In this document: in pieces, positions 1 through 64,000 of the stretch
Numbering within the stretch: the stretch's first letter is position 1
How the letters are laid out: every line of letters begins with the position of its first letter
Position numbers and translations under genes: made by a program
The notes under the pieces: model-generated
The model's database searches: none
Told to the model about the DNA's origin: nothing
The model's input: the letters and a program-made list of their open reading frames with translations, nothing else
Source of the DNA: Sulfurovum sp. AR
GTDB lineage: Bacteria; Campylobacterota; Campylobacteria; Campylobacterales; Sulfurovaceae
Direction: 5' to 3'
NCBI RefSeq assembly: GCF_000296775.1
Contig: NZ_AJLE01000003.1
Span: forward strand, 1-64,000
Length of the DNA stretch: 64,000 bases

Positions 1-1512
1 TCATTTGCCATCGAAGACATGGGGATGAAATCGATCATGTATAACTGTAACCCAGAGACCGTTTCAACTGACTATGATACGTCTGATGTTCTCTACTTTG
101 AACCGATTGATTTTGAACATGTCAGAAGTGTTATCGAACTTGAAAAACCGGATGGTGTGATCGTACACTTTGGTGGACAGACACCGCTGAAACTGGCTAA
201 GAACCTTACAGCAATCGGTGCAAATATTTCAGGAACGACTGCGAAAGTGATCGACCTTGCCGAAGATAGAGAACAGTTCTCTACTTTTATCAATGACCTT
301 GGACTCAAACAGCCTGACAACGGTACTGCATTTGCCAAAGATGAAGCGATGGCTATCGCAAACCGTATTGGTTATCCTGTGCTTGTACGTCCTAGTTTCG
401 TACTTGGCGGACGTGGTATGCGTACGGTCTATTCTGATACAGAACTCAGACAATATATGGATGAAGCTGTAAGTGTCTCTAACGATGCTCCAGTCCTTAT
501 CGATAAATTCCTAGACAGTGCTATTGAACTGGATGTAGATGCGATCTGCGACGGAGAAGAGGTGTATATCGGATCGATCATGCAACACATTGAAGAGGCA
601 GGTATTCACTCGGGTGACTCGGCATGTTCACTTCCTCCGGTATCTATCTCTGATGCGCTTCAAGAAGAAGTAAAAGAGCAAACTGCAAAGATCGCACTTG
701 GTCTTGGTGTCGTGGGTCTTATGAATATACAGTATGCCATCCATAAAGGTGAGATCTACTTGATCGAAGTCAATCCAAGAGCATCAAGAACCGTGCCGTT
801 TGTATCAAAGGCTACAGGTGTACCATTGGCAAAAGTAGCAACAAGAGTCATGCTCCAGGGTGACCTAAGAGAAGCACTTAAGTTCTACGATACATTCAAT
901 GTCGTCAACTTCGATAAAAAGATCATGGAACCAAACCTTAAAGGCCACGTGGCTGTAAAAGAAGCGGTATTCCCATTCAATAAACTGCCAGGATCAGACC
1001 TTATCCTCGGACCAGAGATGAAATCAACGGGTGAAGTGATCGGGATCAGTGACAATTTCGGTATGTCTTTTGCAAAGAGTCAGTTTGCTAGTAAGAACAA
1101 TATCCCTCTGGAAGGTAAACTTTTCATCTCACTTACGGAAATAGATAAACCTCAAGCAGGTGAGATCGGTAAAATGTTCATTGACCTTGGATTTGATATC
1201 GTTGCAACATCGGGGACACATGCAGCATTGGAAGCAGCAGGAGTTCCTTCCACGAAAGTTCTCAAGATCTCCGAAGGCCGTCCGAACATTGATGATATGA
1301 TCAAAAATGAAGAGATAGCATTGGCGATCAATACTTCAGACAACAAAGCAAGTAAAGATGATGCCAAAACCATTAGACAATCGGTTCTTGCTAACCATGT
1401 AGCCTATTTCACTACATTAGCCGCAGCAAAAGCAACAGCAGCAGCTATCAAAGAACTGAAGTCGACAAGTGGTGAACTTGAGCCAAAAGCATTGCAAGAT
1501 TATCTCAGTTAA
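1..1512 (+). CDS. carB: carbamoyl-phosphate synthase large subunit, C-terminal half (5' cut by window)
   Basis: The large subunit of carbamoyl-phosphate synthase makes carbamoyl phosphate from ammonia, bicarbonate and 2 ATP for pyrimidine and arginine synthesis. The frame is open from base 1, so the start lies outside the window; 503 residues are visible of about 1,070-1,090 usual. Seen: the segment NPETVSTDYDTSD, the second ATP-grasp domain (for example LVRPSFVLGGRGM and LIEVNPRASRTVPF), and the C-terminal MGS-like allosteric domain ending near the usual length. The next gene begins one base after the stop, so the two are probably co-transcribed. Identification is secure. Confidence 0.97.
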   Translation, partial: SFAIEDMGMKSIMYNCNPETVSTDYDTSDVLYFEPIDFEHVRSVIELEKPDGVIVHFGGQTPLKLAKNLTAIGANISGTTAKVIDLAEDREQFSTFINDLGLKQPDNGTAFAKDEAMAIANRIGYPVLVRPSFVLGGRGMRTVYSDTELRQYMDEAVSVSNDAPVLIDKFLDSAIELDVDAICDGEEVYIGSIMQHIEEAGIHSGDSACSLPPVSISDALQEEVKEQTAKIALGLGVVGLMNIQYAIHKGEIYLIEVNPRASRTVPFVSKATGVPLAKVATRVMLQGDLREALKFYDTFNVVNFDKKIMEPNLKGHVAVKEAVFPFNKLPGSDLILGPEMKSTGEVIGISDNFGMSFAKSQFASKNNIPLEGKLFISLTEIDKPQAGEIGKMFIDLGFDIVATSGTHAALEAAGVPSTKVLKISEGRPNIDDMIKNEEIALAINTSDNKASKDDAKTIRQSVLANHVAYFTTLAAAKATAAAIKELKSTSGELEPKALQDYLS

Positions 1513-1513
1513 A

Positions 1514-1945
1514 ATGAATAATAAAGTTTTTTTGACACAAACCGATACGACCATCGGTTTTGTCTCGCAAAATGCTGACAAACTCACTCAGATCAAACAA
1601 CGCCCTCCTCACAAATATTATATTAAAGCTGTCAACTCACTAGATACGCTCAAAACATTTACCCGTGTACCTCAAAAGCATAAAAAAAGAGTCAGAAGAG
1701 CAAAAAAAACAACCTTTATCATGCCGGATGGAGATTCCTACCGTGTGATAAAAGACAAACATCATCTCTTGCTCTTAGACCGTCTCAAATGGGCCTATAC
1801 GACTTCAGCAAATCTAAGTAATGAAGCCTATGATGAATCATTCGCCAGAAAGATGGCAGATGTCATCATAGAACCGATACAAGAGAACAGACAGGCCTCA
1901 AGTATTTACAGGCTTGGGAAAAAAACACTAAGAAAGATACGTTAA
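1514..1945 (+). CDS. short Sua5/YciO/YrdC-family protein
   Basis: This 143-residue protein belongs to the Sua5/YciO/YrdC fold, whose members bind RNA or make threonylcarbamoyl-AMP for the t6A tRNA modification. The N-terminal QTDTTIGFVSQ and the late TTSANLSNE segments match the family's conserved TDT.YG and STSAN motifs. It is clearly shorter than the usual 180-200 residues, so full TsaC activity is uncertain. I chose the ATG one base after the carB stop because it aligns with the family start; an in-frame ATG inside carB at 1469 is less likely. It overlaps the next ATG by one base. Confidence 0.8.
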   Translation: MNNKVFLTQTDTTIGFVSQNADKLTQIKQRPPHKYYIKAVNSLDTLKTFTRVPQKHKKRVRRAKKTTFIMPDGDSYRVIKDKHHLLLLDRLKWAYTTSANLSNEAYDESFARKMADVIIEPIQENRQASSIYRLGKKTLRKIR

Positions 1946-2310
1946 TGTCAGTAATATATAAAAATGAAAATATCAGGATTGAAGTAGAACAGAATGAGAT
2001 CCCCTGGCTTAAGATATTTACTCAACACGCTTACAAAGAGATGAGTGAAGTGCCTAGTGAGATAAAATTAGAAATATATAACCTTTTAGACATCATAGAA
2101 AAAGAGATGCTCTCGTATTACAAACCTAAAAAAATAAATATTGCCAGTTTTGGTAATTATATGCCTCATGTACATTGGCATATCATGGCACGTTTTGAAG
2201 AGGACAGTTTTTTCCCTGAACCTATGTGGGGTACAAAACAGCGTGAAAGTAGTTTGAAGTTACCAGATTTTGAAAGATTTTGTGAAAACGTGGTTAAAGC
2301 TATAGTATAA
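1945..2310 (+). CDS. HIT family protein
   Basis: This 121-residue protein has the histidine triad H75-V-H77-W-H79 in the segment MPHVHWHIMAR, which defines HIT nucleotide hydrolases or transferases. The family usually hydrolyses AMP-linked substrates such as Ap4A or adenosine phosphoramidates; the true substrate here cannot be read from sequence. Its start codon overlaps the last base of the preceding stop, so it is translationally coupled to the Sua5-like gene and sits at the end of the carB operon. A strong hairpin follows. Confidence 0.8.
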   Translation: MSVIYKNENIRIEVEQNEIPWLKIFTQHAYKEMSEVPSEIKLEIYNLLDIIEKEMLSYYKPKKINIASFGNYMPHVHWHIMARFEEDSFFPEPMWGTKQRESSLKLPDFERFCENVVKAIV

Positions 2311-2320
2311 CTTCTAGTAT

Positions 2321-2347
2321 ACTCGCCCTAAACGCGTTTGGACGAGT
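2321..2347. terminator. hairpin between convergent genes, likely bidirectional terminator
   Basis: ACTCG(C/T)CC..AAACG pairs with CGTTTGGACGAGT around the central palindrome AAACGCGTTT, with one mismatch. A T-rich stretch follows on the + strand. It lies between the HIT gene (+) and a small gene on the - strand. Confidence 0.65.
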
Positions 2348-2360
2348 GATTATCAAATTT

Positions 2361-2501
2361 TTATTTCCCCTCATTCTCCGGACTATGATCATCAAATTTA
2401 ACTTCTTCATCTGCAGCTTTCTTTGAAAACATATCTACATCCAGAAAAATTCCAACGACTACACCGATAATAACCCCTACCACTATACTAAATATGTCCA
2501 T
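2361..2501 (-). CDS. 46-residue single-span membrane protein
   Basis: This short frame encodes a hydrophobic N-terminal segment of about 17 residues rich in V, I and G with G-x3-G spacing, followed by a charged, acidic C-terminal tail ending in NEGK. A GAGG Shine-Dalgarno lies 7 bases before the ATG at 2501; another in-frame ATG two codons upstream sits too close to it. The gene fills most of an otherwise empty gap, is convergent with the HIT gene and is followed by the shared hairpin. Function unknown; a small regulatory or chaperone-like membrane protein is possible. Existence is inferred from the ribosome site and the coherent membrane-plus-tail design. Confidence 0.6.
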   Translation of the reverse strand: MDIFSIVVGVIIGVVVGIFLDVDMFSKKAADEEVKFDDHSPENEGK

Positions 2502-2687
2502 GACCATTCCTCTCTCTTTTTTATTATATTAAACCTTATGGTTATAAAATAGTATAACATAAAATTCTTTTTAACTATTTTTAAATAAATATAACAGAAG
2601 AAATATGATTATTCTATGATCACTACTAAGATTAGTAGGGGTATACTATGGGAATGCACTTATGAGAAAAGGATGAGATAAACAGAT

Positions 2688-4316
2688 ATGATACGAATGG
2701 CCAAAAAAATGGAAAAAGCGGCAATCAAGAGTAGTGGTTTTGATTTTATAAGACTTGGTTTTGCGCTCTTTTTTCTCGTAGCGGTTTTGACCTATAGTTT
2801 TTTAAGCTCAGGGCATATACCAAATAATATGTTTTTAGCTATCGCCGCACTATTTGGTGCCTATATGGCTATGAACATCGGTGCGAATGACGTTGCAAAC
2901 AATGTAGGCCCTTCTGTTGGTTCAAAAGCACTTACCATGGGTGGTGCCATTGTCATTGCAGCTATATTTGAGGGCGCTGGTGCATTTATTGCCGGTGGAG
3001 ATGTTGTAAAGACCATTAAAAAAGGTATTATTGACATCAATGCATTCGGTACCAATGTTGATCCTTTTATTTGGGCGATGATTGCAGCGCTCCTGGCTGC
3101 AGCACTATGGCTGAACTTCGCAACGATGATGAAAGCGCCTGTATCAACCACCCACTCTATCGTAGGGGGTGTGATGGGAGCAGGTATTGCTGCTGCAGGA
3201 TTTACGATAGTGTCATGGGGCACTATGGGTCAAATAGCTGCTTCTTGGATCATATCACCGGTGATTGGAGGAGTCATTGCAGCAATATTTTTATATGCCA
3301 TCAAAAAAACGATCATATTTCAGAATGACAAAGTTGCCGCAGCCAGAAAATGGGTACCTATTTTTGTAGCTATTATGTCTTGGGCATTTATGACTTATTT
3401 AACACTTAAAGGCCTCAAAAAGATCTGGCCTTCGATCGTAGATATGTTCGTCTTTCTCCCGGATGAAAAAACACCTTCTTTCCTTACCGCATCTATATTT
3501 GGACTTATAGTGGCTGTAATCGTGTATATAATCATGAATAAAACGGTTGCAAAGAGAGCAACCAATCTTCATAACACCAGAGATTCGATCAATTTACTCT
3601 TCACTGTGCCATTGATCTTTGCAGCAGCACTATTAAGTTTTGCTCATGGTGCAAACGATGTAGCCAATGCTATTGGTCCATTGGCAGCGATCAATGATGC
3701 TGTGATCACAGGCGGAATTTCTGCTAAAGCTGGTATACCTTTATGGGTGATGGCTGTAGGCGCACTTGGTATTGCTCTTGGACTTGCACTGTATGGACCA
3801 AAACTGATCAGAACAGTCGGTAGCGAGATCACCGAACTAGATCAGATGAGAGCATTCTCCGTAGCCATGGCTGCAGCTATTACAGTGATCATCGCTTCTC
3901 AGTTAGGTCTTCCTGTCTCTTCAACCCATATTGCAGTTGGTGGTATATTTGGTGTAGGTTTTTTACGGGAATATCTTGAATCTACTGGACAAGTAGAACG
4001 AATTGAAAAACAGCAGATCAATATAGAAGATGAAAAAAGAGTTTTGAGAGCATATAGCAGTGAACTTATAACATTAGAGGAGAAAACAGATAAATCAAAA
4101 GCAGATTATGAAAGAATCGTTGATCTTTATCAAAAAATTGACCAGGAAGAAGAGCGGATCAAAGCGGCAAAAAAACGTATAAAGAGTGTAGAGAAAGTCA
4201 AATATGTCAAAAGAGATGCCGTTAAGAAAATTATTGCTGCCTGGGTGATAACTGTACCAGCTTCAGCTGTACTTTCAGCAGCAATCTTTTTCATGATTAG
4301 AGGCATTGTCCTTTAA
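2688..4316 (+). CDS. PiT family inorganic phosphate transporter
   Basis: The product is a 542-residue inner-membrane phosphate permease of the PiT family, driven by H+ or Na+. The two family signatures are present as inverted halves: GANDVANNVGPSVGSKA near residue 65 and AHGANDVANAIGP near residue 320. About ten membrane segments are visible. A charged, coiled-coil-like stretch (about residues 440-515, rich in E, K and R) is inserted before the last membrane helix, which is longer than in minimal PitA. It stands alone after about 190 bases of AT-rich sequence that should hold its promoter. An alternative ATG lies three codons downstream (MAKKMEK). Confidence 0.92.
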   Translation: MIRMAKKMEKAAIKSSGFDFIRLGFALFFLVAVLTYSFLSSGHIPNNMFLAIAALFGAYMAMNIGANDVANNVGPSVGSKALTMGGAIVIAAIFEGAGAFIAGGDVVKTIKKGIIDINAFGTNVDPFIWAMIAALLAAALWLNFATMMKAPVSTTHSIVGGVMGAGIAAAGFTIVSWGTMGQIAASWIISPVIGGVIAAIFLYAIKKTIIFQNDKVAAARKWVPIFVAIMSWAFMTYLTLKGLKKIWPSIVDMFVFLPDEKTPSFLTASIFGLIVAVIVYIIMNKTVAKRATNLHNTRDSINLLFTVPLIFAAALLSFAHGANDVANAIGPLAAINDAVITGGISAKAGIPLWVMAVGALGIALGLALYGPKLIRTVGSEITELDQMRAFSVAMAAAITVIIASQLGLPVSSTHIAVGGIFGVGFLREYLESTGQVERIEKQQINIEDEKRVLRAYSSELITLEEKTDKSKADYERIVDLYQKIDQEEERIKAAKKRIKSVEKVKYVKRDAVKKIIAAWVITVPASAVLSAAIFFMIRGIVL

Positions 4317-4368
4317 TCTTCACTTTCCCATTAAAACAAACTCGAACTCCCTCATAGCACGGACAAGA

Positions 4369-5568
4369 TCAATTCTCCTCATATTTAAAAAGCCATTTCA
4401 GTAAAAATGGTGGAGCAATGGTCGTGACAATGATGACAAAGATCAAAACAGCATAGATCTGATCATCCAGTATATCATTTACACGCCCTACTTCTGCAAA
4501 TATCAGCCCTACTTCTCCTCGTGGGATCATAGAGATACCGATCAATGCTTTCTTCAATGCACTGGTATCTCTGAGTAAAAAAGCACCTATATATTTTCCA
4601 ATAATCGCGATCACCAGGAAAACAAATGCTAAACTCCAAAATCTTACAGAAGTAAAGTCAATCACTTTTAAGTTCATTGATAACCCTACCATCACAAAAA
4701 AGATGGGTGTAAACATCTGTGCGATAGGCGTTATAGCCATTTTTACTTTCTCTAAAAATACTTCATCATGTTGTAACCCCATTCCAAAAGGAAGTATGAA
4801 ACGTCTTGAAAGTGCTATACCTGCAGCAAATGAACCTAAAATTTCAGGAGCTCCAAAAAGATGTGACATATAAGCAAAAAGCGCTATAAGTGCTATGATC
4901 AACGTCGGTATGAACCCAGGCACTCTTTTATGTTCATCAAATTTCCTCATAAAATGAGAGATAAAATGTGCAAAAGCAGGAGCCAGCAAGAAAAACAGTA
5001 GGATAAATACCGTTGTATTCAAGGTATTTGTCAGGCTTAATGTTTGTGTGATTGCATAATCATAGATAAAAACAAGCACTATCACACCTAATATATCATC
5101 CAATACTGCAGCACCAATGACGATCTGGGCAACTTCAGAATGTTCTTTTTGAAGATCTTTCAGTACCCTCATGGTTATCCCTATACTTGTCGCTGTCAGT
5201 GTACCTCCGATAAAGAGTGAGACAACCAGTGTCAAATCAAATAGATAGTAGGCCACGAATGCAGAAACAGTAAAGGGAAACACTGCACCAAACAGTGCAA
5301 CAATGATCGCTTTGCCCCCTGCTTGCTTAAGACGTGCAATATCAGTATCTAATCCGATTTCAAAAAGCAGAAGAAGAATACCGATCTCGGCCAATATTTT
5401 GAGTACATCATTCACCTCTACAAGACCAAAGCCTGAGACACCAAGAAGTATACCTGCACTAAGCTCACCCAGTACAGAAGGTATGCCCAATCGGGCAAAG
5501 AGTTCACCCAGGATCCTTGCCGTGACCAATATTAAAAAAAGTATGAGAAAAAAATTATGTACATCCAT
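4369..5568 (-). CDS. CPA2 family cation:proton antiporter
   Basis: This 399-residue protein is a Na+(or K+)/H+ exchanger of the KefB/NapA-like CPA2 family. It consists almost entirely of about 11-12 membrane helices and lacks a C-terminal TrkA-N (RCK) domain, so it is not a full Kef system. Typical segments are FEIGLDTDI near residue 75, the LDDILG acidic pair near residue 155, and GLSMNLKV late in the protein. It is convergent with the phosphate transporter and the start is the ATG close to the end of the frame. The transported ion cannot be assigned from sequence. Confidence 0.88.
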   Translation of the reverse strand: MDVHNFFLILFLILVTARILGELFARLGIPSVLGELSAGILLGVSGFGLVEVNDVLKILAEIGILLLLFEIGLDTDIARLKQAGGKAIIVALFGAVFPFTVSAFVAYYLFDLTLVVSLFIGGTLTATSIGITMRVLKDLQKEHSEVAQIVIGAAVLDDILGVIVLVFIYDYAITQTLSLTNTLNTTVFILLFFLLAPAFAHFISHFMRKFDEHKRVPGFIPTLIIALIALFAYMSHLFGAPEILGSFAAGIALSRRFILPFGMGLQHDEVFLEKVKMAITPIAQMFTPIFFVMVGLSMNLKVIDFTSVRFWSLAFVFLVIAIIGKYIGAFLLRDTSALKKALIGISMIPRGEVGLIFAEVGRVNDILDDQIYAVLIFVIIVTTIAPPFLLKWLFKYEEN

Positions 5569-5687
5569 ACTTTATTGTACAGAAAATAATATAAAATCGA
5601 TACCATTAAGAGTGTATCGTGTGAATAAAGAGAAAATCTCAATAAGGTATAATAGTGTTTTAATTAAAGGGTTTAAAAAGGTCTCTT

Positions 5688-6347
5688 ATGAAGTGTAACT
5701 GCTATCTATATAACATACTAGCAAGCTTGATAGTTTTTTCTGTTACTCTCTTGACCGGTTGCACTAAACCTATCAGCGAATTTTATCCACCGGATCCGGG
5801 ACGGACTGATAATAAAACAGTTTATGTTGTCAATCATGGAATACACACAGGTATTGTTGTACCAAAACAAGATGCGGTCCCTTATATGCATTCTTTTAAT
5901 GATTTTAAATATGCTCGATATTTAGAGATAGGTTGGGGAGATGAGACCTATTATCAAACGGATCCAAATACGCTTTGGATGGGTGTAAGAGCACTCTTTT
6001 GGCCTACAGATTCAGTGATTCATGTCGCTGCATTCCAGACAGATCCCGTAACCTATTTTCACAACAAAGAGGTAGTACCATTAAAACTCTCCCAAGCAGG
6101 TTTTACCAGAATGGTAAAAGTCATTTATGATAGTTTTGCATTGAACCAGCAGGGACAGCCTATCAAATTGGGAAAAGGGCTCTACGGCACAAGTAAATTC
6201 TATCGCGCAAAAGGATCGTTCCATCTATTCAATAATTGTAATGTATGGAGTGCAAAAGCAATCCGTTCCTCCGGCTTCCCACTAAACATATTTTCTGTAT
6301 TTACATCTGATAACATCATGTATCAATTAAAAGAGCATAAAAATTAG
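5688..6347 (+). CDS. DUF2459 family lipoprotein
   Basis: This 219-residue exported protein has a hydrophobic signal ending in the lipobox LLTGC, so it should be lipid-anchored. The rest matches the DUF2459 family: VYVVNHGIHTG near residue 46, EIGWGDETYYQ near residue 84 and FHLFNNCNVWSAKAI near residue 180. The conserved His, Asp and late Asn-Cys suggest a papain-like (NlpC/P60-type) fold, but no substrate is known. The gene stands alone, divergent from the antiporter and convergent with the FtsH-like gene. Confidence 0.8.
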   Translation: MKCNCYLYNILASLIVFSVTLLTGCTKPISEFYPPDPGRTDNKTVYVVNHGIHTGIVVPKQDAVPYMHSFNDFKYARYLEIGWGDETYYQTDPNTLWMGVRALFWPTDSVIHVAAFQTDPVTYFHNKEVVPLKLSQAGFTRMVKVIYDSFALNQQGQPIKLGKGLYGTSKFYRAKGSFHLFNNCNVWSAKAIRSSGFPLNIFSVFTSDNIMYQLKEHKN

Positions 6348-6369
6348 TCGTACTTATATGTCTACTCTT

Positions 6370-7716
6370 TTATAAACTGTCCGGAATCTCACAGGTAATC
6401 TTTTCATCACCGACTATCTCAGCGAGTTCTGTACTCTCTACTATCTCCTGTTCAATAAGCTTAAGTGCCAACGTTTCTATCTTATCCCAGTGTGTTTCTA
6501 CCAACTTTTCTGCATTTTGTTTTGCTACATGCATCCAGTGCAAAAATCTTTTTTCTATCTGTTGTTCCAGGAAGTAATTGTCTAAAGTATTGATTGCATT
6601 AAGGTTGATATAGCCCAGTTCCTTATCCATTCCCAATGTTGTAATGGCGGCATAAGCTTGTAAAGAGGCTTGTGAAAGGTCATTCTGTGCTCCACTGTCC
6701 ATCTGATCATCCCCCATTTTTTTCACTTTTGCTAAACGACCAGATAGCAGAACACAAATATCATGGAACAAGTCTATCTTTGAGATATTTGATAGTGGAT
6801 CTTCCTCATTGTAAGAGACAAAACCAAGCATCTTGCTTCGTGGTGAAATAGTCACTTGCTCAATTTTAATATGAGGTAAAAGAAGTACTGAAAGCACTGC
6901 ATGTGCTGCTTCATGATAGGCTGTCATTTTAAGTTCTTTTTCGAGTGTTTCAACCATCTGCTTTTCAACTTTATGCCCGTACTTGATAATATTTATCTGT
7001 TCAATGAGTATCTCTTCGGTGATATGCTCTTTATCCTGTTCTACTACACTCAGTGCTGCCATACGCCCTATTCTTTCCAATTCCAAGGCACTCATACCGG
7101 TGATATAACGCACAATTCGTTCAACATCTATTTTGGGGTCATGGGGTTTTTCCAAGATTTTTTCTATAAAAAATCTTCTGGCATCCTTGTCCAGTTCCAA
7201 AACCTCCAATAAAAAATCAAGCTTTTGTGGTGAAGTGAGTATAGGATCAATCTCATCAAGGCTCTCAGCTGTAGCAAAAGTAAAAACCCGTTCATCTGTG
7301 GACTCTAGTATCTTGGCAATATCTGAAAAAGAGACATTGGTGATCGCCCCCTGCATAATGCCTTTTATATCAATATCTTCTAGTATCACAATACAGGGAG
7401 CATTTTTGGAGGCAATATCGTATATCTCTTTGATATACTCCAGTTCAAAAAGTTTTGAACCTGATATCTCCAGATAAGGGACTCCTGCCTCTTTTGCAAA
7501 TGCTTTTGCAAGCATACTCTTCCCTACACTTACAGGACCATAGAGCAGTAGACCTTTAGGAATGGGAGTATCAAATCGTTCAAGCATTTTCGGATTTTTA
7601 ATGATCTTAATAATACCCTTGAGACGTTCTTTGATATGCTTATGCCCTACGATATCATCAAATCCAATTTTAGATTGCTTTATTTTTGGTGTATCTTTTG
7701 TTTTTTTTGCTGACAT
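6370..7716 (-). CDS. FtsH-like AAA/M41 metalloprotease, soluble, degenerate ATPase
   Basis: This 448-residue protein has the FtsH order AAA module then M41 zinc protease, but no N-terminal membrane anchors, so it is predicted soluble. The protease site is intact: H268-E-A-A-H272 and a likely third ligand D346 in SGAQNDLSQ. The ATPase is altered: Walker A is GPVSVGKS (60-67), Walker B reads ILEDID with the usual D-E order swapped, the FVGVGA pore loop is absent after ISGSKLFE, and TSPQKLDF replaces RPGRFDR, removing both arginine fingers. I infer a partner-dependent or regulatory paralogue of the real FtsH. It is transcribed alone, divergent from upp. Confidence 0.85.
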   Translation of the reverse strand: MSAKKTKDTPKIKQSKIGFDDIVGHKHIKERLKGIIKIIKNPKMLERFDTPIPKGLLLYGPVSVGKSMLAKAFAKEAGVPYLEISGSKLFELEYIKEIYDIASKNAPCIVILEDIDIKGIMQGAITNVSFSDIAKILESTDERVFTFATAESLDEIDPILTSPQKLDFLLEVLELDKDARRFFIEKILEKPHDPKIDVERIVRYITGMSALELERIGRMAALSVVEQDKEHITEEILIEQINIIKYGHKVEKQMVETLEKELKMTAYHEAAHAVLSVLLLPHIKIEQVTISPRSKMLGFVSYNEEDPLSNISKIDLFHDICVLLSGRLAKVKKMGDDQMDSGAQNDLSQASLQAYAAITTLGMDKELGYINLNAINTLDNYFLEQQIEKRFLHWMHVAKQNAEKLVETHWDKIETLALKLIEQEIVESTELAEIVGDEKITCEIPDSL

Positions 7717-7805
7717 TTTTAACCTTTGTACACTCTATATCATCTAATTCTATCATAACTCTTTCTCTAAACCATATATATTGTTTCAGTAGTATAGAGT
7801 TTGGC

Positions 7806-7811
7806 TATAAT
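7806..7811 (+). promoter_or_regulatory. -10 box of upp
   Basis: TATAAT lies 26 bases before the upp start, preceded by no clear -35. An AAAGG ribosome site follows at about 7827. Confidence 0.5.
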
Positions 7812-7837
7812 AAAGTATTTAAAGTGAAAGGTATCTT

Positions 7838-8461
7838 ATGATCTATGAACTCTCCAATCCTGTTGCAAAAACTTTATTGAATCATTTACGAGAAAAGAAA
7901 TCGGATGCATTGCGTTTTCGACATATCGTCCAAGAATTATCTAGACTTCTTGTCTACGAAGCCTTAAAGAATGAAACGCTTTATGATCAAACAGTCACTA
8001 CATGGCAAGGTGAGGAAACATTTGGATTTATTAAAGAAGAAGATATTATTTTTGTCACTATCTTACGTGCAGGTCTTCCTATGATAGAATCTGTTACTGC
8101 ACTTTTTCCAAATGCATCTTCAGGGTTTCTAGCTATGAAACGTGATGAAAACACCCATCAAAGTATACTCTATTATGACCGTATACCCGAGTGTGAAGGG
8201 AAAACTGTTATTATTGTCGATCCTATGGTAGCGACTGCTGGATCACTCTGTGATGCGATATCTGTTATTGAAGGGAAATCACCCAAAAAGATCATCTCAC
8301 TCAATATCATCGGTTCTCCGGAGGGCATGGCAGTTTTAAAACAAAAACATCCAAACGTAGAAGTATTTATTGCACACATTGATAAAAAACTAAATGAGTA
8401 TAAGTTCATCATTCCAGGATTAGGAGATGCTGGAGATCGATCATATAATACTATGAACTAA
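7838..8461 (+). CDS. upp: uracil phosphoribosyltransferase
   Basis: The enzyme converts uracil and PRPP to UMP in pyrimidine salvage. The 207-residue length is standard for the family. The PRPP-binding loop is seen as VIIVDPMVATAGS (about residues 125-137) and the uracil-binding C-terminus as IPGLGDAGDRSYNT. The N-terminal substrate-contact segment ILRAGLPM is also present. The gene has its own -10 box and ribosome site, and no partner permease is adjacent. Identification is secure. Confidence 0.95.
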   Translation: MIYELSNPVAKTLLNHLREKKSDALRFRHIVQELSRLLVYEALKNETLYDQTVTTWQGEETFGFIKEEDIIFVTILRAGLPMIESVTALFPNASSGFLAMKRDENTHQSILYYDRIPECEGKTVIIVDPMVATAGSLCDAISVIEGKSPKKIISLNIIGSPEGMAVLKQKHPNVEVFIAHIDKKLNEYKFIIPGLGDAGDRSYNTMN

Positions 8462-8666
8462 AATATTTATCTAAATCAGATTTATCAATATATTCTTATT
8501 CATAAGTAAATATGATTGATAATAAAATGTCAGATAATAGTTAATATTTACGAAAAAAACATATTTACACCTATAAAACCCCTATTTTCAGTATCTATTA
8601 AGAGAGAATCTCCCATAATTATATTTATAATAAATATAATTTATTTTCTAAACTGAAAGGTATGTT

Positions 8667-9872
8667 ATGGAAAGAAGAGATTTCTTTAAAAAAGCTATTG
8701 TAACTGCTGGTGCTGCAGCTGTAGGTACCAGTACATTAGAGGCAGGGGTAACAACTCAACCTATTGATAACAGAAAAGTATCACCGGTTGCTTTTCCAGA
8801 GAAAAGACCACTGATCATGTATTCTGACAGACCACCTTTATTGGAAACACCTAGAGATGTATTTACCTCTGCACTTACACCAAATGATCAGTTCTTTGTT
8901 CGTTGGCATATGCCAGATATCCCAACTCATATTGACCCAGATACCTATACGATCCACGTCAATGGTCTTGTAAAAAATGAGCTCCATATCTCACTGAATG
9001 ACCTCAAAACCAAGTTTGAACAGGTAGAAGTAACCGCTGTTCTTCAATGTGGTGGTAACAGTCGTTCTGCATTTAAACCTATCGCTGGTGGTATCCAGTG
9101 GGGTTCAGGTGCCATGGGTTGTGCAACATGGAAAGGTGTTCGTTTAAAAGATATTCTTCACCTGGCAGGATTGGAAAGAGATGCAAAGTGGATCGGGTTT
9201 AACGGTTCTGAAAGAGCTGCTTATTATGAAACACCTGAATTTGTACGTGAACTTGAACTCAGTGAACTTGATGACCACGTGATCTTGGCGTACGAAATGA
9301 ACGGTGAAGACCTACCATACCTTAATGGTTATCCTCTTAGACTAGTACTTCCCGGGTATTACTCTGATTCATGGGTAAAAATGCTTTCAAACATCACCGT
9401 AACCAATGAATATAAAAAACTCTTCTTCATGGATGTTGCTTATCGTGTACCGGATAATGAAACAGAATCAGAAACACCGGAAAAGAGATACCCTACGACA
9501 AAGCCTATCAAAAAGATGAATGTCAAGTCTGTGATCGGATATCCAACAAAAGATTCATTGGTATCTCACAAGTCTCATGTCGTAATACGTGGAGTTGCGT
9601 GGGATGATGGTCATGGTATACAAGATGTACTCATTTCTACAGATGGTGGAAAGACATGGGATAAAGCCATTCTTGATGACGGTAAACTCGGTCGTTATGC
9701 TTATAGAGCCTTTAGATATCCATATAAGCCAACTACATTCGGTAAAGTAACGATCATGGCTAAAGCGATCAATAAAATAGGACAAGAACAGCCATTTGCC
9801 AAAGATATCAAATGGAATCATGGTGGATATAAATATAACGGTATCGATGAAGTTACTGTGGAGGTAGTATAA
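8667..9872 (+). CDS. sulfite dehydrogenase, molybdopterin subunit (SorA/SoxC-like)
   Basis: This 401-residue protein is a periplasmic sulfite-oxidase-family molybdoenzyme. The N-terminus RRDFFKKA plus a hydrophobic stretch is a Tat signal (residues 1-26). The molybdenum-ligating cysteine is C128 in LQCGGNSR, and the R79/H81 pair in FVRWHMPDIP fits the active site. A dimerization domain follows in the C-terminal third. It overlaps the next gene, a monoheme cytochrome c, by one base, the arrangement of SorAB, which oxidizes sulfite to sulfate and passes electrons to cytochrome c. SoxC (with SoxD) is the alternative, but no sox genes are adjacent. Confidence 0.88.
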   Translation: MERRDFFKKAIVTAGAAAVGTSTLEAGVTTQPIDNRKVSPVAFPEKRPLIMYSDRPPLLETPRDVFTSALTPNDQFFVRWHMPDIPTHIDPDTYTIHVNGLVKNELHISLNDLKTKFEQVEVTAVLQCGGNSRSAFKPIAGGIQWGSGAMGCATWKGVRLKDILHLAGLERDAKWIGFNGSERAAYYETPEFVRELELSELDDHVILAYEMNGEDLPYLNGYPLRLVLPGYYSDSWVKMLSNITVTNEYKKLFFMDVAYRVPDNETESETPEKRYPTTKPIKKMNVKSVIGYPTKDSLVSHKSHVVIRGVAWDDGHGIQDVLISTDGGKTWDKAILDDGKLGRYAYRAFRYPYKPTTFGKVTIMAKAINKIGQEQPFAKDIKWNHGGYKYNGIDEVTVEVV

Positions 9873-10180
9873 TGAAAAAATTGATTTTAATTGCAGCACT
9901 GCTGGCATCACCGCTTTTTGCACAGGTAAACGAAAAAGTAGAAGTACCTTATGTTGCTTTCCCCATCAAAATGGGTGACGGATTCGATGCAATACAGACA
10001 CATTGTCTTATGTGTCACTCTTTTGGATATATTATAAACCAGGGAAGACAGTCTAAGAAGTTTTGGCGTGGTAAAGTGGATAAAATGATTGTACACTTTA
10101 AAGCACCTATGGATGAAGCAGCCGCTAAAATAACGACAGATTACCTTTTTGAACATTACGGAAATGGAAAACTAGAATAA
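9872..10180 (+). CDS. monoheme cytochrome c subunit (SorB-like)
   Basis: A 102-residue periplasmic cytochrome c with a Sec signal peptide (cleavage near LFA-QV) and one heme site C45-L-M-C48-H49. A late Met (M71 or M79) could be the axial ligand. It starts inside the stop codon of the molybdopterin subunit (TAATG), so synthesis is coupled, and the pair most likely forms a SorAB-type sulfite:cytochrome c oxidoreductase. The size is close to known SorB subunits. The electron acceptor is not encoded nearby. Confidence 0.82.
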   Translation: MKKLILIAALLASPLFAQVNEKVEVPYVAFPIKMGDGFDAIQTHCLMCHSFGYIINQGRQSKKFWRGKVDKMIVHFKAPMDEAAAKITTDYLFEHYGNGKLE

Positions 10181-10190
10181 TTTTATTACA

Positions 10191-10209
10191 CCACCTCTTA
10201 TTGAGGTGG
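10191..10209. terminator. hairpin after the sorAB-like pair
   Basis: CCACCTC-N5-GAGGTGG forms a perfect 7-bp stem 10 bases after the cytochrome stop. It is between convergent genes and has only weak flanking T runs. Confidence 0.55.
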
Positions 10210-10248
10210 ATCTCTCTACATAACTATATTATTTACTCTCTTCTTAAT

Positions 10249-11067
10249 TTATCTGTCATTTTTATTTGTTTCTGACTCATTTGTTTTGGTTTTCGTCTTT
10301 GTTCTAATACGCTCTCCATCCTGGTTTACCCTCGTCTTTGTTCTAACGCGCTCTCCATTCTGATTCACTCTGCTCTTTGTTCTGACACGTTCACCATTCT
10401 GATTGACCCTAGTTTTAACTCTGACGTGTTCTCCATTTTGGTTTACTCTGGTCTTTGTTCTAACACGATCTCCATCTTGTTTCACTCTAGTTGTCGTTCT
10501 GACACGATCGCCATTCTGATTTACTCTAGTCTTGACTCTAACGCGTTCGCCATTCTGGTTGACCCTAGTCTTGACTCTGACACGCTCACCATTCTGGTTG
10601 ACTCTGGTCCTTGTCCTTATATTATCTCTAACATTTGTTCTTGTATTTGTATATTCTCTATTAGTGTTGCGATTACGATCACGATTTCTATAGTGACTTG
10701 ACCTTTGGTAGGCAGCTTTACTTCTATAATATCCATATTTGCCCTCTACCGCACGATAACGATGTCTATTATGGTAGCGATACCCTTTATGGAAATAATG
10801 TCCATGAAGGAATTTACGATCACCAAAATAATAATATCCATTACTGTAATATCCACCATAATAGTAGATTCCACTGTAATAGTAGTAAGGTACACCATAA
10901 TAGTAGGGATAAGGGTAACTTGAAAGAGATACTCTTACACTAGAGTATGGCACCGGGTCGTAATATCCGGAATCATAGTAACCTGAATGATAAGTTGTAC
11001 ATCCGGAGAAGAACAAGGTGGAAGATGCTACGGTAACCAGCCCTAAATATTTTGTTTTATTTAACAT
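10249..11067 (-). CDS. lipoprotein with Tyr/Gly-rich region and 13-residue tandem repeats
   Basis: This 272-residue predicted lipoprotein has a signal ending in FFSGC, a Tyr/Gly/Ser-rich stretch (about residues 22-85), a basic R/N/Y-rich linker, and then eight tandem copies of a 13-residue unit close to TRVNQNGERVR(T/V)K. The tail is Lys/Thr/Asn rich. The start at 11067 is chosen because AGGA precedes it by 6 bases and it begins the signal peptide; an in-frame ATG lies nine codons upstream. The repeat part is strongly basic, so binding to an anionic polymer such as LPS, DNA or exopolysaccharide is conceivable, but I do not recognise the family. Confidence 0.75.
   Translation of the reverse strand: MLNKTKYLGLVTVASSTLFFSGCTTYHSGYYDSGYYDPVPYSSVRVSLSSYPYPYYYGVPYYYYSGIYYYGGYYSNGYYYFGDRKFLHGHYFHKGYRYHNRHRYRAVEGKYGYYRSKAAYQRSSHYRNRDRNRNTNREYTNTRTNVRDNIRTRTRVNQNGERVRVKTRVNQNGERVRVKTRVNQNGDRVRTTTRVKQDGDRVRTKTRVNQNGEHVRVKTRVNQNGERVRTKSRVNQNGERVRTKTRVNQDGERIRTKTKTKTNESETNKNDR
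10297..10608 (-). repeat. eight in-frame 39-bp tandem repeats
   Basis: Eight 39-bp units encode 13-residue copies of TRVNQNGERVRTK-type sequence. Units differ mainly at positions 4, 6, 8-9 and 12-13 (N/K, N/D, E/D, R/H, V/T, K/T). The array lies in the lipoprotein gene. Confidence 0.9.
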
Positions 11068-11123
11068 ATAAATCCTTTCATTTTTGTATATCATAGAATA
11101 TAAAAGTGTAACTATTGTGTAGA

Positions 11124-11777
11124 TTAAAAACCTAAAATTTCTTCATTAGATTCTAAAGGAATCAGACCTTTACTCTTTCGAACAATGGTATCCCGATAGA
11201 TCCATCTTTCTTTTATCTTCTCCTTCTTCTTACGGTCTAGAGCAGAAGTATCATATCTACCGGCCTCCTCACGTTGTCTTTGCGCTTCATAGAGTATCAG
11301 TCCTGTGGCTACTGAGACATTGAGACTTTGCACCATACCCTGCATCGGAATGATGATGATTTCATCAGCCAGTTTTACTATCTCAGATGAAACACCCTCT
11401 TTTTCATTTCCCATTACAAGTAGTGTAGGTTTTGTATAGTCTATTTCTCTAAAAGAAACCGCCTGCTCTTCAAGATGAGTGACTACCACTTGAAAACCCT
11501 GCGTCTTTTTTTCCTTTATAAACGACACCTTATGATCATCATGCATACGGTAACGGTGTGTCCATCTGTGTGCACCCTGTGTGATGGTTTTATGAATACG
11601 AAGACTCGCATCTTCCTTTGTAGCGTAGTAAATATCAAGGACACCCACCGCATCAGCTGAACGTATAATAGCAGAAAGGTTTTGTGAACTGTGGAGATTA
11701 TCCAGCATCACTTGCAGGTCAGGTTGTTTTTTACTCAATACATCATCAATACGGGTTATACGTTTTTCATTTAACAT
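11124..11777 (-). CDS. trmH: tRNA (guanosine-2'-O-)-methyltransferase, SpoU family
   Basis: This 217-residue SPOUT-class enzyme most likely methylates the 2'-OH of G18 in tRNAs using S-adenosylmethionine. The SpoU motifs are present in order: N-x-SAIIRSADAVG (about residues 33-45), GNEKEGVS (about 132-139), and IPMQGMVQSLNVSVATG (about 153-169), which form the trefoil-knot cofactor site. The C-terminal RKKKEKIKERW extension is typical of TrmH. It is transcribed alone and convergent with nothing close. TrmH versus another SpoU member is the only real doubt. Confidence 0.9.
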   Translation of the reverse strand: MLNEKRITRIDDVLSKKQPDLQVMLDNLHSSQNLSAIIRSADAVGVLDIYYATKEDASLRIHKTITQGAHRWTHRYRMHDDHKVSFIKEKKTQGFQVVVTHLEEQAVSFREIDYTKPTLLVMGNEKEGVSSEIVKLADEIIIIPMQGMVQSLNVSVATGLILYEAQRQREEAGRYDTSALDRKKKEKIKERWIYRDTIVRKSKGLIPLESNEEILGF

Positions 11778-11856
11778 AACAAATTATAACCATACAAGCT
11801 AAATATATAGGCGCTGTAAATTCAGGTATAATTGCAAAAAAATATAAGGAAGTGCT

Positions 11857-12354
11857 ATGTGCGACTTCAACACTTTAACAGAGGAAGAAAAAAAGCATTA
11901 CCATGAACTGCTTTTAGAGTGTGCAAACAACTTTGGCGGAAAGAACTTTTTTCTTCATCTCTTAGAAGCCATAAGAGAGACAAAACCCCATCCGCTTACT
12001 GCAGGCAATAGTCAATTCGATATGGAACTAGGGACGATCAAATGGAATAAAGTTATCTTTAATGACAAGCTCCAGCTCTTACTTAAAGCACGTGTCAACG
12101 AGAGTGCTCAAGACAATTTTCTACCGGACCCAAATGCGAAGAGCTATAAAAAGATACTCAATGTTGTACGTACATTAAAACCTATTGTGTTTCATGTAAA
12201 ACCTGCCCATAAAGAAGATGGACCGGGTTTTTTCTTCCAGCCTTTTGATACGATAGATGAACATAAAACAAAATTAAATCCTCTGTTTGATTCACTCTTC
12301 TTTTGTTCAGTAGAGACCGTAAAAAAAGTACTGAACTACGAACCAAAAGGATAA
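11857..12354 (+). CDS. conserved hypothetical protein
   Basis: I do not recognise this 165-residue protein. It has no signal peptide or membrane segment and looks like a cytosolic alpha/beta protein. It has the Cys at residue 2, a GPGFFFQPFDTIDEHKTKLNPLF-type region near residues 128-150 with several aromatics, and an FFCSVETVKKVL C-terminal helix. The gene is preceded by AAGGAAG and is followed two bases after its stop by the YwbE-like gene, so it is probably first in a three-gene operon with the two small conserved genes downstream. Confidence 0.7.
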   Translation: MCDFNTLTEEEKKHYHELLLECANNFGGKNFFLHLLEAIRETKPHPLTAGNSQFDMELGTIKWNKVIFNDKLQLLLKARVNESAQDNFLPDPNAKSYKKILNVVRTLKPIVFHVKPAHKEDGPGFFFQPFDTIDEHKTKLNPLFDSLFFCSVETVKKVLNYEPKG

Positions 12355-12356
12355 AA

Positions 12357-12551
12357 ATGACAGGTGGACAAAAAAGAGAAAAGATCAAATACGGCTTGGA
12401 TGTCGGAGTGGTATTGAAAGAAGACCAGGGAACAGGAAGACTCACCTATGGTAAAGTACAAAAGATCCTCACCAATTCCCCTACCCATCCCCATGGTATC
12501 AAAGTACGTTTAAATACCGGTGAAGTAGGCAGAGTAAAAGAGATCCTATGA
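12357..12551 (+). CDS. YwbE family (DUF2196) protein
   Basis: A 64-residue protein with the YwbE features: RxKIKYGLDVGVVLKEDQ near the start, TGRLTYGKVQKILTNS in the middle and GIKVRLNTGEVGRVKEI at the end. The family is small, widespread and without a proven role; the compact beta-rich sequence suggests an RNA- or protein-binding barrel. The ATG at 12357 follows the upstream stop by two bases, and the AAAAGGA just before serves as ribosome site. Its stop overlaps the next ATG by four bases. Confidence 0.85.
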   Translation: MTGGQKREKIKYGLDVGVVLKEDQGTGRLTYGKVQKILTNSPTHPHGIKVRLNTGEVGRVKEIL

Positions 12552-12994
12552 CACTCTTCATCGACGGAGATGCTTTTCCAAATCTTCTGAAACCCATCAT
12601 ATTACGCAGTATAGAACGTCTGGCACTATCCACCAAGGTCATAGCCAATAAAAAGATCCATATCGGTACATCTAAACACATCGAATACATTATCGTTGAT
12701 CAGGGTGCCGATGAGGCGGATCATCATATCGTAGAATTATGTGATGCGGGCGATCTTGTCATCACAGCCGACATCCCTTTAGCTGACAGGATCATCAGTA
12801 AAGAGGCTCATGCCATAGACCACAGAGGTGAACTCTACAGTGTAGATAACATTAAACAATACCTGGCCATGAGAAACCTAATGGAAAGTATTAGAGAGAG
12901 CGGCGAGATGACAAGCGGACCCAAAGCATTTGGTCCAAAAGACGCACATGCCTTTGCAAATCAGCTCAATGCCTTTTTAGCCAAACATGTATAG
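12548..12994 (+). CDS. YaiI/YqxD family (DUF188) protein
   Basis: A 148-residue member of the YaiI/YqxD (DUF188) family, which has a PIN-like nuclease fold of unconfirmed function. Conserved acidic positions are visible: FIDGDAFPN at the start, DQGADEADHHIVE near residue 52, TADIPLADR near residue 76 and DHRGELY near residue 97, plus the GPKAFGPKDAHAFANQL C-terminal motif. The start overlaps the YwbE-like stop (ATGA), so the two are coupled. A hairpin lies over its stop codon. Confidence 0.88.
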   Translation: MTLFIDGDAFPNLLKPIILRSIERLALSTKVIANKKIHIGTSKHIEYIIVDQGADEADHHIVELCDAGDLVITADIPLADRIISKEAHAIDHRGELYSVDNIKQYLAMRNLMESIRESGEMTSGPKAFGPKDAHAFANQLNAFLAKHV

Positions 12995-13018
12995 ATTGAT
13001 ATATTTTTATATCGATCT
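12993..13018. terminator. AT-rich hairpin at convergent gene ends
   Basis: AGATTGATATA-TTTT-TATATCGATCT forms an 11-bp stem with one G-T pair. It overlaps the stop codons of the DUF188 gene (+) and the methyltransferase (-) and may end both transcripts. Confidence 0.45.
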
Positions 13019-13585
13019 CAGTTGTGCTACAATAGTATAACGATACCCAAAATGACTAATATGAACCGTAAATCCATAACTTTCAAATTTTTTCTTTAAG
13101 ACTTCAGGTGGATAGAAGTTACCAGGTTCTCCGAACAATCTTTCTATCCTGCAAAGAATTTTACCCATAAAGGTACTGGAATCAAAATCATAGATAAAAA
13201 CACTTCCACCGTTTTGAAGCACACGTACCATCTCTTGTATCGATTGATCAACATCCTGAAAATGATGCAGCGCTTCTCCTATAAGTATGGCTTCAAAACT
13301 GAAGGTATCAAAGGGGAGTAGCTCCGCATAGGCTGTGTGTGTTTGTATATATTCAGCAGAATATTTCAACATACCCTCAGCAGGATCCACCGCGGTAAAT
13401 TGAAGATCAGGTCTACAAGCATAGGCAAACTCACTCATGATCCCAGTCCCTGCACCAAGGTCCAATACCGATGCAGATCTTGAAAGTGGCATTAAAAAAC
13501 GGCAAAGTGACCCTCGTATTTTACGGGGATATATGGCTGGTCCGATGTATTTGAATATCCAACCCAAATGATTAAACGGAATCAT
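13007..13585 (-). CDS. class I SAM-dependent methyltransferase
   Basis: This 192-residue protein has a Rossmann-type methyltransferase fold with motif I LDLGAGTGIMSEF near residue 40, the acidic post-I motif AVDPAEGM near residue 65, IGEALHHFQDV near residue 102, and the motif III region LQNGGSVFIYDFD near residue 125. It resembles UbiE/type-11 methyltransferases acting on small molecules. The substrate cannot be predicted. It is convergent with the DUF188 gene and divergent from mltG, so it is transcribed alone. Confidence 0.82.
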   Translation of the reverse strand: MIPFNHLGWIFKYIGPAIYPRKIRGSLCRFLMPLSRSASVLDLGAGTGIMSEFAYACRPDLQFTAVDPAEGMLKYSAEYIQTHTAYAELLPFDTFSFEAILIGEALHHFQDVDQSIQEMVRVLQNGGSVFIYDFDSSTFMGKILCRIERLFGEPGNFYPPEVLKKKFESYGFTVHISHFGYRYTIVAQLRSI

Positions 13586-13721
13586 GGAGATCTCTCCTTT
13601 TTAGACACTTTACATCACTATAACACATTATAATATATGACAATTTGACATATATCCATACCAAATTATACAACTTTGATATAATGGTCAAATAAAAACA
13701 TCAATGAAGTCATAGGCATTT

Positions 13722-14735
13722 ATGAAAAAGATACTTTCAGATATTTACAGAAATTTTGTTCTTTACTTTCAAATCTATATGCTTCTATTACTCATTCCTC
13801 TTACTTATAATTTCATTCCGGTCAATGAAGGGACTAAAACATTCTATATATCCTCATCAAACATAGATGACGTGATTCATACACTCAAAACAAACGGCTA
13901 TGAAGTCACATGGTTGGACAAATTGATGTTAAAACTTAGAAAGACGCCGGATGAAGGATGGTATAGCGTTGAACCTAGTGAATATGGACGTATTTTATTT
14001 TTCCAGCACCTCTATCAACAAAAAACAGATGAAATCATGGATATCGTGGTATATGCCGGTGAAACGAAAGAGGAACTTATTGCACGTCTTGCCAATGATA
14101 TGAAACTGGATCAGGATAAATTGTTACAGATATACGATACCCTTGCTCATTTCAAAGAAGCAGATATATTAGCTCAACGTTACACTCTTGCACGTAAAGC
14201 AGATGAAAATACAACAATGCAATATATTTTCTATAAATCCAGACAAACATTAAACACGTTTGTAAAAGAATATTTTACCACTACACCAGAACGGTTGGAG
14301 CTTAAAATTATCCATATCATCGCGTCTATTATACAAAAAGAGAGTAACTCTATTGAGGAGATGCCACTGATCTCATCAGTGATCTATAACCGGCTTGAAA
14401 AAAGTATGAGATTACAGATGGACGGTACACTTAACTATGGGCCATATGCTCATACAGTTGTTACACCGGAACGTATCAAAAGTGATGAAAGTGAATATAA
14501 TACATACAAACATAAAGGCTTGCCGCCACACCCCCTCAGTACCGTCACTTTAGACGCACTGCAAGCTTCCATGAAACCGAAAAAAAGTGACTATATTTTC
14601 TTTATGCTGAACGAAAATGGTACACATGACTTTACGGTAACTTACGACGAACATTTGGATAATATCAGGGCTTTTAGAAAGTATCAAAAAGAGAGGGAAA
14701 AGGAGAAAGAGACAGAGTTTAAAGCCAGCCTCTAA
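13722..14735 (+). CDS. mltG: endolytic murein transglycosylase MltG
   Basis: MltG cleaves nascent peptidoglycan strands and sets glycan length. This 337-residue protein has one N-terminal membrane anchor (about residues 9-29), a LysM-like region, and the YceG catalytic domain: IIASIIQKESNSIEEMP with the catalytic Glu, SSVIYNRLEKSMRLQMDGTL and YNTYKHKGLPPHPLS, followed by KSDYIFF. The length matches the family. The gene has its own promoter region and is convergent with clpB. Confidence 0.93.
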   Translation: MKKILSDIYRNFVLYFQIYMLLLLIPLTYNFIPVNEGTKTFYISSSNIDDVIHTLKTNGYEVTWLDKLMLKLRKTPDEGWYSVEPSEYGRILFFQHLYQQKTDEIMDIVVYAGETKEELIARLANDMKLDQDKLLQIYDTLAHFKEADILAQRYTLARKADENTTMQYIFYKSRQTLNTFVKEYFTTTPERLELKIIHIIASIIQKESNSIEEMPLISSVIYNRLEKSMRLQMDGTLNYGPYAHTVVTPERIKSDESEYNTYKHKGLPPHPLSTVTLDALQASMKPKKSDYIFFMLNENGTHDFTVTYDEHLDNIRAFRKYQKEREKEKETEFKASL

Positions 14736-14770
14736 ATATAGAATGATGACTGACGATCATAAGAAGGGCC

Positions 14771-14788
14771 ATACCTATACATAGGTAT
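14771..14788. terminator. palindrome between convergent mltG and clpB
   Basis: ATACCTAT-AC-ATAGGTAT is a perfect inverted repeat, with GGG and CCC flanking it at 14766 and 14791. It lies between convergent genes. No strong T run follows, so termination is only likely. Confidence 0.4.
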
Positions 14789-14816
14789 AACCCAAAAATA
14801 TCTTTCTTGAAGTGGA

Positions 14817-17390
14817 TTAAGAGATATGAACGACGATCTCTCCATCGGCAACATCAAAACTTGCAGATGAACCTTCAACCACTTTATCTTCAAGTATCAG
14901 TTCTGCAAGTCTGTCCTCTACCACTTCATAGAGTGCTCTTTTTAGCGGACGAGCTCCATAGACAGGGTCGAAACCGGCTTCGGCAATATATGCTTTGGCA
15001 TTGTCTGTCAGTGTGATGGTTATATCACGCTCTGCGAGTTTTGTCTGGATACTTTTAAATAAGATATCCACAATGCTCGTGATCGCATCAAGGTCAAGAG
15101 GATTAAAGATCACCTGGTCATCCAGACGGTTAAGGAACTCCGGTTTGAAGTTTCGTTTCAGTTCATCATTTACCGCTGCTCTTCTCTCTTCTTTATCTGT
15201 GATCGTCATGATCTTGTCTGATGCAATGTTCGAGGTCATGATGATGATCGTATTCTTGAAGTCGACCGTAACACCTTTGTTGTCTGTCAAACGTCCGTCA
15301 TCCAGTACCTGCAAGAGTGTATTGAAGACATCAGGGTGTGCTTTTTCTATCTCATCAAAGAGTACTACTGAGTAAGGTTTTCTTCTTACTGCTTCAGTCA
15401 GCTGTCCACCCTCTTCATAACCGACATATCCAGGAGGTGCACCGACAAGTCTGCTGGCTGCATGTTTCTCCATGTATTCACTCATATCGATACGGATCAG
15501 TGACTTCTCAGAGTCGAACAGGAATTTTGCAAGCGTTTTAGCGACCTGTGTTTTACCTACACCTGTTGGTCCAAGGAACATGAAACTACCGATAGGACGG
15601 TTGATATCACTCAGCCCTGCTTTGTTACGCTTAATAGCACGTGCAACAGCCTTTAGTGCTTCTTCCTGCCCTACGACCTCTTCTTTGAGAATACTCTCTA
15701 TCGCAAGGATCTTCTCTTTTTCACCCTGCAGCATTTTGCTGACAGAGATACCTGTCCAGCGGCTTACAATGCTGGCGATCATCTCTTCATCCACAGAGTT
15801 TTTAAGCAGTGTACCTTCAGACATCATTTGTGTCCATTTCTCTTCAAGATTTTTAAGTTTCTCTTTCTCTGCAGGTATCTGTCCATACTCTATCTCTGCA
15901 GCTTTGTTGAAATCACCTTCTCTTTTGACATGCTCTGCCTGCGTTTTCAGTGAATCTATATTTGATTTTATCTCAGCGATCTCATTAAAGACATTTTTTT
16001 CATTGTCAAATTGATTCTGAAGCGATACACGTCTTTCTTCCAGATCAGCCAACTCTTTTTCTATCTCTTCCAGACGAGCAGTGTTTTTGTCACTCTCCTC
16101 CATCTTAAGTGCCTCTTTTTCAACCTGTAGTGTTGAAATATCACGTTTAGACTTAGCAAGATCTGTAGGTTCAGACTCTATCTGCATTTTAAGCTCTGCA
16201 GCAGCTTCATCTATCAGGTCAATAGCCTTGTCCGGTAAAAACCTATCCGTGATGTAACGATCACTTAGTTTGGCTGCTGCGACCAAAGCAGAGTCTGTGA
16301 TATTGACATTATGATGTGCTTCCAGTTTATCTTTGATACCTCTAAGGATCTGTAATGCTTCATTGATACTAGGTTCATCCACTTTAACAGGTTGAAAACG
16401 TCTTTGCAGTGCCGCATCTTTTTCAAAGTACTTTCTGTACTCTTTCAGTGTTGTTGCACCTATCGTATGAAGCTCACCTCTTGCCAGTGCCGGTTTAAGT
16501 ATATTGGCAGCATCCATACTTCCTTCACTTGCCCCTGCACCAACGATCGTATGAATCTCATCGATGAACAGGATGACATTGGCTGCTTCTTTGACTTCAT
16601 CCACGATCGCTTTGAGCCTGTCCTCAAACTCACCTCTATACTTTGCACCTGCTATCAGTCTACTCATATCAAGTGAGATCACACGCATGTTTTGTAAACT
16701 AAGCGGTACCTCTTTGTTTACGATTCTTTGTGCCAGTCCCTCTACGATAGCCGTTTTACCAGTACCCGGTTCACCTATAAGGATAGGATTATTCTTCGTT
16801 TTACGAATCAATATCTGCATCATACGCTGTACTTCTTCGTCTCTACCGATCACAGGATCAAGCTCTCCATCCAGTGCTTTTTGATTCAGGTCAATACCAT
16901 ATTGTGAGAGTGCTTCCAATGTCTCATCACCTGATTGTGAGTCTATCTGTTTACCCCCACGGATGCTCTCAAGTGTCTTTTTATATTCATTCATATCAAT
17001 ATATTTACCCAGTGTTTCTTTCATAAAACTCTCACCGGCATTGGCCATAAGCCATGCATCCACTGCCAGATACTGGTCACCGTTCGCAGTCATCACACCT
17101 TCTGCATTTTGCAATGATCGTACAAGGTTTTGTGATAATTTAATGTTCTCTTTTGTGACAGAAGAAACCGTTGGTAATTTGTTTGCAATGCTTTTTGCTT
17201 CCAATTCTATGGCAGCTTTGTCAGCATTCATTTTGTTGAGGGCTTGATGTAAAATGGAACCGCTGTTTGTAAGTAATGCCCAAATAAGATGAATAGGTTC
17301 TACTTCTTGGTTTTTATTATGAAGTGCTAAAGATAGCCCCGATTCGATGGTAGCTTGCATTTGATTCGTTAATTTTTCAAGTATACTCAT
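14817..17390 (-). CDS. clpB: ATP-dependent disaggregase ClpB
   Basis: ClpB (Hsp104) rescues aggregated proteins with DnaK. The 857 residues are full length. Order: N domain with two Clp repeats (1-145), AAA1 with Walker A GEPGTGKT (about 203-210) and Walker [10 protein letters not shown], the long coiled-coil middle domain (about 395-525), AAA2 with Walker A GPTGVGKT and Walker [11 protein letters not shown], and the C-terminal D2-small domain. It is transcribed alone from a near-consensus sigma-70 promoter that overlaps an HspR-like operator. Confidence 0.97.
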
Positions 17391-17424
17391 AGAATAACTC
17401 CTTAAAATGATTTAAATTTGAATT

Positions 17425-17454
17425 ATTATACAACCTTTAGTCACTTCTTGTCAA
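17425..17454 (-). promoter_or_regulatory. clpB sigma-70 promoter
   Basis: On the - strand a perfect TTGACA (17454-17449) is followed after 18 bases by a perfect TATAAT (17430-17425), about 35 bases before the clpB start. Confidence 0.75.
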
Positions 17455-17455
17455 G
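17435..17455 (-). promoter_or_regulatory. HAIR-like element (HspR operator candidate)
   Basis: CTTGACA-N7-ACTAAAG on the - strand matches the HspR operator CTTGAGT-N7-ACTCAAG at 11 of 14 positions with exact spacing. It overlaps the clpB -35 and spacer, the right place for repression. No hspR gene is in the window. Confidence 0.45.
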
Positions 17456-17624
17456 TTTATTCAATAAAATGATTTATATAGTGTTATCTATAGTATTCAT
17501 TATAATAATATACTTGTTTCACGTGTAGTATCTGTGCAAACATACTTCTGCAATTTGAGATAGATCAATAGAAATTCTGATATATCAGAAAATTTTTCAA
17601 AGTAAATTACGTTATGATATCCTC

Positions 17625-18548
17625 ATGAATTACACAATTGCTTCAGAATTTACTCCTCTTATAGATGCGATAGAGACCCATTTGGTGGGTAAAAAAGAGA
17701 CGATCGCTTTATCATTGGCGACTTTTTTTGCAGGTGGGCATTTGCTTTTGGAAGATATCCCCGGTGTGGGAAAGACAACCCTGGCAAAACATCTCTCTCA
17801 AGTCTTAGGACTGGACTTTGGTCGTATACAGTTTACCTCTGATATGCTTCCTTCAGACATACTTGGGGTCAACTACTATAACCAGAAAGAAGGCGCTTTC
17901 ATCTTTAAAAAAGGTCCTATCTTTACCTCTTTTCTTTTAGCTGATGAGATAAACCGTTCCATGCCTAAAACCCAATCTGCCCTTCTCCAAGCAATGGAAG
18001 AAGGGTCCATCACTATAGATGGAACACTCCATACACTACCCAAGCCTTTTTTTGTTATTGGGACACAAAATCCACAGGAAGAGGTAGGCACTTTTCCTCT
18101 TCCAACTTCTCAACTAGATCGTTTTATGTGTTCGTTTGGGATTGGCTATCCGGACAGCGTATCAGAAAGAGAGATATTAAAAGGTGAAAGAGGACACAGC
18201 AGATCTATATCTAATACCTTATTGACACCCCAGCAGATAGAAAGCTATATGAAACGGGCTTCAGAGGTCACACTGAGTGAAACCCTGCTTGATTTTCTTC
18301 AGGAAATAATCGCTTATACTAGAGAGAGTGGCATATTTGAGTATGGTCTTTCTACACGTGGAGCATTGTCTTTGACCGCTATGACTAAATCTTGGGCAAT
18401 GCTGCAAGGTCGTAACTACGTGACTGCTGATGACCTGCAGGCAGTGACAGCCGTTGTATGTACACACCGCCTCAAGTTTAAAGAGGGTCCAACCACAGCC
18501 AAACGTATCCATGATGAAATCTTTACGCACATTCGCTCAGATATATAA
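17625..18548 (+). CDS. MoxR family AAA ATPase
   Basis: A 307-residue MoxR-type AAA+ ATPase, a chaperone-like protein that acts on neighbouring membrane or VWA/DUF58 proteins. Walker A is EDIPGVGKTTLAKH (about residues 42-55), Walker B LLADEINRS (about 104-112), sensor FFVIGTQNPQE (about 142-152), and the lid contains GLSTRGALSL. It heads a moxR-DUF58-transglutaminase operon, a common arrangement whose function is not settled. The following gene begins inside its 3' end. Confidence 0.9.
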   Translation: MNYTIASEFTPLIDAIETHLVGKKETIALSLATFFAGGHLLLEDIPGVGKTTLAKHLSQVLGLDFGRIQFTSDMLPSDILGVNYYNQKEGAFIFKKGPIFTSFLLADEINRSMPKTQSALLQAMEEGSITIDGTLHTLPKPFFVIGTQNPQEEVGTFPLPTSQLDRFMCSFGIGYPDSVSEREILKGERGHSRSISNTLLTPQQIESYMKRASEVTLSETLLDFLQEIIAYTRESGIFEYGLSTRGALSLTAMTKSWAMLQGRNYVTADDLQAVTAVVCTHRLKFKEGPTTAKRIHDEIFTHIRSDI

Positions 18549-19383
18549 ACGCATAGACCAGCATGCCACACGCTACAGTGTAGTTGTAGTGGTTTTGCTT
18601 TTCGGGCTTTTTTTAGAAGCCTATATGCATGATTTCAATCTTGTCTATATTACACTTTTTTTCGCATTTTCTCTTGCATTTAGTGCCGGGCCAATAGGGA
18701 TCTTTAACCTCGGTCATCTAGAAGCATCTTATCTATCTTCCGGACGTCTATTTGCACATCAAGAAGGTCATCTTGCTATGCAGATATACAATCCTTCACA
18801 GACAACATCATGGTCTGTCATACTCCGCCATGAAAATATCTCGATACCGCTAGAACCACTAAAAGGTGACACATCAACAATTGTACAGCTGCCCGTTTTA
18901 CCCGAAAAACGTGGTACTTTCACCCATAAAGGTGGCTATTTGGAAAGCAAGTATCCACTCTCTACGGTACGTTTGGTCTTGAAAATAAATGATTCCTACA
19001 AAGGATTAGCCTACCCTGAACCCAAAGGTATCTCCTTGCATTCCTTTTTACAACAGGAAGAAAACCATTATGGGGAAGAGAAAGAGTTTGACGGCTTACG
19101 ATCCTATGATGGGTCACAAAAACTTTCCCATATCCACTGGGCATCCGTGGCAAAAGGAGAGATAGCAGTCAAAGTCTTCAGCAAAGAGACACAGACACCT
19201 AAACTGGTTTTTAACTTTTACACAGCAGCCACAGATGATGAAGCACGCTTATCTCAGCTCTGTTTATGGGTACTGGAATGCGAAAAACAAAACCTGCCTT
19301 TTATGATACAAATGCCAAACAAAGTCTTAAATTCAGTAAAGGAGAGTACAGATGTTATCCTTGAAACGCTTGCAAGATACTAA
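18511..19383 (+). CDS. DUF58 domain membrane protein
   Basis: A 290-residue protein with two N-terminal membrane helices (about residues 23-60) and a DUF58 domain, marked by EFDGLRSYDGSQKLSHIHW (about residues 193-211), the family's F..LR.Y..GD..R.IHW motif; here SQ replaces GD. DUF58 proteins are VWA-like partners of MoxR. I chose the tandem ATGs at 18511/18514, which overlap the moxR stop; an earlier in-frame ATG at 18454 would add 19 residues inside moxR. Its end overlaps the next gene's start. Confidence 0.8.
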   Translation: MMKSLRTFAQIYKRIDQHATRYSVVVVVLLFGLFLEAYMHDFNLVYITLFFAFSLAFSAGPIGIFNLGHLEASYLSSGRLFAHQEGHLAMQIYNPSQTTSWSVILRHENISIPLEPLKGDTSTIVQLPVLPEKRGTFTHKGGYLESKYPLSTVRLVLKINDSYKGLAYPEPKGISLHSFLQQEENHYGEEKEFDGLRSYDGSQKLSHIHWASVAKGEIAVKVFSKETQTPKLVFNFYTAATDDEARLSQLCLWVLECEKQNLPFMIQMPNKVLNSVKESTDVILETLARY

Positions 19384-20488
19384 ACTCACTCCTTTAGCAC
19401 TTTTAGACACTGCCTATATCATTGTTTTATTGCCTTTGATGCTTATACTCAAAGTACCTATGCTGATCTTCTCTTTCATGGTGTTGGTATTGCTATTCTT
19501 CAAGAAAACACCTGCAGATAAATATCTGATACTTTTTATCTTTTTGATGGGGCTTTTGGCACTCTATCTATCACTGTATGGTCTCTTCTCATTCAGGGGT
19601 CTTTCACGCTTGAAACTTTTTCTTGAGTTATTGGTCTATATTTTGATCATTGTTGTTTCCATGCAAAGACTCACAAGAGAGATCAACTTTTATCTACTGC
19701 TCTCCCCTGTTTTATTTTTGGCCCTCTCCTTATTTTTCTTTCATAGTCTTATGATGCTTACGTATGTCATATTCGAAATTTTCTTTCTGCTCTGGCTTAT
19801 CCTGGCACACCGAATGGAAGGTAATATGCTAGAGAGCTTCCGGGCAAGCATGGTAATGTTTATGTATTCTCTGCCCTGGGTGGTTGTGCTTTTTATCTTC
19901 TTTCCTCGTATCTCATTTGAACATGCGGACTATGGTTTTAAAGGTGAAAATATACAGCGTATGGGACATGATGGTACCATGTTTTTAGACTCCAAGGCCC
20001 TGCTCGTTCCTTCAGACCGGATTGTCATGGAAGTGGGCTTTGATACAGAGGTCCCCACCTCTGATAAACTCTATTTCAGAGGAAGTATACTTTATGTGGA
20101 TAAAAAAGACCATTGGGAAGCGCTTCCCAACTATATCAAAAGAGAAGACAGAAGCTATGTTCCTATAAAGGGAGAAAGAGTAGACTATAAAGTGACCCTG
20201 TATCCTACACAAAAACGCTGGATCTATCTGTTGGATATGCCTGCACGACCTGTAAACGATTCGCAGATGGATAGAGATCTCATAAGTACCGTTGAAAAGC
20301 CTATCAATGCTCCTATGCATTATTCTTCACGTTCTGTGTTAACTCCTTCATTTCATGATGATTTAGACCAAGATACTCTTGATGCCTCAACGTATTTTGA
20401 TATCAAACGGAATCCCAAAACATACCAGTATGCACAAAAAATAAAAAACAATACAATAATCCTAAAAAAAGAGCTTCTGCCATTGTAA
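19352..20488 (+). pseudogene. TgpA-like transglutaminase, N-terminal part before a frameshift
   Basis: This part encodes six or so membrane helices (about residues 15-180) and the start of a periplasmic region, typical of the DUF3488 half of TgpA-type transglutaminases. It starts after AGGAG inside the DUF58 gene. The frame stops at 20488 just before the transglutaminase core, which continues in the -1 frame. Reading through a -1 shift at the A7 run (20464-20470) gives an uninterrupted protein of about 640 residues with the normal architecture. It is therefore one gene that is frameshifted, mis-sequenced or decoded by slippage. Confidence 0.75.
20464..20470 (+). other. A7 slippery tract, site of the -1 frameshift
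   Basis: The zero frame reads CTA AAA AAA GAG. A slip back by one base gives AAA AAA AGA GCT and continues openly into the transglutaminase core. The heptamer A-AAA-AAA has the canonical -1 slip form. No clear upstream Shine-Dalgarno stimulator or strong downstream stem is visible. An eighth A in the genome would also restore the frame. Confidence 0.55.
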
Positions 20489-21276
20489 AATTTTTTCAAA
20501 ACCAGTCTTTGACCTACAGTTTAAAACCGAAGGCTCTTGATATTAATAACAGCACAGACAGTTTTTTATTTGACAAGCGTTTAGGATATTGTGTGCATTT
20601 TGCATCTTCTTTTGTGACAATGGCCCGTATGTCTGGTATACCTTCACGCATCGTTACAGGGTATAAAGCCGACCAAGCCAACAGTTTTAACAATTATCTG
20701 GCTGTAAAGGAGCGTGATGCTCATGCTTGGGCTGAACTTTATATCGGTGAACACTGGGTGAGATTTGAAACTACCAGTACAGCATCAGCCATAGATGACG
20801 ACACAGTAGAAATACTCGGTGCAAATAATACATTCTTTGAAAGAGTGAATCTCCAGCTCATGTATATAAAGTATCAAGTAGAGACATGGATACTCTACTA
20901 CAGTCATATCCGTCAACTGCAACTGATCCAATACGCAAAAGAGAATCCCAGATTTGTCTTACTTTTTGTATTCTCTTTACTTGCCCTCGTCTTGATCACT
21001 TTTAGCATCTCTTTATATTTCCGTCGTCCCCGATGTACCCATAAAGTACTATGTATACTCGAGCCTCTTTTAAAGAAGCTCAAGAAAGAAGGCTACATTA
21101 GACAAAAAGATGAAACCATGCACCAGTACTTCTTAAGATACATGAAAGATCATCCGGAAAAAAGTGCACTAAAAGAGGTGGATAACTGTTATGAACTTAT
21201 CTCTTATGGCGGTGACACTTCATCTGCTACAATGAAGCAATTAAAACGTATGGTCAAAAAGAGTCTCTCTTCTTAG
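20471..21276 (+). pseudogene. TgpA-like transglutaminase, catalytic C-terminal part after the frameshift
   Basis: This part carries the transglutaminase-like cysteine protease core: RLGYCVHFASSF with the catalytic Cys, GIPSRIVTGYK, ERDAHAWAELYI with the catalytic His, and HWVRFETT near the Asp position. A membrane helix (FVLLFVFSLLALVLITF) and a cytosolic C-terminal DUF4129-like tail follow. Without the upstream frame it has no plausible start; the only in-frame candidate is a TTG at 20509 without a ribosome site. It ends the moxR operon. The full protein would be an inner-membrane enzyme acting in the periplasm. Confidence 0.75.
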
Positions 21277-21401
21277 AGATCGTGTCTCTTAAAAAAATGG
21301 TTAACCTTCCTTAAGTATAGTAATACAGAGGATTCAAAGCAACCTCTTAGATGATTTTAAATAAAATTATAAACCAATTCTCATAGGGAGACACCACCTT
21401 A

Positions 21402-22760
21402 ATGATTAAGAAAAGCAAAAAAGTTATTGTTGCGGGACTTGTAAGCACTTTGACTGTCGCATACATGTTCGGATCTTTCGCCCAAGCCAAAGATACTGCT
21501 GCAAAAACCTATGCACCTTCTACCGCCAAGGAAAAGCTGGAAGCCTACATCAAATTTACACAAATTCTTAATGTGATCGAGAGCCAATATGTGGATGATA
21601 TCAATACCACAGACCTCGTAGATAAAGCACTAAAAGGACTTATGGCCAATCTCGACTCTCACTCTTCTTTTATGGACACTAAAGAGTTTAAAGACCTCTC
21701 TGTCCAGACGAAAGGTGAATTTGGAGGTTTAGGGATCTCCATAGGTATGAAAGACGGTGCACTGACCGTTATTGCCCCTATCAGTGACACACCTGCAGAT
21801 AAAGCGGGAATCAAAGCCGGTGATATCATTTTAAAGATCAATGACACAGCCACTATCGGCATGAGTATCGATGAGTCGGTAAAATTGATGAGAGGGAAGC
21901 CTAAAACCTCTTTGATCTTAACGATCATCCGTAAAGGGGAAGCGAAACCTCTTGAAGTGAAGATCACTAGAGATATCATTAAAATTCAGTCTGTCTATGC
22001 AAAGACCATAGAAAATGATCTACTCTATATCCATGTTACTTCTTTTGACCAAAAAGTAGTACAAGGTGTAAAAGACGCTATCAAAGAGCATAAAAATACC
22101 AAGGGTATCATCCTGGATCTAAGAAATAATCCTGGTGGACTCCTTGACCAGGCTGTCGGACTTACAGACCTTTTTGTTGATGAGGGTGTGATCGTCAGCC
22201 AAAAAGGAAAAGTGGCCAGCGAAAATATCGAGTATAGAGCGACCAAGAAAGATACAGACAAAGATACACCTCTGGTCATACTCATCAATGGAGGCTCCGC
22301 ATCTGCTTCTGAGATCGTATCTGGGGCGCTTCAGGATCTAGATCGTTCTGTGCTTGTTGGAGAAAAAACATTTGGAAAGGGGTCTGTACAAGTTGTAATG
22401 CCTGTAGGTGCGGATGAAGCATTAAAGCTTACAGTTGCACGTTACTACCTTCCAAGTGGACGTACCATACAAGCTGTGGGTGTTACACCAGACATTTCTG
22501 TACCTCTTGGAAAAATAGATTTTATTGAAGACTCTGTCATGCTTAAGGAAAAAGATCTCAAAAAACACTTACAGAGTGAACTCGAGAAGATAGAGATTAA
22601 CAATAACACATCATCGACAACCAAGGCAAATACAGACAACAATGCAACCAAGACAGATGATACGATCATCACTGAAGAACAGATCTATAAAGATCTACAA
22701 CTCAAAAGTGCTGTAGACATCTTGAAAGCTTTGATCATCACAAATAAAGGAAAAATATAA
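21402..22760 (+). CDS. ctp: carboxyl-terminal processing protease (S41)
   Basis: A 452-residue periplasmic serine protease that trims or degrades envelope proteins. Order: signal anchor (about residues 8-28), N-terminal helical part, PDZ domain ([17 protein letters not shown] near 107 through IIRKGE near 185), and the S41 catalytic core with [16 protein letters not shown] (catalytic Ser) and [11 protein letters not shown] (catalytic Lys). A low-complexity N/T/K stretch lies near residues 395-425. It overlaps purC by one base (TAATG), so it leads the purine gene run, as in other Campylobacterota. Confidence 0.95.
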
Positions 22761-23473
22761 TGCCAAAGACTGAACTTTTGTATGAAGGTAAGGCAAAGAA
22801 AATCTGGAAAACAGAGGATGAAAATCTTCTTATTTCCGAATTTAAAGACAGCCTGACTGCATTTAATGGTGAAAAAAAATCATCAGAAGAAGGCAAAGGT
22901 GCCCTTAACAACCAAATATCGACAGAACTCTTCAAATATCTGGATGAAAAAGGTATCCCTACCCACTATGTAGATACCATTGATGAGAATAACATGCTGC
23001 ATAAGGCTGCAGAAGTGATCAAGATCGAAGTGATCGTAAGAAATATTGCTACAGGTAGTCTTAGTAAAAACCTTGGCATTAAAGACAAAACAGTACTTCC
23101 TTTCACACTGGTGGAATTTGACTATAAGAATGATGCACTTGGAGATCCAAAATTAAATGACCAACACTGTCTTATTTTAAATTTGGTCAATGATGCATCT
23201 GAACTTGATTACATTCGTTTCATGGCAAGAAGGATCAATACCCTGCTCGTAGATTTTTACGCCGGTCTTGACATTAAAGTTGTAGACTTCAAGATCGAAT
23301 TTGGTAGAGATAAAGATGGCAATATCATCCTTATCGATGAGCTAAGTCCGGACAACTTTAGACTATGGGATGCCAAAACAGATGAAAAGCTCGACAAAGA
23401 CAGATTTAGACAAGGTTTGGGCGGACTCACTGAAGCCTACAAACAAGTATTAGACAGAATAAAAAACAGATAA
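22760..23473 (+). CDS. purC: SAICAR synthase
   Basis: PurC joins CAIR and aspartate with ATP to form SAICAR in purine synthesis. The 237-residue length is typical. Family motifs are visible: [11 protein letters not shown] at the start, [13 protein letters not shown] (about 26-38), [12 protein letters not shown] (about 92-103), and [13 protein letters not shown] near residue 192. It starts within the ctp stop codon and is followed after nine bases by purS, showing one operon. Confidence 0.97.
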
Positions 23474-23482
23474 GGAATAGTA

Positions 23483-23722
23483 ATGACAGCAGTAGTAAAC
23501 GTATTTTTAAAAGAGGGTGTTTTAGATCCACAAGGTAAAGCAGCACATCATGCGCTTGACTCTTTAGGTTTTGCCGGAGTAAATGATGTACGTATCGGTA
23601 AACAGATCATCATTAACCTTGAGACTGAAGATAGAGCGACAGCTGAAGCTGAAGTAAAAGAGATGTGTGAGACACTTCTTGCTAATACTGTTATTGAAGA
23701 CTATACAATAGAGATAAACTAA
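23483..23722 (+). CDS. purS: phosphoribosylformylglycinamidine synthase subunit PurS
   Basis: PurS is the small dimeric scaffold of the three-part FGAM synthase, linking PurL and the glutaminase PurQ. The 79 residues match the family: VNVFLKEGVLDPQGKAAHHAL at the start and the GF.GV.DVRIGK motif. It lies between purC and purQ, with one base separating it from purQ. PurL is not in the window. Confidence 0.95.
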   Translation: MTAVVNVFLKEGVLDPQGKAAHHALDSLGFAGVNDVRIGKQIIINLETEDRATAEAEVKEMCETLLANTVIEDYTIEIN

Positions 23723-23723
23723 T

Positions 23724-24395
23724 ATGAAAGTAGCAGTATTAAGATTTCCCGGAACAAACTGCGAGTTTGATACACAGTATGCTTTTGAAAAGTTAGGACA
23801 TACTACAGAGCTTGTATGGCATGAAAGTAAAGAACTTCCAGAAGATATCGATCTTGTGGTTGTACCTGGTGGATTCTCTTATGGTGACTATCTACGTTCA
23901 GGGTCTATTGCCAGATTTTCACCGGTCATGAAAGCAGTGTCAGCGTATGCAGATGCAGGAGGAAAAGTACTTGGTATCTGTAATGGTTTCCAGATCCTTA
24001 CAGAAGCAGGACTTCTTCCTGGTGCATTAAAACGTAATAACAATCTTCACTTCATCTCTAAACACCAAACACTTTGTGTCATTAACAATGACAATGCATT
24101 TTTAAACAAATGTGAGAAAGGTGAAGTATTGAACATTCCTATCGCTCATGCTGATGGTAACTATTATATCGATGAGGATGGGTTCAAAAAGCTTGAAGCA
24201 AATGGACAGATCCTTCTTCGTTACTCAGATGAGAACGGTAATCCAGTAGTGGTCAATGGTTCTGTAACATCCATTGCAGGTGTATGTAATGAAGCCAAGA
24301 ATGTATTTGGTCTTATGCCTCACCCTGAACGTGCTTTAGAAGCTATACTCGGAAGTGAGGATGGTGTACGTATGCTTCAAGGTTTTGAAGCATAA
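23724..24395 (+). CDS. purQ: phosphoribosylformylglycinamidine synthase subunit PurQ
   Basis: PurQ is the class I glutamine amidotransferase that supplies ammonia to PurL. The 223-residue length is standard. The catalytic Cys is in VLGICNGFQIL (about residues 82-92) and the His-Glu pair is in LMPHPERALE (about 194-203). The start VAVLRFPGTNCEFDT is the family signature. It follows purS directly and its stop overlaps the next ATG by one base. Confidence 0.96.
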   Translation: MKVAVLRFPGTNCEFDTQYAFEKLGHTTELVWHESKELPEDIDLVVVPGGFSYGDYLRSGSIARFSPVMKAVSAYADAGGKVLGICNGFQILTEAGLLPGALKRNNNLHFISKHQTLCVINNDNAFLNKCEKGEVLNIPIAHADGNYYIDEDGFKKLEANGQILLRYSDENGNPVVVNGSVTSIAGVCNEAKNVFGLMPHPERALEAILGSEDGVRMLQGFEA

Positions 24396-25438
24396 TGCAA
24401 CACTTACGTTCTGTATGGCTCTTTATAGCCCTCATAGTAGCCTATACTACCCTGCTAAGTGCACAGAACGAATTTAAATACAGTTATATGCCCAAAAAGG
24501 TATATAATAATCAACTCTTCGCAGTAACGATCATCGCTCCTGGTAAAGATACTGAAAGTAAACCTCAATTTACTTTTGACAGATCAAGTGAAATACAGCC
24601 TCTTTTTGAAAAACCACTCAGTATTCAGAATGGTCCTGACAGCTTCTATTCCTTCTATTTTAAAGCTTCAAATGATGACATACGTATTCCTAGACTGTTT
24701 ATATCCTCTGAGAGTGGAGAAGAATCACTTCCACCTAATACAGTCTATATACAATCTCTTGAACAACGTGAAGACTTCTCTCAGGTACTAGCTGCAGATA
24801 TGAAGATCAAAAATTCACAAGTCTCGAACTATGATGAGAAGAGTCATATAGTCACCCTCTCCATAGAAGCCTTTGAAGCCAATCTTGAAGATATGAGGCT
24901 GGATAAAGTGCAAGAGTCCGGTATAGAAAATATCAAGCGTGATTTTGCAAAGGTTGAAGCAGAATTTTATGTAGTACTTCCTGTAGAAGAAAAAGTGCTT
25001 AAATTCACTTATTTCAACACGATCAAAAAACAGTATGAGTTTTTAGAAGTGCCTGTGGAAGTGATCGATGCTTCAGTCACGACACAGTCTGATCTCAATC
25101 CTAAAGAAGACAGTTTTGAAAAGCTGAAAAAGTATACATTTATGTTTTTGGTCGGTTTCTTTTTCATTATGTTCTTATTTAGAAGAGATTTCTTCTATCT
25201 GGTCTTTGGTGTTGTTTCTCTTATCACCCTTTTGACGTTTTATATTCCCCATAAAAAAATATGTGTAAAACAGGGTGCCCCGATTTATATTTTACCTACA
25301 CAGACCAGTACTGTCAGTACGAAGATAGACCAGAAACTTGACACGATGCTGTTGAGTGAACGCGAAGGCTTTAAAAAAGTGGAATACAAAGAAGGTATCA
25401 TCGGATGGGTCAAAAATGAAGATCTTTGCGACAATTAG
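24395..25438 (+). CDS. membrane protein with C-terminal SH3-like domain
   Basis: I do not know a named family for this 347-residue protein. It has a signal peptide (cleavage near LSA-QN), a BatD-like periplasmic beta-rich region (about 25-235), two close membrane helices (about 248-285) and a C-terminal segment with ICVKQGAPIYILP and EGIIGWVKNEDLC, the pattern of a bacterial SH3 domain. It is coupled to purQ by a TAATG overlap and overlaps plsC, so it is part of the same long operon, although purine genes and envelope genes need not share a role. Confidence 0.7.
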   Translation: MQHLRSVWLFIALIVAYTTLLSAQNEFKYSYMPKKVYNNQLFAVTIIAPGKDTESKPQFTFDRSSEIQPLFEKPLSIQNGPDSFYSFYFKASNDDIRIPRLFISSESGEESLPPNTVYIQSLEQREDFSQVLAADMKIKNSQVSNYDEKSHIVTLSIEAFEANLEDMRLDKVQESGIENIKRDFAKVEAEFYVVLPVEEKVLKFTYFNTIKKQYEFLEVPVEVIDASVTTQSDLNPKEDSFEKLKKYTFMFLVGFFFIMFLFRRDFFYLVFGVVSLITLLTFYIPHKKICVKQGAPIYILPTQTSTVSTKIDQKLDTMLLSEREGFKKVEYKEGIIGWVKNEDLCDN

Positions 25439-26126
25439 GTTTTACTGGGGTGCATTTGTCATCTCATTTAATACCGCTGTTTTTATGATACCTGCTCTGA
25501 TGCTCTTTGGCAAGTATAAAAGTACCATTGTGCATCACATCAACCGTTTGACGCTTTTTATGATGGGTGGTAGATTGGCCCAGGAAGGTACGATGGATAC
25601 TACTGCAGATATGTATGTCATGAACCACCAGGGGATCGTCGATATCATCGGCCTTGAAGCTTTACAGAACAACCATTTACGCTGGGTTGCGAAGAAAGAG
25701 CTTTTTGAAACACCATGGTTCGGTAATCTTTTACGTCATGGAGAGATGATCTCACTGGATCGCCAAAACAAAGCAGGACTCATAAAACTCATCAAAGATG
25801 TAAAAGAGTCTAAGGAAGTATTACATCGTCCTGTAGCGATATTCCCAGAAGGAACAAGAACAAATACACAACCCCTACTTCCTTTTAAACCGGGAACAAA
25901 GATCATAGCAGAGAAGCTGGGACTGCGTATACAACCCATCGTTATCACAGGCAGTAAATGGGTCTTAAATGAACATATCCGAACAGCACACAGTGGGACT
26001 GTAAAATATACTTTTTTACCTAGTTTCAATGTAGATAGTAATGACAAAGAGTGGTTTGATACACTGAGAGAAAATATGCAAAAGGTTATAGATGACGAGT
26101 TTAGCAACAATCATTGCAGTCGCTAG
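25416..26126 (+). CDS. plsC: 1-acyl-sn-glycerol-3-phosphate acyltransferase
   Basis: PlsC acylates lysophosphatidate to phosphatidate in phospholipid synthesis. The 236-residue protein has an N-terminal membrane helix and the acyltransferase motifs NHQGIVD (H-x4-D catalytic pair), ISLDR, FPEGTRTN and the late IQPIVITGS. I chose the ATG at 25416, which overlaps the upstream gene by 23 bases and gives a membrane helix at the proper place; an earlier in-frame ATG at 25356 would lie deep in that gene. Its end overlaps fluC by 35 bases. Confidence 0.92.
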   Translation: MKIFATIRFYWGAFVISFNTAVFMIPALMLFGKYKSTIVHHINRLTLFMMGGRLAQEGTMDTTADMYVMNHQGIVDIIGLEALQNNHLRWVAKKELFETPWFGNLLRHGEMISLDRQNKAGLIKLIKDVKESKEVLHRPVAIFPEGTRTNTQPLLPFKPGTKIIAEKLGLRIQPIVITGSKWVLNEHIRTAHSGTVKYTFLPSFNVDSNDKEWFDTLRENMQKVIDDEFSNNHCSR

Positions 26127-26481
26127 CGGTGGTGCCATAGGGGCAACACTGAGACTTCTGATCAACGGAGCGGTCAATAAGCATTTTGTACATGCACTTC
26201 CCTTAGGGACATTGGCAGTCAATTTTATAGGAAGTCTGATCATAGGTATGCTTTTTGCTTACTTCCATCTAAACACTTCACTCACTCCCCATGTTAAAAC
26301 CTTTTTGGTGACAGGGATACTCGGTGCACTGACCACATACTCTACCTTTGCTATAGAGAGCTTCTTCTTACTTGAAGCCGGTCATTATCTGCATGCCTTT
26401 GCCAACATCGCTCTTAACCTTTTTGGTACCATACTGCTTGCAGGTATAGGATACCTTCTCATACTACAAATTTCAAAATAG
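26092..26481 (+). CDS. crcB: fluoride exporter FluC/CrcB
   Basis: FluC is a small dual-topology fluoride channel that removes F- from the cytosol. The 129-residue protein has four membrane helices and the family motifs GGAIGATLRL (about 13-22), GTLAVNFIGS (about 39-48) and the TGILGALTTYSTFA pore segment (about 74-87). Its start lies 35 bases inside plsC, an unusually long overlap, but the GG-x-x-G-x-x-x-R start requires it. No fluoride riboswitch is expected in this internal operon position and none was seen. Confidence 0.94.
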   Translation: MTSLATIIAVASGGAIGATLRLLINGAVNKHFVHALPLGTLAVNFIGSLIIGMLFAYFHLNTSLTPHVKTFLVTGILGALTTYSTFAIESFFLLEAGHYLHAFANIALNLFGTILLAGIGYLLILQISK

Positions 26482-26489
26482 GAAAAACA

Positions 26490-26750
26490 TTGTCAACACT
26501 AAACGAAGAGATAGAAAAACACATTAAAAAGCTTGTATACCCGCTTAAAGAGCCAGAAGAGCTGTTAGAAGTACTCAAGGTCAAACTGACTAAAAAAGAG
26601 TTCAAACTCTTAAGATCATGGGCAGATGAAGTGCCACAATCAGAGATACAAGCTGATCTCAATCTTGATGAAGAACGTTACGGTGAACTCTCAACAAAGC
26701 TCATTAAGAAACTTAATCAAGAGAAGATCAAACAGGCTATGTGCATCTAG
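26490..26750 (+). CDS. small conserved protein with HTH-like C-terminus
   Basis: An 86-residue cytosolic, highly charged protein starting from TTG after AGGAAAAACA. The second half (LTKKEFKLLRSW, VPQSEIQADLNLDEERYGEL and TKLIKKLNQEKIKQ) looks like a sigma-70 region 4 type helix-turn-helix. I do not recognise a named family. It is nine bases after fluC and ends the ctp-pur operon. Function is unknown; DNA binding is inferred from the helix pattern only. Confidence 0.65.
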   Translation: MSTLNEEIEKHIKKLVYPLKEPEELLEVLKVKLTKKEFKLLRSWADEVPQSEIQADLNLDEERYGELSTKLIKKLNQEKIKQAMCI

Positions 26751-26751
26751 C

Positions 26752-27180
26752 CTACAATATCAAAAATAAAGAGCACGCATTATAGAACATGTGAAGAAAG
26801 ATACTAGCCCCAATGTGTCCATACTGCTCTTTAAAATACCCGAAGACCAAAGAAGGTACAAAAACAAGCATTGCCCATAACGGTGTATGATGTACGAAAT
26901 GCATCGCAACAAATAGTAGAGATGTTATGAAGTTAGCAACTGATATGTAAAAAAGAGATGGATACTGTTTCGTCTTTGAAGCAATGAACTCCTGGATCAC
27001 TCCACGAAAAGCCAACTCCTCCACTACCGGATAAATAATGATCAGAAAAAATAGAGATCGAGTATCGAAGTCTAGTAGATCAATATCAAATATTTGATGT
27101 TGAAATAGAGTGTTATAAAGAAGGATAAACAGAGGAGCAGCCAGGACAGCCGCTCCTAAATGAATATGTATTTTATTCAC
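26752..27180 (-). CDS. CPBP-family intramembrane glutamic protease (sorting-signal protease)
   Basis: A 142-residue membrane protease of the CPBP/ABI (CAAX-like) family with four helices. The conserved sites are E54-E55-x3-R59 in VEELAFRG, H94 in AMHF and H130-x3-N134 in LHMFYN. It is shorter than general CPBP proteins. It sits eight bases downstream of a large exported protein that ends with a Gly-rich, Cys-containing, one-helix, Arg-rich tail. This is the layout of dedicated sorting pairs such as the JDVT-CTERM system, so I infer that it processes that single neighbour. Confidence 0.75.
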   Translation of the reverse strand: MNKIHIHLGAAVLAAPLFILLYNTLFQHQIFDIDLLDFDTRSLFFLIIIYPVVEELAFRGVIQEFIASKTKQYPSLFYISVANFITSLLFVAMHFVHHTPLWAMLVFVPSLVFGYFKEQYGHIGASIFLHMFYNACSLFLIL

Positions 27181-27188
27181 AAAGAAGA

Positions 27189-29084
27189 CTATTTAATAAA
27201 TCTTCTTCTGAAAGGATAGAGTAATCCCAGAGCCATCATCACTAGGAACATCATGTCAAAGTTCTTGCTGTCAGGGTTGTATGTACAACCTCCACCACCA
27301 CTGCTTGGGTTTATAACATCTGCAGGTGGTGTGACTGGGGTTATCTCTGCCGTTGTCTCTGCTGTCAAGTTTTGCTCGACACCATCAGCACCGTATCTTA
27401 CATCGGTATAATACGCAGTTACAACTGTACCATCTTGCACTGCCAGGATACCATTATTATCTATAGCCACAGTTTCTGTTTCTAATGATCCTATAAATAA
27501 TGAACTGTTTGCATCTCTTTCTATCAATAGAACACTTTCTTCTCCACCTAAACTACTTTTTACAACAACAGTTAAGTTTTCTTCTTTCGTTGGATCCGTA
27601 TTAAGATCAGTATCGGCAACAGCCACTCTTAATGTTGTACCTGCAGTAAACGTTGGTTCAGGTACAATTGTAATATTTCCTTCCGAACTGAATACAGGTA
27701 ATGCAGGTGGCACAGTTGTGTGTATAGGTGCTGTTTGATTACTATCTACATACGGTGTAATACGTAAGATAAATGTATCACCTATAGCACTCTTTGCCCC
27801 AACATTTATAATATAATTTAGCCCAAGATTCAATACGTCTTCAATTTTTCCTACGCTATATAAAGGATTAAGTGCCCACTGTTGAAGGTCCACATCATCC
27901 ACTGGTGCCCAATTGTCAGCCATACCTTTATACCAATCTACAGGTAAATTTGTTCCAGGAGGTACACCCCAGAATGCCATTAAATCAGCATCTGTGCTAG
28001 GATCATTGTCATCATCATAGAAGATACCATATGGTGCCCACTCAGAATGTATCCAGTCACCAAAGAGTTGAGGGTAATTTCCTCCAGGTACACTACCTGT
28101 ATCACCAGCTAATGGAGCTGTATTATATATACTATAGTTACCTTCACCCAAAGTAGATGGATAATAAGCTCTATCAATATCAAAGAATCCTATCTCATCA
28201 AAATGACCCTCTTCTATTGGCCCCCATAAACCATGTGCAAAGTTTGCAAACTCATCAGGGAGAAAAATATTATAATCTCTTGATGCTATATCACCTTCAC
28301 CGATACCTAATGAAAGTGTTAGATTCGGATCCGTAGTAGGAACACCTAGAAGTCCATACTTTAATACTTCAACTTTATATCCTGCTAGACGCGCACCTGT
28401 ATAGTTATTAATCTTTGAAAAAACTTGGTATCGAACTACATTTTCAGCATCAGGATCGTTAGGATCAAGTTTAAATACTATATCAACTGGGTTACCATAT
28501 CCTGCTATATACTTTCCTAGCAGATCTTTGTTCACAGTAGTTGGCTGGAGGTTTATTTTAAAACGTTTATGGGTTTGAAACCCACTTGAACAGATAGTAG
28601 GAACAGGGCCTGCGTCAGCAGTTGTATCCAAATATCCACTCTCACCTGTTCCCGTATTATACTCATCCAAATAAGAAGTCGTCATGATACAATTTGATGG
28701 TTTACCATGTTTTGTTCCAGTGTCATCATTAATGACTTTTATTCCTGCAGGTTCACCTACAGGCCAATCTTTACCATGCAATTTTCCCCTTACTTCACCA
28801 CCTGTGCTAATTATAGATTCAAAACTCATAGTATCGTCCATCTCTGGATATACTGCACTCGCCTGTAAAATGTCTCCATAAATAATATCACTAAAATCAC
28901 TATCACTAGTTATATTGACTACAACATTATCCAAGCTCCATCCACCATAACCAAATTGTGTACTATCAAAAACAGTATCACCTGGTGTTGCACCGATGAT
29001 TTTACCTGCATATACACTTGACCCAAGCAGCATCGCTGCCGCTACACTCATACCTAAAATTTTATTTTTATAGTTTTTTTTCAT
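27189..29084 (-). CDS. exported protein with C-terminal GGGGC/helix/RRR sorting tail
   Basis: A 631-residue secreted protein with a signal peptide (to about residue 27) and a tail typical of protein-sorting signals: SSGGGGC600, a short spacer NPDSKNFD, a hydrophobic helix and FRRRFIK. The body (FKINLQP, DIVFKLDP, VFSKINNYTGARLAGYKVEV) resembles 'choice-of-anchor F' type surface proteins. A repetitive, acidic Ig-like stretch precedes the tail. The CPBP protease gene follows by eight bases. The cysteine could become lipid-modified after cleavage; that is inference. Surface location and function are unknown. Confidence 0.72.
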   Translation of the reverse strand: MKKNYKNKILGMSVAAAMLLGSSVYAGKIIGATPGDTVFDSTQFGYGGWSLDNVVVNITSDSDFSDIIYGDILQASAVYPEMDDTMSFESIISTGGEVRGKLHGKDWPVGEPAGIKVINDDTGTKHGKPSNCIMTTSYLDEYNTGTGESGYLDTTADAGPVPTICSSGFQTHKRFKINLQPTTVNKDLLGKYIAGYGNPVDIVFKLDPNDPDAENVVRYQVFSKINNYTGARLAGYKVEVLKYGLLGVPTTDPNLTLSLGIGEGDIASRDYNIFLPDEFANFAHGLWGPIEEGHFDEIGFFDIDRAYYPSTLGEGNYSIYNTAPLAGDTGSVPGGNYPQLFGDWIHSEWAPYGIFYDDDNDPSTDADLMAFWGVPPGTNLPVDWYKGMADNWAPVDDVDLQQWALNPLYSVGKIEDVLNLGLNYIINVGAKSAIGDTFILRITPYVDSNQTAPIHTTVPPALPVFSSEGNITIVPEPTFTAGTTLRVAVADTDLNTDPTKEENLTVVVKSSLGGEESVLLIERDANSSLFIGSLETETVAIDNNGILAVQDGTVVTAYYTDVRYGADGVEQNLTAETTAEITPVTPPADVINPSSGGGGCTYNPDSKNFDMMFLVMMALGLLYPFRRRFIK

Positions 29085-29166
29085 GATTTTATCTCCCCGA
29101 TATTTTTACTATACATTCTATTGTACTCAATAAATGTTAACTCAATGTTAAATTATATTTATTTTC

Positions 29167-30450
29167 TTAAAACAGCATATTGAAACTAATGAGGAAATCT
29201 CTATAGTCTTCTATATCTGATCTTGACGGTTTTGCCCAGCTATGCTCTACCGTCAGCTTCATAGGTAGGTAGTACTTGAACGAATAGTCCATTCCAACGG
29301 TGATGGCATTATCCAAATCTTTTACATTGATGTGTTTTGTATTAGAATAAGCATAAAGATCATTCATTGTAAGGTACGCAAGTTTCACACCAAAACCTGG
29401 AGCAAGATTGACTTCACCTCCTACAGAGAATGCTTCATTATCAATATTATCTAGATCTTTAGAGCTACCAGCACCTATACCTGTATAGGTCACTTCATTT
29501 TTAAAGACTTTACTCATCGTTAAAGTAGCACTTTTATCACCGATGTAACCCTCTACCATGAAGTCCATTCCATAGGTCTCACGCTCTATGCTGAGAGAAC
29601 TCGTACTAGATACAGTCTCCCCACCTTTAATAATAAATCCACCTAAGATAACATTATAACTACCTAGAGGGTATTCATATGCGATTCTAGCAAAAGGAAT
29701 CATATTACTTGTAAGATCCATTTGGTTATTATCTTGCCCCTGAGCATACATACCCACGGTTGCAAACACATGATCACCATCTGCCAGTGCACCGTCCTTA
29801 TCAAAGTAGGCTTGTAGTCCTGTTGCAGCACCTGTGCCAATCTCTGTTGCCTGTAGTGCATTGGAGAGTCTTCTTATGTCAAACGTTCTAAACGGTTTAT
29901 AAAGACCTGAATTATAGATCTCCATACCGGAGAATGGACCAAAATCAGCTGTAGAGTACGCTGCTAATCCCATGTATCCATCTTCTATCTCTTGTGCATA
30001 AACCATTTTACCTGAAATGGAATTATCATTCTGAGATTTGTAAGAGAGGTTGACAAGAGCTCCAAAATTATTTGTCACCCTTCCCCCCACAAACAATGCA
30101 GCTGTTCTAGGTACAGATAAAATACCGTCATTGGTTACCGTAGTAGCTTTGACCACTCCAGATTCACTCGGTTTATTATCTGTCTTTTCGTAAATAGACT
30201 TGAACATCACAGATGGATTGATATCCGAACCGCTACTGTTTGCATCTGTGAACTTCTGGCTCATGGTCATACCTGAAGCCAAAAACTTTCTACCAAATTT
30301 ATTGAGTCTTTCTATGTGTTGTATATGACATGCCGTACAGTCCATACCTGTCTGTGTAGCAAACATAGGCATAGCCATTACTTCAGTTGTCAAACTGATG
30401 AATCCAAGTAGCCCGACTGCTACCAAACTCTGTTTATTCATTTTCTTCAT
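29167..30450 (-). CDS. Cyc2-like outer-membrane cytochrome-porin fusion
   Basis: A 427-residue protein with a signal peptide (cleavage near VMA-MP), one heme c site C38-T-A-C41-H42 directly after it in MPMFATQTGMDCTACH, then about 370 residues of alternating amphipathic strands ending in a terminal Phe, typical of an outer-membrane beta-barrel. This layout, and the FGRKF segment after the heme, resemble the Cyc2 family of fused cytochrome-porins used for outer-surface electron uptake, especially from Fe(II). Divergence from characterised Cyc2 is likely, so the donor is unknown. It precedes the sorting pair on the same strand by 82 bases. Confidence 0.7.
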   Translation of the reverse strand: MKKMNKQSLVAVGLLGFISLTTEVMAMPMFATQTGMDCTACHIQHIERLNKFGRKFLASGMTMSQKFTDANSSGSDINPSVMFKSIYEKTDNKPSESGVVKATTVTNDGILSVPRTAALFVGGRVTNNFGALVNLSYKSQNDNSISGKMVYAQEIEDGYMGLAAYSTADFGPFSGMEIYNSGLYKPFRTFDIRRLSNALQATEIGTGAATGLQAYFDKDGALADGDHVFATVGMYAQGQDNNQMDLTSNMIPFARIAYEYPLGSYNVILGGFIIKGGETVSSTSSLSIERETYGMDFMVEGYIGDKSATLTMSKVFKNEVTYTGIGAGSSKDLDNIDNEAFSVGGEVNLAPGFGVKLAYLTMNDLYAYSNTKHINVKDLDNAITVGMDYSFKYYLPMKLTVEHSWAKPSRSDIEDYRDFLISFNMLF

Positions 30451-30493
30451 TTTTACTCCCTTCCTTTAAAAATAGTCTTATACTATTTATTTA

Positions 30494-30523
30494 ATTCTAG
30501 CATAAATGATTCTCAATAAACAA
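30494..30523 (-). promoter_or_regulatory. promoter of the cytochrome-porin with Fur-like operator in the spacer
   Basis: On the - strand TTGTTT (30523-30518), an 18-base spacer and TAGAAT (30499-30494, with TG one base upstream) form a promoter. The spacer contains GAGAATCATT; the + strand AATGATTCTCAAT matches 10 of 13 core positions of the Fur box AATGATAATCATT. Confidence 0.4.
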
Positions 30524-30555
30524 GATAGATAACCTTAATTCAAACGATATATGTA

Positions 30556-30561
30556 TATAAT
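30556..30561 (+). promoter_or_regulatory. -10 box of the small cytochrome c gene
   Basis: TATAAT lies 29 bases before the start codon of the 30591 gene, followed by an AAAGGGGA ribosome site. Confidence 0.45.
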
Positions 30562-30590
30562 AAAGCCAAATTAGTTGAAAGGGGAATAGT

Positions 30591-30896
30591 ATGTCGTTCA
30601 TAAAAATAGGAGTATCACTTTTTGCAGTAAGCTTTCTTTCTGCATCACCCACTCATACAATTTATGTACAAAAATGTGCTAGCTGCCACGGTGTGAATGG
30701 AGATATGAAGGCAATGGGAACTTCTAAAGCGATCAAAGAGATGCCAGTCGAAGAGATAGAAAAAGCACTCATCAGCTATGCGTCAGGCGAAAGAAAGGCA
30801 CTGCCCTTTGTTAAAAGTATAAAAGAAACTTTTATGAAAAATCACACTAAAGAAGAGCTTCATGAAGTTGCTACCTATATTCATGGCCTAAAATAA
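30591..30896 (+). CDS. periplasmic monoheme cytochrome c
   Basis: A 101-residue cytochrome c with a short signal peptide (cleavage near LSA-SP) and one site C-A-S-C-H near residue 29 in VQKCASCHGVNGD. This CxxCHG-NG/GD context is the class I cytochrome c (c553/c5-like) style common in Campylobacterota. A Met near residue 42 or 47 could be the second ligand. It is divergent from the Cyc2-like gene and could carry electrons from it, which is inference from position. It is followed by two hairpins. Confidence 0.85.
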   Translation: MSFIKIGVSLFAVSFLSASPTHTIYVQKCASCHGVNGDMKAMGTSKAIKEMPVEEIEKALISYASGERKALPFVKSIKETFMKNHTKEELHEVATYIHGLK

Positions 30897-30915
30897 GAAG
30901 TATGTGAAGGAGTAA

Positions 30916-30941
30916 GGGTATCCTGTGAGTCACAGATACCC
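30916..30941 (+). terminator. strong hairpin after cytochrome c
   Basis: GGGTATC(C)TGTG-AGT-CACAGATACCC forms an 11-bp stem with one bulged C, 20 bases past the cytochrome stop. The following T content is weak. Confidence 0.5.
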
Positions 30942-30970
30942 GTCAAATATTATCTATAGAAGAGGTGCTA

Positions 30971-30995
30971 GGTGCTATTTAAATAGCCCTTTTTT
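30971..30995 (+). terminator. rho-independent terminator
   Basis: The palindrome GCTATTTAAATAGC with flanking GG/CC is followed by T6. It ends the cytochrome c transcript just before the convergent Gly-rich gene. Confidence 0.65.
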
Positions 30996-31257
30996 AGTGA
31001 CGACCGCCACCACCTCTTTGTCCACCCATCGAGCCCATATTCGATCTATTTGAATTTGTACCTTTATACTCATACTGGTTTTGATATTGATATTTATATT
31101 GGTTTTTTTCACCACTACCGTCTTTGAGTCTTTTTTGATACTGTTGTTGAAGTTTTTGTTCCATTCTAAGATGTTGCTGTAAACTGTCCTCTGCAGCAAC
31201 TAAAGAAGGTGTGGCTAAAAGTGCTACAGCACCCAATGTTAATAAAGTTTTTTTCAT
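30994..31257 (-). CDS. small secreted Gln/Tyr-rich protein with Gly-rich basic tail
   Basis: An 87-residue exported protein: signal peptide (cleavage near VAA-ED), a Q/K/Y-rich middle (QQHLRMEQKLQQQYQKRLK then YQYQNQYEYKG), and a Gly-rich end GGQRGGGGRH. No family is recognised. Its tail resembles that of the next gene upstream on the same strand (31341), suggesting a related pair. Its promoter carries the two 11-bp repeats shared with two other nearby units, so it is probably regulated by the adjacent two-component system. The role in the envelope is unknown. Confidence 0.7.
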   Translation of the reverse strand: MKKTLLTLGAVALLATPSLVAAEDSLQQHLRMEQKLQQQYQKRLKDGSGEKNQYKYQYQNQYEYKGTNSNRSNMGSMGGQRGGGGRH

Positions 31258-31297
31258 AGTAGATCCTTTAAATGTAAATATTATGTGTTACATTCAA

Positions 31298-31330
31298 AGT
31301 ATAGGATAAGAGTGTGAAGCGTCTATGAAG
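31298..31330 (-). promoter_or_regulatory. promoter of the 30994 gene with tandem 11-bp boxes
   Basis: Reading the - strand: CTTCATAGACG, CTTCACACTCT, a 5-base spacer TATCC, and TATACT (31303-31298). The geometry equals that of the promoters of the 31341 and 34116 genes. Confidence 0.6.
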
Positions 31331-31340
31331 TAAAAGAGGT

Positions 31341-31730
31341 CTATCTTCGACCTCCTCCGCCACCGCTACCTGATCCACCACCCATGGATCCTCCCATGCC
31401 TGAATTACCACCATATCCACTCATGAAGTTACCCTGTGCCGAACCATCATTGAATTTGAATTTAAATCTTGATCTGTTGTCATAGTCATAACTTTCTGAT
31501 TTTTTTTCGGCCGCAGCTTCATTTCCAGATCCTATACCATTTGATTTATATTCATCTTTAAATACAAAACGTTTCTTCTTTTTAGAAGGTTTCTTTTGAG
31601 GCTCAGGTTTGGTCAGTGCTTTCTTCTGACCTGCCTGTTGAAGGATATTCCCTAATCCTTTCTCCTCTGCATGAAGTGACATGGCGCCAAATATACAAAG
31701 TGTAGGAAGTATATATTTACATTTCATCAT
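31341..31730 (-). CDS. small secreted basic protein with Gly-rich tail
   Basis: A 129-residue exported protein: signal peptide (cleavage near LHA-EE), a Lys/Pro-rich stretch with KKPSKKKKRF, a Phe/Lys region RSRFKFKFNDG, and a Gly/Ser/Met-rich tail ending in GGGGGRR. I chose the tandem ATGs at 31730/31727, which have AAGG upstream and begin the signal peptide; the open frame extends further upstream across the divergent regulator gene but has no ribosome site there. It is divergent from the response regulator and shares the two-box promoter type. Function unknown. Confidence 0.7.
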   Translation of the reverse strand: MMKCKYILPTLCIFGAMSLHAEEKGLGNILQQAGQKKALTKPEPQKKPSKKKKRFVFKDEYKSNGIGSGNEAAAEKKSESYDYDNRSRFKFKFNDGSAQGNFMSGYGGNSGMGGSMGGGSGSGGGGGRR

Positions 31731-31754
31731 TAGCACCTTACTCAATTTTTGTTT

Positions 31755-31789
31755 ATTATAGTAAAAAAGTATGAAAGAAGTATGAAAAA
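31755..31789 (-). promoter_or_regulatory. promoter of the 31341 gene with tandem 11-bp boxes
   Basis: Reading the - strand: TTTCATACTTC, TTTCATACTTT, spacer TTTAC, then a perfect TATAAT (31760-31755). The boxes (31768-31789) also lie just upstream of the -35 position of the divergent response regulator gene, so one site could control both. Confidence 0.65.
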
Positions 31790-31807
31790 CTCTTTTCCTG
31801 AGTATGT

Positions 31808-31813
31808 TATAAT
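31808..31813 (+). promoter_or_regulatory. extended -10 box of the response regulator gene
   Basis: TGTTATAAT (TATAAT with TG one base upstream) lies 23 bases before the ATG. It is 18 bases downstream of the tandem boxes at 31768-31789. Confidence 0.5.
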
Positions 31814-31836
31814 CATAGTAAATATCAGGAGTGCCG

Positions 31837-32511
31837 ATGAAAATTTTATTATTGGAAGATGATATAGGTTTGGCCGATATCATGTCAGAGTATCTTGAAG
31901 ACAATGATTTTGATCTAGACCTTGTCTATGATGGGGAAGAAGCACTGAATAGAGCCTATGAGACACAGTATGACCTCTATATCTTCGATGTCAATGTGCC
32001 TGCGATCAAAGGTTTTGATCTATTGAAAACACTGCGAGACAATGGTGATGCCACCCCTACGATATTTGTCACATCTCTCAATGACATAGAGGATGTATCA
32101 CAAGGCTTTGAAAGCGGTGCAGATGATTACCTCAAAAAACCTTTCGAACTTGCCGAACTTCTTTTACGTATTAAAAACATCCAGAAGCGTTCTTTTGCAC
32201 AAAAACGTTCTAACATGATACAGATAGATAAAGATATCACTTTTGATATAGATACGGAATTACTCCATACAGGTGGAGAGAGTGTTTCTCTGCCACAAAA
32301 AGAACTTAAACTGCTTAAACACTTTTTGAAACATCCCAATGAGGTCGTCACATTTGAAAGTCTGTATGATGTACTCTGGGACTATGATGAAACAGCCTCA
32401 GCTGAATCTCTAAGGGCACATATAAAAAATCTTAGAAAACACCTGACCAAAGATATGATACAGAACCTTAGAGGTCTTGGTTACAGGTTTGAAATGGAAA
32501 CTTCAGACTGA
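31837..32511 (+). CDS. OmpR/PhoB family response regulator
   Basis: A 224-residue two-component regulator. The receiver domain has the acidic pair E7-D8-D9, phospho-acceptor D51 in IFDVNVP, the switch T in IFVTSLND, and the K in DDYLKKPFE. The C-terminal winged helix (about 128-222) ends with the typical LRAHIKNLRKHL and RGLGYRF. The ATG at 31837 is preceded by AGGAG at 5 bases; a GTG two codons earlier overlaps that site and is unlikely. The kinase gene overlaps its stop (ATGA). It probably binds the tandem 11-bp repeats nearby, the site type used by this family. Confidence 0.93.
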   Translation: MKILLLEDDIGLADIMSEYLEDNDFDLDLVYDGEEALNRAYETQYDLYIFDVNVPAIKGFDLLKTLRDNGDATPTIFVTSLNDIEDVSQGFESGADDYLKKPFELAELLLRIKNIQKRSFAQKRSNMIQIDKDITFDIDTELLHTGGESVSLPQKELKLLKHFLKHPNEVVTFESLYDVLWDYDETASAESLRAHIKNLRKHLTKDMIQNLRGLGYRFEMETSD

Positions 32512-33677
32512 TGAAGGCTAGTACCAAAAGTGTCATTATTTTCATGGTTGTCTACCTGGGGTCACTCAGTATTTTAGCCACATGGGTGGGGTATCTTAAT
32601 TATATAGACCGTAAGAATGCTTTGATCGAGAAGATGCATTTGGAAATGCGATACAAAGCGAGAAGTATCAATGCACAGTTGGAATACTACCATATGAACA
32701 AAAGTGAGCAATTCACTTTTTATGAAGAAGGGTATGACATCGCACTCTATGATAACAAAAGAGAACTCCTAGCTTCCACATTCATGGATGATATTGATTT
32801 TTCCAAACTCTTCTATGCCGATGATGACGAATACTATCTTGTAGAGACACTCTACAAAGAGTATCTTGATGTTAAATACATAGTGATCAAGAAACCTCTT
32901 GATATACAACAGTTAAATGAGATCCTTGAAGAGATCACTCTCATAGCTTTTTATGGATTTATTTTTATACTTTTTGTCGCACTTCTCTTGGCCAAGATCA
33001 TGTTATCTCCCATCAAAAGATCCATCGCCTCTCTCACCAAATTCATGAAAGATGCCACCCATGAGATGAATACTCCCATCAGTACGATACTCATGAGCTA
33101 TGAACATATGGACAAACACAATCTCGATGCAAAACAGATTCGCTCACTTGATCGTATAGATATCGCAACCAAAACCCTCTCCAGTCTTTACCGAGACCTC
33201 TCTTTTGCTTCTTTCCATGACTATATAGAGTATGAAGACACACCAATAGATGTCAAAGAGGTGATCCTTGAAAGAATCAAGTATATGGATACACTCATAC
33301 AGTTTAAAGGGCTAAAGGTCAGCACTGCATTACAACCCAAGACGATCTATATGGATCAACGAAAACTTATCTTGCTTATAGACAACCTTCTCTCAAATGC
33401 GATAAAGTTCTCTAAAAAAAACGGTGAGATCGAAGTAAGTTTGACTGAGAACTATTTTTCTGTAAAAGATAATGGCATCGGTATTTCAAAAGAAGATCAA
33501 AAAAGTATCTTTGATCGTTTTAAATCCACGAACAGTTTACATGGCGGATTTGGTGTGGGATTGGATATAGTGAATCAGATCTGTAAAGAGTATCATATAA
33601 AGATCGAACTGGAGTCAGAGCCTAAAAAAGGAAGTACATTTAGACTGGTATGGCCAGAACAAAAATTTAATAAATAA
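32511..33677 (+). CDS. sensor histidine kinase
   Basis: A 388-residue inner-membrane kinase, the partner of the preceding regulator. Two membrane helices (about residues 8-28 and 143-165) bracket a small acidic periplasmic sensor domain of about 110 residues with FMDDIDFSKLFYADDDEYY. The H box is ATHEMNTPIS with H184, followed by N box DNLLSNAIKFS, G1 VKDNGIGI and G2 GGFGVGLDIV. No HAMP domain is evident between helix 2 and the H box. The cue is unknown; an acidic sensor patch could bind cations, which is speculation. Confidence 0.92.
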   Translation: MKASTKSVIIFMVVYLGSLSILATWVGYLNYIDRKNALIEKMHLEMRYKARSINAQLEYYHMNKSEQFTFYEEGYDIALYDNKRELLASTFMDDIDFSKLFYADDDEYYLVETLYKEYLDVKYIVIKKPLDIQQLNEILEEITLIAFYGFIFILFVALLLAKIMLSPIKRSIASLTKFMKDATHEMNTPISTILMSYEHMDKHNLDAKQIRSLDRIDIATKTLSSLYRDLSFASFHDYIEYEDTPIDVKEVILERIKYMDTLIQFKGLKVSTALQPKTIYMDQRKLILLIDNLLSNAIKFSKKNGEIEVSLTENYFSVKDNGIGISKEDQKSIFDRFKSTNSLHGGFGVGLDIVNQICKEYHIKIELESEPKKGSTFRLVWPEQKFNK

Positions 33678-33686
33678 GATGTGTAT

Positions 33687-34112
33687 TTACGCGACTTTAC
33701 GTCCGGCATAGTAGTTGATCTTCCAGCCATCTTTCTCTTTTGAAAAATAGAGTTTCTTTATTTTACCATCTTCTGTATAGTTAATGGTCTGTCGTTCTTC
33801 ACCGTTCCATGATACAGACTTCATTTCGATCACAGGCGACTTTTTTCTGGAAATAAGATCATAAGAGAGTTTATGTTCGACTTCACTCAATGCATCTGCA
33901 TCTTTTCCTATCACTTTTAAATGTGACTTGAACTCTGGGTCTCTCAATGATAATCTTAAACCAAACGTTTCCAGAGTCATCATATATGACTCTGGTGTCA
34001 TCAACTCTTTGACCGTTGAGAGATCACCACTATATAATGATGTATAGTAAACACTGAGTATATCTTTAGGCTCTAACAGTGAGTACGTCTTGCTACTGTT
34101 TTTTAACATCAT
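33687..34112 (-). CDS. NTF2-like/DUF4878-like conserved hypothetical protein
   Basis: A 141-residue protein without a clear signal peptide. The order SVYYTSLYSGDLSTVKELMTP, then LSYDLISRKKSPVIEMKSVSWNGEERQTINY and KDGWKINYYAGRK fits the SnoaL/NTF2-like (DUF4878-type) fold, a cone-shaped small-ligand domain. It lies three bases after the DUF2202 gene on the same strand, so it should be in that operon and share its two-box promoter. The function is unknown. The end is convergent with the kinase gene. Confidence 0.65.
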   Translation of the reverse strand: MMLKNSSKTYSLLEPKDILSVYYTSLYSGDLSTVKELMTPESYMMTLETFGLRLSLRDPEFKSHLKVIGKDADALSEVEHKLSYDLISRKKSPVIEMKSVSWNGEERQTINYTEDGKIKKLYFSKEKDGWKINYYAGRKVA

Positions 34113-34115
34113 TGA

Positions 34116-34685
34116 TTATACTCTTTCAATCGCTGCCTGAAATGCATCAAGGTGACTTAAACTACCTTCTTTAAGGCTTTCAAATACAGAGACTACATCT
34201 TCTGGCATACCTTCAGCCGCATGTTCCAGATCTTCTATGTCAGTATATTCGATCAATTCGCCTATTTTGAGTGCATCAAGAAGTGATTCTTCACCTTCAC
34301 CCACACAGGTATCATAGAGTTCTTGAAGTACAGGCAATACAAAGCTTCCTACTGCATCTTCATCTACACCTGAAGTATCCACACCGTATTTTTCACAAAG
34401 TTCTCTTGCCGAATCCATATGTCTCTGTTCTGATACCTGAATCGATGCAAAAGTATTTTCATCTGTATAGATATTACCTAAAGTAATATATACATCTCTG
34501 GCTACCTTTTCTTCCTGGTATATATAGAAGAGCATATCTTTTTGATCTTCAGTCAATACCACAGTAGTATCCGTAGTCTCTTTTTTTGCATAAGCTGAAG
34601 ATGAAAGCAATGTTACACCACTTGCACCTGCAACCAACATTTTAGTTAAAAAACTTCTTCTATCTTTAATAGTATTCTTATTCAT
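34116..34685 (-). CDS. Tat-exported DUF2202 (ferritin-like) protein
   Basis: A 189-residue protein with a twin-arginine type signal (DRRSFLTKMLVAGASGV; cleavage near AYA-KK) followed by a DUF2202 domain, a ferritin-like four-helix bundle. Visible motifs: YIYQEEKVARDVYITLG with the E-E/R pattern, VSEQRHMDSARELCEKYG, and late HLDAFQAAIERV, giving several Glu and His positions able to hold a di-metal site. The start at 34685 follows AGGA; upstream extension is not supported. Export via Tat is consistent with cytosolic metal loading. It is co-transcribed with the 33687 gene. Confidence 0.85.
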   Translation of the reverse strand: MNKNTIKDRRSFLTKMLVAGASGVTLLSSSAYAKKETTDTTVVLTEDQKDMLFYIYQEEKVARDVYITLGNIYTDENTFASIQVSEQRHMDSARELCEKYGVDTSGVDEDAVGSFVLPVLQELYDTCVGEGEESLLDALKIGELIEYTDIEDLEHAAEGMPEDVVSVFESLKEGSLSHLDAFQAAIERV

Positions 34686-34721
34686 GTTAATCCTTTTAGA
34701 ATATGTATTAATTACGAAAGC

Positions 34722-34756
34722 AGTATAAAATAGAAGTATGAAGAAAGTGTGAAACA
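34722..34756 (-). promoter_or_regulatory. promoter of the DUF2202 operon with tandem 11-bp boxes
   Basis: Reading the - strand: TTTCACACTTT, CTTCATACTTC, spacer TATTT, then TATACT (34727-34722). The box spacing and the 5-base gap match the other two promoters at 31.3 and 31.8 kb. Confidence 0.65.
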
Positions 34757-34785
34757 AGATATCACACTTTATAAAGAGGAAGTAT

Positions 34786-36516
34786 TTATACTTTAGTTGA
34801 ACAGTAGGGTTGATTCGTCTCTTTTTTGATAGAACGCAGTATAACATCATCCATACTGAGCTCATCGATGTGTCTCTTACCCATTACGGCAAGCAGTGTA
34901 CGTACACCATGAAGGAGTTGATGATGATAGAATGCGATGTGCTTTGATTTTTCAATGACAAGATATTTACTTCTTTTGGCTTCATTCATGGTATTAAGCC
35001 CGACAGGACAGTCTCTACCGTTTGCACCACTACACTCTCTCGCACGTATACAACCTGCTGCGATCATAAAACCTCTGGCAATATTGATAAAATCAGCACC
35101 ATGACAAAGCAGATCAACGACATCATCAGGTGTCAGTACCTTCTCACTCGCTATGATCTTAATATGCTCTCTGAGTTCATACTCGTTGAGCACTTGATTG
35201 ACTATAAGGAGTGCTTCACGTATCGGTAGACCTATTTTACTCATCATCTCCAAGGGTGCAGTTGCAGAACCACCATCCCCACCATCTATGGTAATGAAAT
35301 CAGCAATATCTTTCCCCTCTGAGACTCTTTTTTTCAGCGCTTTCGCATAGGTCTCAAAATTCTCTCGTGATGAGATAACGATCTTAAAACCTACCGGTTT
35401 ACCTGATAGTTTCTGTAAACGTTCAATAAAGTCAAAAAATGTCTCCATATCGGTAGCATAAGGAAAACGGTTAGGGCTTACCAGGTCTTTGTGTGCAGGA
35501 ACGCCTCTATAGTATGCGATATCATCACTGACCTTTGTTGCAAGAAGCTTACCTCCTGTCTGTTTTGCCCCCTGTGCCAGTTTTACTTCGGTCATACGAC
35601 AGAAACGCATCACTTTTTGGTAAAGGTCATCACTGAAATTCCCCTCCTCATCTCTTACACCGTACAGGCCGCTTCCCATCTGGAACGTAATATCCGGTAT
35701 ACCTTCTGATATGGATTCGGGAAATGACTCTAAGGGACTATGCCAATTAATACGAAAATAGACCAATCTGGTTCTATCAAATATAAAAGACCCTCTATCT
35801 ATTTGTCGTACGACCATACGTCTATAAAGGCGTTGAGACACTTCTCTGTTGGTAAAGAATCTCATTATTCTATAGATAGACTTAGCGAACCATGTGCCCT
35901 CTTTCATCTCAAGATAAGAACTTTCACAATCCTTGAGGTTGAGTGTGGCAAGGAAGTTAGAAGTCAAACCACCCTCACCCGTATTAATAGGGAACTGTCC
36001 ATTAAAAGCACCACGTGCATAAGCGCGTGTTCCCTCCGGTGATACCGCCCCATCACTCATAGCTGATCTGCCTATGATACTTTTACTCTCAAAGGGTATT
36101 TTTCTATTTTCACCAAATCGTACAGAAAATTCAGCTTGTACTTCATGCAGTTCATTGACAAAATTGGCATGTCTAAAAAGTGATTTTTGATTACCGTAAG
36201 GATTTGAAGGAGAAAAAGACAAATAAGGGTTTTCTCCATGTGACACTTTATTGATCCAATCAATTTTTTCAAAAGAATCATAAAATGTCTCATCACCAAA
36301 ATATTGACGCATTGGGTTCCGCAGCATATAAAAAAGATATCGCATGCGTCCTATAAGAGGGAAATTAATAAGAAGTTGATTTTTTCTTTGTATAAATCTA
36401 TCATAAATTGCGATATTGATAAGTACTAGTATCAATAAAAAAAGTAGAATTTTTATAAATACTCCCCAGTCTGCTGAAAAGAGAGGAAAATATGAGAACA
36501 GGTCTTCTTTAGTCAT
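34786..36516 (-). CDS. FMN-binding glutamate-synthase-like membrane protein
   Basis: A 576-residue protein with one N-terminal membrane helix (about residues 18-40) and the FMN/Fe-S central domain of glutamate synthase (GltB): INTGEGGL near residue 180, ATKVSDDIAYYRG, DFITIDGGDGGSATAPLEMM near residue 410, and the cysteine cluster CIRARECSGANGRDCPVG. It lacks the glutaminase domain, as in the membrane-bound 'FMN-binding glutamate synthase family', whose reaction is not established. It starts directly at the DoxX stop, so the two form an operon. Confidence 0.87.
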   Translation of the reverse strand: MTKEDLFSYFPLFSADWGVFIKILLFLLILVLINIAIYDRFIQRKNQLLINFPLIGRMRYLFYMLRNPMRQYFGDETFYDSFEKIDWINKVSHGENPYLSFSPSNPYGNQKSLFRHANFVNELHEVQAEFSVRFGENRKIPFESKSIIGRSAMSDGAVSPEGTRAYARGAFNGQFPINTGEGGLTSNFLATLNLKDCESSYLEMKEGTWFAKSIYRIMRFFTNREVSQRLYRRMVVRQIDRGSFIFDRTRLVYFRINWHSPLESFPESISEGIPDITFQMGSGLYGVRDEEGNFSDDLYQKVMRFCRMTEVKLAQGAKQTGGKLLATKVSDDIAYYRGVPAHKDLVSPNRFPYATDMETFFDFIERLQKLSGKPVGFKIVISSRENFETYAKALKKRVSEGKDIADFITIDGGDGGSATAPLEMMSKIGLPIREALLIVNQVLNEYELREHIKIIASEKVLTPDDVVDLLCHGADFINIARGFMIAAGCIRARECSGANGRDCPVGLNTMNEAKRSKYLVIEKSKHIAFYHHQLLHGVRTLLAVMGKRHIDELSMDDVILRSIKKETNQPYCSTKV

Positions 36517-36948
36517 CTACTGATCCTTGAAAAATACTCTGTCTAAACTATATTTTCCTGCACCAAAAAAGGCAAGAAAGAGTAGAAAGAGCAGATAGTA
36601 AAGTGGTATCTCGAATCCATTATCTGCAACAGAGAATCCATTGTCTATATGAACAAAAAATATCGCACCTATCATCACACACGACAACAATAAAGAAATA
36701 TAACGTGTAAACAATCCCAAAGATAAAAGGATAATGCCCATGGTTTCGATACTTGAAACAAGATATGTTGATACAAAGGGTAAAGGTATAGACATACTGT
36801 CAAACCATGTTACCGTATCTTCCAGATTATTGATCTTAAGTAAAGCCGGTGTAGCAAATCCATAGGACAGGATCAGTCTGATAGCTAATATTATAAGGTT
36901 TTTAGGATACGAAAAAAGAACAGCGACCTCACTCATAAAATTTTTCAT
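36517..36948 (-). CDS. DoxX family membrane protein
   Basis: A 143-residue protein with four membrane helices and the DoxX pattern (early LIRLILSYGFATPALLKI, helix 2 SIETMGIILLSLGLF, final FFGAGKYSLDRVF). DoxX-type proteins are quinone- or redox-associated subunits or integral proteins of unknown role. An AGGAGGG ribosome site precedes the ATG. The stop is followed at once by the glutamate-synthase-like gene, which suggests a shared electron-transfer role, as inference. Confidence 0.82.
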   Translation of the reverse strand: MKNFMSEVAVLFSYPKNLIILAIRLILSYGFATPALLKINNLEDTVTWFDSMSIPLPFVSTYLVSSIETMGIILLSLGLFTRYISLLLSCVMIGAIFFVHIDNGFSVADNGFEIPLYYLLFLLFLAFFGAGKYSLDRVFFKDQ

Positions 36949-37008
36949 AGATCCCTCCTTTAAGATTAAAACACATATTTATAAAATAATATAATATACT
37001 ATAATATA

Positions 37009-37203
37009 TTATATGGGCTTAGAACTAAATCGGCACTCACCCAATGTAATGATCTTTCCCTTTTCAATCTGCGAGATGATATACTTTAAAGTAGACTCCG
37101 GATCTGTTTCAGGCATCTCTTCTGCTATCATACGAAGTGCATCTTTTTCACTGGTTTTCTGCCATCTTTTTTCATAGGTATATTGTGTATATATTTCCAC
37201 CAA
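37009..37203 (-). CDS. small hypothetical protein, possible downstream half of a split gene
   Basis: A 64-residue frame starting with TTG one base after the stop of the 37205 gene; the frame is open further upstream. The sequence EIYTQYTYEKRWQKTSEK then ESTLKYIISQIEKGK is helical and charged, like a normal cytosolic protein. The start is not certain and there is no ribosome site, so it may be coupled to the preceding gene or may be the shifted C-terminus of it. Function unknown. Confidence 0.4.
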   Translation of the reverse strand: MVEIYTQYTYEKRWQKTSEKDALRMIAEEMPETDPESTLKYIISQIEKGKIITLGECRFSSKPI

Positions 37204-37204
37204 T

Positions 37205-37399
37205 TTATATCCAACCCAGTTCAGCAAAGATAGGTTCCATCTCCATCCACCAGTTTTCAAACCGTACAGAGACCTCTGCAATAGCATCATCCTCTTCTTT
37301 CCACTCTTTGAGTTTCTCTAAGATCAATGGTTTATTCTCTTCAGATACTTCAGTTGATTTTTGCACATGCTCTATGACTTCTACTATATTCTTTTTCAT
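37205..37399 (-). CDS. small acidic helical protein
   Basis: A 64-residue cytosolic protein, mostly helical and charged (EVIEHVQKSTEVSEENKPLILEKLKEWKE-like pattern in its first half), ending in an aromatic motif FENWWMEMEPIFAELGWI. The ATG is preceded by AAGGAG at a normal distance, so translation is likely. No family is recognised. It is divergent from nhaA and could form one unit with the 37009 frame. Confidence 0.6.
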   Translation of the reverse strand: MKKNIVEVIEHVQKSTEVSEENKPLILEKLKEWKEEDDAIAEVSVRFENWWMEMEPIFAELGWI

Positions 37400-37522
37400 C
37401 TCATAACTCCTTTGTTCTTATTCTAGTTCATTCTCATATAATTGTCAATATTAACCAACTATTTATTTTGATTAGTAAATTTTAGCTAGAATAATCCAAT
37501 TGATAACAAAGGGTTAAAAATC

Positions 37523-38698
37523 ATGTTCACACAGTTTCTTCAGGATTTCATCAAAAAAGAATCATCCGCAGGGATTTTACTGATCATTGCCACTATTCTG
37601 GCATTGCTGCTGCAAAATTCTTTTATGTCATCATTCTATACAAGTTTTTTACATACGCCGGTTGAAATACGCTTTGGTGATCTCCAGATAGCCAAACCGC
37701 TCCTTTTATGGGTCAATGACGGACTCATGGCCGTATTCTTTCTCGTTATAGGTCTTGAAATTAAACGTGAAGTGAGAGAAGGTCATCTCTCTTCACTCTC
37801 ACAGATCACTTTGCCGGGTATCGCTGCACTGGGTGGTATGCTCGTACCTGCTTTAATTTTCATCGCATTCAATAGAGGTGAAGATTTTTCTATGAATGGG
37901 TGGGCGATCCCTACTGCTACAGATATAGCATTCGCCTTAGGTATTCTATCTTTACTGGGGAAAAGGGTTCCTGTCTCTTTAAAAGTATTTTTGATGGCAT
38001 TGGCTATTATCGATGACTTGGGTGCCATTTTGATCATTGCATTCTTTTACACCAGTGAGCTGTCAACGACTTCTATTACTATTGCAGCGATCGCACTTTT
38101 TGTACTTTTTGTAATGAACCGTATGAATATAGCCATTAAATCAGCCTATATGGTTGTGGGTATCATTCTGTGGGTCTCCGTGCTCAAATCAGGTGTACAT
38201 GCCACACTTGCCGGTGTAGCACTTGCCTTTATGATCCCTCTCTCCTCTAAAGATAAAGAAGGAAACGACTTCTCCATGGCAAAAGAGATGGAATATGATC
38301 TTCATAACTGGGTGGTCTATATGATCTTGCCTCTCTTTGCTTTTGTGAATGCAGGAGTGGATCTCAAAGGCATCTCCATAGAAGAGATGGCCGGTACGGT
38401 ACCACTGGGAATCATGCTTGGTCTTTTTATCGGTAAACAGGTGGGTGTATTCGGTTTCTCATGGTTAGCTATAAAAATGGGACTTGCATCTTTACCCAAA
38501 GAGAGTAACTGGATCATGCTGTATGGGGTCAGTGTCCTCACAGGTATAGGTTTTACCATGAGTCTCTTTGTCGATACCCTAGCCTATAATGATACACAGA
38601 TCTATCACTATGCAGACAAGTTGGCCATTCTTCTTGGGTCATTCCTTTCAGCTATCGTAGGATATCTTATCTTACGTCTGACTACAGCTAAATCATAA
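37523..38698 (+). CDS. nhaA: Na+/H+ antiporter NhaA
   Basis: NhaA exports Na+ in exchange for H+ and controls pH and sodium tolerance. The 391 residues match the family, with about 12 membrane helices. Key features: VNDGLMAVFFLVIGLEIKRE, the crossing helix segment ATDIAFALG, and the essential Asp pair in AIIDDLGAILII (about residues 163-174). It stands alone with promoter sequence upstream. Confidence 0.96.
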   Translation: MFTQFLQDFIKKESSAGILLIIATILALLLQNSFMSSFYTSFLHTPVEIRFGDLQIAKPLLLWVNDGLMAVFFLVIGLEIKREVREGHLSSLSQITLPGIAALGGMLVPALIFIAFNRGEDFSMNGWAIPTATDIAFALGILSLLGKRVPVSLKVFLMALAIIDDLGAILIIAFFYTSELSTTSITIAAIALFVLFVMNRMNIAIKSAYMVVGIILWVSVLKSGVHATLAGVALAFMIPLSSKDKEGNDFSMAKEMEYDLHNWVVYMILPLFAFVNAGVDLKGISIEEMAGTVPLGIMLGLFIGKQVGVFGFSWLAIKMGLASLPKESNWIMLYGVSVLTGIGFTMSLFVDTLAYNDTQIYHYADKLAILLGSFLSAIVGYLILRLTTAKS

Positions 38699-38799
38699 TC
38701 ATGAAAAGAGAAAAGGTTTTATAGATATTAAAGTCTTTTTGTCCTATCATATAAAAAGGTTATGATTAGACATAGCCTATACATATTAAAGGAGAAAGT

Positions 38800-38946
38800 A
38801 TGATTGAGAAGAAACAAATTAAAAAGTACATTAAAAAACAAATGGACAGCATGCTCAAGAAAGAGCTAAAACAAGAAGTTAAAAAGCATATAAAAGACTA
38901 TAAGAAAAAAGAAAAAGCAGAGAAAGTAGCAAAAAAGAAAAAATAA
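38800..38946 (+). CDS. 48-residue Lys-rich small protein
   Basis: A short frame after AGGAGAAAGT, a good ribosome site, encoding a highly basic, single-helix protein: 22 or so of 48 residues are Lys, with the pattern KKQIKKYIKKQMDSMLKKEL and ending in VAKKKK. It has no signal or membrane part. Nucleic-acid binding or an effect on ribosomes is possible, but nothing can be assigned. It sits alone between nhaA and a convergent nuclease gene, and a GC-rich hairpin follows at about 38964-38991. Confidence 0.6.
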   Translation: MIEKKQIKKYIKKQMDSMLKKELKQEVKKHIKDYKKKEKAEKVAKKKK

Positions 38947-39003
38947 GAGTCCCTGATGCTTCGCCTCGTTCACTTTACAGATGAGCGGGGGAAGAACCAA
39001 ATA

Positions 39004-40404
39004 TTATCCTAGGTAGATCACTTCTTCAGGTTCTACAATATGTGCTTTTTTATCTAGCGCATTTTCAATAACACTTCGTAATATAGTCTGTTTATCCTCT
39101 TCTCCATGTATAAGATAGATACGATAGAGATCCTCCATCTGTGATATCCATTTGATAATCCCCTCCTGGTCTGCATGTGCTGAAAATCCGTTGATCGTAT
39201 GCACACTTGCTTTGATCAAGATATCCTCATTAAATATCTTGACCCATCGTGCACCATCAACGATATGACGTCCCAACGTTCCAATCGCCTGATATCCTAC
39301 GAATATCACGGCATTTTTAGGATTCCAAAGACGATTTTTAAAGTGATGTATGATCCTTCCTCCCGTACACATACCACTCCCTGCTATGATAATGGCACGG
39401 GTATCTACTTCATTAATGGCTCTAGATCCTTCTACATCGGGTGTATAAATAAGACTTTCAAAATCAAACACCGTTCCATCTCTTTTTTTGTACTCCTGAC
39501 ACTTCTCACTGAGAAGACCACTGTAGTTGTTATAGACTTCAGTGGCACGTGTAGCCATAGGGCTGTCTAAAAAGATCTTGCAATGGGGCAATTCTTTTCT
39601 GTCATGCATCTCTTTTAAAATGATCAATATCTCTTGTGTACGCTCCACAGCAAATGAAGGAATCAATACATTACCCCAATCACGCAAGGTATCGATGATC
39701 ACACGTTTGAACTCTACGATACTCGCATCCAGATCTTTATGGTTACGGTCACCATAGGTAGATTCTACATAGAGATAATTCGCATAGGGACACTTTGCTA
39801 GATTTTCCATGACCAAATTCTTATCATTGCCTATATCTCCGGAAAATACAATGGTCTGCTCTACACTGTCTTCCTTATAGGTGATCTCTATGAATGCGGC
39901 ACCAAGTATATGTCCTGCATTACGATAGGTCACCTTAAGAGAATCCAGAATGGTAACCGTGTTATCATACTCCGGATATTCCCAAGCAAGATCAAATGCT
40001 GCTTCCACATCATCTTCATCATACAAAGGTGCCATGACCTCGTCTTCTTTTCCTTTTCGCTGTGCTTTCCTATAATTGGTCTCAAAATCCTCTTTCATGA
40101 TCTTGGCACTGTCAAGGAGTATAATTTCAGCAATATCACGTGTGGCTTCCGTTGCATAGATCACACCTCTGAACCCTTCTTTGACCAGTTTAGGGATACG
40201 TCCTACATGGTCAAGGTGCGCATGTGTGATAAGAAGATAATCTATCTCGGATGGATCAAAACCAAATGCAGAATAGTTTCGGTCCTCTTCAGGTCCTTGA
40301 AACATACCACAATCAATAAGTATACGAGGTCCGTGCTCGATCGCAAGCAAATGACAGGAGCCGGTTACTACTTTAGCCGCACCATGTGAAGTTACTGTTG
40401 CCAT
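39004..40404 (-). CDS. beta-CASP metallo-beta-lactamase RNase
   Basis: A 466-residue MBL/beta-CASP family nuclease-type protein, with likely RNA endonuclease or exonuclease activity. The metal site is THAHLDHVGRIP (HxHxDH), with later FSGDIG and LESTYGDRNH segments, and the beta-CASP motifs SGMCTGGRIIHHFK, VGYQAIGTLGRHI and NGFSAHADQEGI. It resembles the 'YSH1-like' bacterial RNA-processing exonucleases. It is transcribed alone, convergent with the small Lys-rich gene. Confidence 0.88.
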   Translation of the reverse strand: MATVTSHGAAKVVTGSCHLLAIEHGPRILIDCGMFQGPEEDRNYSAFGFDPSEIDYLLITHAHLDHVGRIPKLVKEGFRGVIYATEATRDIAEIILLDSAKIMKEDFETNYRKAQRKGKEDEVMAPLYDEDDVEAAFDLAWEYPEYDNTVTILDSLKVTYRNAGHILGAAFIEITYKEDSVEQTIVFSGDIGNDKNLVMENLAKCPYANYLYVESTYGDRNHKDLDASIVEFKRVIIDTLRDWGNVLIPSFAVERTQEILIILKEMHDRKELPHCKIFLDSPMATRATEVYNNYSGLLSEKCQEYKKRDGTVFDFESLIYTPDVEGSRAINEVDTRAIIIAGSGMCTGGRIIHHFKNRLWNPKNAVIFVGYQAIGTLGRHIVDGARWVKIFNEDILIKASVHTINGFSAHADQEGIIKWISQMEDLYRIYLIHGEEDKQTILRSVIENALDKKAHIVEPEEVIYLG

Positions 40405-40532
40405 AATTATTCCTTTATATTATCTATATTTATTTTACTTTCTGAAATATTGATTTGAGCTTAGGTAGCAATAGATAAATTCTTTACTATATATACATAT
40501 ATTTTATATCTCTTATGAAATTGGGATATCTG

Positions 40533-40570
40533 AAAAAAGAGAAATTGAAGAAGTGTTATATCTCTTTTTT
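40533..40570. promoter_or_regulatory. AT-rich hairpin in the mgtE leader region
   Basis: AAAAAAGAGA and TCTCTTTTTT form a perfect 10-bp inverted repeat with an 18-base loop, ending in T6, upstream of a TATAAT at 40610-40615. It may be the terminator of a leader or a random AT-rich palindrome; I see no M-box-like structure. Confidence 0.3.
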
Positions 40571-40609
40571 ATAGCCTTATAATAAGCAAAAATATAACTG
40601 ATACTAAGC

Positions 40610-40615
40610 TATAAT
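40610..40615 (+). promoter_or_regulatory. -10 box of mgtE
   Basis: TATAAT lies 54 bases before the GTG start at 40669. No good -35 is visible. Confidence 0.4.
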
Positions 40616-40668
40616 CATATAGTTTATACGCGTTAAAGCGATCATAAAGGTACATCAAGGATACATAG

Positions 40669-42063
40669 GTGCACTCCACTTACGCTAGAAAGAAAATATC
40701 AATGAATGAAGAAATTTTACAAAAATTAGATACATTAGAGCAACATATACATCACTATAATGAAGGTATTGACATTGGGGTACACCCTTTTGATATCGCT
40801 GATCTACTCATTGAGATCAGGGAAGTTGACAATGATCTCTATACTGCATCTTTAAATAAACTACCGAGTACACTTTTGGCAGAAGTACTCGTAGAATTAC
40901 CAAAATCATTCCAAGAAGAACTCTATACCAATTATGGTCCTAAAAAACTTGCGAAACTGACTGAATCACTCGATACGGATGATGCCGCGGTCTTGATACA
41001 GCATATTGAAGAAGTAGATGAAGAGAAAGCAGATGCCATTATGTCCAATCTCTCAGATGAGGACAGGGATACCATCGAAGAACTCATATCATATGAAGAC
41101 CATGAAGCCGGTTCTTATATGCAAACAGAAGTCTTTGAAGCGCATCTGGATGAAACCATTGGCGCTTCAATACTCCGTCTCAAAAAGATGAAAGCAAACA
41201 GAGAGATCGACAATGTACATCATGTATTTGTTGTTTCAAATAAGAGAAAGTTCGTCGGTATGATACCTCTGGAAGATCTTATTCTTCATGGACCCAAAGA
41301 GCTCTACAGGGATGTCATAGAAGAAGGAAAGATCACTATTTCTGTTGACCCGCATGAGGAAATAAAAAATGTGATCGAAACGGTTGCCAACTATGACCTC
41401 AGTGTGATCGCCGTAGTGAATCAAAGAGGTATCCTCATGGGTCGTATCACTGCAGATGATATCTATGATATCATTGAAGAAGGTGCAACAGAACAGATCT
41501 ATAACCTTGCCGGTGTTAATGATACAGCCGAACAAGAGGAGAGTATCTGGAAGATCGGCCGATCAAGAGGACTTTGGCTGGGGCTTAACCTTTTAACGGC
41601 TATTGCCGCCTCTTTGGTTATCGGACTTTTTGATGCAACACTTCAATCCCTGGTTGCACTCGCCATTTTAATGCCTATCGTTGCTTCTATGGGAGGCAAT
41701 GCCGGGACACAAACACTGACAGTTACAGTAAGACAGATGGCACTCGGAGATATAGAAGCAGATGAGGCAAAAAAAACGATCTATAAAGAGGTTTTCATCT
41801 CATTGATGAATGGTGTTGTGTATGCTGTGACCATGGGCTTGATTGCTTACATCTGGTTCCAAATGCCTATGCTCGGTATCGTCATAGGTATGGCGATGAT
41901 AGTGAATCTTTTGTCTGCCGGATTCTTCGGTGCAGTGATTCCCTTGACGCTCAAAAAATTCGGTGTAGACCCGGCCATAGGATCTACCGTTCTTTTAACA
42001 ACAGTAACAGATGTAGTTGGATTCTTCAGCTTTCTTGGACTTGCAACTATTATTTTATTATAA
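40669..42063 (+). CDS. mgtE: magnesium transporter MgtE
   Basis: A 464-residue Mg2+ channel. Order: cytosolic MgtE N domain (to about residue 130, with helical repeats such as LPKSFQEELYTNYGPKKL), tandem CBS domains (about 150-270; EAGSYMQTEVFEAH and ILMGRITADDIYDIIEE), and five membrane helices with the pore motif GGNAGTQTLTVTVRQMALGD. A GTG with AGGA 7 bases before opens the frame; the ATG at 40702, eleven codons later, is a possible alternative with a weaker ribosome site. The antiporter gene follows by 12 bases, forming an operon. Confidence 0.93.
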   Translation: MHSTYARKKISMNEEILQKLDTLEQHIHHYNEGIDIGVHPFDIADLLIEIREVDNDLYTASLNKLPSTLLAEVLVELPKSFQEELYTNYGPKKLAKLTESLDTDDAAVLIQHIEEVDEEKADAIMSNLSDEDRDTIEELISYEDHEAGSYMQTEVFEAHLDETIGASILRLKKMKANREIDNVHHVFVVSNKRKFVGMIPLEDLILHGPKELYRDVIEEGKITISVDPHEEIKNVIETVANYDLSVIAVVNQRGILMGRITADDIYDIIEEGATEQIYNLAGVNDTAEQEESIWKIGRSRGLWLGLNLLTAIAASLVIGLFDATLQSLVALAILMPIVASMGGNAGTQTLTVTVRQMALGDIEADEAKKTIYKEVFISLMNGVVYAVTMGLIAYIWFQMPMLGIVIGMAMIVNLLSAGFFGAVIPLTLKKFGVDPAIGSTVLLTTVTDVVGFFSFLGLATIILL

Positions 42064-42075
42064 AAGAGAAGAGTT

Positions 42076-43239
42076 ATGGATACAACAGACACAATGAAAA
42101 AGATACATTTTGAAGAATATATAGAAGACTATTGGGATATTATCGTAGGTTTGATCGCTATAGTTGCAGCGATCATTCTACATCAATATGGAAATAGTTA
42201 TCTGGCTACTTCTTTTGCAGCATTGGGTATTGCTACACTCTCATTAACGGTTTCAGAAGTTGCTGAAATACTTTCTCAGAGACTTGAAGAACCCTATGCC
42301 AGTTTTGTCCTGACATTCAGTGCGGTTATCGTTGAGATCATACTTCTCTACATCATTTTACTTCAAGCCTTACATGATCCAAAAGTGGTAGAGACTGTCA
42401 AAGGCGGTATTATCTCGGCTGTGATCGTAGATATGAATGTACTCTTAGGGCTTGCAGTATTTATCGGTGGATTGAAATTTACGGAGCAGGAACACAACAA
42501 AGAAACTTCCAGTACCTACACCACTATACTATTGGTTACCGCCCTTGCACTACTTGTACCAAGCCTGCTCAATCAGACTGAGCATAACGAATCCGTACTC
42601 AAAGAGGTGAGTATGATCATTGCGGTAGCCTTGATATTTTTTTATATTATTATTTTTATTTTTCAGACAAGAACCCATACACACTTCTTCAAAGCAACAG
42701 CAAGAAGCAGGATGTTCAGACTGAGAAAACGGCAAGAAGAAGGTAAAGAGGTAGAAGAAGTAGCCAGTGTTTATATTTTTGAAAGATTTAACAATATAGG
42801 AAATTTCATTACCATCTTTGTACTGATCGCTATCATTTCTATCGGTGCAGAAGTGTTTGCAACGGATGGTATCAAGATGGCAAAAGATTTTGGGATATCC
42901 GCTGGACTTGCCGGTTTGATCATTGCGATCATTGCTGTTGCACCTGAAATTGCAACCGCTGTTAAAGCAGCTAAAAATGACCAGATCCAAAGGGTGGTCA
43001 ATATCGCGATGGGGGCATCTGTCGTCTCGATCTTACTCACTGTACCCATTTTACTCGGACTTGCCCACATCAGTGGGATAAATCTCTTTCTTGATTTTAA
43101 CCCTCTGCAGATCGGTGCACTGATCATGACCATTATTCTTGCATGGAAAAGTACAGAAGAGGGTCAGACCAACTACTTCGAAGGACTCTCTCACTTGATG
43201 TTCTTTGTCTGTTATGCGATCATAGCAGCCTATTACTGA
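42076..43239 (+). CDS. calcium/cation:proton antiporter (CaCA family, ChaA-like)
   Basis: A 387-residue membrane antiporter with about 11 helices and two CaCA repeats: SLTVSEVAEILSQRLEEPYA in the first half and IIAVAPEIATAVKAAKNDQIQ in the second, both with the conserved acidic residue in the helix. This matches ChaA/y4hA-type Ca2+/H+ or Na+/H+ exchangers. A charged loop (about 205-235) lies between halves. Being 12 bases after mgtE, it probably shares its transcript, coupling divalent cation uptake and export. Confidence 0.88.
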   Translation: MDTTDTMKKIHFEEYIEDYWDIIVGLIAIVAAIILHQYGNSYLATSFAALGIATLSLTVSEVAEILSQRLEEPYASFVLTFSAVIVEIILLYIILLQALHDPKVVETVKGGIISAVIVDMNVLLGLAVFIGGLKFTEQEHNKETSSTYTTILLVTALALLVPSLLNQTEHNESVLKEVSMIIAVALIFFYIIIFIFQTRTHTHFFKATARSRMFRLRKRQEEGKEVEEVASVYIFERFNNIGNFITIFVLIAIISIGAEVFATDGIKMAKDFGISAGLAGLIIAIIAVAPEIATAVKAAKNDQIQRVVNIAMGASVVSILLTVPILLGLAHISGINLFLDFNPLQIGALIMTIILAWKSTEEGQTNYFEGLSHLMFFVCYAIIAAYY

Positions 43240-43252
43240 CCTACCAAAGCAG

Positions 43253-45664
43253 CTAGAGATGCTTTGATTCCAATTCACTGATATGTACAATCGTTTGTAG
43301 GACAGTATCAGGATTCAAACTGATAGACTCTATACCCATTTTAACTAAAGCTTCTGCCATCTCAGGGTAATCTGAAGGTCCTTGTCCACAAATACCGCTA
43401 TGTCGGTCATTACGTTTTGCACCCTCCACTGCCATTTCTATCATCTTCATCACCCCAGGATCACGTTCATCATAATCAAAAGCGACTACCTCGGAATCCC
43501 GGTCAACCCCGAGTGTCAATTGGGTTAAGTCATTCGAACCAATGCTGAATCCATCAAAAAGTTTACTAAATGCATCGATCTGTATCACATTGTTGGGTAT
43601 CTCACACATAACGTAGATCTTTAAACCATTTTCACCACGTTTCAGACCATATTTTTCCATGGCATCCAATACCCTTTGTCCCTCTTCTACTCTACGGCAA
43701 AAAGGGATCATCAAAATGACATTATCAAAACCCATCTCTTCTCTGACATGTTTCATAGCTGCACACTCCAGGGCAAAGCCCTCTTCATAGTTTGGATGTG
43801 TATAGCGTGATGCACCGCGAAAACCGATCATTGGATTGGCTTCATCCATTTCAAAGAACTCTCCTCCAAGCAATGAAGCATATTCATTGGTTTTAAAGTC
43901 GCTCATTCTCACGACACAGGGGTTAGGATAGACTGCTGATGCAATGCTCGCAACACCTTCAGAGAGTACTTTTACAAAATAGGATTCAGGGTTGTCATAT
44001 CCGGTTGTGAGTTGACCGATCTTTCTATCTGTGGTCTCATCGATCTTTTCAGGATGTATCAGTGCCATCGGATGTACTTTGATGGATGTATTGATAATGA
44101 ACTCCATGCGTGCCAGGCCTATGCCATCCACAGGCAGTGAAGCCAATGTAAATGCCATGTCCGGATTACCAAGGTTCATCATGATCTGTGTCTTGGTCTT
44201 CGGTAGTGTACTAAGATCTGTTTTAATGACCTCATAATCCAAGATCCCCTCATGGATCAAACCGGTTTCACCCTCTGCACAACTTACTGTGATCTCTTGG
44301 CCATCCACTAACGTCTCTACAGCATTTTCAACTCCTACAATCGCAGGTTTCCCTAATTCTCTCGAGACGATAGCTGCATGACAGGTTCTTCCACCCGTGT
44401 TTGTCACAATGGCCGAAGCGATCTTCATAACAGGTTCCCAATCAGGACTGGTCGTTTCTGCAACCAGGACATCACCTACTTTAAAATCTTTCAGGTTGCT
44501 TGGATCAACGATCTTACATACCTTTCCTGCACCTATTTTCGTACCTATGGCCTGGCCTGTCAGTAAAACTTTACTCTGTTCCTTTAATCGGTACATTTCA
44601 AGCACTCGATCTTCTTTTCGGGATTCCACAGTTTCCGGGCGTGCCTGCACGATATAGATATGTCCATCCACACCGTCTTTTGCCCACTCCATATCCATCG
44701 GTTTCTGATATCCTGCCTGTTTCGAATAATGTTCTTCGATCTTTATGGCATAATCAGCCAGAAGAAGTACATCTTCATCAGTGATACAAAACTTCTCTTT
44801 TTCTTCTTTAGGCGTATCTATATTCTTCGTATACTCTACGGCAAGATTATCCTGATTGATTCCCTCTGAAAAGATCATTTTAAGTGCTTTACTTCCAAGT
44901 TTTCGTCTTAAAACGGCACGATATCCTTTTTTGAATGTCGGTTTATGAACATAAAAACTGTCAGGAGCGATACTTCCCTGGACAATGTTCTCACCTAAAC
45001 CGTACGCTGCATTGATGAAAACAACATCTTTAAATCCTGTTTCTGAATCTATGGAAAACATGACACCGCTCTCACCAATGTCACTTCTAACCATTTTCAT
45101 CACAACGACACTGAGATACACTTTCATGTTATCAAATCCATGAACAAATTTATAATGTATGGAACGGTCTGTAAAATTTGAAGCCAGGCAGCGCTTATAG
45201 GCATCCAATAAGGCATCCAAACCCTGAATGTTCAGATAACTTTCATTTTGTCCCGCAAAGGATGCTTCTGGAGAGTCTTCAGCCGTTGCCGAGCTTCTCA
45301 CCGCAAGACTTACATCGTCACCATATTCTTCTTTCAGTGCTTGATAGGCTTGATCTATCTGGTCGATCATCTCATCAGGTAGCGTACAGTTATTGATGAT
45401 CTCCCGACAACACTTTCCTCTTTCCTGTAACTGCGTAACATCATCGGGGTCAAGATCATCCAGTAGTGTATGTAGTTGTCCCCATGCGTCATTACGCTCT
45501 AGCACAAAACGATAGGCATCCGCAGTGATCGCAAAACCATTAGGGATACGGATACCTTCCTGCATAAGATTTTGATACATCTCACCCAGTGAAGCATTTT
45601 TACCACCGACCAGATCCACATCTTCTATACCAAGCTCATTAAACCATTTAATATACTGAGACAT
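43253..45664 (-). CDS. ppsA: phosphoenolpyruvate synthase
   Basis: PpsA makes phosphoenolpyruvate from pyruvate, ATP and water, the entry step of gluconeogenesis. The 803-residue length is standard. N-terminal ATP-grasp: DLVGGKNASLGEMYQ and VRSSATAEDSPEASFAGQ; swivelling domain with the phospho-histidine in NTGGRTCHAAIVSRELG (about residues 410-426); C-terminal TIM-barrel with FDGFSIGSNDLTQLTLGVDRD and GICGQGPSDYPEMAE. It is transcribed alone and convergent with the antiporter. Confidence 0.97.
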   Translation of the reverse strand: MSQYIKWFNELGIEDVDLVGGKNASLGEMYQNLMQEGIRIPNGFAITADAYRFVLERNDAWGQLHTLLDDLDPDDVTQLQERGKCCREIINNCTLPDEMIDQIDQAYQALKEEYGDDVSLAVRSSATAEDSPEASFAGQNESYLNIQGLDALLDAYKRCLASNFTDRSIHYKFVHGFDNMKVYLSVVVMKMVRSDIGESGVMFSIDSETGFKDVVFINAAYGLGENIVQGSIAPDSFYVHKPTFKKGYRAVLRRKLGSKALKMIFSEGINQDNLAVEYTKNIDTPKEEKEKFCITDEDVLLLADYAIKIEEHYSKQAGYQKPMDMEWAKDGVDGHIYIVQARPETVESRKEDRVLEMYRLKEQSKVLLTGQAIGTKIGAGKVCKIVDPSNLKDFKVGDVLVAETTSPDWEPVMKIASAIVTNTGGRTCHAAIVSRELGKPAIVGVENAVETLVDGQEITVSCAEGETGLIHEGILDYEVIKTDLSTLPKTKTQIMMNLGNPDMAFTLASLPVDGIGLARMEFIINTSIKVHPMALIHPEKIDETTDRKIGQLTTGYDNPESYFVKVLSEGVASIASAVYPNPCVVRMSDFKTNEYASLLGGEFFEMDEANPMIGFRGASRYTHPNYEEGFALECAAMKHVREEMGFDNVILMIPFCRRVEEGQRVLDAMEKYGLKRGENGLKIYVMCEIPNNVIQIDAFSKLFDGFSIGSNDLTQLTLGVDRDSEVVAFDYDERDPGVMKMIEMAVEGAKRNDRHSGICGQGPSDYPEMAEALVKMGIESISLNPDTVLQTIVHISELESKHL

Positions 45665-45755
45665 AAGCTATCCTTTTTTTTATTCTACTCTTAATGAACC
45701 ATTCTGTCAACTTTAAGATGTCATAATAATGCAAATAAATAGACACCATTTATGC

Positions 45756-45761
45756 TATAAT
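45756..45761 (+). promoter_or_regulatory. extended -10 box, possible leaderless start
   Basis: TGCTATAAT is placed so that the expected transcription start (7 bases past the box) is the A of the ATG at 45768. Confidence 0.4.
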
Positions 45762-45767
45762 TATTTT

Positions 45768-46535
45768 ATGCTAAGCCAATTAAAATCCCTGATCGTCAAA
45801 CCATCACTCTATCATCACAGTTATTCACATACCGTGTGTGATGATACTGTGCCAGATAAATTTAGTGTGCTTTGCTGGAATGTGCATAAGAACAATGATA
45901 CTTTTTCCTTCAGTAACTATATTGAAGAATTTTCAAAAAAGAAACCGGTTGACTTCTATTTGTTTCAGGAAGCTGATTTTAAACATGATACAGAACTCAA
46001 TCTTCCAAGTCTCACATTCAGTGCTGCGGCAAATTTGGAAAAAGGTTCTACTTTTTATGGTGTCTTAACAGCAAGTAAGTGTAGAGCAGAGTACAGTAAG
46101 CCTTTCCTGTCACATGGTAAAGAGCTCATCTTCGGTCCACATAAAAGTCTGCTTTTGACCAAGCACGCTTTTGCAGACGGTTCTCCTTTATGGATCTTAA
46201 ATCTTCATGCGATCAATTTTAGAGAAAACAAACACTACTACAGAGAGATAGACAACATGATTCAGATCATCGATGATTATGATGGTCCAATGATCATTGC
46301 CGGTGATTTCAACTCCTGGAATAAAAGGAGAATGAAATTCCTACACACCAAAATGAAAGACCTAAATTTTGATCCTGTACCATTTTCAACAAGTGACAGG
46401 GTGAAGTCTTTTATGCGAAATCATTTGGATTTTATTTTTTACAGGGGTATTGCACTGGTTGAACAGAGTATAGAAAGAAACCATAAGCTTTCTGATCACC
46501 ATCCTTTGTTTGCAAGATTCAGCAAACACTTATAG
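45768..46535 (+). CDS. endonuclease/exonuclease/phosphatase (EEP) family protein
   Basis: A 255-residue cytosolic EEP-fold metal-dependent hydrolase. Motifs: LCWNVHKNND (Asn), FQEADF (catalytic Glu), AGDFNSWNK (Asp/Asn pair), and LSDHHPLFARF (Asp-His pair), all in family order. Substrate (DNA, phosphoester or lipid) is not determined. I chose the ATG at 45768 because of the extended -10 directly before it; an earlier in-frame ATG at 45729 lies before that promoter and has no ribosome site. It is a single-gene unit. Confidence 0.85.
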   Translation: MLSQLKSLIVKPSLYHHSYSHTVCDDTVPDKFSVLCWNVHKNNDTFSFSNYIEEFSKKKPVDFYLFQEADFKHDTELNLPSLTFSAAANLEKGSTFYGVLTASKCRAEYSKPFLSHGKELIFGPHKSLLLTKHAFADGSPLWILNLHAINFRENKHYYREIDNMIQIIDDYDGPMIIAGDFNSWNKRRMKFLHTKMKDLNFDPVPFSTSDRVKSFMRNHLDFIFYRGIALVEQSIERNHKLSDHHPLFARFSKHL

Positions 46536-46563
46536 CTGTATTGTGAAAATTGAAGCATAAGCA

Positions 46564-47241
46564 TTATTCTTTCACTTCACTCTTCACTGCATTGAGTAAA
46601 ACCTGATAGGTATTACGGTTAAAAAGATAGGGCTTGGCATTAAATAACGTGTCAAACATGATCTTCCAAAGTGTTGAAAAGTTCTCATCATCACGTACAC
46701 TGCAGAGCTTGGCTTGCATTTGATATTCAAGTTCACTGAGTGCCTTGGCATGATCTACATATGCCTTTAGCACATTGTGGTCCACACCCACTTCTTTAAA
46801 ATACGTTACCAGCTTGACCATACTTGCCTCTCTGTCTGTATAATCATCTTCATGTATAGGTAATACTATACCATCGTTTAAAAGTGTTTCTAAAAGCGTT
46901 GCATCCACATTATAATGCTCAATAAACTCTTCTTTGGTAAAATGCTTCGCATCTGAAGGAATATCACTGAGTGTATTCATCAATGGCTGCAGCATGGTTG
47001 CTGAAGTGGATAGAGACTGATTTTGGTTCTGCAGAGCAAATCTGATCTGTTCATTACTGCTACCTATCTCTTCTTGCATATATTTGATATACTGGATAAG
47101 TTCTATATGTTGATCATTGTAGCGATGCACATTTGATTTGATCTTATTTGCTTCTGGAAGTAAGCCTTCTCTAATGTAATACAAAATGGTTGACTTAGGT
47201 ACACCTGTCTTTGCAACAAGTTCAGATATTTTATATTCCAT
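46564..47241 (-). CDS. MerR family transcriptional regulator
   Basis: A 225-residue regulator. The N-terminal winged helix is typical: YKISELVAKTGVPKSTILYYIREGLLPE and VHRYNDQHIELIQYIKYMQE, followed by a coiled-coil-like linker. The long C-terminal domain (about 75-225) has no recognised ligand motif and only one cysteine (LCSVRDD), so a metal-thiolate sensor is unlikely. It is divergent from the AhpD-like operon and probably controls it through the 13-1-13 dyad in between. Confidence 0.85.
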   Translation of the reverse strand: MEYKISELVAKTGVPKSTILYYIREGLLPEANKIKSNVHRYNDQHIELIQYIKYMQEEIGSSNEQIRFALQNQNQSLSTSATMLQPLMNTLSDIPSDAKHFTKEEFIEHYNVDATLLETLLNDGIVLPIHEDDYTDREASMVKLVTYFKEVGVDHNVLKAYVDHAKALSELEYQMQAKLCSVRDDENFSTLWKIMFDTLFNAKPYLFNRNTYQVLLNAVKSEVKE

Positions 47242-47276
47242 TTCTTAGCCTTTTACGTTTAACTTTAATTTAAAGA

Positions 47277-47282
47277 ATTATA
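47277..47282 (-). promoter_or_regulatory. -10 box of the merR-family gene
   Basis: On the - strand TGCTATAAT (extended -10, TATAAT at 47282-47277) is 35 bases upstream of the regulator start. Confidence 0.45.
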
Positions 47283-47293
47283 GCATATAATTA

Positions 47294-47320
47294 AAAACGT
47301 TAAGTTAAACTTTACGTTTT
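47294..47320. promoter_or_regulatory. 27-bp dyad, MerR-type operator candidate
   Basis: AAAACGTTAAGTT-A-AACTTTACGTTTT is a 13-1-13 inverted repeat with 12 of 13 matches, just downstream of a TATAAT (47286-47291) for the + strand operon and upstream of the -10 for the regulator. Confidence 0.55.
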
Positions 47321-47346
47321 AGACACTCATTACATCAAGGAAAGAA

Positions 47347-47880
47347 ATGGCACACATACAATTACCCGAATTTGAAGACATGTCTCCTGAGATTCAAAAA
47401 AGAGCACAACCTATACTGGAGAAGACTGGACAACTGGGTGATATATTTAAGCTCTTGGCTTTAAATGAAAAAATCTATTTTGCAACCGATGGAATGATCC
47501 AGAAATACCTGCTGGATGAGACAACTCTCTCTTATGATACGAAAGAATCCATCGCACTGCTTATTTCTTTAGAGAACGGCTGTAAAATGTGTGTAGATGT
47601 CCATAAAGGCATTGCAAAAATGCTTGGTATGTCTGAAGATCGTATAGAAGAAGTGCTTCATGGAGTAGATGCTATGAATGTTCCAGAGAGTGAGAAAGCT
47701 TTATTGAACTTTTGTATCAAAGCCTCAGGAAAAGAAAACTATAAAATTCTTAAATCAGAAATAGATGCACTGAAAGCATATGGATACAGTGACATACAGA
47801 TCCTTGAAGCTGTTTCTATTACAGGCTATTTTAACTATATTAACACCCTTTCAAATGTATTTGGGTTAGGAGAGTCATGA
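47347..47880 (+). CDS. carboxymuconolactone decarboxylase/AhpD-like protein
   Basis: A 177-residue all-helical protein of the CMD/AhpD superfamily. The redox motif C-x2-C with downstream His is in LENGCKMCVDVHKGIAK (about residues 75-91), the AhpD-type peroxidase or thiol-transfer site. The flanking MSPEIQKRAQPILEKTG and VSITGYFNYINTL segments fit. AAGGAAAGAA precedes the ATG. It heads an operon with a short 65-residue protein and a thioredoxin-like protein, which suggests a thiol-redox stress role, controlled by the divergent MerR-type regulator. Confidence 0.85.
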   Translation: MAHIQLPEFEDMSPEIQKRAQPILEKTGQLGDIFKLLALNEKIYFATDGMIQKYLLDETTLSYDTKESIALLISLENGCKMCVDVHKGIAKMLGMSEDRIEEVLHGVDAMNVPESEKALLNFCIKASGKENYKILKSEIDALKAYGYSDIQILEAVSITGYFNYINTLSNVFGLGES

Positions 47881-48074
47881 AAAATGTATTCAGGTTTATA
47901 AAGAAATTTTTCATTGGAATATGGGATTTCATTTTTTATCTCATTGGGGCGCCGTATGAAGAACAGGCAAAAAAATTGAACTGGGATGAGAAGGATACTG
48001 CCTTTAGAGGTCCGGAAAATCCAAAAACAAAAACAATACATTACAGAGCCAATAAAGTGAGTAAACCTTCATGA
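47877..48074 (+). CDS. small hypothetical protein
   Basis: A 65-residue protein overlapping the AhpD-like stop by four bases (ATGA). It begins with an aromatic-basic amphipathic or membrane-touching helix (FRFIKKFFIGIWDFIFYLI) and continues with a charged, polar tail. It has no recognised family. It could sit at the inner membrane face. The next gene overlaps its end by four bases, so all three genes are tightly coupled. Confidence 0.7.
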   Translation: MKNVFRFIKKFFIGIWDFIFYLIGAPYEEQAKKLNWDEKDTAFRGPENPKTKTIHYRANKVSKPS

Positions 48075-48904
48075 AATTAAAAAAAATCCTTCTCTTGGTA
48101 TTTTTTACCAATATCCTATTGAACGCATCAACAATATTTACGTTGTCGGGTGTCAAAAAAGTCTATTTGGTGGTAGAAATATCCGGTAAAACCATTCCAA
48201 AATCATATAAAAGTATGATCATGGAAAGCCTACAGACAATGACTGATGATCTTAATATCGACATCAAGGGTTATGACCCAAGATCCTTAGCTGTACTGGT
48301 CAACGAAACACCGATCAATGGAAGTACCATGGTCAATATTCAACTGCTTATCGGAGAAGAAGTAAAACGTTTGGACAACCATGAGAAAACATTTGCCCTG
48401 ACCTATCAGGATATGGGACATTTTGTATTGAAAGATGGTAATGACCCGGAAGATGCATTTGAAGATACCTTTGATACGATGCTTTTAAAGTTCTCGGAAC
48501 AATATCTGGAAGAGAATAAAAAGATCTCAAAAGTAGTGATCAATGAAGAGAATTTTGCATCTGAAATGCATTATGAAACTAATTATGATGAAGCGGTCAA
48601 AAAGTCAAAAAAACTGCAAAAAAACATCATGCTTGTTCTGGTATCGAATTTCTGTCCCTGGTGTCGTAAATTTGAGCAAAGAGTCCTGCTTAAAAATGAG
48701 ATCAATGAGATCGTACAAAAAAATTATATCCCTCTCATTCTCAATAAAGAGAAAGATCCGTTTCCAAAAGAATTTGATACAGGATTTACACCTATTATAC
48801 ATTTCATAGACCATCAAACGCAAAAAAGCTATAAAAATGTGATCGGTTACAACAATAAGGATGAATTTACCTACATACTAAGATCGGACAATGTAGCAAA
48901 ATAA
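48071..48904 (+). CDS. periplasmic thioredoxin-like protein
   Basis: A 277-residue exported protein with a signal peptide (cleavage near LNA-ST), an N-terminal alpha/beta domain without clear homology (about 25-160), and a C-terminal thioredoxin fold (about 175-270) with the active site F-C-P-W-C-R in LVSNFCPWCRKFEQRVL and the cis-Pro in GFTPIIHFID. It resembles the thiol-disulfide proteins of the DUF255/SoxW style. It is the last gene in the AhpD-like operon; extracytoplasmic thiol redox is the likely function. Confidence 0.82.
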   Translation: MKLKKILLLVFFTNILLNASTIFTLSGVKKVYLVVEISGKTIPKSYKSMIMESLQTMTDDLNIDIKGYDPRSLAVLVNETPINGSTMVNIQLLIGEEVKRLDNHEKTFALTYQDMGHFVLKDGNDPEDAFEDTFDTMLLKFSEQYLEENKKISKVVINEENFASEMHYETNYDEAVKKSKKLQKNIMLVLVSNFCPWCRKFEQRVLLKNEINEIVQKNYIPLILNKEKDPFPKEFDTGFTPIIHFIDHQTQKSYKNVIGYNNKDEFTYILRSDNVAK

Positions 48905-48976
48905 AATATGTGTACTTTAGTGATATCAGGCATTTTTATTCTATAATATACTTTAGAAACTGTAAAGGACCGATAG

Positions 48977-49741
48977 ATGGGGATTATAAAAGCATATAAA
49001 TTTACCGATGGTTTTGATTTTGATCTGATCAGGAAAGAAGTGGTTGGTACGTTTCGCGCAAAACTTTTAAAAGATGTGCTCATCATCGAAAAAGACAACG
49101 ATCTTTGTTTTTTGTTTGAATATGGTGTGGTCATATTCTGGGATTTTGACGATGAAGAATACTTTCTGAAAACGATCAGTTCTTCGATCGGTGCGATCAA
49201 GATCTTAGAAGACTACAAGTATCACATTTCTCCGATCCAGCCTGTTAAAATTGAATTAGACACTATCTATATCGATTCTGATGATGAATTAAAAAAGCTT
49301 TCCATATCCTATGCCATTGAGCAATCTATCATGCTGGGGAGCTTTGAAGATTCCATAAAAAAAGCCCTGGAACTCACTGAGCATATTCCTTTGGATCTTG
49401 CTGAAAATGGTCGTGTCAATATGAGCAGACGGGAAATAGCCAAAGAGAGAGGCCGTCTTTTTATTACAAAATCGAACATCTATTTACATTTTGAACTTTT
49501 AGATACACCGGAGTTTTTCTGGGAGTATCCTGAACTGGATATTTATTATCAAAGTATGAGAAAGTATCTTGAACTTCAACCACGTATCGAAATTCTTAAT
49601 AGAAAAATGAATGTAATGCAGGAGGTATTGGCCATTCTTGCAGATGAACAAAATCATAAACACAGTAGTACTTTAGAATGGATCATCATCATTTTGATTG
49701 CATTTGAAATTGTATTATTTATCTTAAATGATTTTAACTAA
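48977..49741 (+). CDS. RMD1/YagE family (DUF155) protein
   Basis: A 254-residue protein of the RMD1/YagE family, known in fungi for mitochondrial or meiotic functions but with no established bacterial role. Seen: YKFTDGFDFDLIRKEVVG at the start, LFEYGVVIFWDFDDEEYF near residue 50, LSISYAIEQSIMLGSFEDSI near 105, and a C-terminal membrane helix (WIIIILIAFEIVLFIL) that anchors it to the inner membrane. The gene is alone with its own leader. Confidence 0.85.
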   Translation: MGIIKAYKFTDGFDFDLIRKEVVGTFRAKLLKDVLIIEKDNDLCFLFEYGVVIFWDFDDEEYFLKTISSSIGAIKILEDYKYHISPIQPVKIELDTIYIDSDDELKKLSISYAIEQSIMLGSFEDSIKKALELTEHIPLDLAENGRVNMSRREIAKERGRLFITKSNIYLHFELLDTPEFFWEYPELDIYYQSMRKYLELQPRIEILNRKMNVMQEVLAILADEQNHKHSSTLEWIIIILIAFEIVLFILNDFN

Positions 49742-49764
49742 TCATAGACATATCACATGGGTAT

Positions 49765-50715
49765 CTATAATTTTTCAACCATTCCATCTCGAAATAATCG
49801 ATACACATCTAAATCATTGGCAATGAAAAGGCTGCCTTTGTAATACTCTTTTATCTCACTATAAAGCACTTCAACACTCTTAGTACTATTGTTGTTATAT
49901 CTTGGATTGATATGTGATGCGATCAGATTTTTAACACGACTCTTTTGGACGGCATTACCAAGTTCTTTTGCGGTCGTATGCAAGACTTTTACCTGAAGAT
50001 GATCATAATCCTCTTGTGTATATGTACACTCATGTACTAAAAGATCAATCTCTTCAAGATAACTGCCCAAAATATCCGGCTTACTGTTATCACCAGCGAT
50101 AATCAATGATCTTCCTCTTATAGGTGAAAGCATGTACTCCTTAGGCTCTAGTTTTTTACGTTGAAATGTAATACTCTGACCTCTTTGCAGCTCACCATAC
50201 AATGGCGAAGGTTCCAGGCCGATCGATCTCAATTTTTCTTCATTGAGTTTGTTGGTAATATCATTCTCTTTAATATAAAAAGCAAAACTTTCTATGGAGT
50301 GTTCAAGTGCTAAGATTTTCAATGAAAATTTATCAAAATGAATACGCTCTTCTGCTTTAAACTCTATGATGTTTAGTTCATATCCAAGATTTTCAAAGGA
50401 GACATCAATTACACACTCAAGAAATTTTTTGATACCTGTAGGGCCGTATACAGTAAGAGGTCTGAAAGCAGTATCAAGTTTTTTAGAGCTCAACAGCCCG
50501 GGAAGGCCATAGTAATGATCTCCGTGCATATGGGTAATGAAGATCGTATCAAGTTTCCCAATAGAAAGCCTGCTTCTAAGAATCTGATGTTGTGTTGCTT
50601 CACCACAATCAAATAGATACCACTTGTTGTCCTGTTCAAACTCTAATCCCACTGCAGAGACATTTCTCTCTTTGGTAGGTTTACCTGCACTGGTACCTAA
50701 AAATGTTAGTTGCAA
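49765..50715 (-). CDS. rnz: ribonuclease Z
   Basis: RNase Z removes 3' trailers from pre-tRNAs. The 316-residue protein has the metallo-beta-lactamase motif THMHGDHYYGLPGLL, an ERNVSA start, HECTY near residue 211, and late ASHINPRY. The ribosome site AGGAGG (50726-50721) lies only two bases from the ATG at 50718 but five bases from the TTG at 50715, and family members begin MQLTFLGT; I therefore favour TTG. The next gene upstream is 25 bases away on the same strand. Confidence 0.9.
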   Translation of the reverse strand: MQLTFLGTSAGKPTKERNVSAVGLEFEQDNKWYLFDCGEATQHQILRSRLSIGKLDTIFITHMHGDHYYGLPGLLSSKKLDTAFRPLTVYGPTGIKKFLECVIDVSFENLGYELNIIEFKAEERIHFDKFSLKILALEHSIESFAFYIKENDITNKLNEEKLRSIGLEPSPLYGELQRGQSITFQRKKLEPKEYMLSPIRGRSLIIAGDNSKPDILGSYLEEIDLLVHECTYTQEDYDHLQVKVLHTTAKELGNAVQKSRVKNLIASHINPRYNNNSTKSVEVLYSEIKEYYKGSLFIANDLDVYRLFRDGMVEKL

Positions 50716-50740
50716 CATATCCTCCTTTATTCCATAGCCA

Positions 50741-51298
50741 TCAATTTCTTTTTTTCCAGGCATGCCAGAGAGAGTGGACATCAGTATACTGTTTAGGAAG
50801 TATCATCGTTATGAGAATATTTTCTATCATTTCAATCACCAAAAAATAGACTGCTAAATGAAACAGAATATTATGACCAAATCCAAGTAGAATAACCACA
50901 CCTATACTCATCATTACAGCTGAAAATTTTGTGATCCATGTATGATAACTTGCCAGCTTTCCAAATTTTATCAGTGAAAATACTGAAGGCAGTACATATA
51001 TGATGATCGCCGCGATGATATAGTATATCTCCTTCTTGATAAGGTCCGGCCAAAGCCACCAGACTGCCAAAGGCGTAGATAGATAGGTTAAAATATCACC
51101 ATAACTGTCCAGTCTTGCACCTAATTCACTTGTTTGGTCCAACACTCTTGCAATGATGCCGTCAAGTGCATCTGAAAGCAGCATCAGTCCAAAAAGAATA
51201 TAAAAGAGATTTACCATTCCCAACCAGCCTGCAAGCAGTAAAAAAGGTGCTGCAATGATACGGAATAGACTTAATATATTAGGAATATTTCGTAACAT
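50741..51298 (-). CDS. CDP-alcohol phosphatidyltransferase family protein
   Basis: A 185-residue membrane protein with about five to six helices. The catalytic motif D-G-x2-A-R-x8-G-x3-D-x3-D is complete in LDGIIARVLDQTSELGARLD through YGD, which transfers a phosphatidyl or related group from a CDP-activated donor to an alcohol. It is probably a phosphatidylglycerophosphate synthase-like enzyme, but another PgsA-type gene may exist elsewhere. The ATG at 51298 follows AGGAG. Confidence 0.88.
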   Translation of the reverse strand: MLRNIPNILSLFRIIAAPFLLLAGWLGMVNLFYILFGLMLLSDALDGIIARVLDQTSELGARLDSYGDILTYLSTPLAVWWLWPDLIKKEIYYIIAAIIIYVLPSVFSLIKFGKLASYHTWITKFSAVMMSIGVVILLGFGHNILFHLAVYFLVIEMIENILITMILPKQYTDVHSLWHAWKKRN

Positions 51299-51390
51299 GA
51301 TAAAGCTCCTATTGATCATATGATACAGATATTCTTAGGGAAAGTGAATAATTGAACTGTGAGGTATGCAAACATGACATTAAATAGTTA

Positions 51391-51414
51391 ATGAAGAGGA
51401 GACTACCTCTTCAT
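51391..51414 (-). terminator. hairpin after hsp20
   Basis: ATGAAGAGG-AGACTA-CCTCTTCAT forms a perfect 9-bp stem, 9 bases past the hsp20 stop on the - strand. Confidence 0.6.
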
Positions 51415-51422
51415 CGTAAAGA

Positions 51423-51860
51423 TTACTTTATTTTTATCTTCTTAGCCTCTTTTTTACTTCTCTCTACTTTCGGAATCACTACTTCCAGTACACCATCCTT
51501 GCAATTTGCTTCTATATTTTCAGCATCTGTGTTATCAGGCAGTGTAAAACTTCTTTGAAACTTACCATAAGAGCTCTCCTTCTTATAATAATCTTTCTCT
51601 TTCACCTCTTTTTTGGTTTTTCTCTCACCCGAAATCGTCAGAACATTATCTTTGAGATCAACATGTATATCATCTTTTTTAACACCAGGAAGATCAACCT
51701 CTACATGATAGGCATAGTCTCCTTCTCTTGTATTCACAGATGGCGTAAAACCGGAAACATTTGAAAGTTCGCTACCGATTTCAGGCAATCTGAATGCACT
51801 TGCCATTCTCTCTTCTAAATCTCTAAAATCTCTCATAGGGTCAAATTTCGTTAATAACAT
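51423..51860 (-). CDS. Hsp20/alpha-crystallin small heat-shock protein
   Basis: A 145-residue ATP-independent holdase. The alpha-crystallin domain (about 45-138) includes YAYHVEVDLPGVKKDDIHVDL and the conserved GVLEVVIPK near residue 128, with the C-terminal basic tail KKEAKKIKIK containing the I-x-I anchor. The ATG is preceded by AAGGAG. It is transcribed alone from a consensus sigma-70 promoter. Confidence 0.93.
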   Translation of the reverse strand: MLLTKFDPMRDFRDLEERMASAFRLPEIGSELSNVSGFTPSVNTREGDYAYHVEVDLPGVKKDDIHVDLKDNVLTISGERKTKKEVKEKDYYKKESSYGKFQRSFTLPDNTDAENIEANCKDGVLEVVIPKVERSKKEAKKIKIK

Positions 51861-51894
51861 TGTTGCTCCTTAGTGTATTAGATGTTGTTTAATT

Positions 51895-51923
51895 AGTATA
51901 TAACTTTTTAATATGTTTGTCAA
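51895..51923 (-). promoter_or_regulatory. hsp20 sigma-70 promoter
   Basis: TTGACA (51923-51918), a 17-base spacer and TATACT (51900-51895) on the - strand, about 35 bases upstream of the start. No HAIR or CIRCE element is visible. Confidence 0.7.
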
Positions 51924-51999
51924 TCAATACTAATCATTTAGACACTGTAATATGTTATACTTCTTTTAACCTGTCACTTTATTTTGTGAGGAGAAAAGT

Positions 52000-54453
52000 A
52001 TGAAAGCTTTGATCATCAGTGCAGATCTTTTTGAAGACTCTGAGTTGAAAATACCCTATCAATCTCTTGGGGAACTAGGTATACATGTAGACATAGCCTC
52101 TACCAAAAAAGGTGCTATTATAGGAAAACATGGATTTAATGTCTATGCCACAGTAACCCTCAATGAGGTAGATCCCAAGCAGTATGACATATTGATCCTT
52201 CCTGGAGGTAAAAGTCCCTCTTTGATACGTCAAGAAGAAAAGGCATTAGAAATAGCACGATACTTTTTTGACCATGATAAACTGGTTGCAGCTATCTGCC
52301 ATGGTCCCCAGATACTCATTTCAGCTGGTATCATGGAAGGAAGAGTTGCAACAGGTTATAAAAGCATTGCAAAAGAACTTGAAGATGCTGGTGCCATCTA
52401 TAAAGATGAGAAAGTAGTCATCGATAGAAACCTGATCACTTCGAGGCAGCCTTCGGACCTCAATGCGTTTATGCAAGCAATTAAAGAGTATTTATATCTT
52501 GCATCAAAAAATAAAAAAACGGCCCACTCCCAAAAAGTCATCAAAGAGCGGTTCACGCTGGAAAAAACGTTTTGCAAGAGACTCTTTGACAAAAAAGCGA
52601 AGTTCGGCTTTGGCGGCTTTGGTGAGGCAGTCTACTACCGTACCTACAGCAGGATCAAATCTGACGGTTCTAAGGAACATTGGGCAGATACTGTCATACG
52701 TGTGATCAATGGTGTGATGACAGTACGCAAAGATCATTACCTTTCAAACGCTTTATTCTGGGATGAAGTAAAATGGCAAAAATATGCTCAAAAACTTGCG
52801 CTTTCCATGTTCGATATGAAGTGGCTTCCACCAGGAAGAGGTCTTTGGATCATGGGTACAGAGTATATTTATGAACGTGGAGGTGCGGCATTAAACAATT
52901 GTGGTGCCGTGGATACAACAAATCTTTCGCTCGCAGCAGAATGGACCATGGATATGCTCATGTGCGGGGTCGGCGTCGGTTTTAATACTGCATGGCAGGG
53001 AAAAAATGTTTCCATACCAGATAAAAATACTCCAAGTACCTATGCCATTCCGGACAGTAGAGAGGGTTGGGCAGAATCCGTCAAACTCTTGATAGAGAGC
53101 TATACAAAAAAAGCACCATGGTTTTCTTTTGATTACAGTCTGATACGTCCTGAGGGATCACCGATCCGTGGATTTGGTGGTACTGCATCCGGCCCTGCTC
53201 CGTTACAAGTGTTACATCAACGTATTGAAAACTATTTGGACAATTATTGTCAGGGAAAGATCGATAATACTCGCTGTGTGGCTGATGTGATGAATGCGAT
53301 CGGTGTCTGTGTTGTGGCAGGGAATGTACGAAGAAGTGCGGAAATAGCACTGGGATCGGTCGATGACACAAGTTTTCTGGAATTGAAGGATTATAGAAAA
53401 AACCCGGAACGTGCTGAGATCGGATGGGTCTCAAACAATACGGTCGTACTCACTAAAACAGAGGATCTTGAAAAGCTTTCGGTGATCGCTGAACATATTC
53501 GAGAGAATGGGGAACCAGGTATCATGAACCTGATGAATGTTCAAAAATATGCACGTTACGGTGAGGAGTCCAAAGACTCTGCATCGCTGGCAAACCCCTG
53601 CTCTGAAATTGCTTTAGAGAGTTTTGAACTCTGTAATCTCTCTGAAGTCTTTCCATCACGATGTGTGAACGAAGATGATTTTTATCAAGCATTGGAGTAT
53701 GCAACGTTTTACGCTTCAACAGTCTCGTTGCTTATGACACATCGTCCTGAAACCAATACGGTCATTTCACGAAACCGTCGGATCGGTGTCAGTATTTCCG
53801 GTATTGCAGATATGCTTGATAGAGATGGTATAGCCGATTTGACCTCTAGACTGAAAAAAGGGTACAACCTTGTACGTTCTGTCAATCAGGCATTGGCAGA
53901 AGAAGCAGGTATTCCTGTATCCACCAGAGTGACAACAGTGAAACCCTCTGGAACAATCAGCCAATTGGTCGGATGTAGTTCAGGGATGCACTTCCCGACA
54001 TTTCAGTATGCCATACGCCGTATACGTGTAGGTAACACTTCACCTATCTGTCATATACTCAAAGAGGCAGGGGTAACGTATGAAGAGGATCATTATAGTA
54101 CCAATACAACTGTTTTCGAATTTCCTGTTGATCATGGGAAAACAAGAAATGCGACCCTTGTTTCAGCATGGGAGCAGTTTTCCATCTTAGCCATGTTACA
54201 GAGAGAATGGAGCGATAATATGGTGAGTTGTACGATCTATTTTGATCCAAACAGAGAGGGAGATCAGATCGATGATATGTTAAGAGAATTTGTACCACTA
54301 ATCAAGTCGGTCTCTATGCTTCCGCATTCGTACAAAGGATCTTACAAACAAATGCCGTATGAGGGTATTACAAAAGAGCAATATGAAGCACGTCTTGAAA
54401 AGATGCCGTCTATTGACTGGAACACTTTTTCCAATAGCAAGACCATAAAATAG
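52000..54453 (+). CDS. DJ-1/PfpI domain fused to class II (B12) ribonucleotide reductase
   Basis: An 817-residue fusion. Residues 1-167 are a DJ-1/PfpI domain (LILPGG near 66, nucleophile C100 in AAICHGP). From about 180 it matches monomeric adenosylcobalamin-dependent ribonucleoside-triphosphate reductase: FGGFGEAVYYRTYSR, C301 in NNCGAV, and C534-x-E536-x8-C545 in ANPCSEIALESFELCN, with the same 11-residue spacing as C408/C419 of the Lactobacillus enzyme. No cysteine pair is seen at the C-terminus, where that enzyme has its redox pair; this one ends about 40 residues earlier. The reading frame is continuous. AGGAG-type ribosome site upstream. Confidence 0.87.
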   Translation: MKALIISADLFEDSELKIPYQSLGELGIHVDIASTKKGAIIGKHGFNVYATVTLNEVDPKQYDILILPGGKSPSLIRQEEKALEIARYFFDHDKLVAAICHGPQILISAGIMEGRVATGYKSIAKELEDAGAIYKDEKVVIDRNLITSRQPSDLNAFMQAIKEYLYLASKNKKTAHSQKVIKERFTLEKTFCKRLFDKKAKFGFGGFGEAVYYRTYSRIKSDGSKEHWADTVIRVINGVMTVRKDHYLSNALFWDEVKWQKYAQKLALSMFDMKWLPPGRGLWIMGTEYIYERGGAALNNCGAVDTTNLSLAAEWTMDMLMCGVGVGFNTAWQGKNVSIPDKNTPSTYAIPDSREGWAESVKLLIESYTKKAPWFSFDYSLIRPEGSPIRGFGGTASGPAPLQVLHQRIENYLDNYCQGKIDNTRCVADVMNAIGVCVVAGNVRRSAEIALGSVDDTSFLELKDYRKNPERAEIGWVSNNTVVLTKTEDLEKLSVIAEHIRENGEPGIMNLMNVQKYARYGEESKDSASLANPCSEIALESFELCNLSEVFPSRCVNEDDFYQALEYATFYASTVSLLMTHRPETNTVISRNRRIGVSISGIADMLDRDGIADLTSRLKKGYNLVRSVNQALAEEAGIPVSTRVTTVKPSGTISQLVGCSSGMHFPTFQYAIRRIRVGNTSPICHILKEAGVTYEEDHYSTNTTVFEFPVDHGKTRNATLVSAWEQFSILAMLQREWSDNMVSCTIYFDPNREGDQIDDMLREFVPLIKSVSMLPHSYKGSYKQMPYEGITKEQYEARLEKMPSIDWNTFSNSKTIK

Positions 54454-54489
54454 ATATTTACAAATCCAACCTGTACTAAAAATTAAAAA

Positions 54490-55275
54490 CTATCTTATGA
54501 ACGATGCAATGGTCTCTTTATAATCAGGGTGTAGGTGTACAGTATTATGCCCTACATTGCTGAGTGTCACAGTTTCAACCTCTGTTTTATTAAAAGAGTG
54601 GATAAAATTCTGGGTATTCTCATAAGGGATAACCCTATCATTTCCCGCTGCTATGATCAGTGTATCTGTGGTGATATCAGCAGCTCTTCCGACCGAATCC
54701 AAACGTTCTTTGATGATGAGATCAATAGGGAAAAATCCATAAATTTTTTTACCTACATTGACTGCACTATCAAAAGGTGTCACAAGGATCAGCTTATCTA
54801 TATTGCGTTTGGAAGCCAAGTATGTTGCTACAGCCCCTCCGATACTTCTACCCATAGTCGAAATTGTACTATGGAGTTTAATAAAATGATCGTAAACGGC
54901 TAATGCATCACTGTAGAGACCCCCTTCATATGGGGATCCACTACTCCCTCCATAACCACGGTAGTTGACGAGGTAAACTGTACGGTCGGCAAAAATGCTT
55001 CGAAAATCATCAATGTTATATGCAACGTTCTCAGCATTGCCTCCAAAGTAGATAAGCGCTTTCTCCTTACCTGGGTTAAGTGTCCATACCTTGATACGCA
55101 TTTCACCTGTATCTAGTAGAGTATATGCTACATCCGGAACACTTACCTCAGTGCTCGGCAAGTAAATTATCTGGCGCTGAAAGACAAAAAGTAAAAAACA
55201 CATTAGCACGTAAAAGATTCCCAATACAGCTATAAATGAAAGCATTTTTCTACCCTTTATTGTCTTCTCCATCAT
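54490..55275 (-). CDS. alpha/beta hydrolase
   Basis: A 261-residue membrane-anchored hydrolase. One N-terminal membrane helix (about residues 11-32) is followed by an alpha/beta-hydrolase domain: oxyanion segment NYRGYGGSSGSPYEGG, nucleophile elbow GRSIGG (about residues 136-141), acid DRVIPYENTQ and the C-terminal His in NVGHNTVHLHPDY. It resembles BEM46-like hydrolases of unknown substrate. The ATG at 55275 is favoured; the TTG five codons before is weaker. No clear ribosome site is visible. Confidence 0.82.
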   Translation of the reverse strand: MMEKTIKGRKMLSFIAVLGIFYVLMCFLLFVFQRQIIYLPSTEVSVPDVAYTLLDTGEMRIKVWTLNPGKEKALIYFGGNAENVAYNIDDFRSIFADRTVYLVNYRGYGGSSGSPYEGGLYSDALAVYDHFIKLHSTISTMGRSIGGAVATYLASKRNIDKLILVTPFDSAVNVGKKIYGFFPIDLIIKERLDSVGRAADITTDTLIIAAGNDRVIPYENTQNFIHSFNKTEVETVTLSNVGHNTVHLHPDYKETIASFIR

Positions 55276-55354
55276 ACTGTACCATCCCAATTGTATTCAT
55301 GAATAGCAACCTTTGTTAAAGAACAAAATCAGCCATCAATAAACATTGCATCAG

Positions 55355-56116
55355 TTACTCTTTTACGATCCCCTTCATAAACTGCTGAAAATCAGAGGGG
55401 AAAGGAAAGACCACTGTATTGGTCTTGTCATTGGATATATCACTCAGAGTCTGCAGATAACGCAACTGTATTCCATGTGGATTATCACTGAGAATTTTAG
55501 CTGCTTCAACAAGATTCTTACTTGCTTCAAGTTCTCCTTTTGCATTGATCACTTTTGCACGACGTTCCCGTTCCGCTTCCGCCTGTTTCGCAATAGCACG
55601 TACCATGCTTTCATTAAGGTCTACATGCTTGATCTCGACATTGGATATCTTGATACCCCAAGTATCAGTCTGTTTATCCAATATCTCCTGTATATCATAG
55701 TTCAACTGTTCACGTTCTGCAAGCATTTCATCAAGTTCATGTCGACCCAAGACGGAACGTAGAGTCGTCTGGGCAAGCTGGCTGGTTGCAGCATAAAAAT
55801 TCTCCACCTGTATGATCGCTTTTTCAGGATCAACCACACGAAAGTAGACGACAGCATTGACATTCACAGAAACATTGTCATGAGAAATCACATCTTGTTC
55901 TGGAACATCCAAAACAATGATACGCAGGTCCACCCGTTCCATTCTCTGTATAAACGGTATCAATATGATCAGACCTGGGCCTTTGACCCCGGTAAAGCGT
56001 CCAAGTGTAAACACCACTGCACGTTCGTACTCACGTAAGATACGAATGGCAGATGCCAAAAAAATGATCAGTATCATCACGATATAGACAGTTGTCATTG
56101 GTAGTATAGGTAACAT
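55355..56116 (-). CDS. slipin (SPFH/band 7 stomatin-like protein)
   Basis: A 253-residue membrane protein with an N-terminal helix (about residues 5-22) and an SPFH domain: [35 protein letters not shown] and [17 protein letters not shown], then a helical [16 protein letters not shown] segment. This is the slipin-2 type. It lies three bases downstream of the NfeD-like protease gene, and such proteases cleave slipins; the pair forms a membrane quality-control unit. Confidence 0.92.
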
Positions 56117-56119
56117 TAT

Positions 56120-57415
56120 TTACTCCTTTATTGGATTGACGTGCAGCACAAGTCCTGATAGACTCTCTACACGCACTTTTTGACCGATCTCGAGCACACT
56201 CTCAGATTCAGCATACCATACTTCACCATGGCAACGGACACGATATCCTTTTTCAGATGATTCAAGGACTTCAGCAGTGGAACCTATCATCTCATCTACG
56301 CCTGTGACTATTTTGACAGACCTTGATTTAATAAGAAAACGTATCACAAAGATGAAAAAAGCCAGACTTACCAAGGTAAAGGCAATAATAAGTGGAATGG
56401 AGACTCCGCTTCCCAGTGTATCGGTATCAAAAAGAAGCAGTGATCCAAAGGCAAAAGCAGCCACTCCGCCGATCCCCAATATACCAAATCCTGTGATCAA
56501 CACTTCAGCAACCATAAAAGCAATACCCAAGAGTATCAGCAGCAATCCAGCATAATTAAAAGGAAGCATATTTAATGCATACAATGAAATCACACCCGAT
56601 ATGACTCCTATCACTCCTGGGAATATGGCACCTGGGTTCATCAATTCAAAAAAGATCCCGTAGATGGCTATGATCAAGAGTATATAGACAATATTTGGGT
56701 CGGTAATAGTCATTAAGAATTGTATTTTCCAGTCAGGCTCAAATGTTTGTATCACAGCATTTTTTGTTCTGAGTGTAATCTCTTTCCCGGAAACAGTAAG
56801 TGTTGTTCCATCAAGTTTATTCAATAGTTCAGTGCTATTCTCAGCCATCAGATCGATCACATGATAACGCAACGCATCTTTGGCAGAAATACTTTTAGCC
56901 TCTTTAACCGCCTCTATTGCCCATGTAATATTACGATCATTGAGTTCAGCGAGACTTTTGATATAAGCGATGGCATCATTAATCACTTTTTTCTCAAGCG
57001 CAGTGGGACTGGTTGCATTTGAATCTGCAACCATAGGCGTGGGCATCAGACTAACAGGAGTTGCAGCACCAAGGTTGGTTCCAGGCGCCATGGCTGCCAC
57101 ATGAGAAGCATAAAGAAGATAGGTCCCTGCACTTGCAGCCCGTGCACCTTTGGGAGAGACATAGGTGATCACTGGCAAAGTACTGTTCGTGATCTCCTGT
57201 ATCATTTCCCTCATAGAAGTAGAAAGGCCTCCAGGTGTATCAAGTTCTATCAATACCATCTGGGCATTGTCTTGCACTGCAGCTGCCATACCTTCTTTAA
57301 GATAGTTACTGCTTGCAGGCCCTACTGCACCCTTTATCTCTAATTTTATGACCGTTGAAGTGCTGGCGATAATCGGAAAAAATATGATAAGTAGTAAAAA
57401 AAATAAGCGCTTCAT
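56120..57415 (-). CDS. NfeD-family membrane serine protease
   Basis: A 431-residue protein. Signal/anchor at the N-terminus, ClpP-like serine protease domain (about 25-220) with VLIELDTPGGLSTSMREM-type pattern, catalytic Ser in GARAASAGTYLL and the Lys in LEKKVINDAIAYIKSL, then four to five membrane helices (about 240-370) and a C-terminal OB-fold NfeD domain (VEILEIGQKVRVE-like end). This is the 1510-N type protease that cleaves stomatin/slipin C-termini. It is the first gene of the two-gene operon. Confidence 0.92.
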   Translation of the reverse strand: MKRLFFLLLIIFFPIIASTSTVIKLEIKGAVGPASSNYLKEGMAAAVQDNAQMVLIELDTPGGLSTSMREMIQEITNSTLPVITYVSPKGARAASAGTYLLYASHVAAMAPGTNLGAATPVSLMPTPMVADSNATSPTALEKKVINDAIAYIKSLAELNDRNITWAIEAVKEAKSISAKDALRYHVIDLMAENSTELLNKLDGTTLTVSGKEITLRTKNAVIQTFEPDWKIQFLMTITDPNIVYILLIIAIYGIFFELMNPGAIFPGVIGVISGVISLYALNMLPFNYAGLLLILLGIAFMVAEVLITGFGILGIGGVAAFAFGSLLLFDTDTLGSGVSIPLIIAFTLVSLAFFIFVIRFLIKSRSVKIVTGVDEMIGSTAEVLESSEKGYRVRCHGEVWYAESESVLEIGQKVRVESLSGLVLHVNPIKE

Positions 57416-57511
57416 CGTATATACCTCTCATCAATATAAAGGACAACTAATACTTATACTAACAAATAAATAAAAGAAATGTCAATGTCTTTGTGCTAAA
57501 ATATGTAAAAG

Positions 57512-57529
57512 GCAGCTATACAAAGCTGC
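57512..57529 (+). other. small hairpin in the 57586 leader
   Basis: GCAGCT-ATACAA-AGCTGC is a perfect 6-bp stem upstream of the 57586 gene. A role is not evident. Confidence 0.3.
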
Positions 57530-57585
57530 AGAGTTCAAGAGGTTTGGATGCATTCCTTTATATTATACATGCATGGAGGCAGTAT

Positions 57586-57834
57586 ATGGAAAACTACATT
57601 TATAATTCTGACGTGGGGACATTTACGATCGTTCAGAAAGGTCTTTTACAGTACGAGCTTTGGATAGGTGAAGAACTGCTTGGTGAATATCAAACTGCAG
57701 AACAGGCTGCTGAAGATGTTGCCACATTTAATACAGACTATGTTGAATGGGATAGATTTAGAAATGAGCTTGAAAACTTCCCAACAAGCCTTCCAGAATG
57801 GACTGTTGTCTCCGAGGAAACACCTCGTAAGTAA
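57586..57834 (+). CDS. small conserved hypothetical protein
   Basis: An 82-residue cytosolic protein. It has an aromatic-rich first half (TFTIVQKGLLQYELWIGEEL) followed by a helical acidic part with YVEWDRFRNELE and ends in ETPRK. I do not recognise a family. The ATG at 57586 has GGAGG at 6 bases; the frame is open upstream but without a ribosome site. Its stop overlaps the Mut7-C gene's ATG by one base, so the two are coupled. Confidence 0.7.
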   Translation: MENYIYNSDVGTFTIVQKGLLQYELWIGEELLGEYQTAEQAAEDVATFNTDYVEWDRFRNELENFPTSLPEWTVVSEETPRK

Positions 57835-58322
57835 TGCAATATTCCCATCATTTTGCTAAAAACAGCAGCATAAAGTTTATCGCTGATTGCCATTTAGGTA
57901 AACTGGCAAAATATCTTCGACTTCTGGGTATTGACACCCTTTACTTTCCACATATAGAAGATGATGAGCTACTGCGAATAGCAAACGATGAGGATCGTAC
58001 GATTCTTACCAAAGATCGTTCTCTTTCACAACGTAAAAAAGCTCCTGTATTTTTTTTAGAGGAGAAAGAGACTCAAGCACAATTAAAAACAGTGATAGAC
58101 CACTATAAACTAAAAGTGCAACCTTCTCCCTTCAGCCGATGTATCGTCTGCAACACTCCACTACAGATAATTGAAAAAGAGAAGGTGCTGGATCGTCTGC
58201 CTGAAAAGGTCAAAAAGTATTTTGATTATTTTGAATACTGTCCTAGCTGTGACCGTATCTACTGGCGGGGTGACCATTACCGACATATGAAGGCCTACTT
58301 GGACCAGGTATTGGAATCTTAA
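57834..58322 (+). CDS. Mut7-C RNase domain protein
   Basis: A 162-residue protein of the Mut7-C (DUF82) family, a PIN-like ribonuclease fold joined to a zinc ribbon. The start FIADCHLGKLAKYLRLLG, the middle ILTKDRSL with conserved acidic residues, and the two C-x2-C pairs (CIVCNTPL near residue 101; CPSCDRIYWRG near residue 139) match. RNA processing is the inferred role; no partner is known. It follows the small 57586 gene and precedes a membrane protein by 16 bases. Confidence 0.88.
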   Translation: MQYSHHFAKNSSIKFIADCHLGKLAKYLRLLGIDTLYFPHIEDDELLRIANDEDRTILTKDRSLSQRKKAPVFFLEEKETQAQLKTVIDHYKLKVQPSPFSRCIVCNTPLQIIEKEKVLDRLPEKVKKYFDYFEYCPSCDRIYWRGDHYRHMKAYLDQVLES

Positions 58323-58338
58323 CCAATAAAGGATGATG

Positions 58339-58983
58339 ATGTTAAAACAGCTATTATGGTTGACCATATGGGGTGTTGTCTTTGGATATATGGAGGCGGC
58401 TGTGGTTGTTTATCTACGTGATATCTATTATCCTGAAGGTTTTTCATTTCCTTTGGTCATAATAGAGGATCGTATTCTGTTGACCGAACTGCTTCGTGAA
58501 GCAGCAACACTGCTCTTGATCTGGGTGACCGTATCTCTGGCATACAACAGACTGCAAAGCCGCTTTGCAGCTTTTTTCCTACTCTTTGGACTGTGGGATA
58601 TTTTCTACTATATTTTTTTAAAACTGCTTCTTGATTGGCCTGAAAGTCTGAACACATGGGATATACTCTTTCTTATCCCTGCACCTTGGGTTGGACCCGT
58701 CTGGGCACCTGTACTAGTATCCATAGGGTTCGTCTATGCCGGTACGACCCTACTGTTTTATCATCAGAAAAAACGATTTTTACATTTTGACAGAATGTTT
58801 ATCCTCTTTGAGTTGTTTTCAGCACTGCTCATTATTGTTTCTTTTATGATACCCGGTTCATCCATACTTGATCAGAATATGCCTACAGACTTTCCATGGA
58901 TACTGTTTCTCACAGGATTTTTGATAGGTACAGGTGTTTTTCTTTACACGGTTTACCGATCTGATCATGCAGATATGAAATGA
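58339..58983 (+). CDS. polytopic membrane protein
   Basis: A 214-residue inner-membrane protein with about six to seven helices. It has several Trp and aromatic residues (WDIFYYIFLKLLLDWP, APWVGPVWAPV). I do not recognise a family. The start at 58339 is chosen from three tandem ATGs because AAAGG is 6 bases before it. It is probably cotranscribed with the Mut7-C gene. Function unknown. Confidence 0.65.
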   Translation: MLKQLLWLTIWGVVFGYMEAAVVVYLRDIYYPEGFSFPLVIIEDRILLTELLREAATLLLIWVTVSLAYNRLQSRFAAFFLLFGLWDIFYYIFLKLLLDWPESLNTWDILFLIPAPWVGPVWAPVLVSIGFVYAGTTLLFYHQKKRFLHFDRMFILFELFSALLIIVSFMIPGSSILDQNMPTDFPWILFLTGFLIGTGVFLYTVYRSDHADMK

Positions 58984-59005
58984 TAAAAATATTCTTTTGA
59001 TAGAT

Positions 59006-59281
59006 TCAGATCTCTTCATACTCCAGTTCAAAGTGGTATTCTGAAAAATTCCTTTCAAGCATTTGTTCGATCTTTTCACGGTATTGTGTGGCTTTAAGTG
59101 CATTTGGAGAGAGAAAAACAAAAGCGATATCAGCCTCTTTGGCATACTCACCACTGATATCCATCACAGAGACATTAAATGCTTTCAGTTTCTCTTTCAT
59201 ACTGTTTGTGACACTTCTGCGCCCTTTGAGTGATTGGACATAAGGCAATTCAAGATGGAGGAGACAGCTACAGATGATCAT
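59006..59281 (-). CDS. DUF503 family protein
   Basis: A 91-residue protein of the DUF503 family. Seen: CSCLLHLELPYVQSLKGRR near the start, a helical KEKLKAFNVSVMDI segment, and an EYAKEADIAFVFLSP strand. DUF503 proteins are small, conserved, with a ferredoxin-like fold, sometimes next to ribosome-binding factor A; the role is unknown. The ATG at 59281 gives the family N-terminus; an earlier in-frame start lies inside lonB. It follows the Lon-like gene by seven bases. Confidence 0.85.
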   Translation of the reverse strand: MIICSCLLHLELPYVQSLKGRRSVTNSMKEKLKAFNVSVMDISGEYAKEADIAFVFLSPNALKATQYREKIEQMLERNFSEYHFELEYEEI

Positions 59282-59288
59282 ATGCTTC

Positions 59289-61676
59289 TCATATCTTTTT
59301 TTGTTTGCTTTTATTGGCAAAAAGTTTCAATTTCTCTTCTACAAGATAATTGATACTCTCTTTTGGGAAATGACCGTTCGCATCTTTTGTACCGCTTTTT
59401 TTACCTGTAAGTATCTCCAAGCCTTCATCCACACTCTCAATCGCATAGATTTTGAATCTATTCTCTTTTACAGCTTCTAACACTTCTTCTTTCAACATCA
59501 GATGTTTGACATTGGATGCAGGTATAATGATCCCATGGTGTTTTTTGCTCTTGACCAAGTTGCAGACATCAAAAAAGCCTTCGATTTTTTCATTGATCCC
59601 TCCGACTGCCTGAACCTGACCGTTTTGATTCACTGAACCGGTCACTGCAATAGACTGATCAAGCGCTACTTCGCTCAATGAAGAGAGTAAAGCAAAGAGC
59701 TCTGCACATGATGCACTGTCACCGTCAATTTTTCCGTATGATTGTTCGAAAACCAGTGTAGCTGTTATGCTTAATGGAAAATCTTTTGCATAGGTAGCAG
59801 CCAAATAAGATGAAAGTATCATTATCCCCTTGTCATGGGTCGGACCGCTTAGTTTTGCTTCTCTTTCTATATTGATCACACCGCCTTTACCCAGTCGTGT
59901 CAATGCTGTGATCTTTGAGGGATGGCCGAAAGAAAAGTTTCCTAGATCAAGTACAGCAACCCCATTGATCTGACCTATAGCAGATCCTTCGGTTTCTATG
60001 AGGATCGTTCCTCTCTGAATCGCTTCATACATCTTATCTTTGATCCTGTCTGATCTTTCTATCTTTTCCATAATGGCTTGATCTATCTGAGCTTTTGAAA
60101 TATGGTCCATATCTTCTTGTGAAGCGATAAAGTCAGCCTCATGTAACAGATCGCTCAAACCTCCTAAATGTGTGGTAAGTTTCTGGCTGTCCTCTGCCAT
60201 ACGGGAACTGTATTCGATCACCTTACCGACCGCCTGTTTATCCAATGGCAAAAGGCCATTATCTTTTGCGATCATACCTATCATTCTGGCATAAAGCTGA
60301 ATATTTTCATCATTCCTGTCTGTTTCATTTTCAAAATCAGCATTGATCTTAAAGAGTTCCCTGAACTCAGGATCATAATTATATAAGAGATAGTAAAGAA
60401 ATCTGTCGCCTATAAGTACGATCTTGATATCCAGTTCAATGGTCTCAGGTTCCAAAGAAAGTGTACTGATCAAGCTTAATGAACGTGCAAGCGGTTCTAT
60501 ACGGATCTCAGAAGATCTCAGCATCCTTTTAAGTCCTTCCCAGACAAAAGGCTGCATTAAAACCTTTGAAGCATCCAATATTAGATATCCTCCATTTGCT
60601 TTATGCAATGCTCCAGCTTTGATTAGATTGAAATCGGTCAAAAGTGTCCCCATTTGGGCAATATGTTCGATCTCACCAAACAGATTTGTATAGGTTGGAT
60701 TATCTTCATAAATAATAGGAGCACCCTCTTGATCTTTATGTGCTACGATGACATTGACATGGTATCGGTTAAATATACCGCTTTGTTTAGCATAATTCGC
60801 TCCCATCATTGCAAGACTGTTTTGCGCAGAAATTAAAAAATCCTGTGAATTATCTATAATGTCTTCTTCCACACTCTCTAAATAGGCTACGACTTTTTCA
60901 TAATCCTGATACTTTCTTTTTAATTCGTTGATACTTGTGTCTACAGCTTTTTTAGTCATTTTTCTTTCAAGTTCCCGGATCTCTTTTTGCTGTATTTTAC
61001 TTTCGATCACAATATCTTGAACTATATTCTCCAGTTCATTCCTGAATTTGAGTATTTTCTCCTGTATCTGGTCTTTATCTTGCGTACTTAATGCTTGATA
61101 CTCTTCTTTTGCAAGTACTTTTCCATCATGGCTCATAGGTGCTAATGTATAGCCTGCAGTCGTATAATTGATAAAGATATTTTCCTCTTTGGCTCTTCTT
61201 TTCACTTCCCTTAGGGATTTCTCTTTCGCATCGGTCAGCTTATCTATAATGGCCTGTTTTTGTATACGATACTCTTCACTTTCAAAGAGTGAGGGGATGA
61301 CCGTTTGTAACTCTTCTATCAGCTCTTCCATGTCTTTTTTAAGCTGTACGCCCATAGATGATTCAAGCTTGAGATAGATCGGTTTTCTAGAGTCTTCAAA
61401 ATTATTGACATAACACCAGTCACCCGGTTTCTTTTCATCTTTTGCCTGGCTCTGTATAAACTTTTCTACTACTGTATGTTTACCGCTGCCAACCCTTCCC
61501 ATGGCATAAAGGTTGTATCCCTCTTTCTTGATACCTATACCAAAACTGATCGCTTTGAGTGCTCTGTCCTGTCCTATGATCTCATTAGGATCTTTCAGTT
61601 CCTCAGTCGTATTAAAATCAAATAATGCCAAGTCACAATGGTTATAAAGTTTATCGGTCGCAAGTGGTTTTATCAT
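59289..61676 (-). CDS. LonB-like ATP-dependent protease
   Basis: A 795-residue AAA protease of the 'Lon-related' (AAA_32 + Lon_C) group. Walker A GRVGSGKHT near residue 60, a long coiled-coil insertion (about 120-280), a Walker B-like region in NGGYLILDASKV, and the C-terminal Lon protease domain with the Ser in DGDSASCAELFALLSSLS and the Lys in GGINEKIEGFFDV, forming the Ser-Lys dyad. The N-terminal substrate domain of classical Lon is absent. It overlaps ald by four bases and precedes DUF503. Confidence 0.9.
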   Translation of the reverse strand: MIKPLATDKLYNHCDLALFDFNTTEELKDPNEIIGQDRALKAISFGIGIKKEGYNLYAMGRVGSGKHTVVEKFIQSQAKDEKKPGDWCYVNNFEDSRKPIYLKLESSMGVQLKKDMEELIEELQTVIPSLFESEEYRIQKQAIIDKLTDAKEKSLREVKRRAKEENIFINYTTAGYTLAPMSHDGKVLAKEEYQALSTQDKDQIQEKILKFRNELENIVQDIVIESKIQQKEIRELERKMTKKAVDTSINELKRKYQDYEKVVAYLESVEEDIIDNSQDFLISAQNSLAMMGANYAKQSGIFNRYHVNVIVAHKDQEGAPIIYEDNPTYTNLFGEIEHIAQMGTLLTDFNLIKAGALHKANGGYLILDASKVLMQPFVWEGLKRMLRSSEIRIEPLARSLSLISTLSLEPETIELDIKIVLIGDRFLYYLLYNYDPEFRELFKINADFENETDRNDENIQLYARMIGMIAKDNGLLPLDKQAVGKVIEYSSRMAEDSQKLTTHLGGLSDLLHEADFIASQEDMDHISKAQIDQAIMEKIERSDRIKDKMYEAIQRGTILIETEGSAIGQINGVAVLDLGNFSFGHPSKITALTRLGKGGVINIEREAKLSGPTHDKGIMILSSYLAATYAKDFPLSITATLVFEQSYGKIDGDSASCAELFALLSSLSEVALDQSIAVTGSVNQNGQVQAVGGINEKIEGFFDVCNLVKSKKHHGIIIPASNVKHLMLKEEVLEAVKENRFKIYAIESVDEGLEILTGKKSGTKDANGHFPKESINYLVEEKLKLFANKSKQKKI

Positions 61677-62812
61677 AGTCTCTCTCCGTATTCAGGACAA
61701 TGGTAGATCATATCATTTAACATCTTATATTCCATTTCATGTGCATTGGCTACAGCTTCGTCAGTCACAAATCCACCTGCAACATTAACCCCGCTGTAGA
61801 TTGCTTCATCTTTTAAACATGCAGTCTTCCACCCCATATCTGCGATCTTCTTTACATATGGTATCGTTGCATTTGCCAATGCCTGTGTAGCAGTGAGGGG
61901 GTAATCCCCCGGTATATTGGCAACACAATAGTGCAGCACACCATCCACTTCAAAAACAGGGTCATCATGTGTCGTAGGTCTGGATGTTTCTATGCATCCT
62001 CCCTGATCAATAGCAACATCAACCAATACCGTTCCCTTCTTACAGTAGGATAGCATCTTCCTTGTAATGAGTTGTGGTGCTTTTTCACCAGTGACATAGA
62101 CTGCACCGATAACAATATCCACTGTAGGTAAAATCTTTTCCATATTATAGGCATTGGAGTAAAGGGTTGAGACATTTACTTCCATAGACTCTTCAATGGA
62201 TTTCATACTCAGTGGATTTCTTCCCATCACTATAACATCCGCACCCATTCCTGAAGCAATTTTAGCCGCGTTTTTAGCTACACTCCCGCTGCCGATGATC
62301 AGGACTCTAGAGGGAAGTATGCCGGTTGAACCGCTTATCAAGACACCCATACCATTATTATGCATTGCAAGAAAATAGCTTGCAACCATGGGGGCCACTC
62401 TACCCGCTATCTCACTCATAGGTTCAAGTAAAGGCAGCCTTCTACCTTCTTGTACTGTTTCATAGCCTATTGCCGTCACTTTTTTTTCAAGAAGTATCTC
62501 TGTCAACTTTTTATTGGGAGCAAGATGTAGATAGGTAAAGAGTATTTGTCCAGGTTTTAAAAGTTCATACTCCTCTGGCTGAGGCTCTTTTACTTTTACG
62601 ATCATTTCACAGATCTCAAATATCTCTTTAGGGTCATCAAGAATCACAGCACCAGCTTGCTTATACTCCTCATTGGAAAACCCGCTTTTTTCTCCAGCGT
62701 CCTTTTGGATATAGACTTTATGTCTACCCTCAACAAGCAATCTCACACCAGAAGGGATCATTCCTACCCTATATTCCTTGATCTTTATCTCTTTTGGAAT
62801 ACCAATTTTCAC
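61673..62812 (-). CDS. ald: alanine dehydrogenase
   Basis: Ald catalyses NAD+-dependent oxidative deamination of L-alanine to pyruvate, or the reverse. The 379-residue protein matches the family in length: MKIGIPKEIKIKEYRVG at the start, VKVKEPQPEEYELL near residue 72, the nucleotide-binding RVLIIGSGSVAKNAAKIASGMGADV near residue 170, and VDVAIDQGGCIETSRPTTHDDP near residue 268. The start is GTG with AAGGGAG 8 bases before. The LonB-like gene overlaps its stop. Leading the ald-lonB-DUF503 operon. Confidence 0.96.
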   Translation of the reverse strand: MKIGIPKEIKIKEYRVGMIPSGVRLLVEGRHKVYIQKDAGEKSGFSNEEYKQAGAVILDDPKEIFEICEMIVKVKEPQPEEYELLKPGQILFTYLHLAPNKKLTEILLEKKVTAIGYETVQEGRRLPLLEPMSEIAGRVAPMVASYFLAMHNNGMGVLISGSTGILPSRVLIIGSGSVAKNAAKIASGMGADVIVMGRNPLSMKSIEESMEVNVSTLYSNAYNMEKILPTVDIVIGAVYVTGEKAPQLITRKMLSYCKKGTVLVDVAIDQGGCIETSRPTTHDDPVFEVDGVLHYCVANIPGDYPLTATQALANATIPYVKKIADMGWKTACLKDEAIYSGVNVAGGFVTDEAVANAHEMEYKMLNDMIYHCPEYGERL

Positions 62813-62909
62813 CTGAAGATCTCCCTTCTCTCTAAAGTAGATTCACATATGCATGACATGGACCACCATAAACAAACACATTGATTATCATGCGCCCTTT
62901 TTTTGTCTA

Positions 62910-63242
62910 CTATACCTTGGTTCTGGCAATAGGGTTGACTCTTAATCGCTCCTCAGGTATCGGTTTTGCACTTTCTTCACACATGCCGTAGCTTCCATTT
63001 TTTATTTTTGCAAGTGCATGTAGCGTCTCTTTTCGCTCATTTTCCTGCTGATCTAAAATCGTGTTGTCTTTACTACTGAGACTTTGAAGTGAGGCCAGAT
63101 CTTCCATATCATTGATCCCATCGTCACTTCCTACACTTTCAAGCTCTGATCGAAGCTGTTCAATATTACTTTCTATATGTGCTAATTTTTCTTTTAATAT
63201 TTTCTCAAATTCATTCAAGTCCAGATCATCTCTCATTTTCAT
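62910..63242 (-). CDS. DksA/TraR family protein lacking the zinc finger
   Basis: A 110-residue protein with the DksA/TraR layout: long coiled-coil (about 10-85, with LEKILKEKLAHIESNIEQLR-like heptads) and a C-terminal globular end GSYGMCEESAKPIPEERLRVNPIART. DksA binds the RNA polymerase secondary channel and tunes rRNA and amino-acid promoters. Here C-E-E-S replaces C-x2-C and the chain stops at ARTKV without the second cysteine pair, so no zinc can be bound. An AGGAG site precedes the ATG. It is on the same strand as the universal stress gene, 43 bases downstream. Confidence 0.8.
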   Translation of the reverse strand: MKMRDDLDLNEFEKILKEKLAHIESNIEQLRSELESVGSDDGINDMEDLASLQSLSSKDNTILDQQENERKETLHALAKIKNGSYGMCEESAKPIPEERLRVNPIARTKV

Positions 63243-63285
63243 ACTCTACTCCTTTGTTTAAATAACTAGTTATCATGGTATGGTT

Positions 63286-64000
63286 CTACGGTACATAGAC
63301 CAGGACATCTTTTGATGTTTCTCTTAAAATATAATTTGCCACACTTCCCAACAATGCATTCACCCCTACTGTACCGCGAGATCCGACAACCACAAGGTCA
63401 TATTGACCCTCCTTGATATAATTGACCAGTGTCTCTTTCGTATAGAGTTCACCATCGATCACTTTACCTTTTTTGACAGATAACTCTTGCATAAAATTTT
63501 TTAAATCGCTTTTGGCACAAGATTTTGCGACATCATTATATTGCGATAGATCACGACCCACTACAGCATAGGGTCCTTCCATATAAATGGTATCAAAAGC
63601 ATTGACTACATTGATCTTTGCACTTGGAAAAATATCTTTTGCAAATAAAATACTTTGCTTTGATTGCATACCAAAGTCTGTTGGTGCTATGATGTTTTTA
63701 TATGGGGTTTTTGCACTGTTTTTAACGATCAGGACAGGTAAATGACTTAAGTGAGCTACTTTTTGTGCTGTCGTACCCAAGAAACCTTTTTTCCCTTTTG
63801 CCTTACTGTGTGCACCGATGATGATCATATCAATTTGATTTAATTTTGATTCATAGAGTATGACATCCTGGGGATTACCCTCTTTTACAAAGACAAAACA
63901 GTTGACTTTAAACTCACGGTTCAACGGCTTGATCTTTTTTTCTATCTTTTGAGCGATGCTCTGATGATCTATGACAACATCTTTACCACCGAAATAACTA
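63286..64000 (-). CDS. universal stress protein, tandem domains (5' end cut by window)
   Basis: The frame stays open to the last base of the window, so the N-terminus lies outside; 238 residues are visible. Two UspA-like domains are seen: the first ends with IDMIIIGAHSKAKGKKGFLGTTAQKVAHLS, containing the ATP-binding G-x2-G-x9-G(S/T) pattern, and the second contains APTDFGMQSKQS then VVVGSRGTVGVNALLGSVANYIL. Universal stress proteins bind ATP and aid survival in stationary phase or stress. A TTG inside the frame at 63924 is not the start. Confidence 0.87.
   Translation of the reverse strand, partial: SYFGGKDVVIDHQSIAQKIEKKIKPLNREFKVNCFVFVKEGNPQDVILYESKLNQIDMIIIGAHSKAKGKKGFLGTTAQKVAHLSHLPVLIVKNSAKTPYKNIIAPTDFGMQSKQSILFAKDIFPSAKINVVNAFDTIYMEGPYAVVGRDLSQYNDVAKSCAKSDLKNFMQELSVKKGKVIDGELYTKETLVNYIKEGQYDLVVVGSRGTVGVNALLGSVANYILRETSKDVLVYVP

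Follow-up and report, generated by a model that had tools for sequence, protein, structure and literature searches.

A JDVT-CTERM/MrtJ sorting pair adjoining a Cyc2-like cytochrome-porin gene in Sulfurovum sp. AR

Genes and features of the locus

The locus lies within a 64,000-nucleotide stretch of the Sulfurovum sp. AR genome, which as a whole is referred to here as the window. Its central gene (27189-29084, minus strand) encodes a 631-aa exported protein, the cargo, which carries a signal peptide of typical appearance at its N-terminus, as judged by eye from the sequence, a choice-of-anchor F domain, and a JDVT-CTERM tail. The domain covers residues 106-443 (28769-27756, minus strand) and scores 158.8 bits against NF033657 (choice_anch_F), for which the cut-off is 50. 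The tail (27198-27302, minus strand; 49.3-54.2 bits), with the sequence GGGGCTYNPDSKNFDMMFLVMMALGLLYPFRRRFIK, consists of a glycine-rich motif containing Cys600, a hydrophobic helix, and an RRR cluster, and the protein ends in RRRFIK. Residues 595-629 match the JDVT-CTERM model NF033191 with 49.3 bits (E 3.3e-13, cut-off 27). Only this tail passes the cut-off in its own genome (2.13 Mb, 11 contigs), where a second stretch reaches 12.7 bits and stays below it, and none passes in the control genomes (0/14), indicating that the match is not due to chance.

Downstream on the same strand, after a gap of 8 bp (27181-27188), lies mrtJ (26752-27180, minus strand), which has a GTG start and encodes a 142-aa glutamic-type intramembrane protease of the CPBP/Rce1-like kind. 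Its reading frame scores 119.5 bits against the equivalog model NF033192 (cut-off 75) and also matches the Rce1-like Pfam family PF02517. Without exception, the 19 MrtJ sequences compared have the catalytic residues E54, E55 xxx R59, H94, and H130 xxx N134. The myxosortase models all scored below their cut-offs with MrtJ (MrtX 32.4 against 180 bits, MrtC 58.5 against 195, MrtP 52.1 against 250), and a search for MrtJ on viral contigs found none.

These results bear out the preliminary description of the pair, which had read from the letters an exported protein of the choice-of-anchor F kind, with a Gly-rich Cys motif, a helix, and an Arg cluster, beside a small glutamic protease eight bases away with E-E-x3-R, H, and H-x3-N residues. 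The tail and the domain exceed curated cut-offs in the profile searches, the coordinates are exact, and the protease residues recur in all 19 MrtJ sequences. Because the choice-of-anchor F, JDVT-CTERM, and MrtJ models are all over their curated cut-offs, we assign the pair formed by 27189-29084 and 26752-27180, both on the minus strand, to the published JDVT-CTERM/MrtJ sorting system.

Immediately upstream of the cargo gene and 82 bp from it, likewise on the minus strand, is a gene (29167-30450) for a Cyc2-like fused cytochrome-porin of 427 aa, with a CTACH motif at 30339-30325. Pfam and NCBIfam gave no match for this frame, which was recognized with a strict-motif Cyc2 profile. Searches of solved structures gave chance-level best matches for the cargo (E 0.56) and the Cyc2-like protein (E 0.16), and no match at 0.1 for the MrtJ profile. 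Structure predictions with three sequences as input gave unusable models of the cargo (pLDDT 35) and of the Cyc2-like protein (pLDDT 29), where a porin barrel of about 16 strands would mark a Cyc2 protein.

Divergent from the operon is a gene for a 101-aa monohaem cytochrome c (30591-30896, plus strand; PF00034 Cytochrom_C, 9.3e-07), and a small monohaem cytochrome c is found near the Cyc2-like gene in most related loci. It is followed by genes for two small exported proteins with Gly-rich tails and basic ends, GGGGRH and GGGGGRR (30994-31257 and 31341-31904, both minus strand, the start of the latter being uncertain), homologues of which are again found next to the Cyc2-like module at related loci. 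A response regulator (31831-32511) and a histidine kinase (32511-33677), both on the plus strand and named by eye, complete the neighbourhood; their homologues are likewise kept beside the module elsewhere. A promoter scan found 15 sites where 18.2 are expected by chance and, showing no excess, was not used.

With respect to export, 60 of 78 Sulfurovum genomes have GspD over its cut-off, and 75 of 78 have some GspD match, whether MrtJ is present or absent. In the genome of origin, GspD and GspG pass their cut-offs and lie in a cluster with GspC-, GspE-, and GspF-like genes that score below theirs. Since Gsp genes are present, a type II secretion route is predicted to be available.

Co-distribution of tail and protease and exchange of cargo

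Across the genus set of 78 genomes, 18 have MrtJ and 19 have the JDVT-CTERM tail above the respective cut-off, and all 18 fall within the 19 (Fisher p 9e-17 over the 78 genomes, with related genomes counted as independent). The lone genome with a tail and no MrtJ, G428, is 78% complete. Every one of the 19 mrtJ genes directly follows a JDVT gene, 18 of them within 0-44 bp in ORF coordinates; in G457 the tail frame reads on, so that the two frames overlap. The tail is thus recognized in relatives together with the protease, and the identification as a JDVT-CTERM-like sorting pair, already suggested in the preliminary description, is upheld by this co-conservation as well as by the three curated models.

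In a phylum draw of 397 genomes, MrtJ is over cut-off in five, all from the same genus as the Sulfurovum set. Of 24 named loci (L133-L156), 12 have a regular-expression match to the tail no more than 9 kb from mrtJ: six of six loci from Campylobacterota, four of which (L133, L134, L135, and L138) repeat genus-set genomes (G453, G423, G365, and G415), and six of 18 from elsewhere. Adjacency of tail and mrtJ is weaker in other phyla. MrtJ is over cut-off at L152, L153, L154, and L156, in genomes labelled Nitrospira (two), Mariprofundus, and Nitrosospira, and a JDVT tail lies near mrtJ in the first three of these loci. At L123, in genome G409, a 63-aa mrtJ remnant (2085-2276, minus strand) directly follows a choice-of-anchor F gene, while a full mrtJ is on another contig.

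The design with one dedicated substrate, also part of the early reading, stands for the genome of origin with its single tail and fails for the genus, where one mrtJ can occur alongside two to four JDVT genes. Two matches over cut-off are found in G219 (which has two mrtJ genes), G419, and G425, three in G453 and G418 (the latter with a broken fourth below cut-off), and four in G409. The 29 JDVT proteins compared, including the cargo, share the motif GGGC[TS]xNP without exception, one of them being cut by a contig end, and their ectodomains fall into seven clusters of 13, 5, 4, 3, 2, 1, and 1. Representatives include choice-of-anchor F and choice-of-anchor O proteins, S8 subtilases, a C10 protease, and a lectin-domain protein, among others. 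In a tree of 24 MrtJ rows, the Sulfurovum rows group together (support 93/98), the rows with S8 cargo (G372 and G463) are nested among those with choice-of-anchor F, and at least two changes of each cargo label are needed to fit the strongly supported branches. These patterns indicate that the cargo is swapped while the anchor stays.

The Cyc2-like porin and its linkage to choice-of-anchor proteins

Cyc2 is defined by the motif AXPXFAR[Q/K][T/Y], followed by CXXCH and PXL (Keffer 2021, PMC8406198). The protein in the window resembles Cyc2 in its signal-like N-terminus (judged by eye), its single CXXCH near the N-terminus, its length of 427 aa (the criterion being at least 365 aa), and its score against the strict-motif profile (168.7 bits, E 2e-50). 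It differs in the motif itself, which reads AMPMFATQT-GMD-CTACH-IQHI-ERL, so that the arginine is missing and PXL is replaced by ERL. The arginine is absent from 15/15 Sulfurovum copies, and PXL is present in 10/15. As the defining motif fails, an assignment to Cyc2 proper was rejected and the protein is named Cyc2-like; with the arginine lost in all copies, iron oxidation by these proteins is uncertain.

The profile was built from 14 strict-motif rows, with one gene fetched twice and one row from a Mariprofundus genome, and finds 18 such sequences among 1557 ORFs, the next best scoring 15.1 bits. The choice of strict rows is not independent, since the rows were found with a Sulfurovum profile; the motif test itself is independent. 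The presence of Cyc2 in Campylobacterota is already reported in a published study (PMC12442345). Tandem pairs of Cyc2-like genes were seen in three genomes of another Campylobacterota family (L274, 7517-10234; L275, 7543-10241; L276, 7254-9956), where one of the L274 copies carries the strict Cyc2 motif.

Within the genus set, a Cyc2-like gene is present in 16 of 78 genomes: 14 are full-length, that of G417 is a fragment at the end of a contig, and that of G405 is a distant match. G428 has an additional second, distant match. Choice-of-anchor F occurs in 10 of 78 genomes, and in 10/10 the Cyc2-like gene adjoins it, even though the Cyc2-like proteins are down to 46-50% identity and the outer flanks vary between loci. 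Choice-of-anchor O occurs in 7 of 78, overlapping with choice-of-anchor F in G409, G418, and G453. Together, choice-of-anchor F and O mark out precisely the set of 14 genomes in which the Cyc2-like gene is full-length, although these co-occurrence counts are affected by kinship.

The choice-of-anchor O proteins are anchored in two apparent ways. In G409, G418, and G453 they have a JDVT tail, the G453 copy lying after mrtJ in the same operon. In G225, G402, and G423 the gene is beside the Cyc2-like gene and its product has an N-terminal lipobox (judged by eye) and no JDVT tail; in G457 the choice-of-anchor O gene beside the Cyc2-like gene is broken. The Cyc2-like and choice-of-anchor O genes of G225 occupy the site that the porin and cargo genes have in the window, with the pur genes and the 86-aa gene on one side and the two-component genes on the other. 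Outside Sulfurovum, 16 Campylobacterota genomes with Cyc2-like genes were found, and the nine of their loci that were read have no choice-of-anchor neighbour detectable by profile.

Two broader associations were considered and rejected. A tie between MrtJ and the Cyc2-like gene fails in 5 of the 19 JDVT genomes, which have no Cyc2-like gene (G219, G365, G372, G461, and G463) and in which mrtJ serves, for example, S8 proteases, and in G225, G402, G423, and G457 mrtJ is found at a different place, together with another cargo. MrtJ itself is therefore not bound to electron transfer. Nor does choice-of-anchor F always come with electron-transfer genes: in the order of the Alcanivoracaceae it is found in 8 of 293 genomes, with a haem neighbour only at L142. 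That locus (3754-10285), from an Alcanivoracaceae MAG, has two tandem choice-of-anchor F/JDVT genes, mrtJ, and, directly after mrtJ, a gene whose 607-aa product, a lipoprotein as judged by eye, contains five CXXCH motifs. Another of the choice-of-anchor F proteins of this order, at L296, has an apparent PEP-CTERM tail, again by eye.

Interpretation and comparison with known systems

The reading we favour builds on the membership of known families, the conservation of tail and protease together, the linkage in an operon, and the exchange of partners. In it, MrtJ probably provides the anchor for a protein that partners a Cyc2-like electron conduit at the outer surface. The signal peptide would export the cargo, and the C-terminal helix and arginines would hold it in the inner membrane. 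The Cys of GGGGC is probably lipid-modified; MrtJ would then cut beside the modified residue and the helix would be removed. Once displayed, the choice-of-anchor F protein would most likely work with the Cyc2-like porin as the surface partner of an outer-membrane electron conduit. The anchoring half of this reading we regard as secure for a prediction from family models, while the electron-transfer half we infer from gene linkage and co-occurrence and do not hold to be general. On the same grounds, the porin, rather than the protease alone, appears to be the cargo's closer functional neighbour.

A possible alternative is that this is a plain JDVT-CTERM/MrtJ pair for a generic surface protein, such as an adhesin or binding protein, with the Cyc2-like gene an inherited neighbour lacking any functional link. 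It would fit the unrelated ectodomains that MrtJ serves (S8 and C10 proteases, the lectin domain, choice-of-anchor O) and the seven of eight choice-of-anchor F genomes in the other order that have no haem neighbour. Mere inheritance sits less easily with the unbroken linkage of choice-of-anchor F to porins as divergent as those described above and among changing outer flanks, or with the unrelated choice-of-anchor O gene beside the same porin in four other genomes (one copy broken), where the anchor is independent of MrtJ.

The roles of CPBP proteases are varied, and this analysis identified no lipidating enzyme, so the cargo might instead be periplasmic or held in the inner membrane, with MrtJ serving in quality control by setting it free into the medium and not as an anchoring enzyme. 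We consider this improbable: the tail Cys is kept in 29/29 proteins, choice-of-anchor O is found with either a JDVT tail or an N-terminal lipobox, both of them membrane anchors, and a related myxosortase leads to surface anchoring (PMC11980579). That the tail serves as a plain C-terminal membrane anchor and is never cut is hardly credible, for while a helix that ends in basic residues can keep a protein in a membrane, MrtJ is always beside a JDVT gene, tail-less genomes have no MrtJ, and the tail signature, common to unrelated ectodomains, is conserved far beyond the needs of an anchor.

Taking the sorting pair and its porin linkage together, we tentatively suggest that the Sulfurovum Cyc2-like porin may work only with a surface partner. 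Choice-of-anchor F and O would alternate in this role, anchored through JDVT/MrtJ or as an N-terminal lipoprotein, even at the same site, and the partner might gate or extend electron uptake from iron, a sulfide mineral, or another cell and compensate for the lost arginine.

The pair confirms the predicted sorting system in another phylum and offers a very small, clean set of parts for studying JDVT-CTERM. The tie between cargo and porin is correlational and is the most interesting addition; it gives the choice-of-anchor F and O families a first function that can be tested, and it raises the possibility of a surface partner for electron conduits of the Cyc2 type. The bacterium is a sulfur oxidizer, and its genus is common at hydrothermal vents, where it may use extracellular electron donors. 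Literature linking either Sulfurovum or Cyc2 to CTERM was not found among titles and abstract openings.

The JDVT-CTERM/MrtJ system itself is known, and our additions are a wider phylum range than that given in PMC11980579, several targets per genome, and the porin tie. In that source, MYXO-CTERM proteins are the experimentally documented relatives, for which myxosortase cleavage and T2SS-dependent surface location were demonstrated. They share with the present system a tripartite tail with an invariant Cys, a helix, and arginines, a related CPBP protease, and T2SS genes. They differ in number, Myxococcota typically having dozens of targets per genome (PMC11980579), compared with one to four here. 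The closest counterpart is MrtJ with a single JDVT target, described there as a two-gene system sporadic in beta- and gammaproteobacteria (PMC11980579). The tail, the protease, their adjacency, and the catalytic residues are the same in the locus described here, which differs in its occurrence in Campylobacterota, in the number of JDVT genes, which reaches four in one genome, and in the linkage of its cargo to a Cyc2-like porin.

Follow-up and report, generated by a model that had tools for sequence, protein, structure and literature searches.

The gene at positions 29167–30450 of a 64,000-nucleotide stretch of Sulfurovum sp. AR DNA (the window; contig NZ_AJLE01000003.1, positions 1 to 64,000) raises the question of whether a sulfur-oxidizer-like bacterium carries an outer-membrane iron oxidase of the Cyc2 type. 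The original prediction was of a Cyc2-like fused cytochrome–porin, suggesting extracellular electron uptake, with a divergently encoded periplasmic cytochrome c as its possible electron acceptor. Our reading, which we hold with about as much confidence as doubt, is that the gene encodes a divergent outer-membrane cytochrome–porin of the Cyc2 superfamily that would take up electrons from outside the cell, with Fe(II) as a plausible donor, and deliver them to the adjacent cytochrome.

The window gene encodes a conserved, probable cytochrome–porin fusion

The predicted layout, a single CxxCH directly after the signal peptide and a terminal Phe, is borne out by the 427-residue translation (Table 1). 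The signal peptide is followed immediately by MPMFATQTGMDCTACHIQHIERLNKFGRKF, eleven residues lie between its predicted end and the CxxCH motif, and the only two cysteines of the protein are those of the motif. The C-terminus (...DFLISFNMLF), which is hydrophobic at positions -1, -3, -5, -7 and -9, carries the signature of outer-membrane proteins.

Members of the clade to which the protein belongs (46–89% identity) occur in 14 genomes among 150 relatives, the source genome counted. Two further matched genomes, G116 and G126, contain more distant kinds of heme-porin, and G023 contains a weak match only. The CxxCH motif shows no variation among the 15 aligned clade members and is kept in 16 of 16 members of a wider set; its absence from close homologues would have counted against the original prediction. 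The gene has a dN/dS of 0.06–0.09 relative to four relatives, indicating purifying selection. Together with the conserved heme motif, this selection rules out an artefact or a pseudogene.

A strand-alternation analysis found 15 strand-like segments compared with 11.3 +/- 2.2 in shuffled sequences, a weak excess, and an AF2 model of the window protein with one homologue (two sequences only) gave a pLDDT of 27. The support from alternation is weak; profile homology to canonical Cyc2 is the better evidence for a barrel, and the barrel and its heme plug are predicted from homology.

Table 1. Features of the cytochrome–porin gene and of the surrounding gene island in the window
Feature	Position	Strand	Basis
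Cyc2-like fused monoheme cytochrome–porin, 427 aa	29167..30450	-	ORF translation, homology, clade tree
Signal peptide MKKMNKQSLVAVGLLGFISLTTEVMA, residues 1-26	30373..30450	-	By inspection; hydrophobic core, Ala26 invariant in alignment
CxxCH heme c motif, residues 38-42	30325..30339	-	Translation and alignment
Porin (beta-barrel) region, residues about 76-427	29170..30225	-	Barrel-only profile match; strand-like alternation (weak)
Monoheme class I cytochrome c, c553-like, divergently transcribed; proposed periplasmic electron acceptor	30591..30896	+	PF00034; PDB cytochrome c553 E 1.7e-7; linkage
Choice-of-anchor F family protein with C-terminal JDVT-CTERM; proposed cell-surface partner	27189..29084	-	NF033657 E 2e-46, NF033191 E 3e-13; co-occurrence
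JDVT-CTERM sorting signal (GGGGC, transmembrane helix, basic tail)	27198..27302	-	NF033191, residues 595-629
MrtJ, JDVT-CTERM glutamic-type intramembrane protease (sorting enzyme)	26752..27180	-	Above cut-off for NF033192, E 8e-35
Small exported Gly/Gln/Tyr-rich protein, cluster c9	30994..31257	-	Conserved neighbour
Small exported Gly-rich protein, cluster c4	31341..31730	-	Start is an internal Met, longest ORF from 31904; conserved neighbour
OmpR-type response regulator	31831..32511	+	PF00072 and PF00486; linkage
Sensor histidine kinase	32511..33677	+	PF00512 and PF02518; linkage
Small protein, NTF2-like by eye, cluster c10	33687..34112	-	Linkage, also in second family
DUF2202 protein, Tat-type signal MNKNTIKDRRSFLTK	34116..34685	-	PF09968 E 2e-31; start is an internal Met, longest ORF from 34865; linkage in both families

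Homology to Cyc2

The Cyc2 references were sequences with the motif AxPxFAR[QK][TY] (PMC8406198) or slight deviations from it. They comprised six proteins that a phylum search turned up in other families of the order, the L016 protein from another family of the order, and plasmid proteins of Ideonella, Methylocystis, Caballeronia and Paraburkholderia, whose genes lie close to c-type cytochrome genes; beyond Campylobacterota, sampling covered plasmids only. Profile alignment (hhalign) matched the window clade to canonical Cyc2 over 300 columns with 99.5% probability and an E-value of 1.6e-22, which is pairwise and not database-calibrated. With the heme domain removed, the barrel alone still matched canonical Cyc2 at 95.3% (E 2e-8, again pairwise and not database-calibrated). 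The G126-type heme-tagged outer-membrane family, a built-in negative control, reached 0.2–1.3% on the barrel alone and matched in the heme domain only. Profile comparison thus shows homology of the window protein to Cyc2 in two places: the heme domain and, as a separate match, part of the barrel.

A canonical Cyc2 query retrieved a single tblastn match from the source genome, the window gene itself (E 2e-11), so that canonical Cyc2 was not detected there. Pfam, NCBIfam and the PDB held no credible family for the window protein or its family profile; this blank is uninformative because canonical Cyc2 proteins likewise have no credible match in Pfam or the PDB. Relatives of the cytochrome–porin were not found in the viral contigs searched.

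The comparison also brought up other heme-porins. A third heme-tagged outer-membrane kind, found at L017 (G126), L019 (G004), L059 (G424) and L060 (G427), has a Cyc2-like N-terminal heme domain, CHSxIPxLNxxGxxFLRNGFR, joined to a C-terminal region in which homology to the Cyc2 barrel was not detected; one of these proteins contains a long Gln/Gly/His-rich insert. In a second Campylobacterota family, canonical Cyc2 genes (L079:6066-7415, L080:4940-6409 and L084:5625-6959) lie, as judged by eye, between genes for TonB-receptor-like proteins, binding proteins and ABC transporters, a setting unexpected for a respiratory iron oxidase. Cyc2-like genes occur as tandem pairs at L071, L072, L073, L118, L119 and L120, and the copies included in the tree fall into separate clades, which suggests that the duplication is old and that the pairs may form a two-porin system.

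Divergence from canonical Cyc2

An ML tree of 38 proteins gives the window clade (16 rows) 100/100 support and places it with two non-canonical groups of the second family, the tandem pairs and a 'mid' group. A long branch of 2.67 changes per site parts these three groups from canonical Cyc2. Like Cyc2 of Mariprofundus ferrooxydans PV-1 and Acidithiobacillus ferrooxidans, Cyt572 and the proteins of Clusters 1–3, the window protein has a signal peptide followed by a single CxxCH. It shares with Cyc2 and Cyt572 the heme pattern PxF..QTG..C..CH...(P)xL..GRxF, a porin-type C-terminus and a length above 365 residues; at 427 residues it passes the FeGenie Cyc2 filter of at least 365 (PMC8406198).

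The clade differs from these proteins in several specific positions. The motif AxPxFAR[QK][TY] upstream of CxxCH, said to be unique to Cyc2 (PMC8406198), is absent from the window protein, which reads AMPMFATQT. Arginine at the FAR position is found in none of the 16 window-clade proteins, compared with 11/11 canonical, 5/5 mid and 4/6 tandem-pair proteins. Following the GRxF block, all 16 window-clade proteins carry GMT in place of G[YF]T, a substitution seen in 0 of the 22 proteins elsewhere. The PxL that follows CxxCH is replaced by ERL in the window protein but is present in 12/16 of the clade, one residue farther from CxxCH than in Cyc2. Within the barrel, the window clade, the mid group and the tandem pairs have in common a conserved segment, FSGMExYNTGLYKPxR, where canonical Cyc2 has NNNPTVQDxWN. 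The gene neighbourhood is different as well.

The Cyc2 identity originally proposed therefore stands as far as homology goes, but the PxFAR[QK][TY] motif fails and the protein falls in a clade of its own. By homology it has the Cyc2 plan, yet the diagnostic motif is missing; we therefore place it in a divergent Cyc2-like lineage and do not class it as a Cyc2. Cyc2 in Campylobacterota is already known (PMC12442345), and those proteins share phylum and superfamily with the window protein; drawn from BLAST hits of a Chlorobium Cyc2, they were reported to nest within the Zetaproteobacteria (PMC12442345). The canonical-type Campylobacterota Cyc2 proteins found here (L053-L058) form a clade apart from the window clade. 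Since the arginine is lost and GMT stands for G[YF]T, motif-based Cyc2 screens would miss the window clade, and it may have been overlooked because the lost motif excludes it from a published motif screen.

Loss of the diagnostic arginine and the different barrel segment indicate that the substrate of the window clade may differ from that of Cyc2; with the invariant new methionine, which we would guess to be a heme ligand, they leave room for a donor other than iron. The electron-import architecture would then be the same and the donor might be, for instance, polysulfide or some other reduced form of sulfur, or else a soluble shuttle, with the loss of the FAR arginine and the gain of GMT retuning potential and specificity for sulfur chemolithotrophs. 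The loss of the arginine and the gain of GMT throughout the clade, GMT being seen in none of the other 22 proteins, and the different barrel segment fit this alternative, as do the sulfur-oxidizer types among the hosts (Sulfuricurvum, L020) and the predominance of sulfur oxidizers among Campylobacterota on the Cyc2 tree (PMC12442345). We nevertheless consider it unlikely, since the gene island contains no recognised sulfur-oxidation gene and the Tat-exported ferritin-like DUF2202 protein linked to it in both families suits iron better.

A conserved gene island surrounds the cytochrome–porin

We compared 24 loci, of which 18 belong to the window clade and the other 6 are tandem pairs. Together they span two families and three or more genera, including Sulfuricurvum (L020, a contig that seems to be present also in G533). 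The island recurs across the two families though the flanks differ between most loci. In 19/24 loci (13/18 for the window clade, 6/6 for the tandem pairs) a c553-like cytochrome is encoded within 9 kb of the cytochrome–porin, usually on the divergent strand. Of the five loci that lack it, most are on short contigs or near contig ends. No such gene was found in the 15 loci checked around canonical or 'mid' Cyc2-like genes. The window copy has the one CxxCH and the PF00034 match over cut-off of a class I cytochrome c. The divergent cytochrome noticed in the original prediction is thus a conserved companion, which supports its suggested role as electron acceptor. At L022 (G072), two cytochrome–porin paralogues (8704-10002 and 10545-11864) flank a small cytochrome c gene, the second being 51% identical to the window protein.

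Linkage of the c553-like cytochrome in two families also bears on the possibility that the protein is a plain porin in which the heme tag is structural, or a gate that senses redox state under the control of the adjacent two-component and LuxR systems, and conducts no electrons. The shortness of the heme domain, with no multiheme wire, and the histidine kinase, response regulator and LuxR genes of the island would be in keeping with this. Given the cytochrome linkage and the homology to a family of proven Fe(II) oxidases, we judge it very improbable.

The second recurring partner is a choice-of-anchor F or O protein, encoded near the cytochrome–porin in 17/24 loci (16/18 of the window clade and 1/6 tandem-pair loci). 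The window and its nearest kin have type F (NF033657) with JDVT-CTERM and MrtJ; the alternative is type O (NF040591), some copies of which begin with a lipoprotein-like signal. In the window, the NF033191 match of the type F protein includes the cysteine, transmembrane helix and basic tail of a JDVT-CTERM substrate, and the cognate MrtJ is encoded next to it, as in myxosortase-type sorting (PMC11980579); the difference from that system is that here the sorted protein is tied to a cytochrome–porin. MrtX, a relative of MrtJ, has been shown to process and surface-anchor CTERM-tagged proteins (PMC11980579). The choice-of-anchor F protein of Sulfuricurvum (L020:1894-3405) has no JDVT-CTERM match and ends in another transmembrane-like tail, the same partner with a different anchor.

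Of the 150 relatives, 9 encode choice-of-anchor F and 7 encode O, 13 in union, and all 13 also encode the cytochrome–porin. The one remaining holder of the 14 is an incomplete MAG in which the contig breaks off within the gene. The association has a Fisher p of 7e-18, or 8e-14 within the genus, in tests that ignore shared ancestry; adjacency in two families is the stronger evidence. MrtJ scores over cut-off in 12/14 cytochrome–porin holders and in 8 non-holders. On plasmids, choice-of-anchor F was not found beside Cyc2, the only match being a short JDVT-CTERM one in Sulfurovum mangrovi, and among the matches listed for choice-of-anchor O all were in the Ig-like N-terminal part. We found no link between choice-of-anchor proteins and Cyc2-type proteins in the literature searched.

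Further recurring genes encode a LuxR regulator, a histidine kinase–response regulator pair, small Gly-rich exported proteins, a DUF2202 protein with a Tat signal and an NTF2-like protein. The LuxR gene was not seen in the window itself; LuxR, DUF2202 and the NTF2-like protein are present in most tandem-pair loci of the second family. No family scored above cut-off for the NTF2-like protein of the window (33687–34112), and no shared operator was clear in the intergenic region across more distant relatives. The DUF2202 protein (34116–34685) belongs to the ferritin-like clan. DUF2202 occurs in 86/150 relatives, with several matches in the source genome, and because the family is so widespread its presence alone means little; its co-occurrence was dropped as evidence.

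A ferritin-like neighbour would also suit redox chemistry at the outer membrane that serves to acquire or detoxify iron or metals, in which a reductase or oxidase feeds uptake or periplasmic storage and respiration is not involved. Dedicated regulators and the transporter-rich setting of the second-family canonical Cyc2 genes described above point the same way. We regard this as quite improbable, as the island in the window lacks a recognised transporter and the conserved partnership with a cytochrome c points to respiration.

A model for electron import

The reading that we prefer, import of electrons from an external donor, can be put as follows. The heme domain would plug the periplasmic mouth of the barrel, and a small external donor, most likely Fe(II), would enter the pore and give an electron to the heme. 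The electron would then pass to the divergently encoded c553-like cytochrome and on to heme-copper oxidases, of which the source genome encodes two catalytic subunits, or to other acceptors. Sorted to the surface by MrtJ, or directed there by a lipoprotein signal, the choice-of-anchor F/O protein would act where the pore opens to the outside and might, for instance, capture the donor or remove oxidized product. Periplasmic iron may be handled by the Tat-exported, ferritin-like DUF2202 protein, and the island may be controlled by the LuxR-type and two-component regulators. Such a conduit would share with MtrAB, MtoAB and PioAB a barrel and a heme protein moving electrons across the outer membrane, but it differs from them in having one heme in one fused polypeptide and no multiheme wire.

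Homology to Cyc2 and the ferritin-like neighbour favour Fe(II) over any other single donor. Cyc2PV-1, for which Fe(II) oxidase activity is proven, has a potential of 208 mV (PMC8406198), and it has been argued that Fe2+ must enter the Cyc2 pore, perhaps accompanied by a ligand or chaperone that would escort Fe3+ out as well (PMC8406198). More tentatively, and with doubt outweighing confidence, we propose that the cytochrome–porin, the choice-of-anchor F/O protein and the c553-like cytochrome form a conserved three-part electron-import module of sulfur-oxidizing Campylobacterota, that this module has escaped notice because the motif by which Cyc2 is recognised is missing from the family, and that the surface protein is the extracellular ligand or chaperone postulated for Cyc2.

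Cyc2 is the main marker of neutrophilic iron oxidation, and published screens require the FAR motif. A conserved gene set with an electron carrier and a surface-anchored partner suggests an overlooked electron-import module, and a conserved lineage without FAR in sulfur oxidizers would enlarge the circle of suspected users of Fe(II) or other extracellular donors. The surface protein encoded in the island is a concrete candidate for extracellular substrate handling by a single-heme conduit, a question raised for Cyc2 (PMC8406198).
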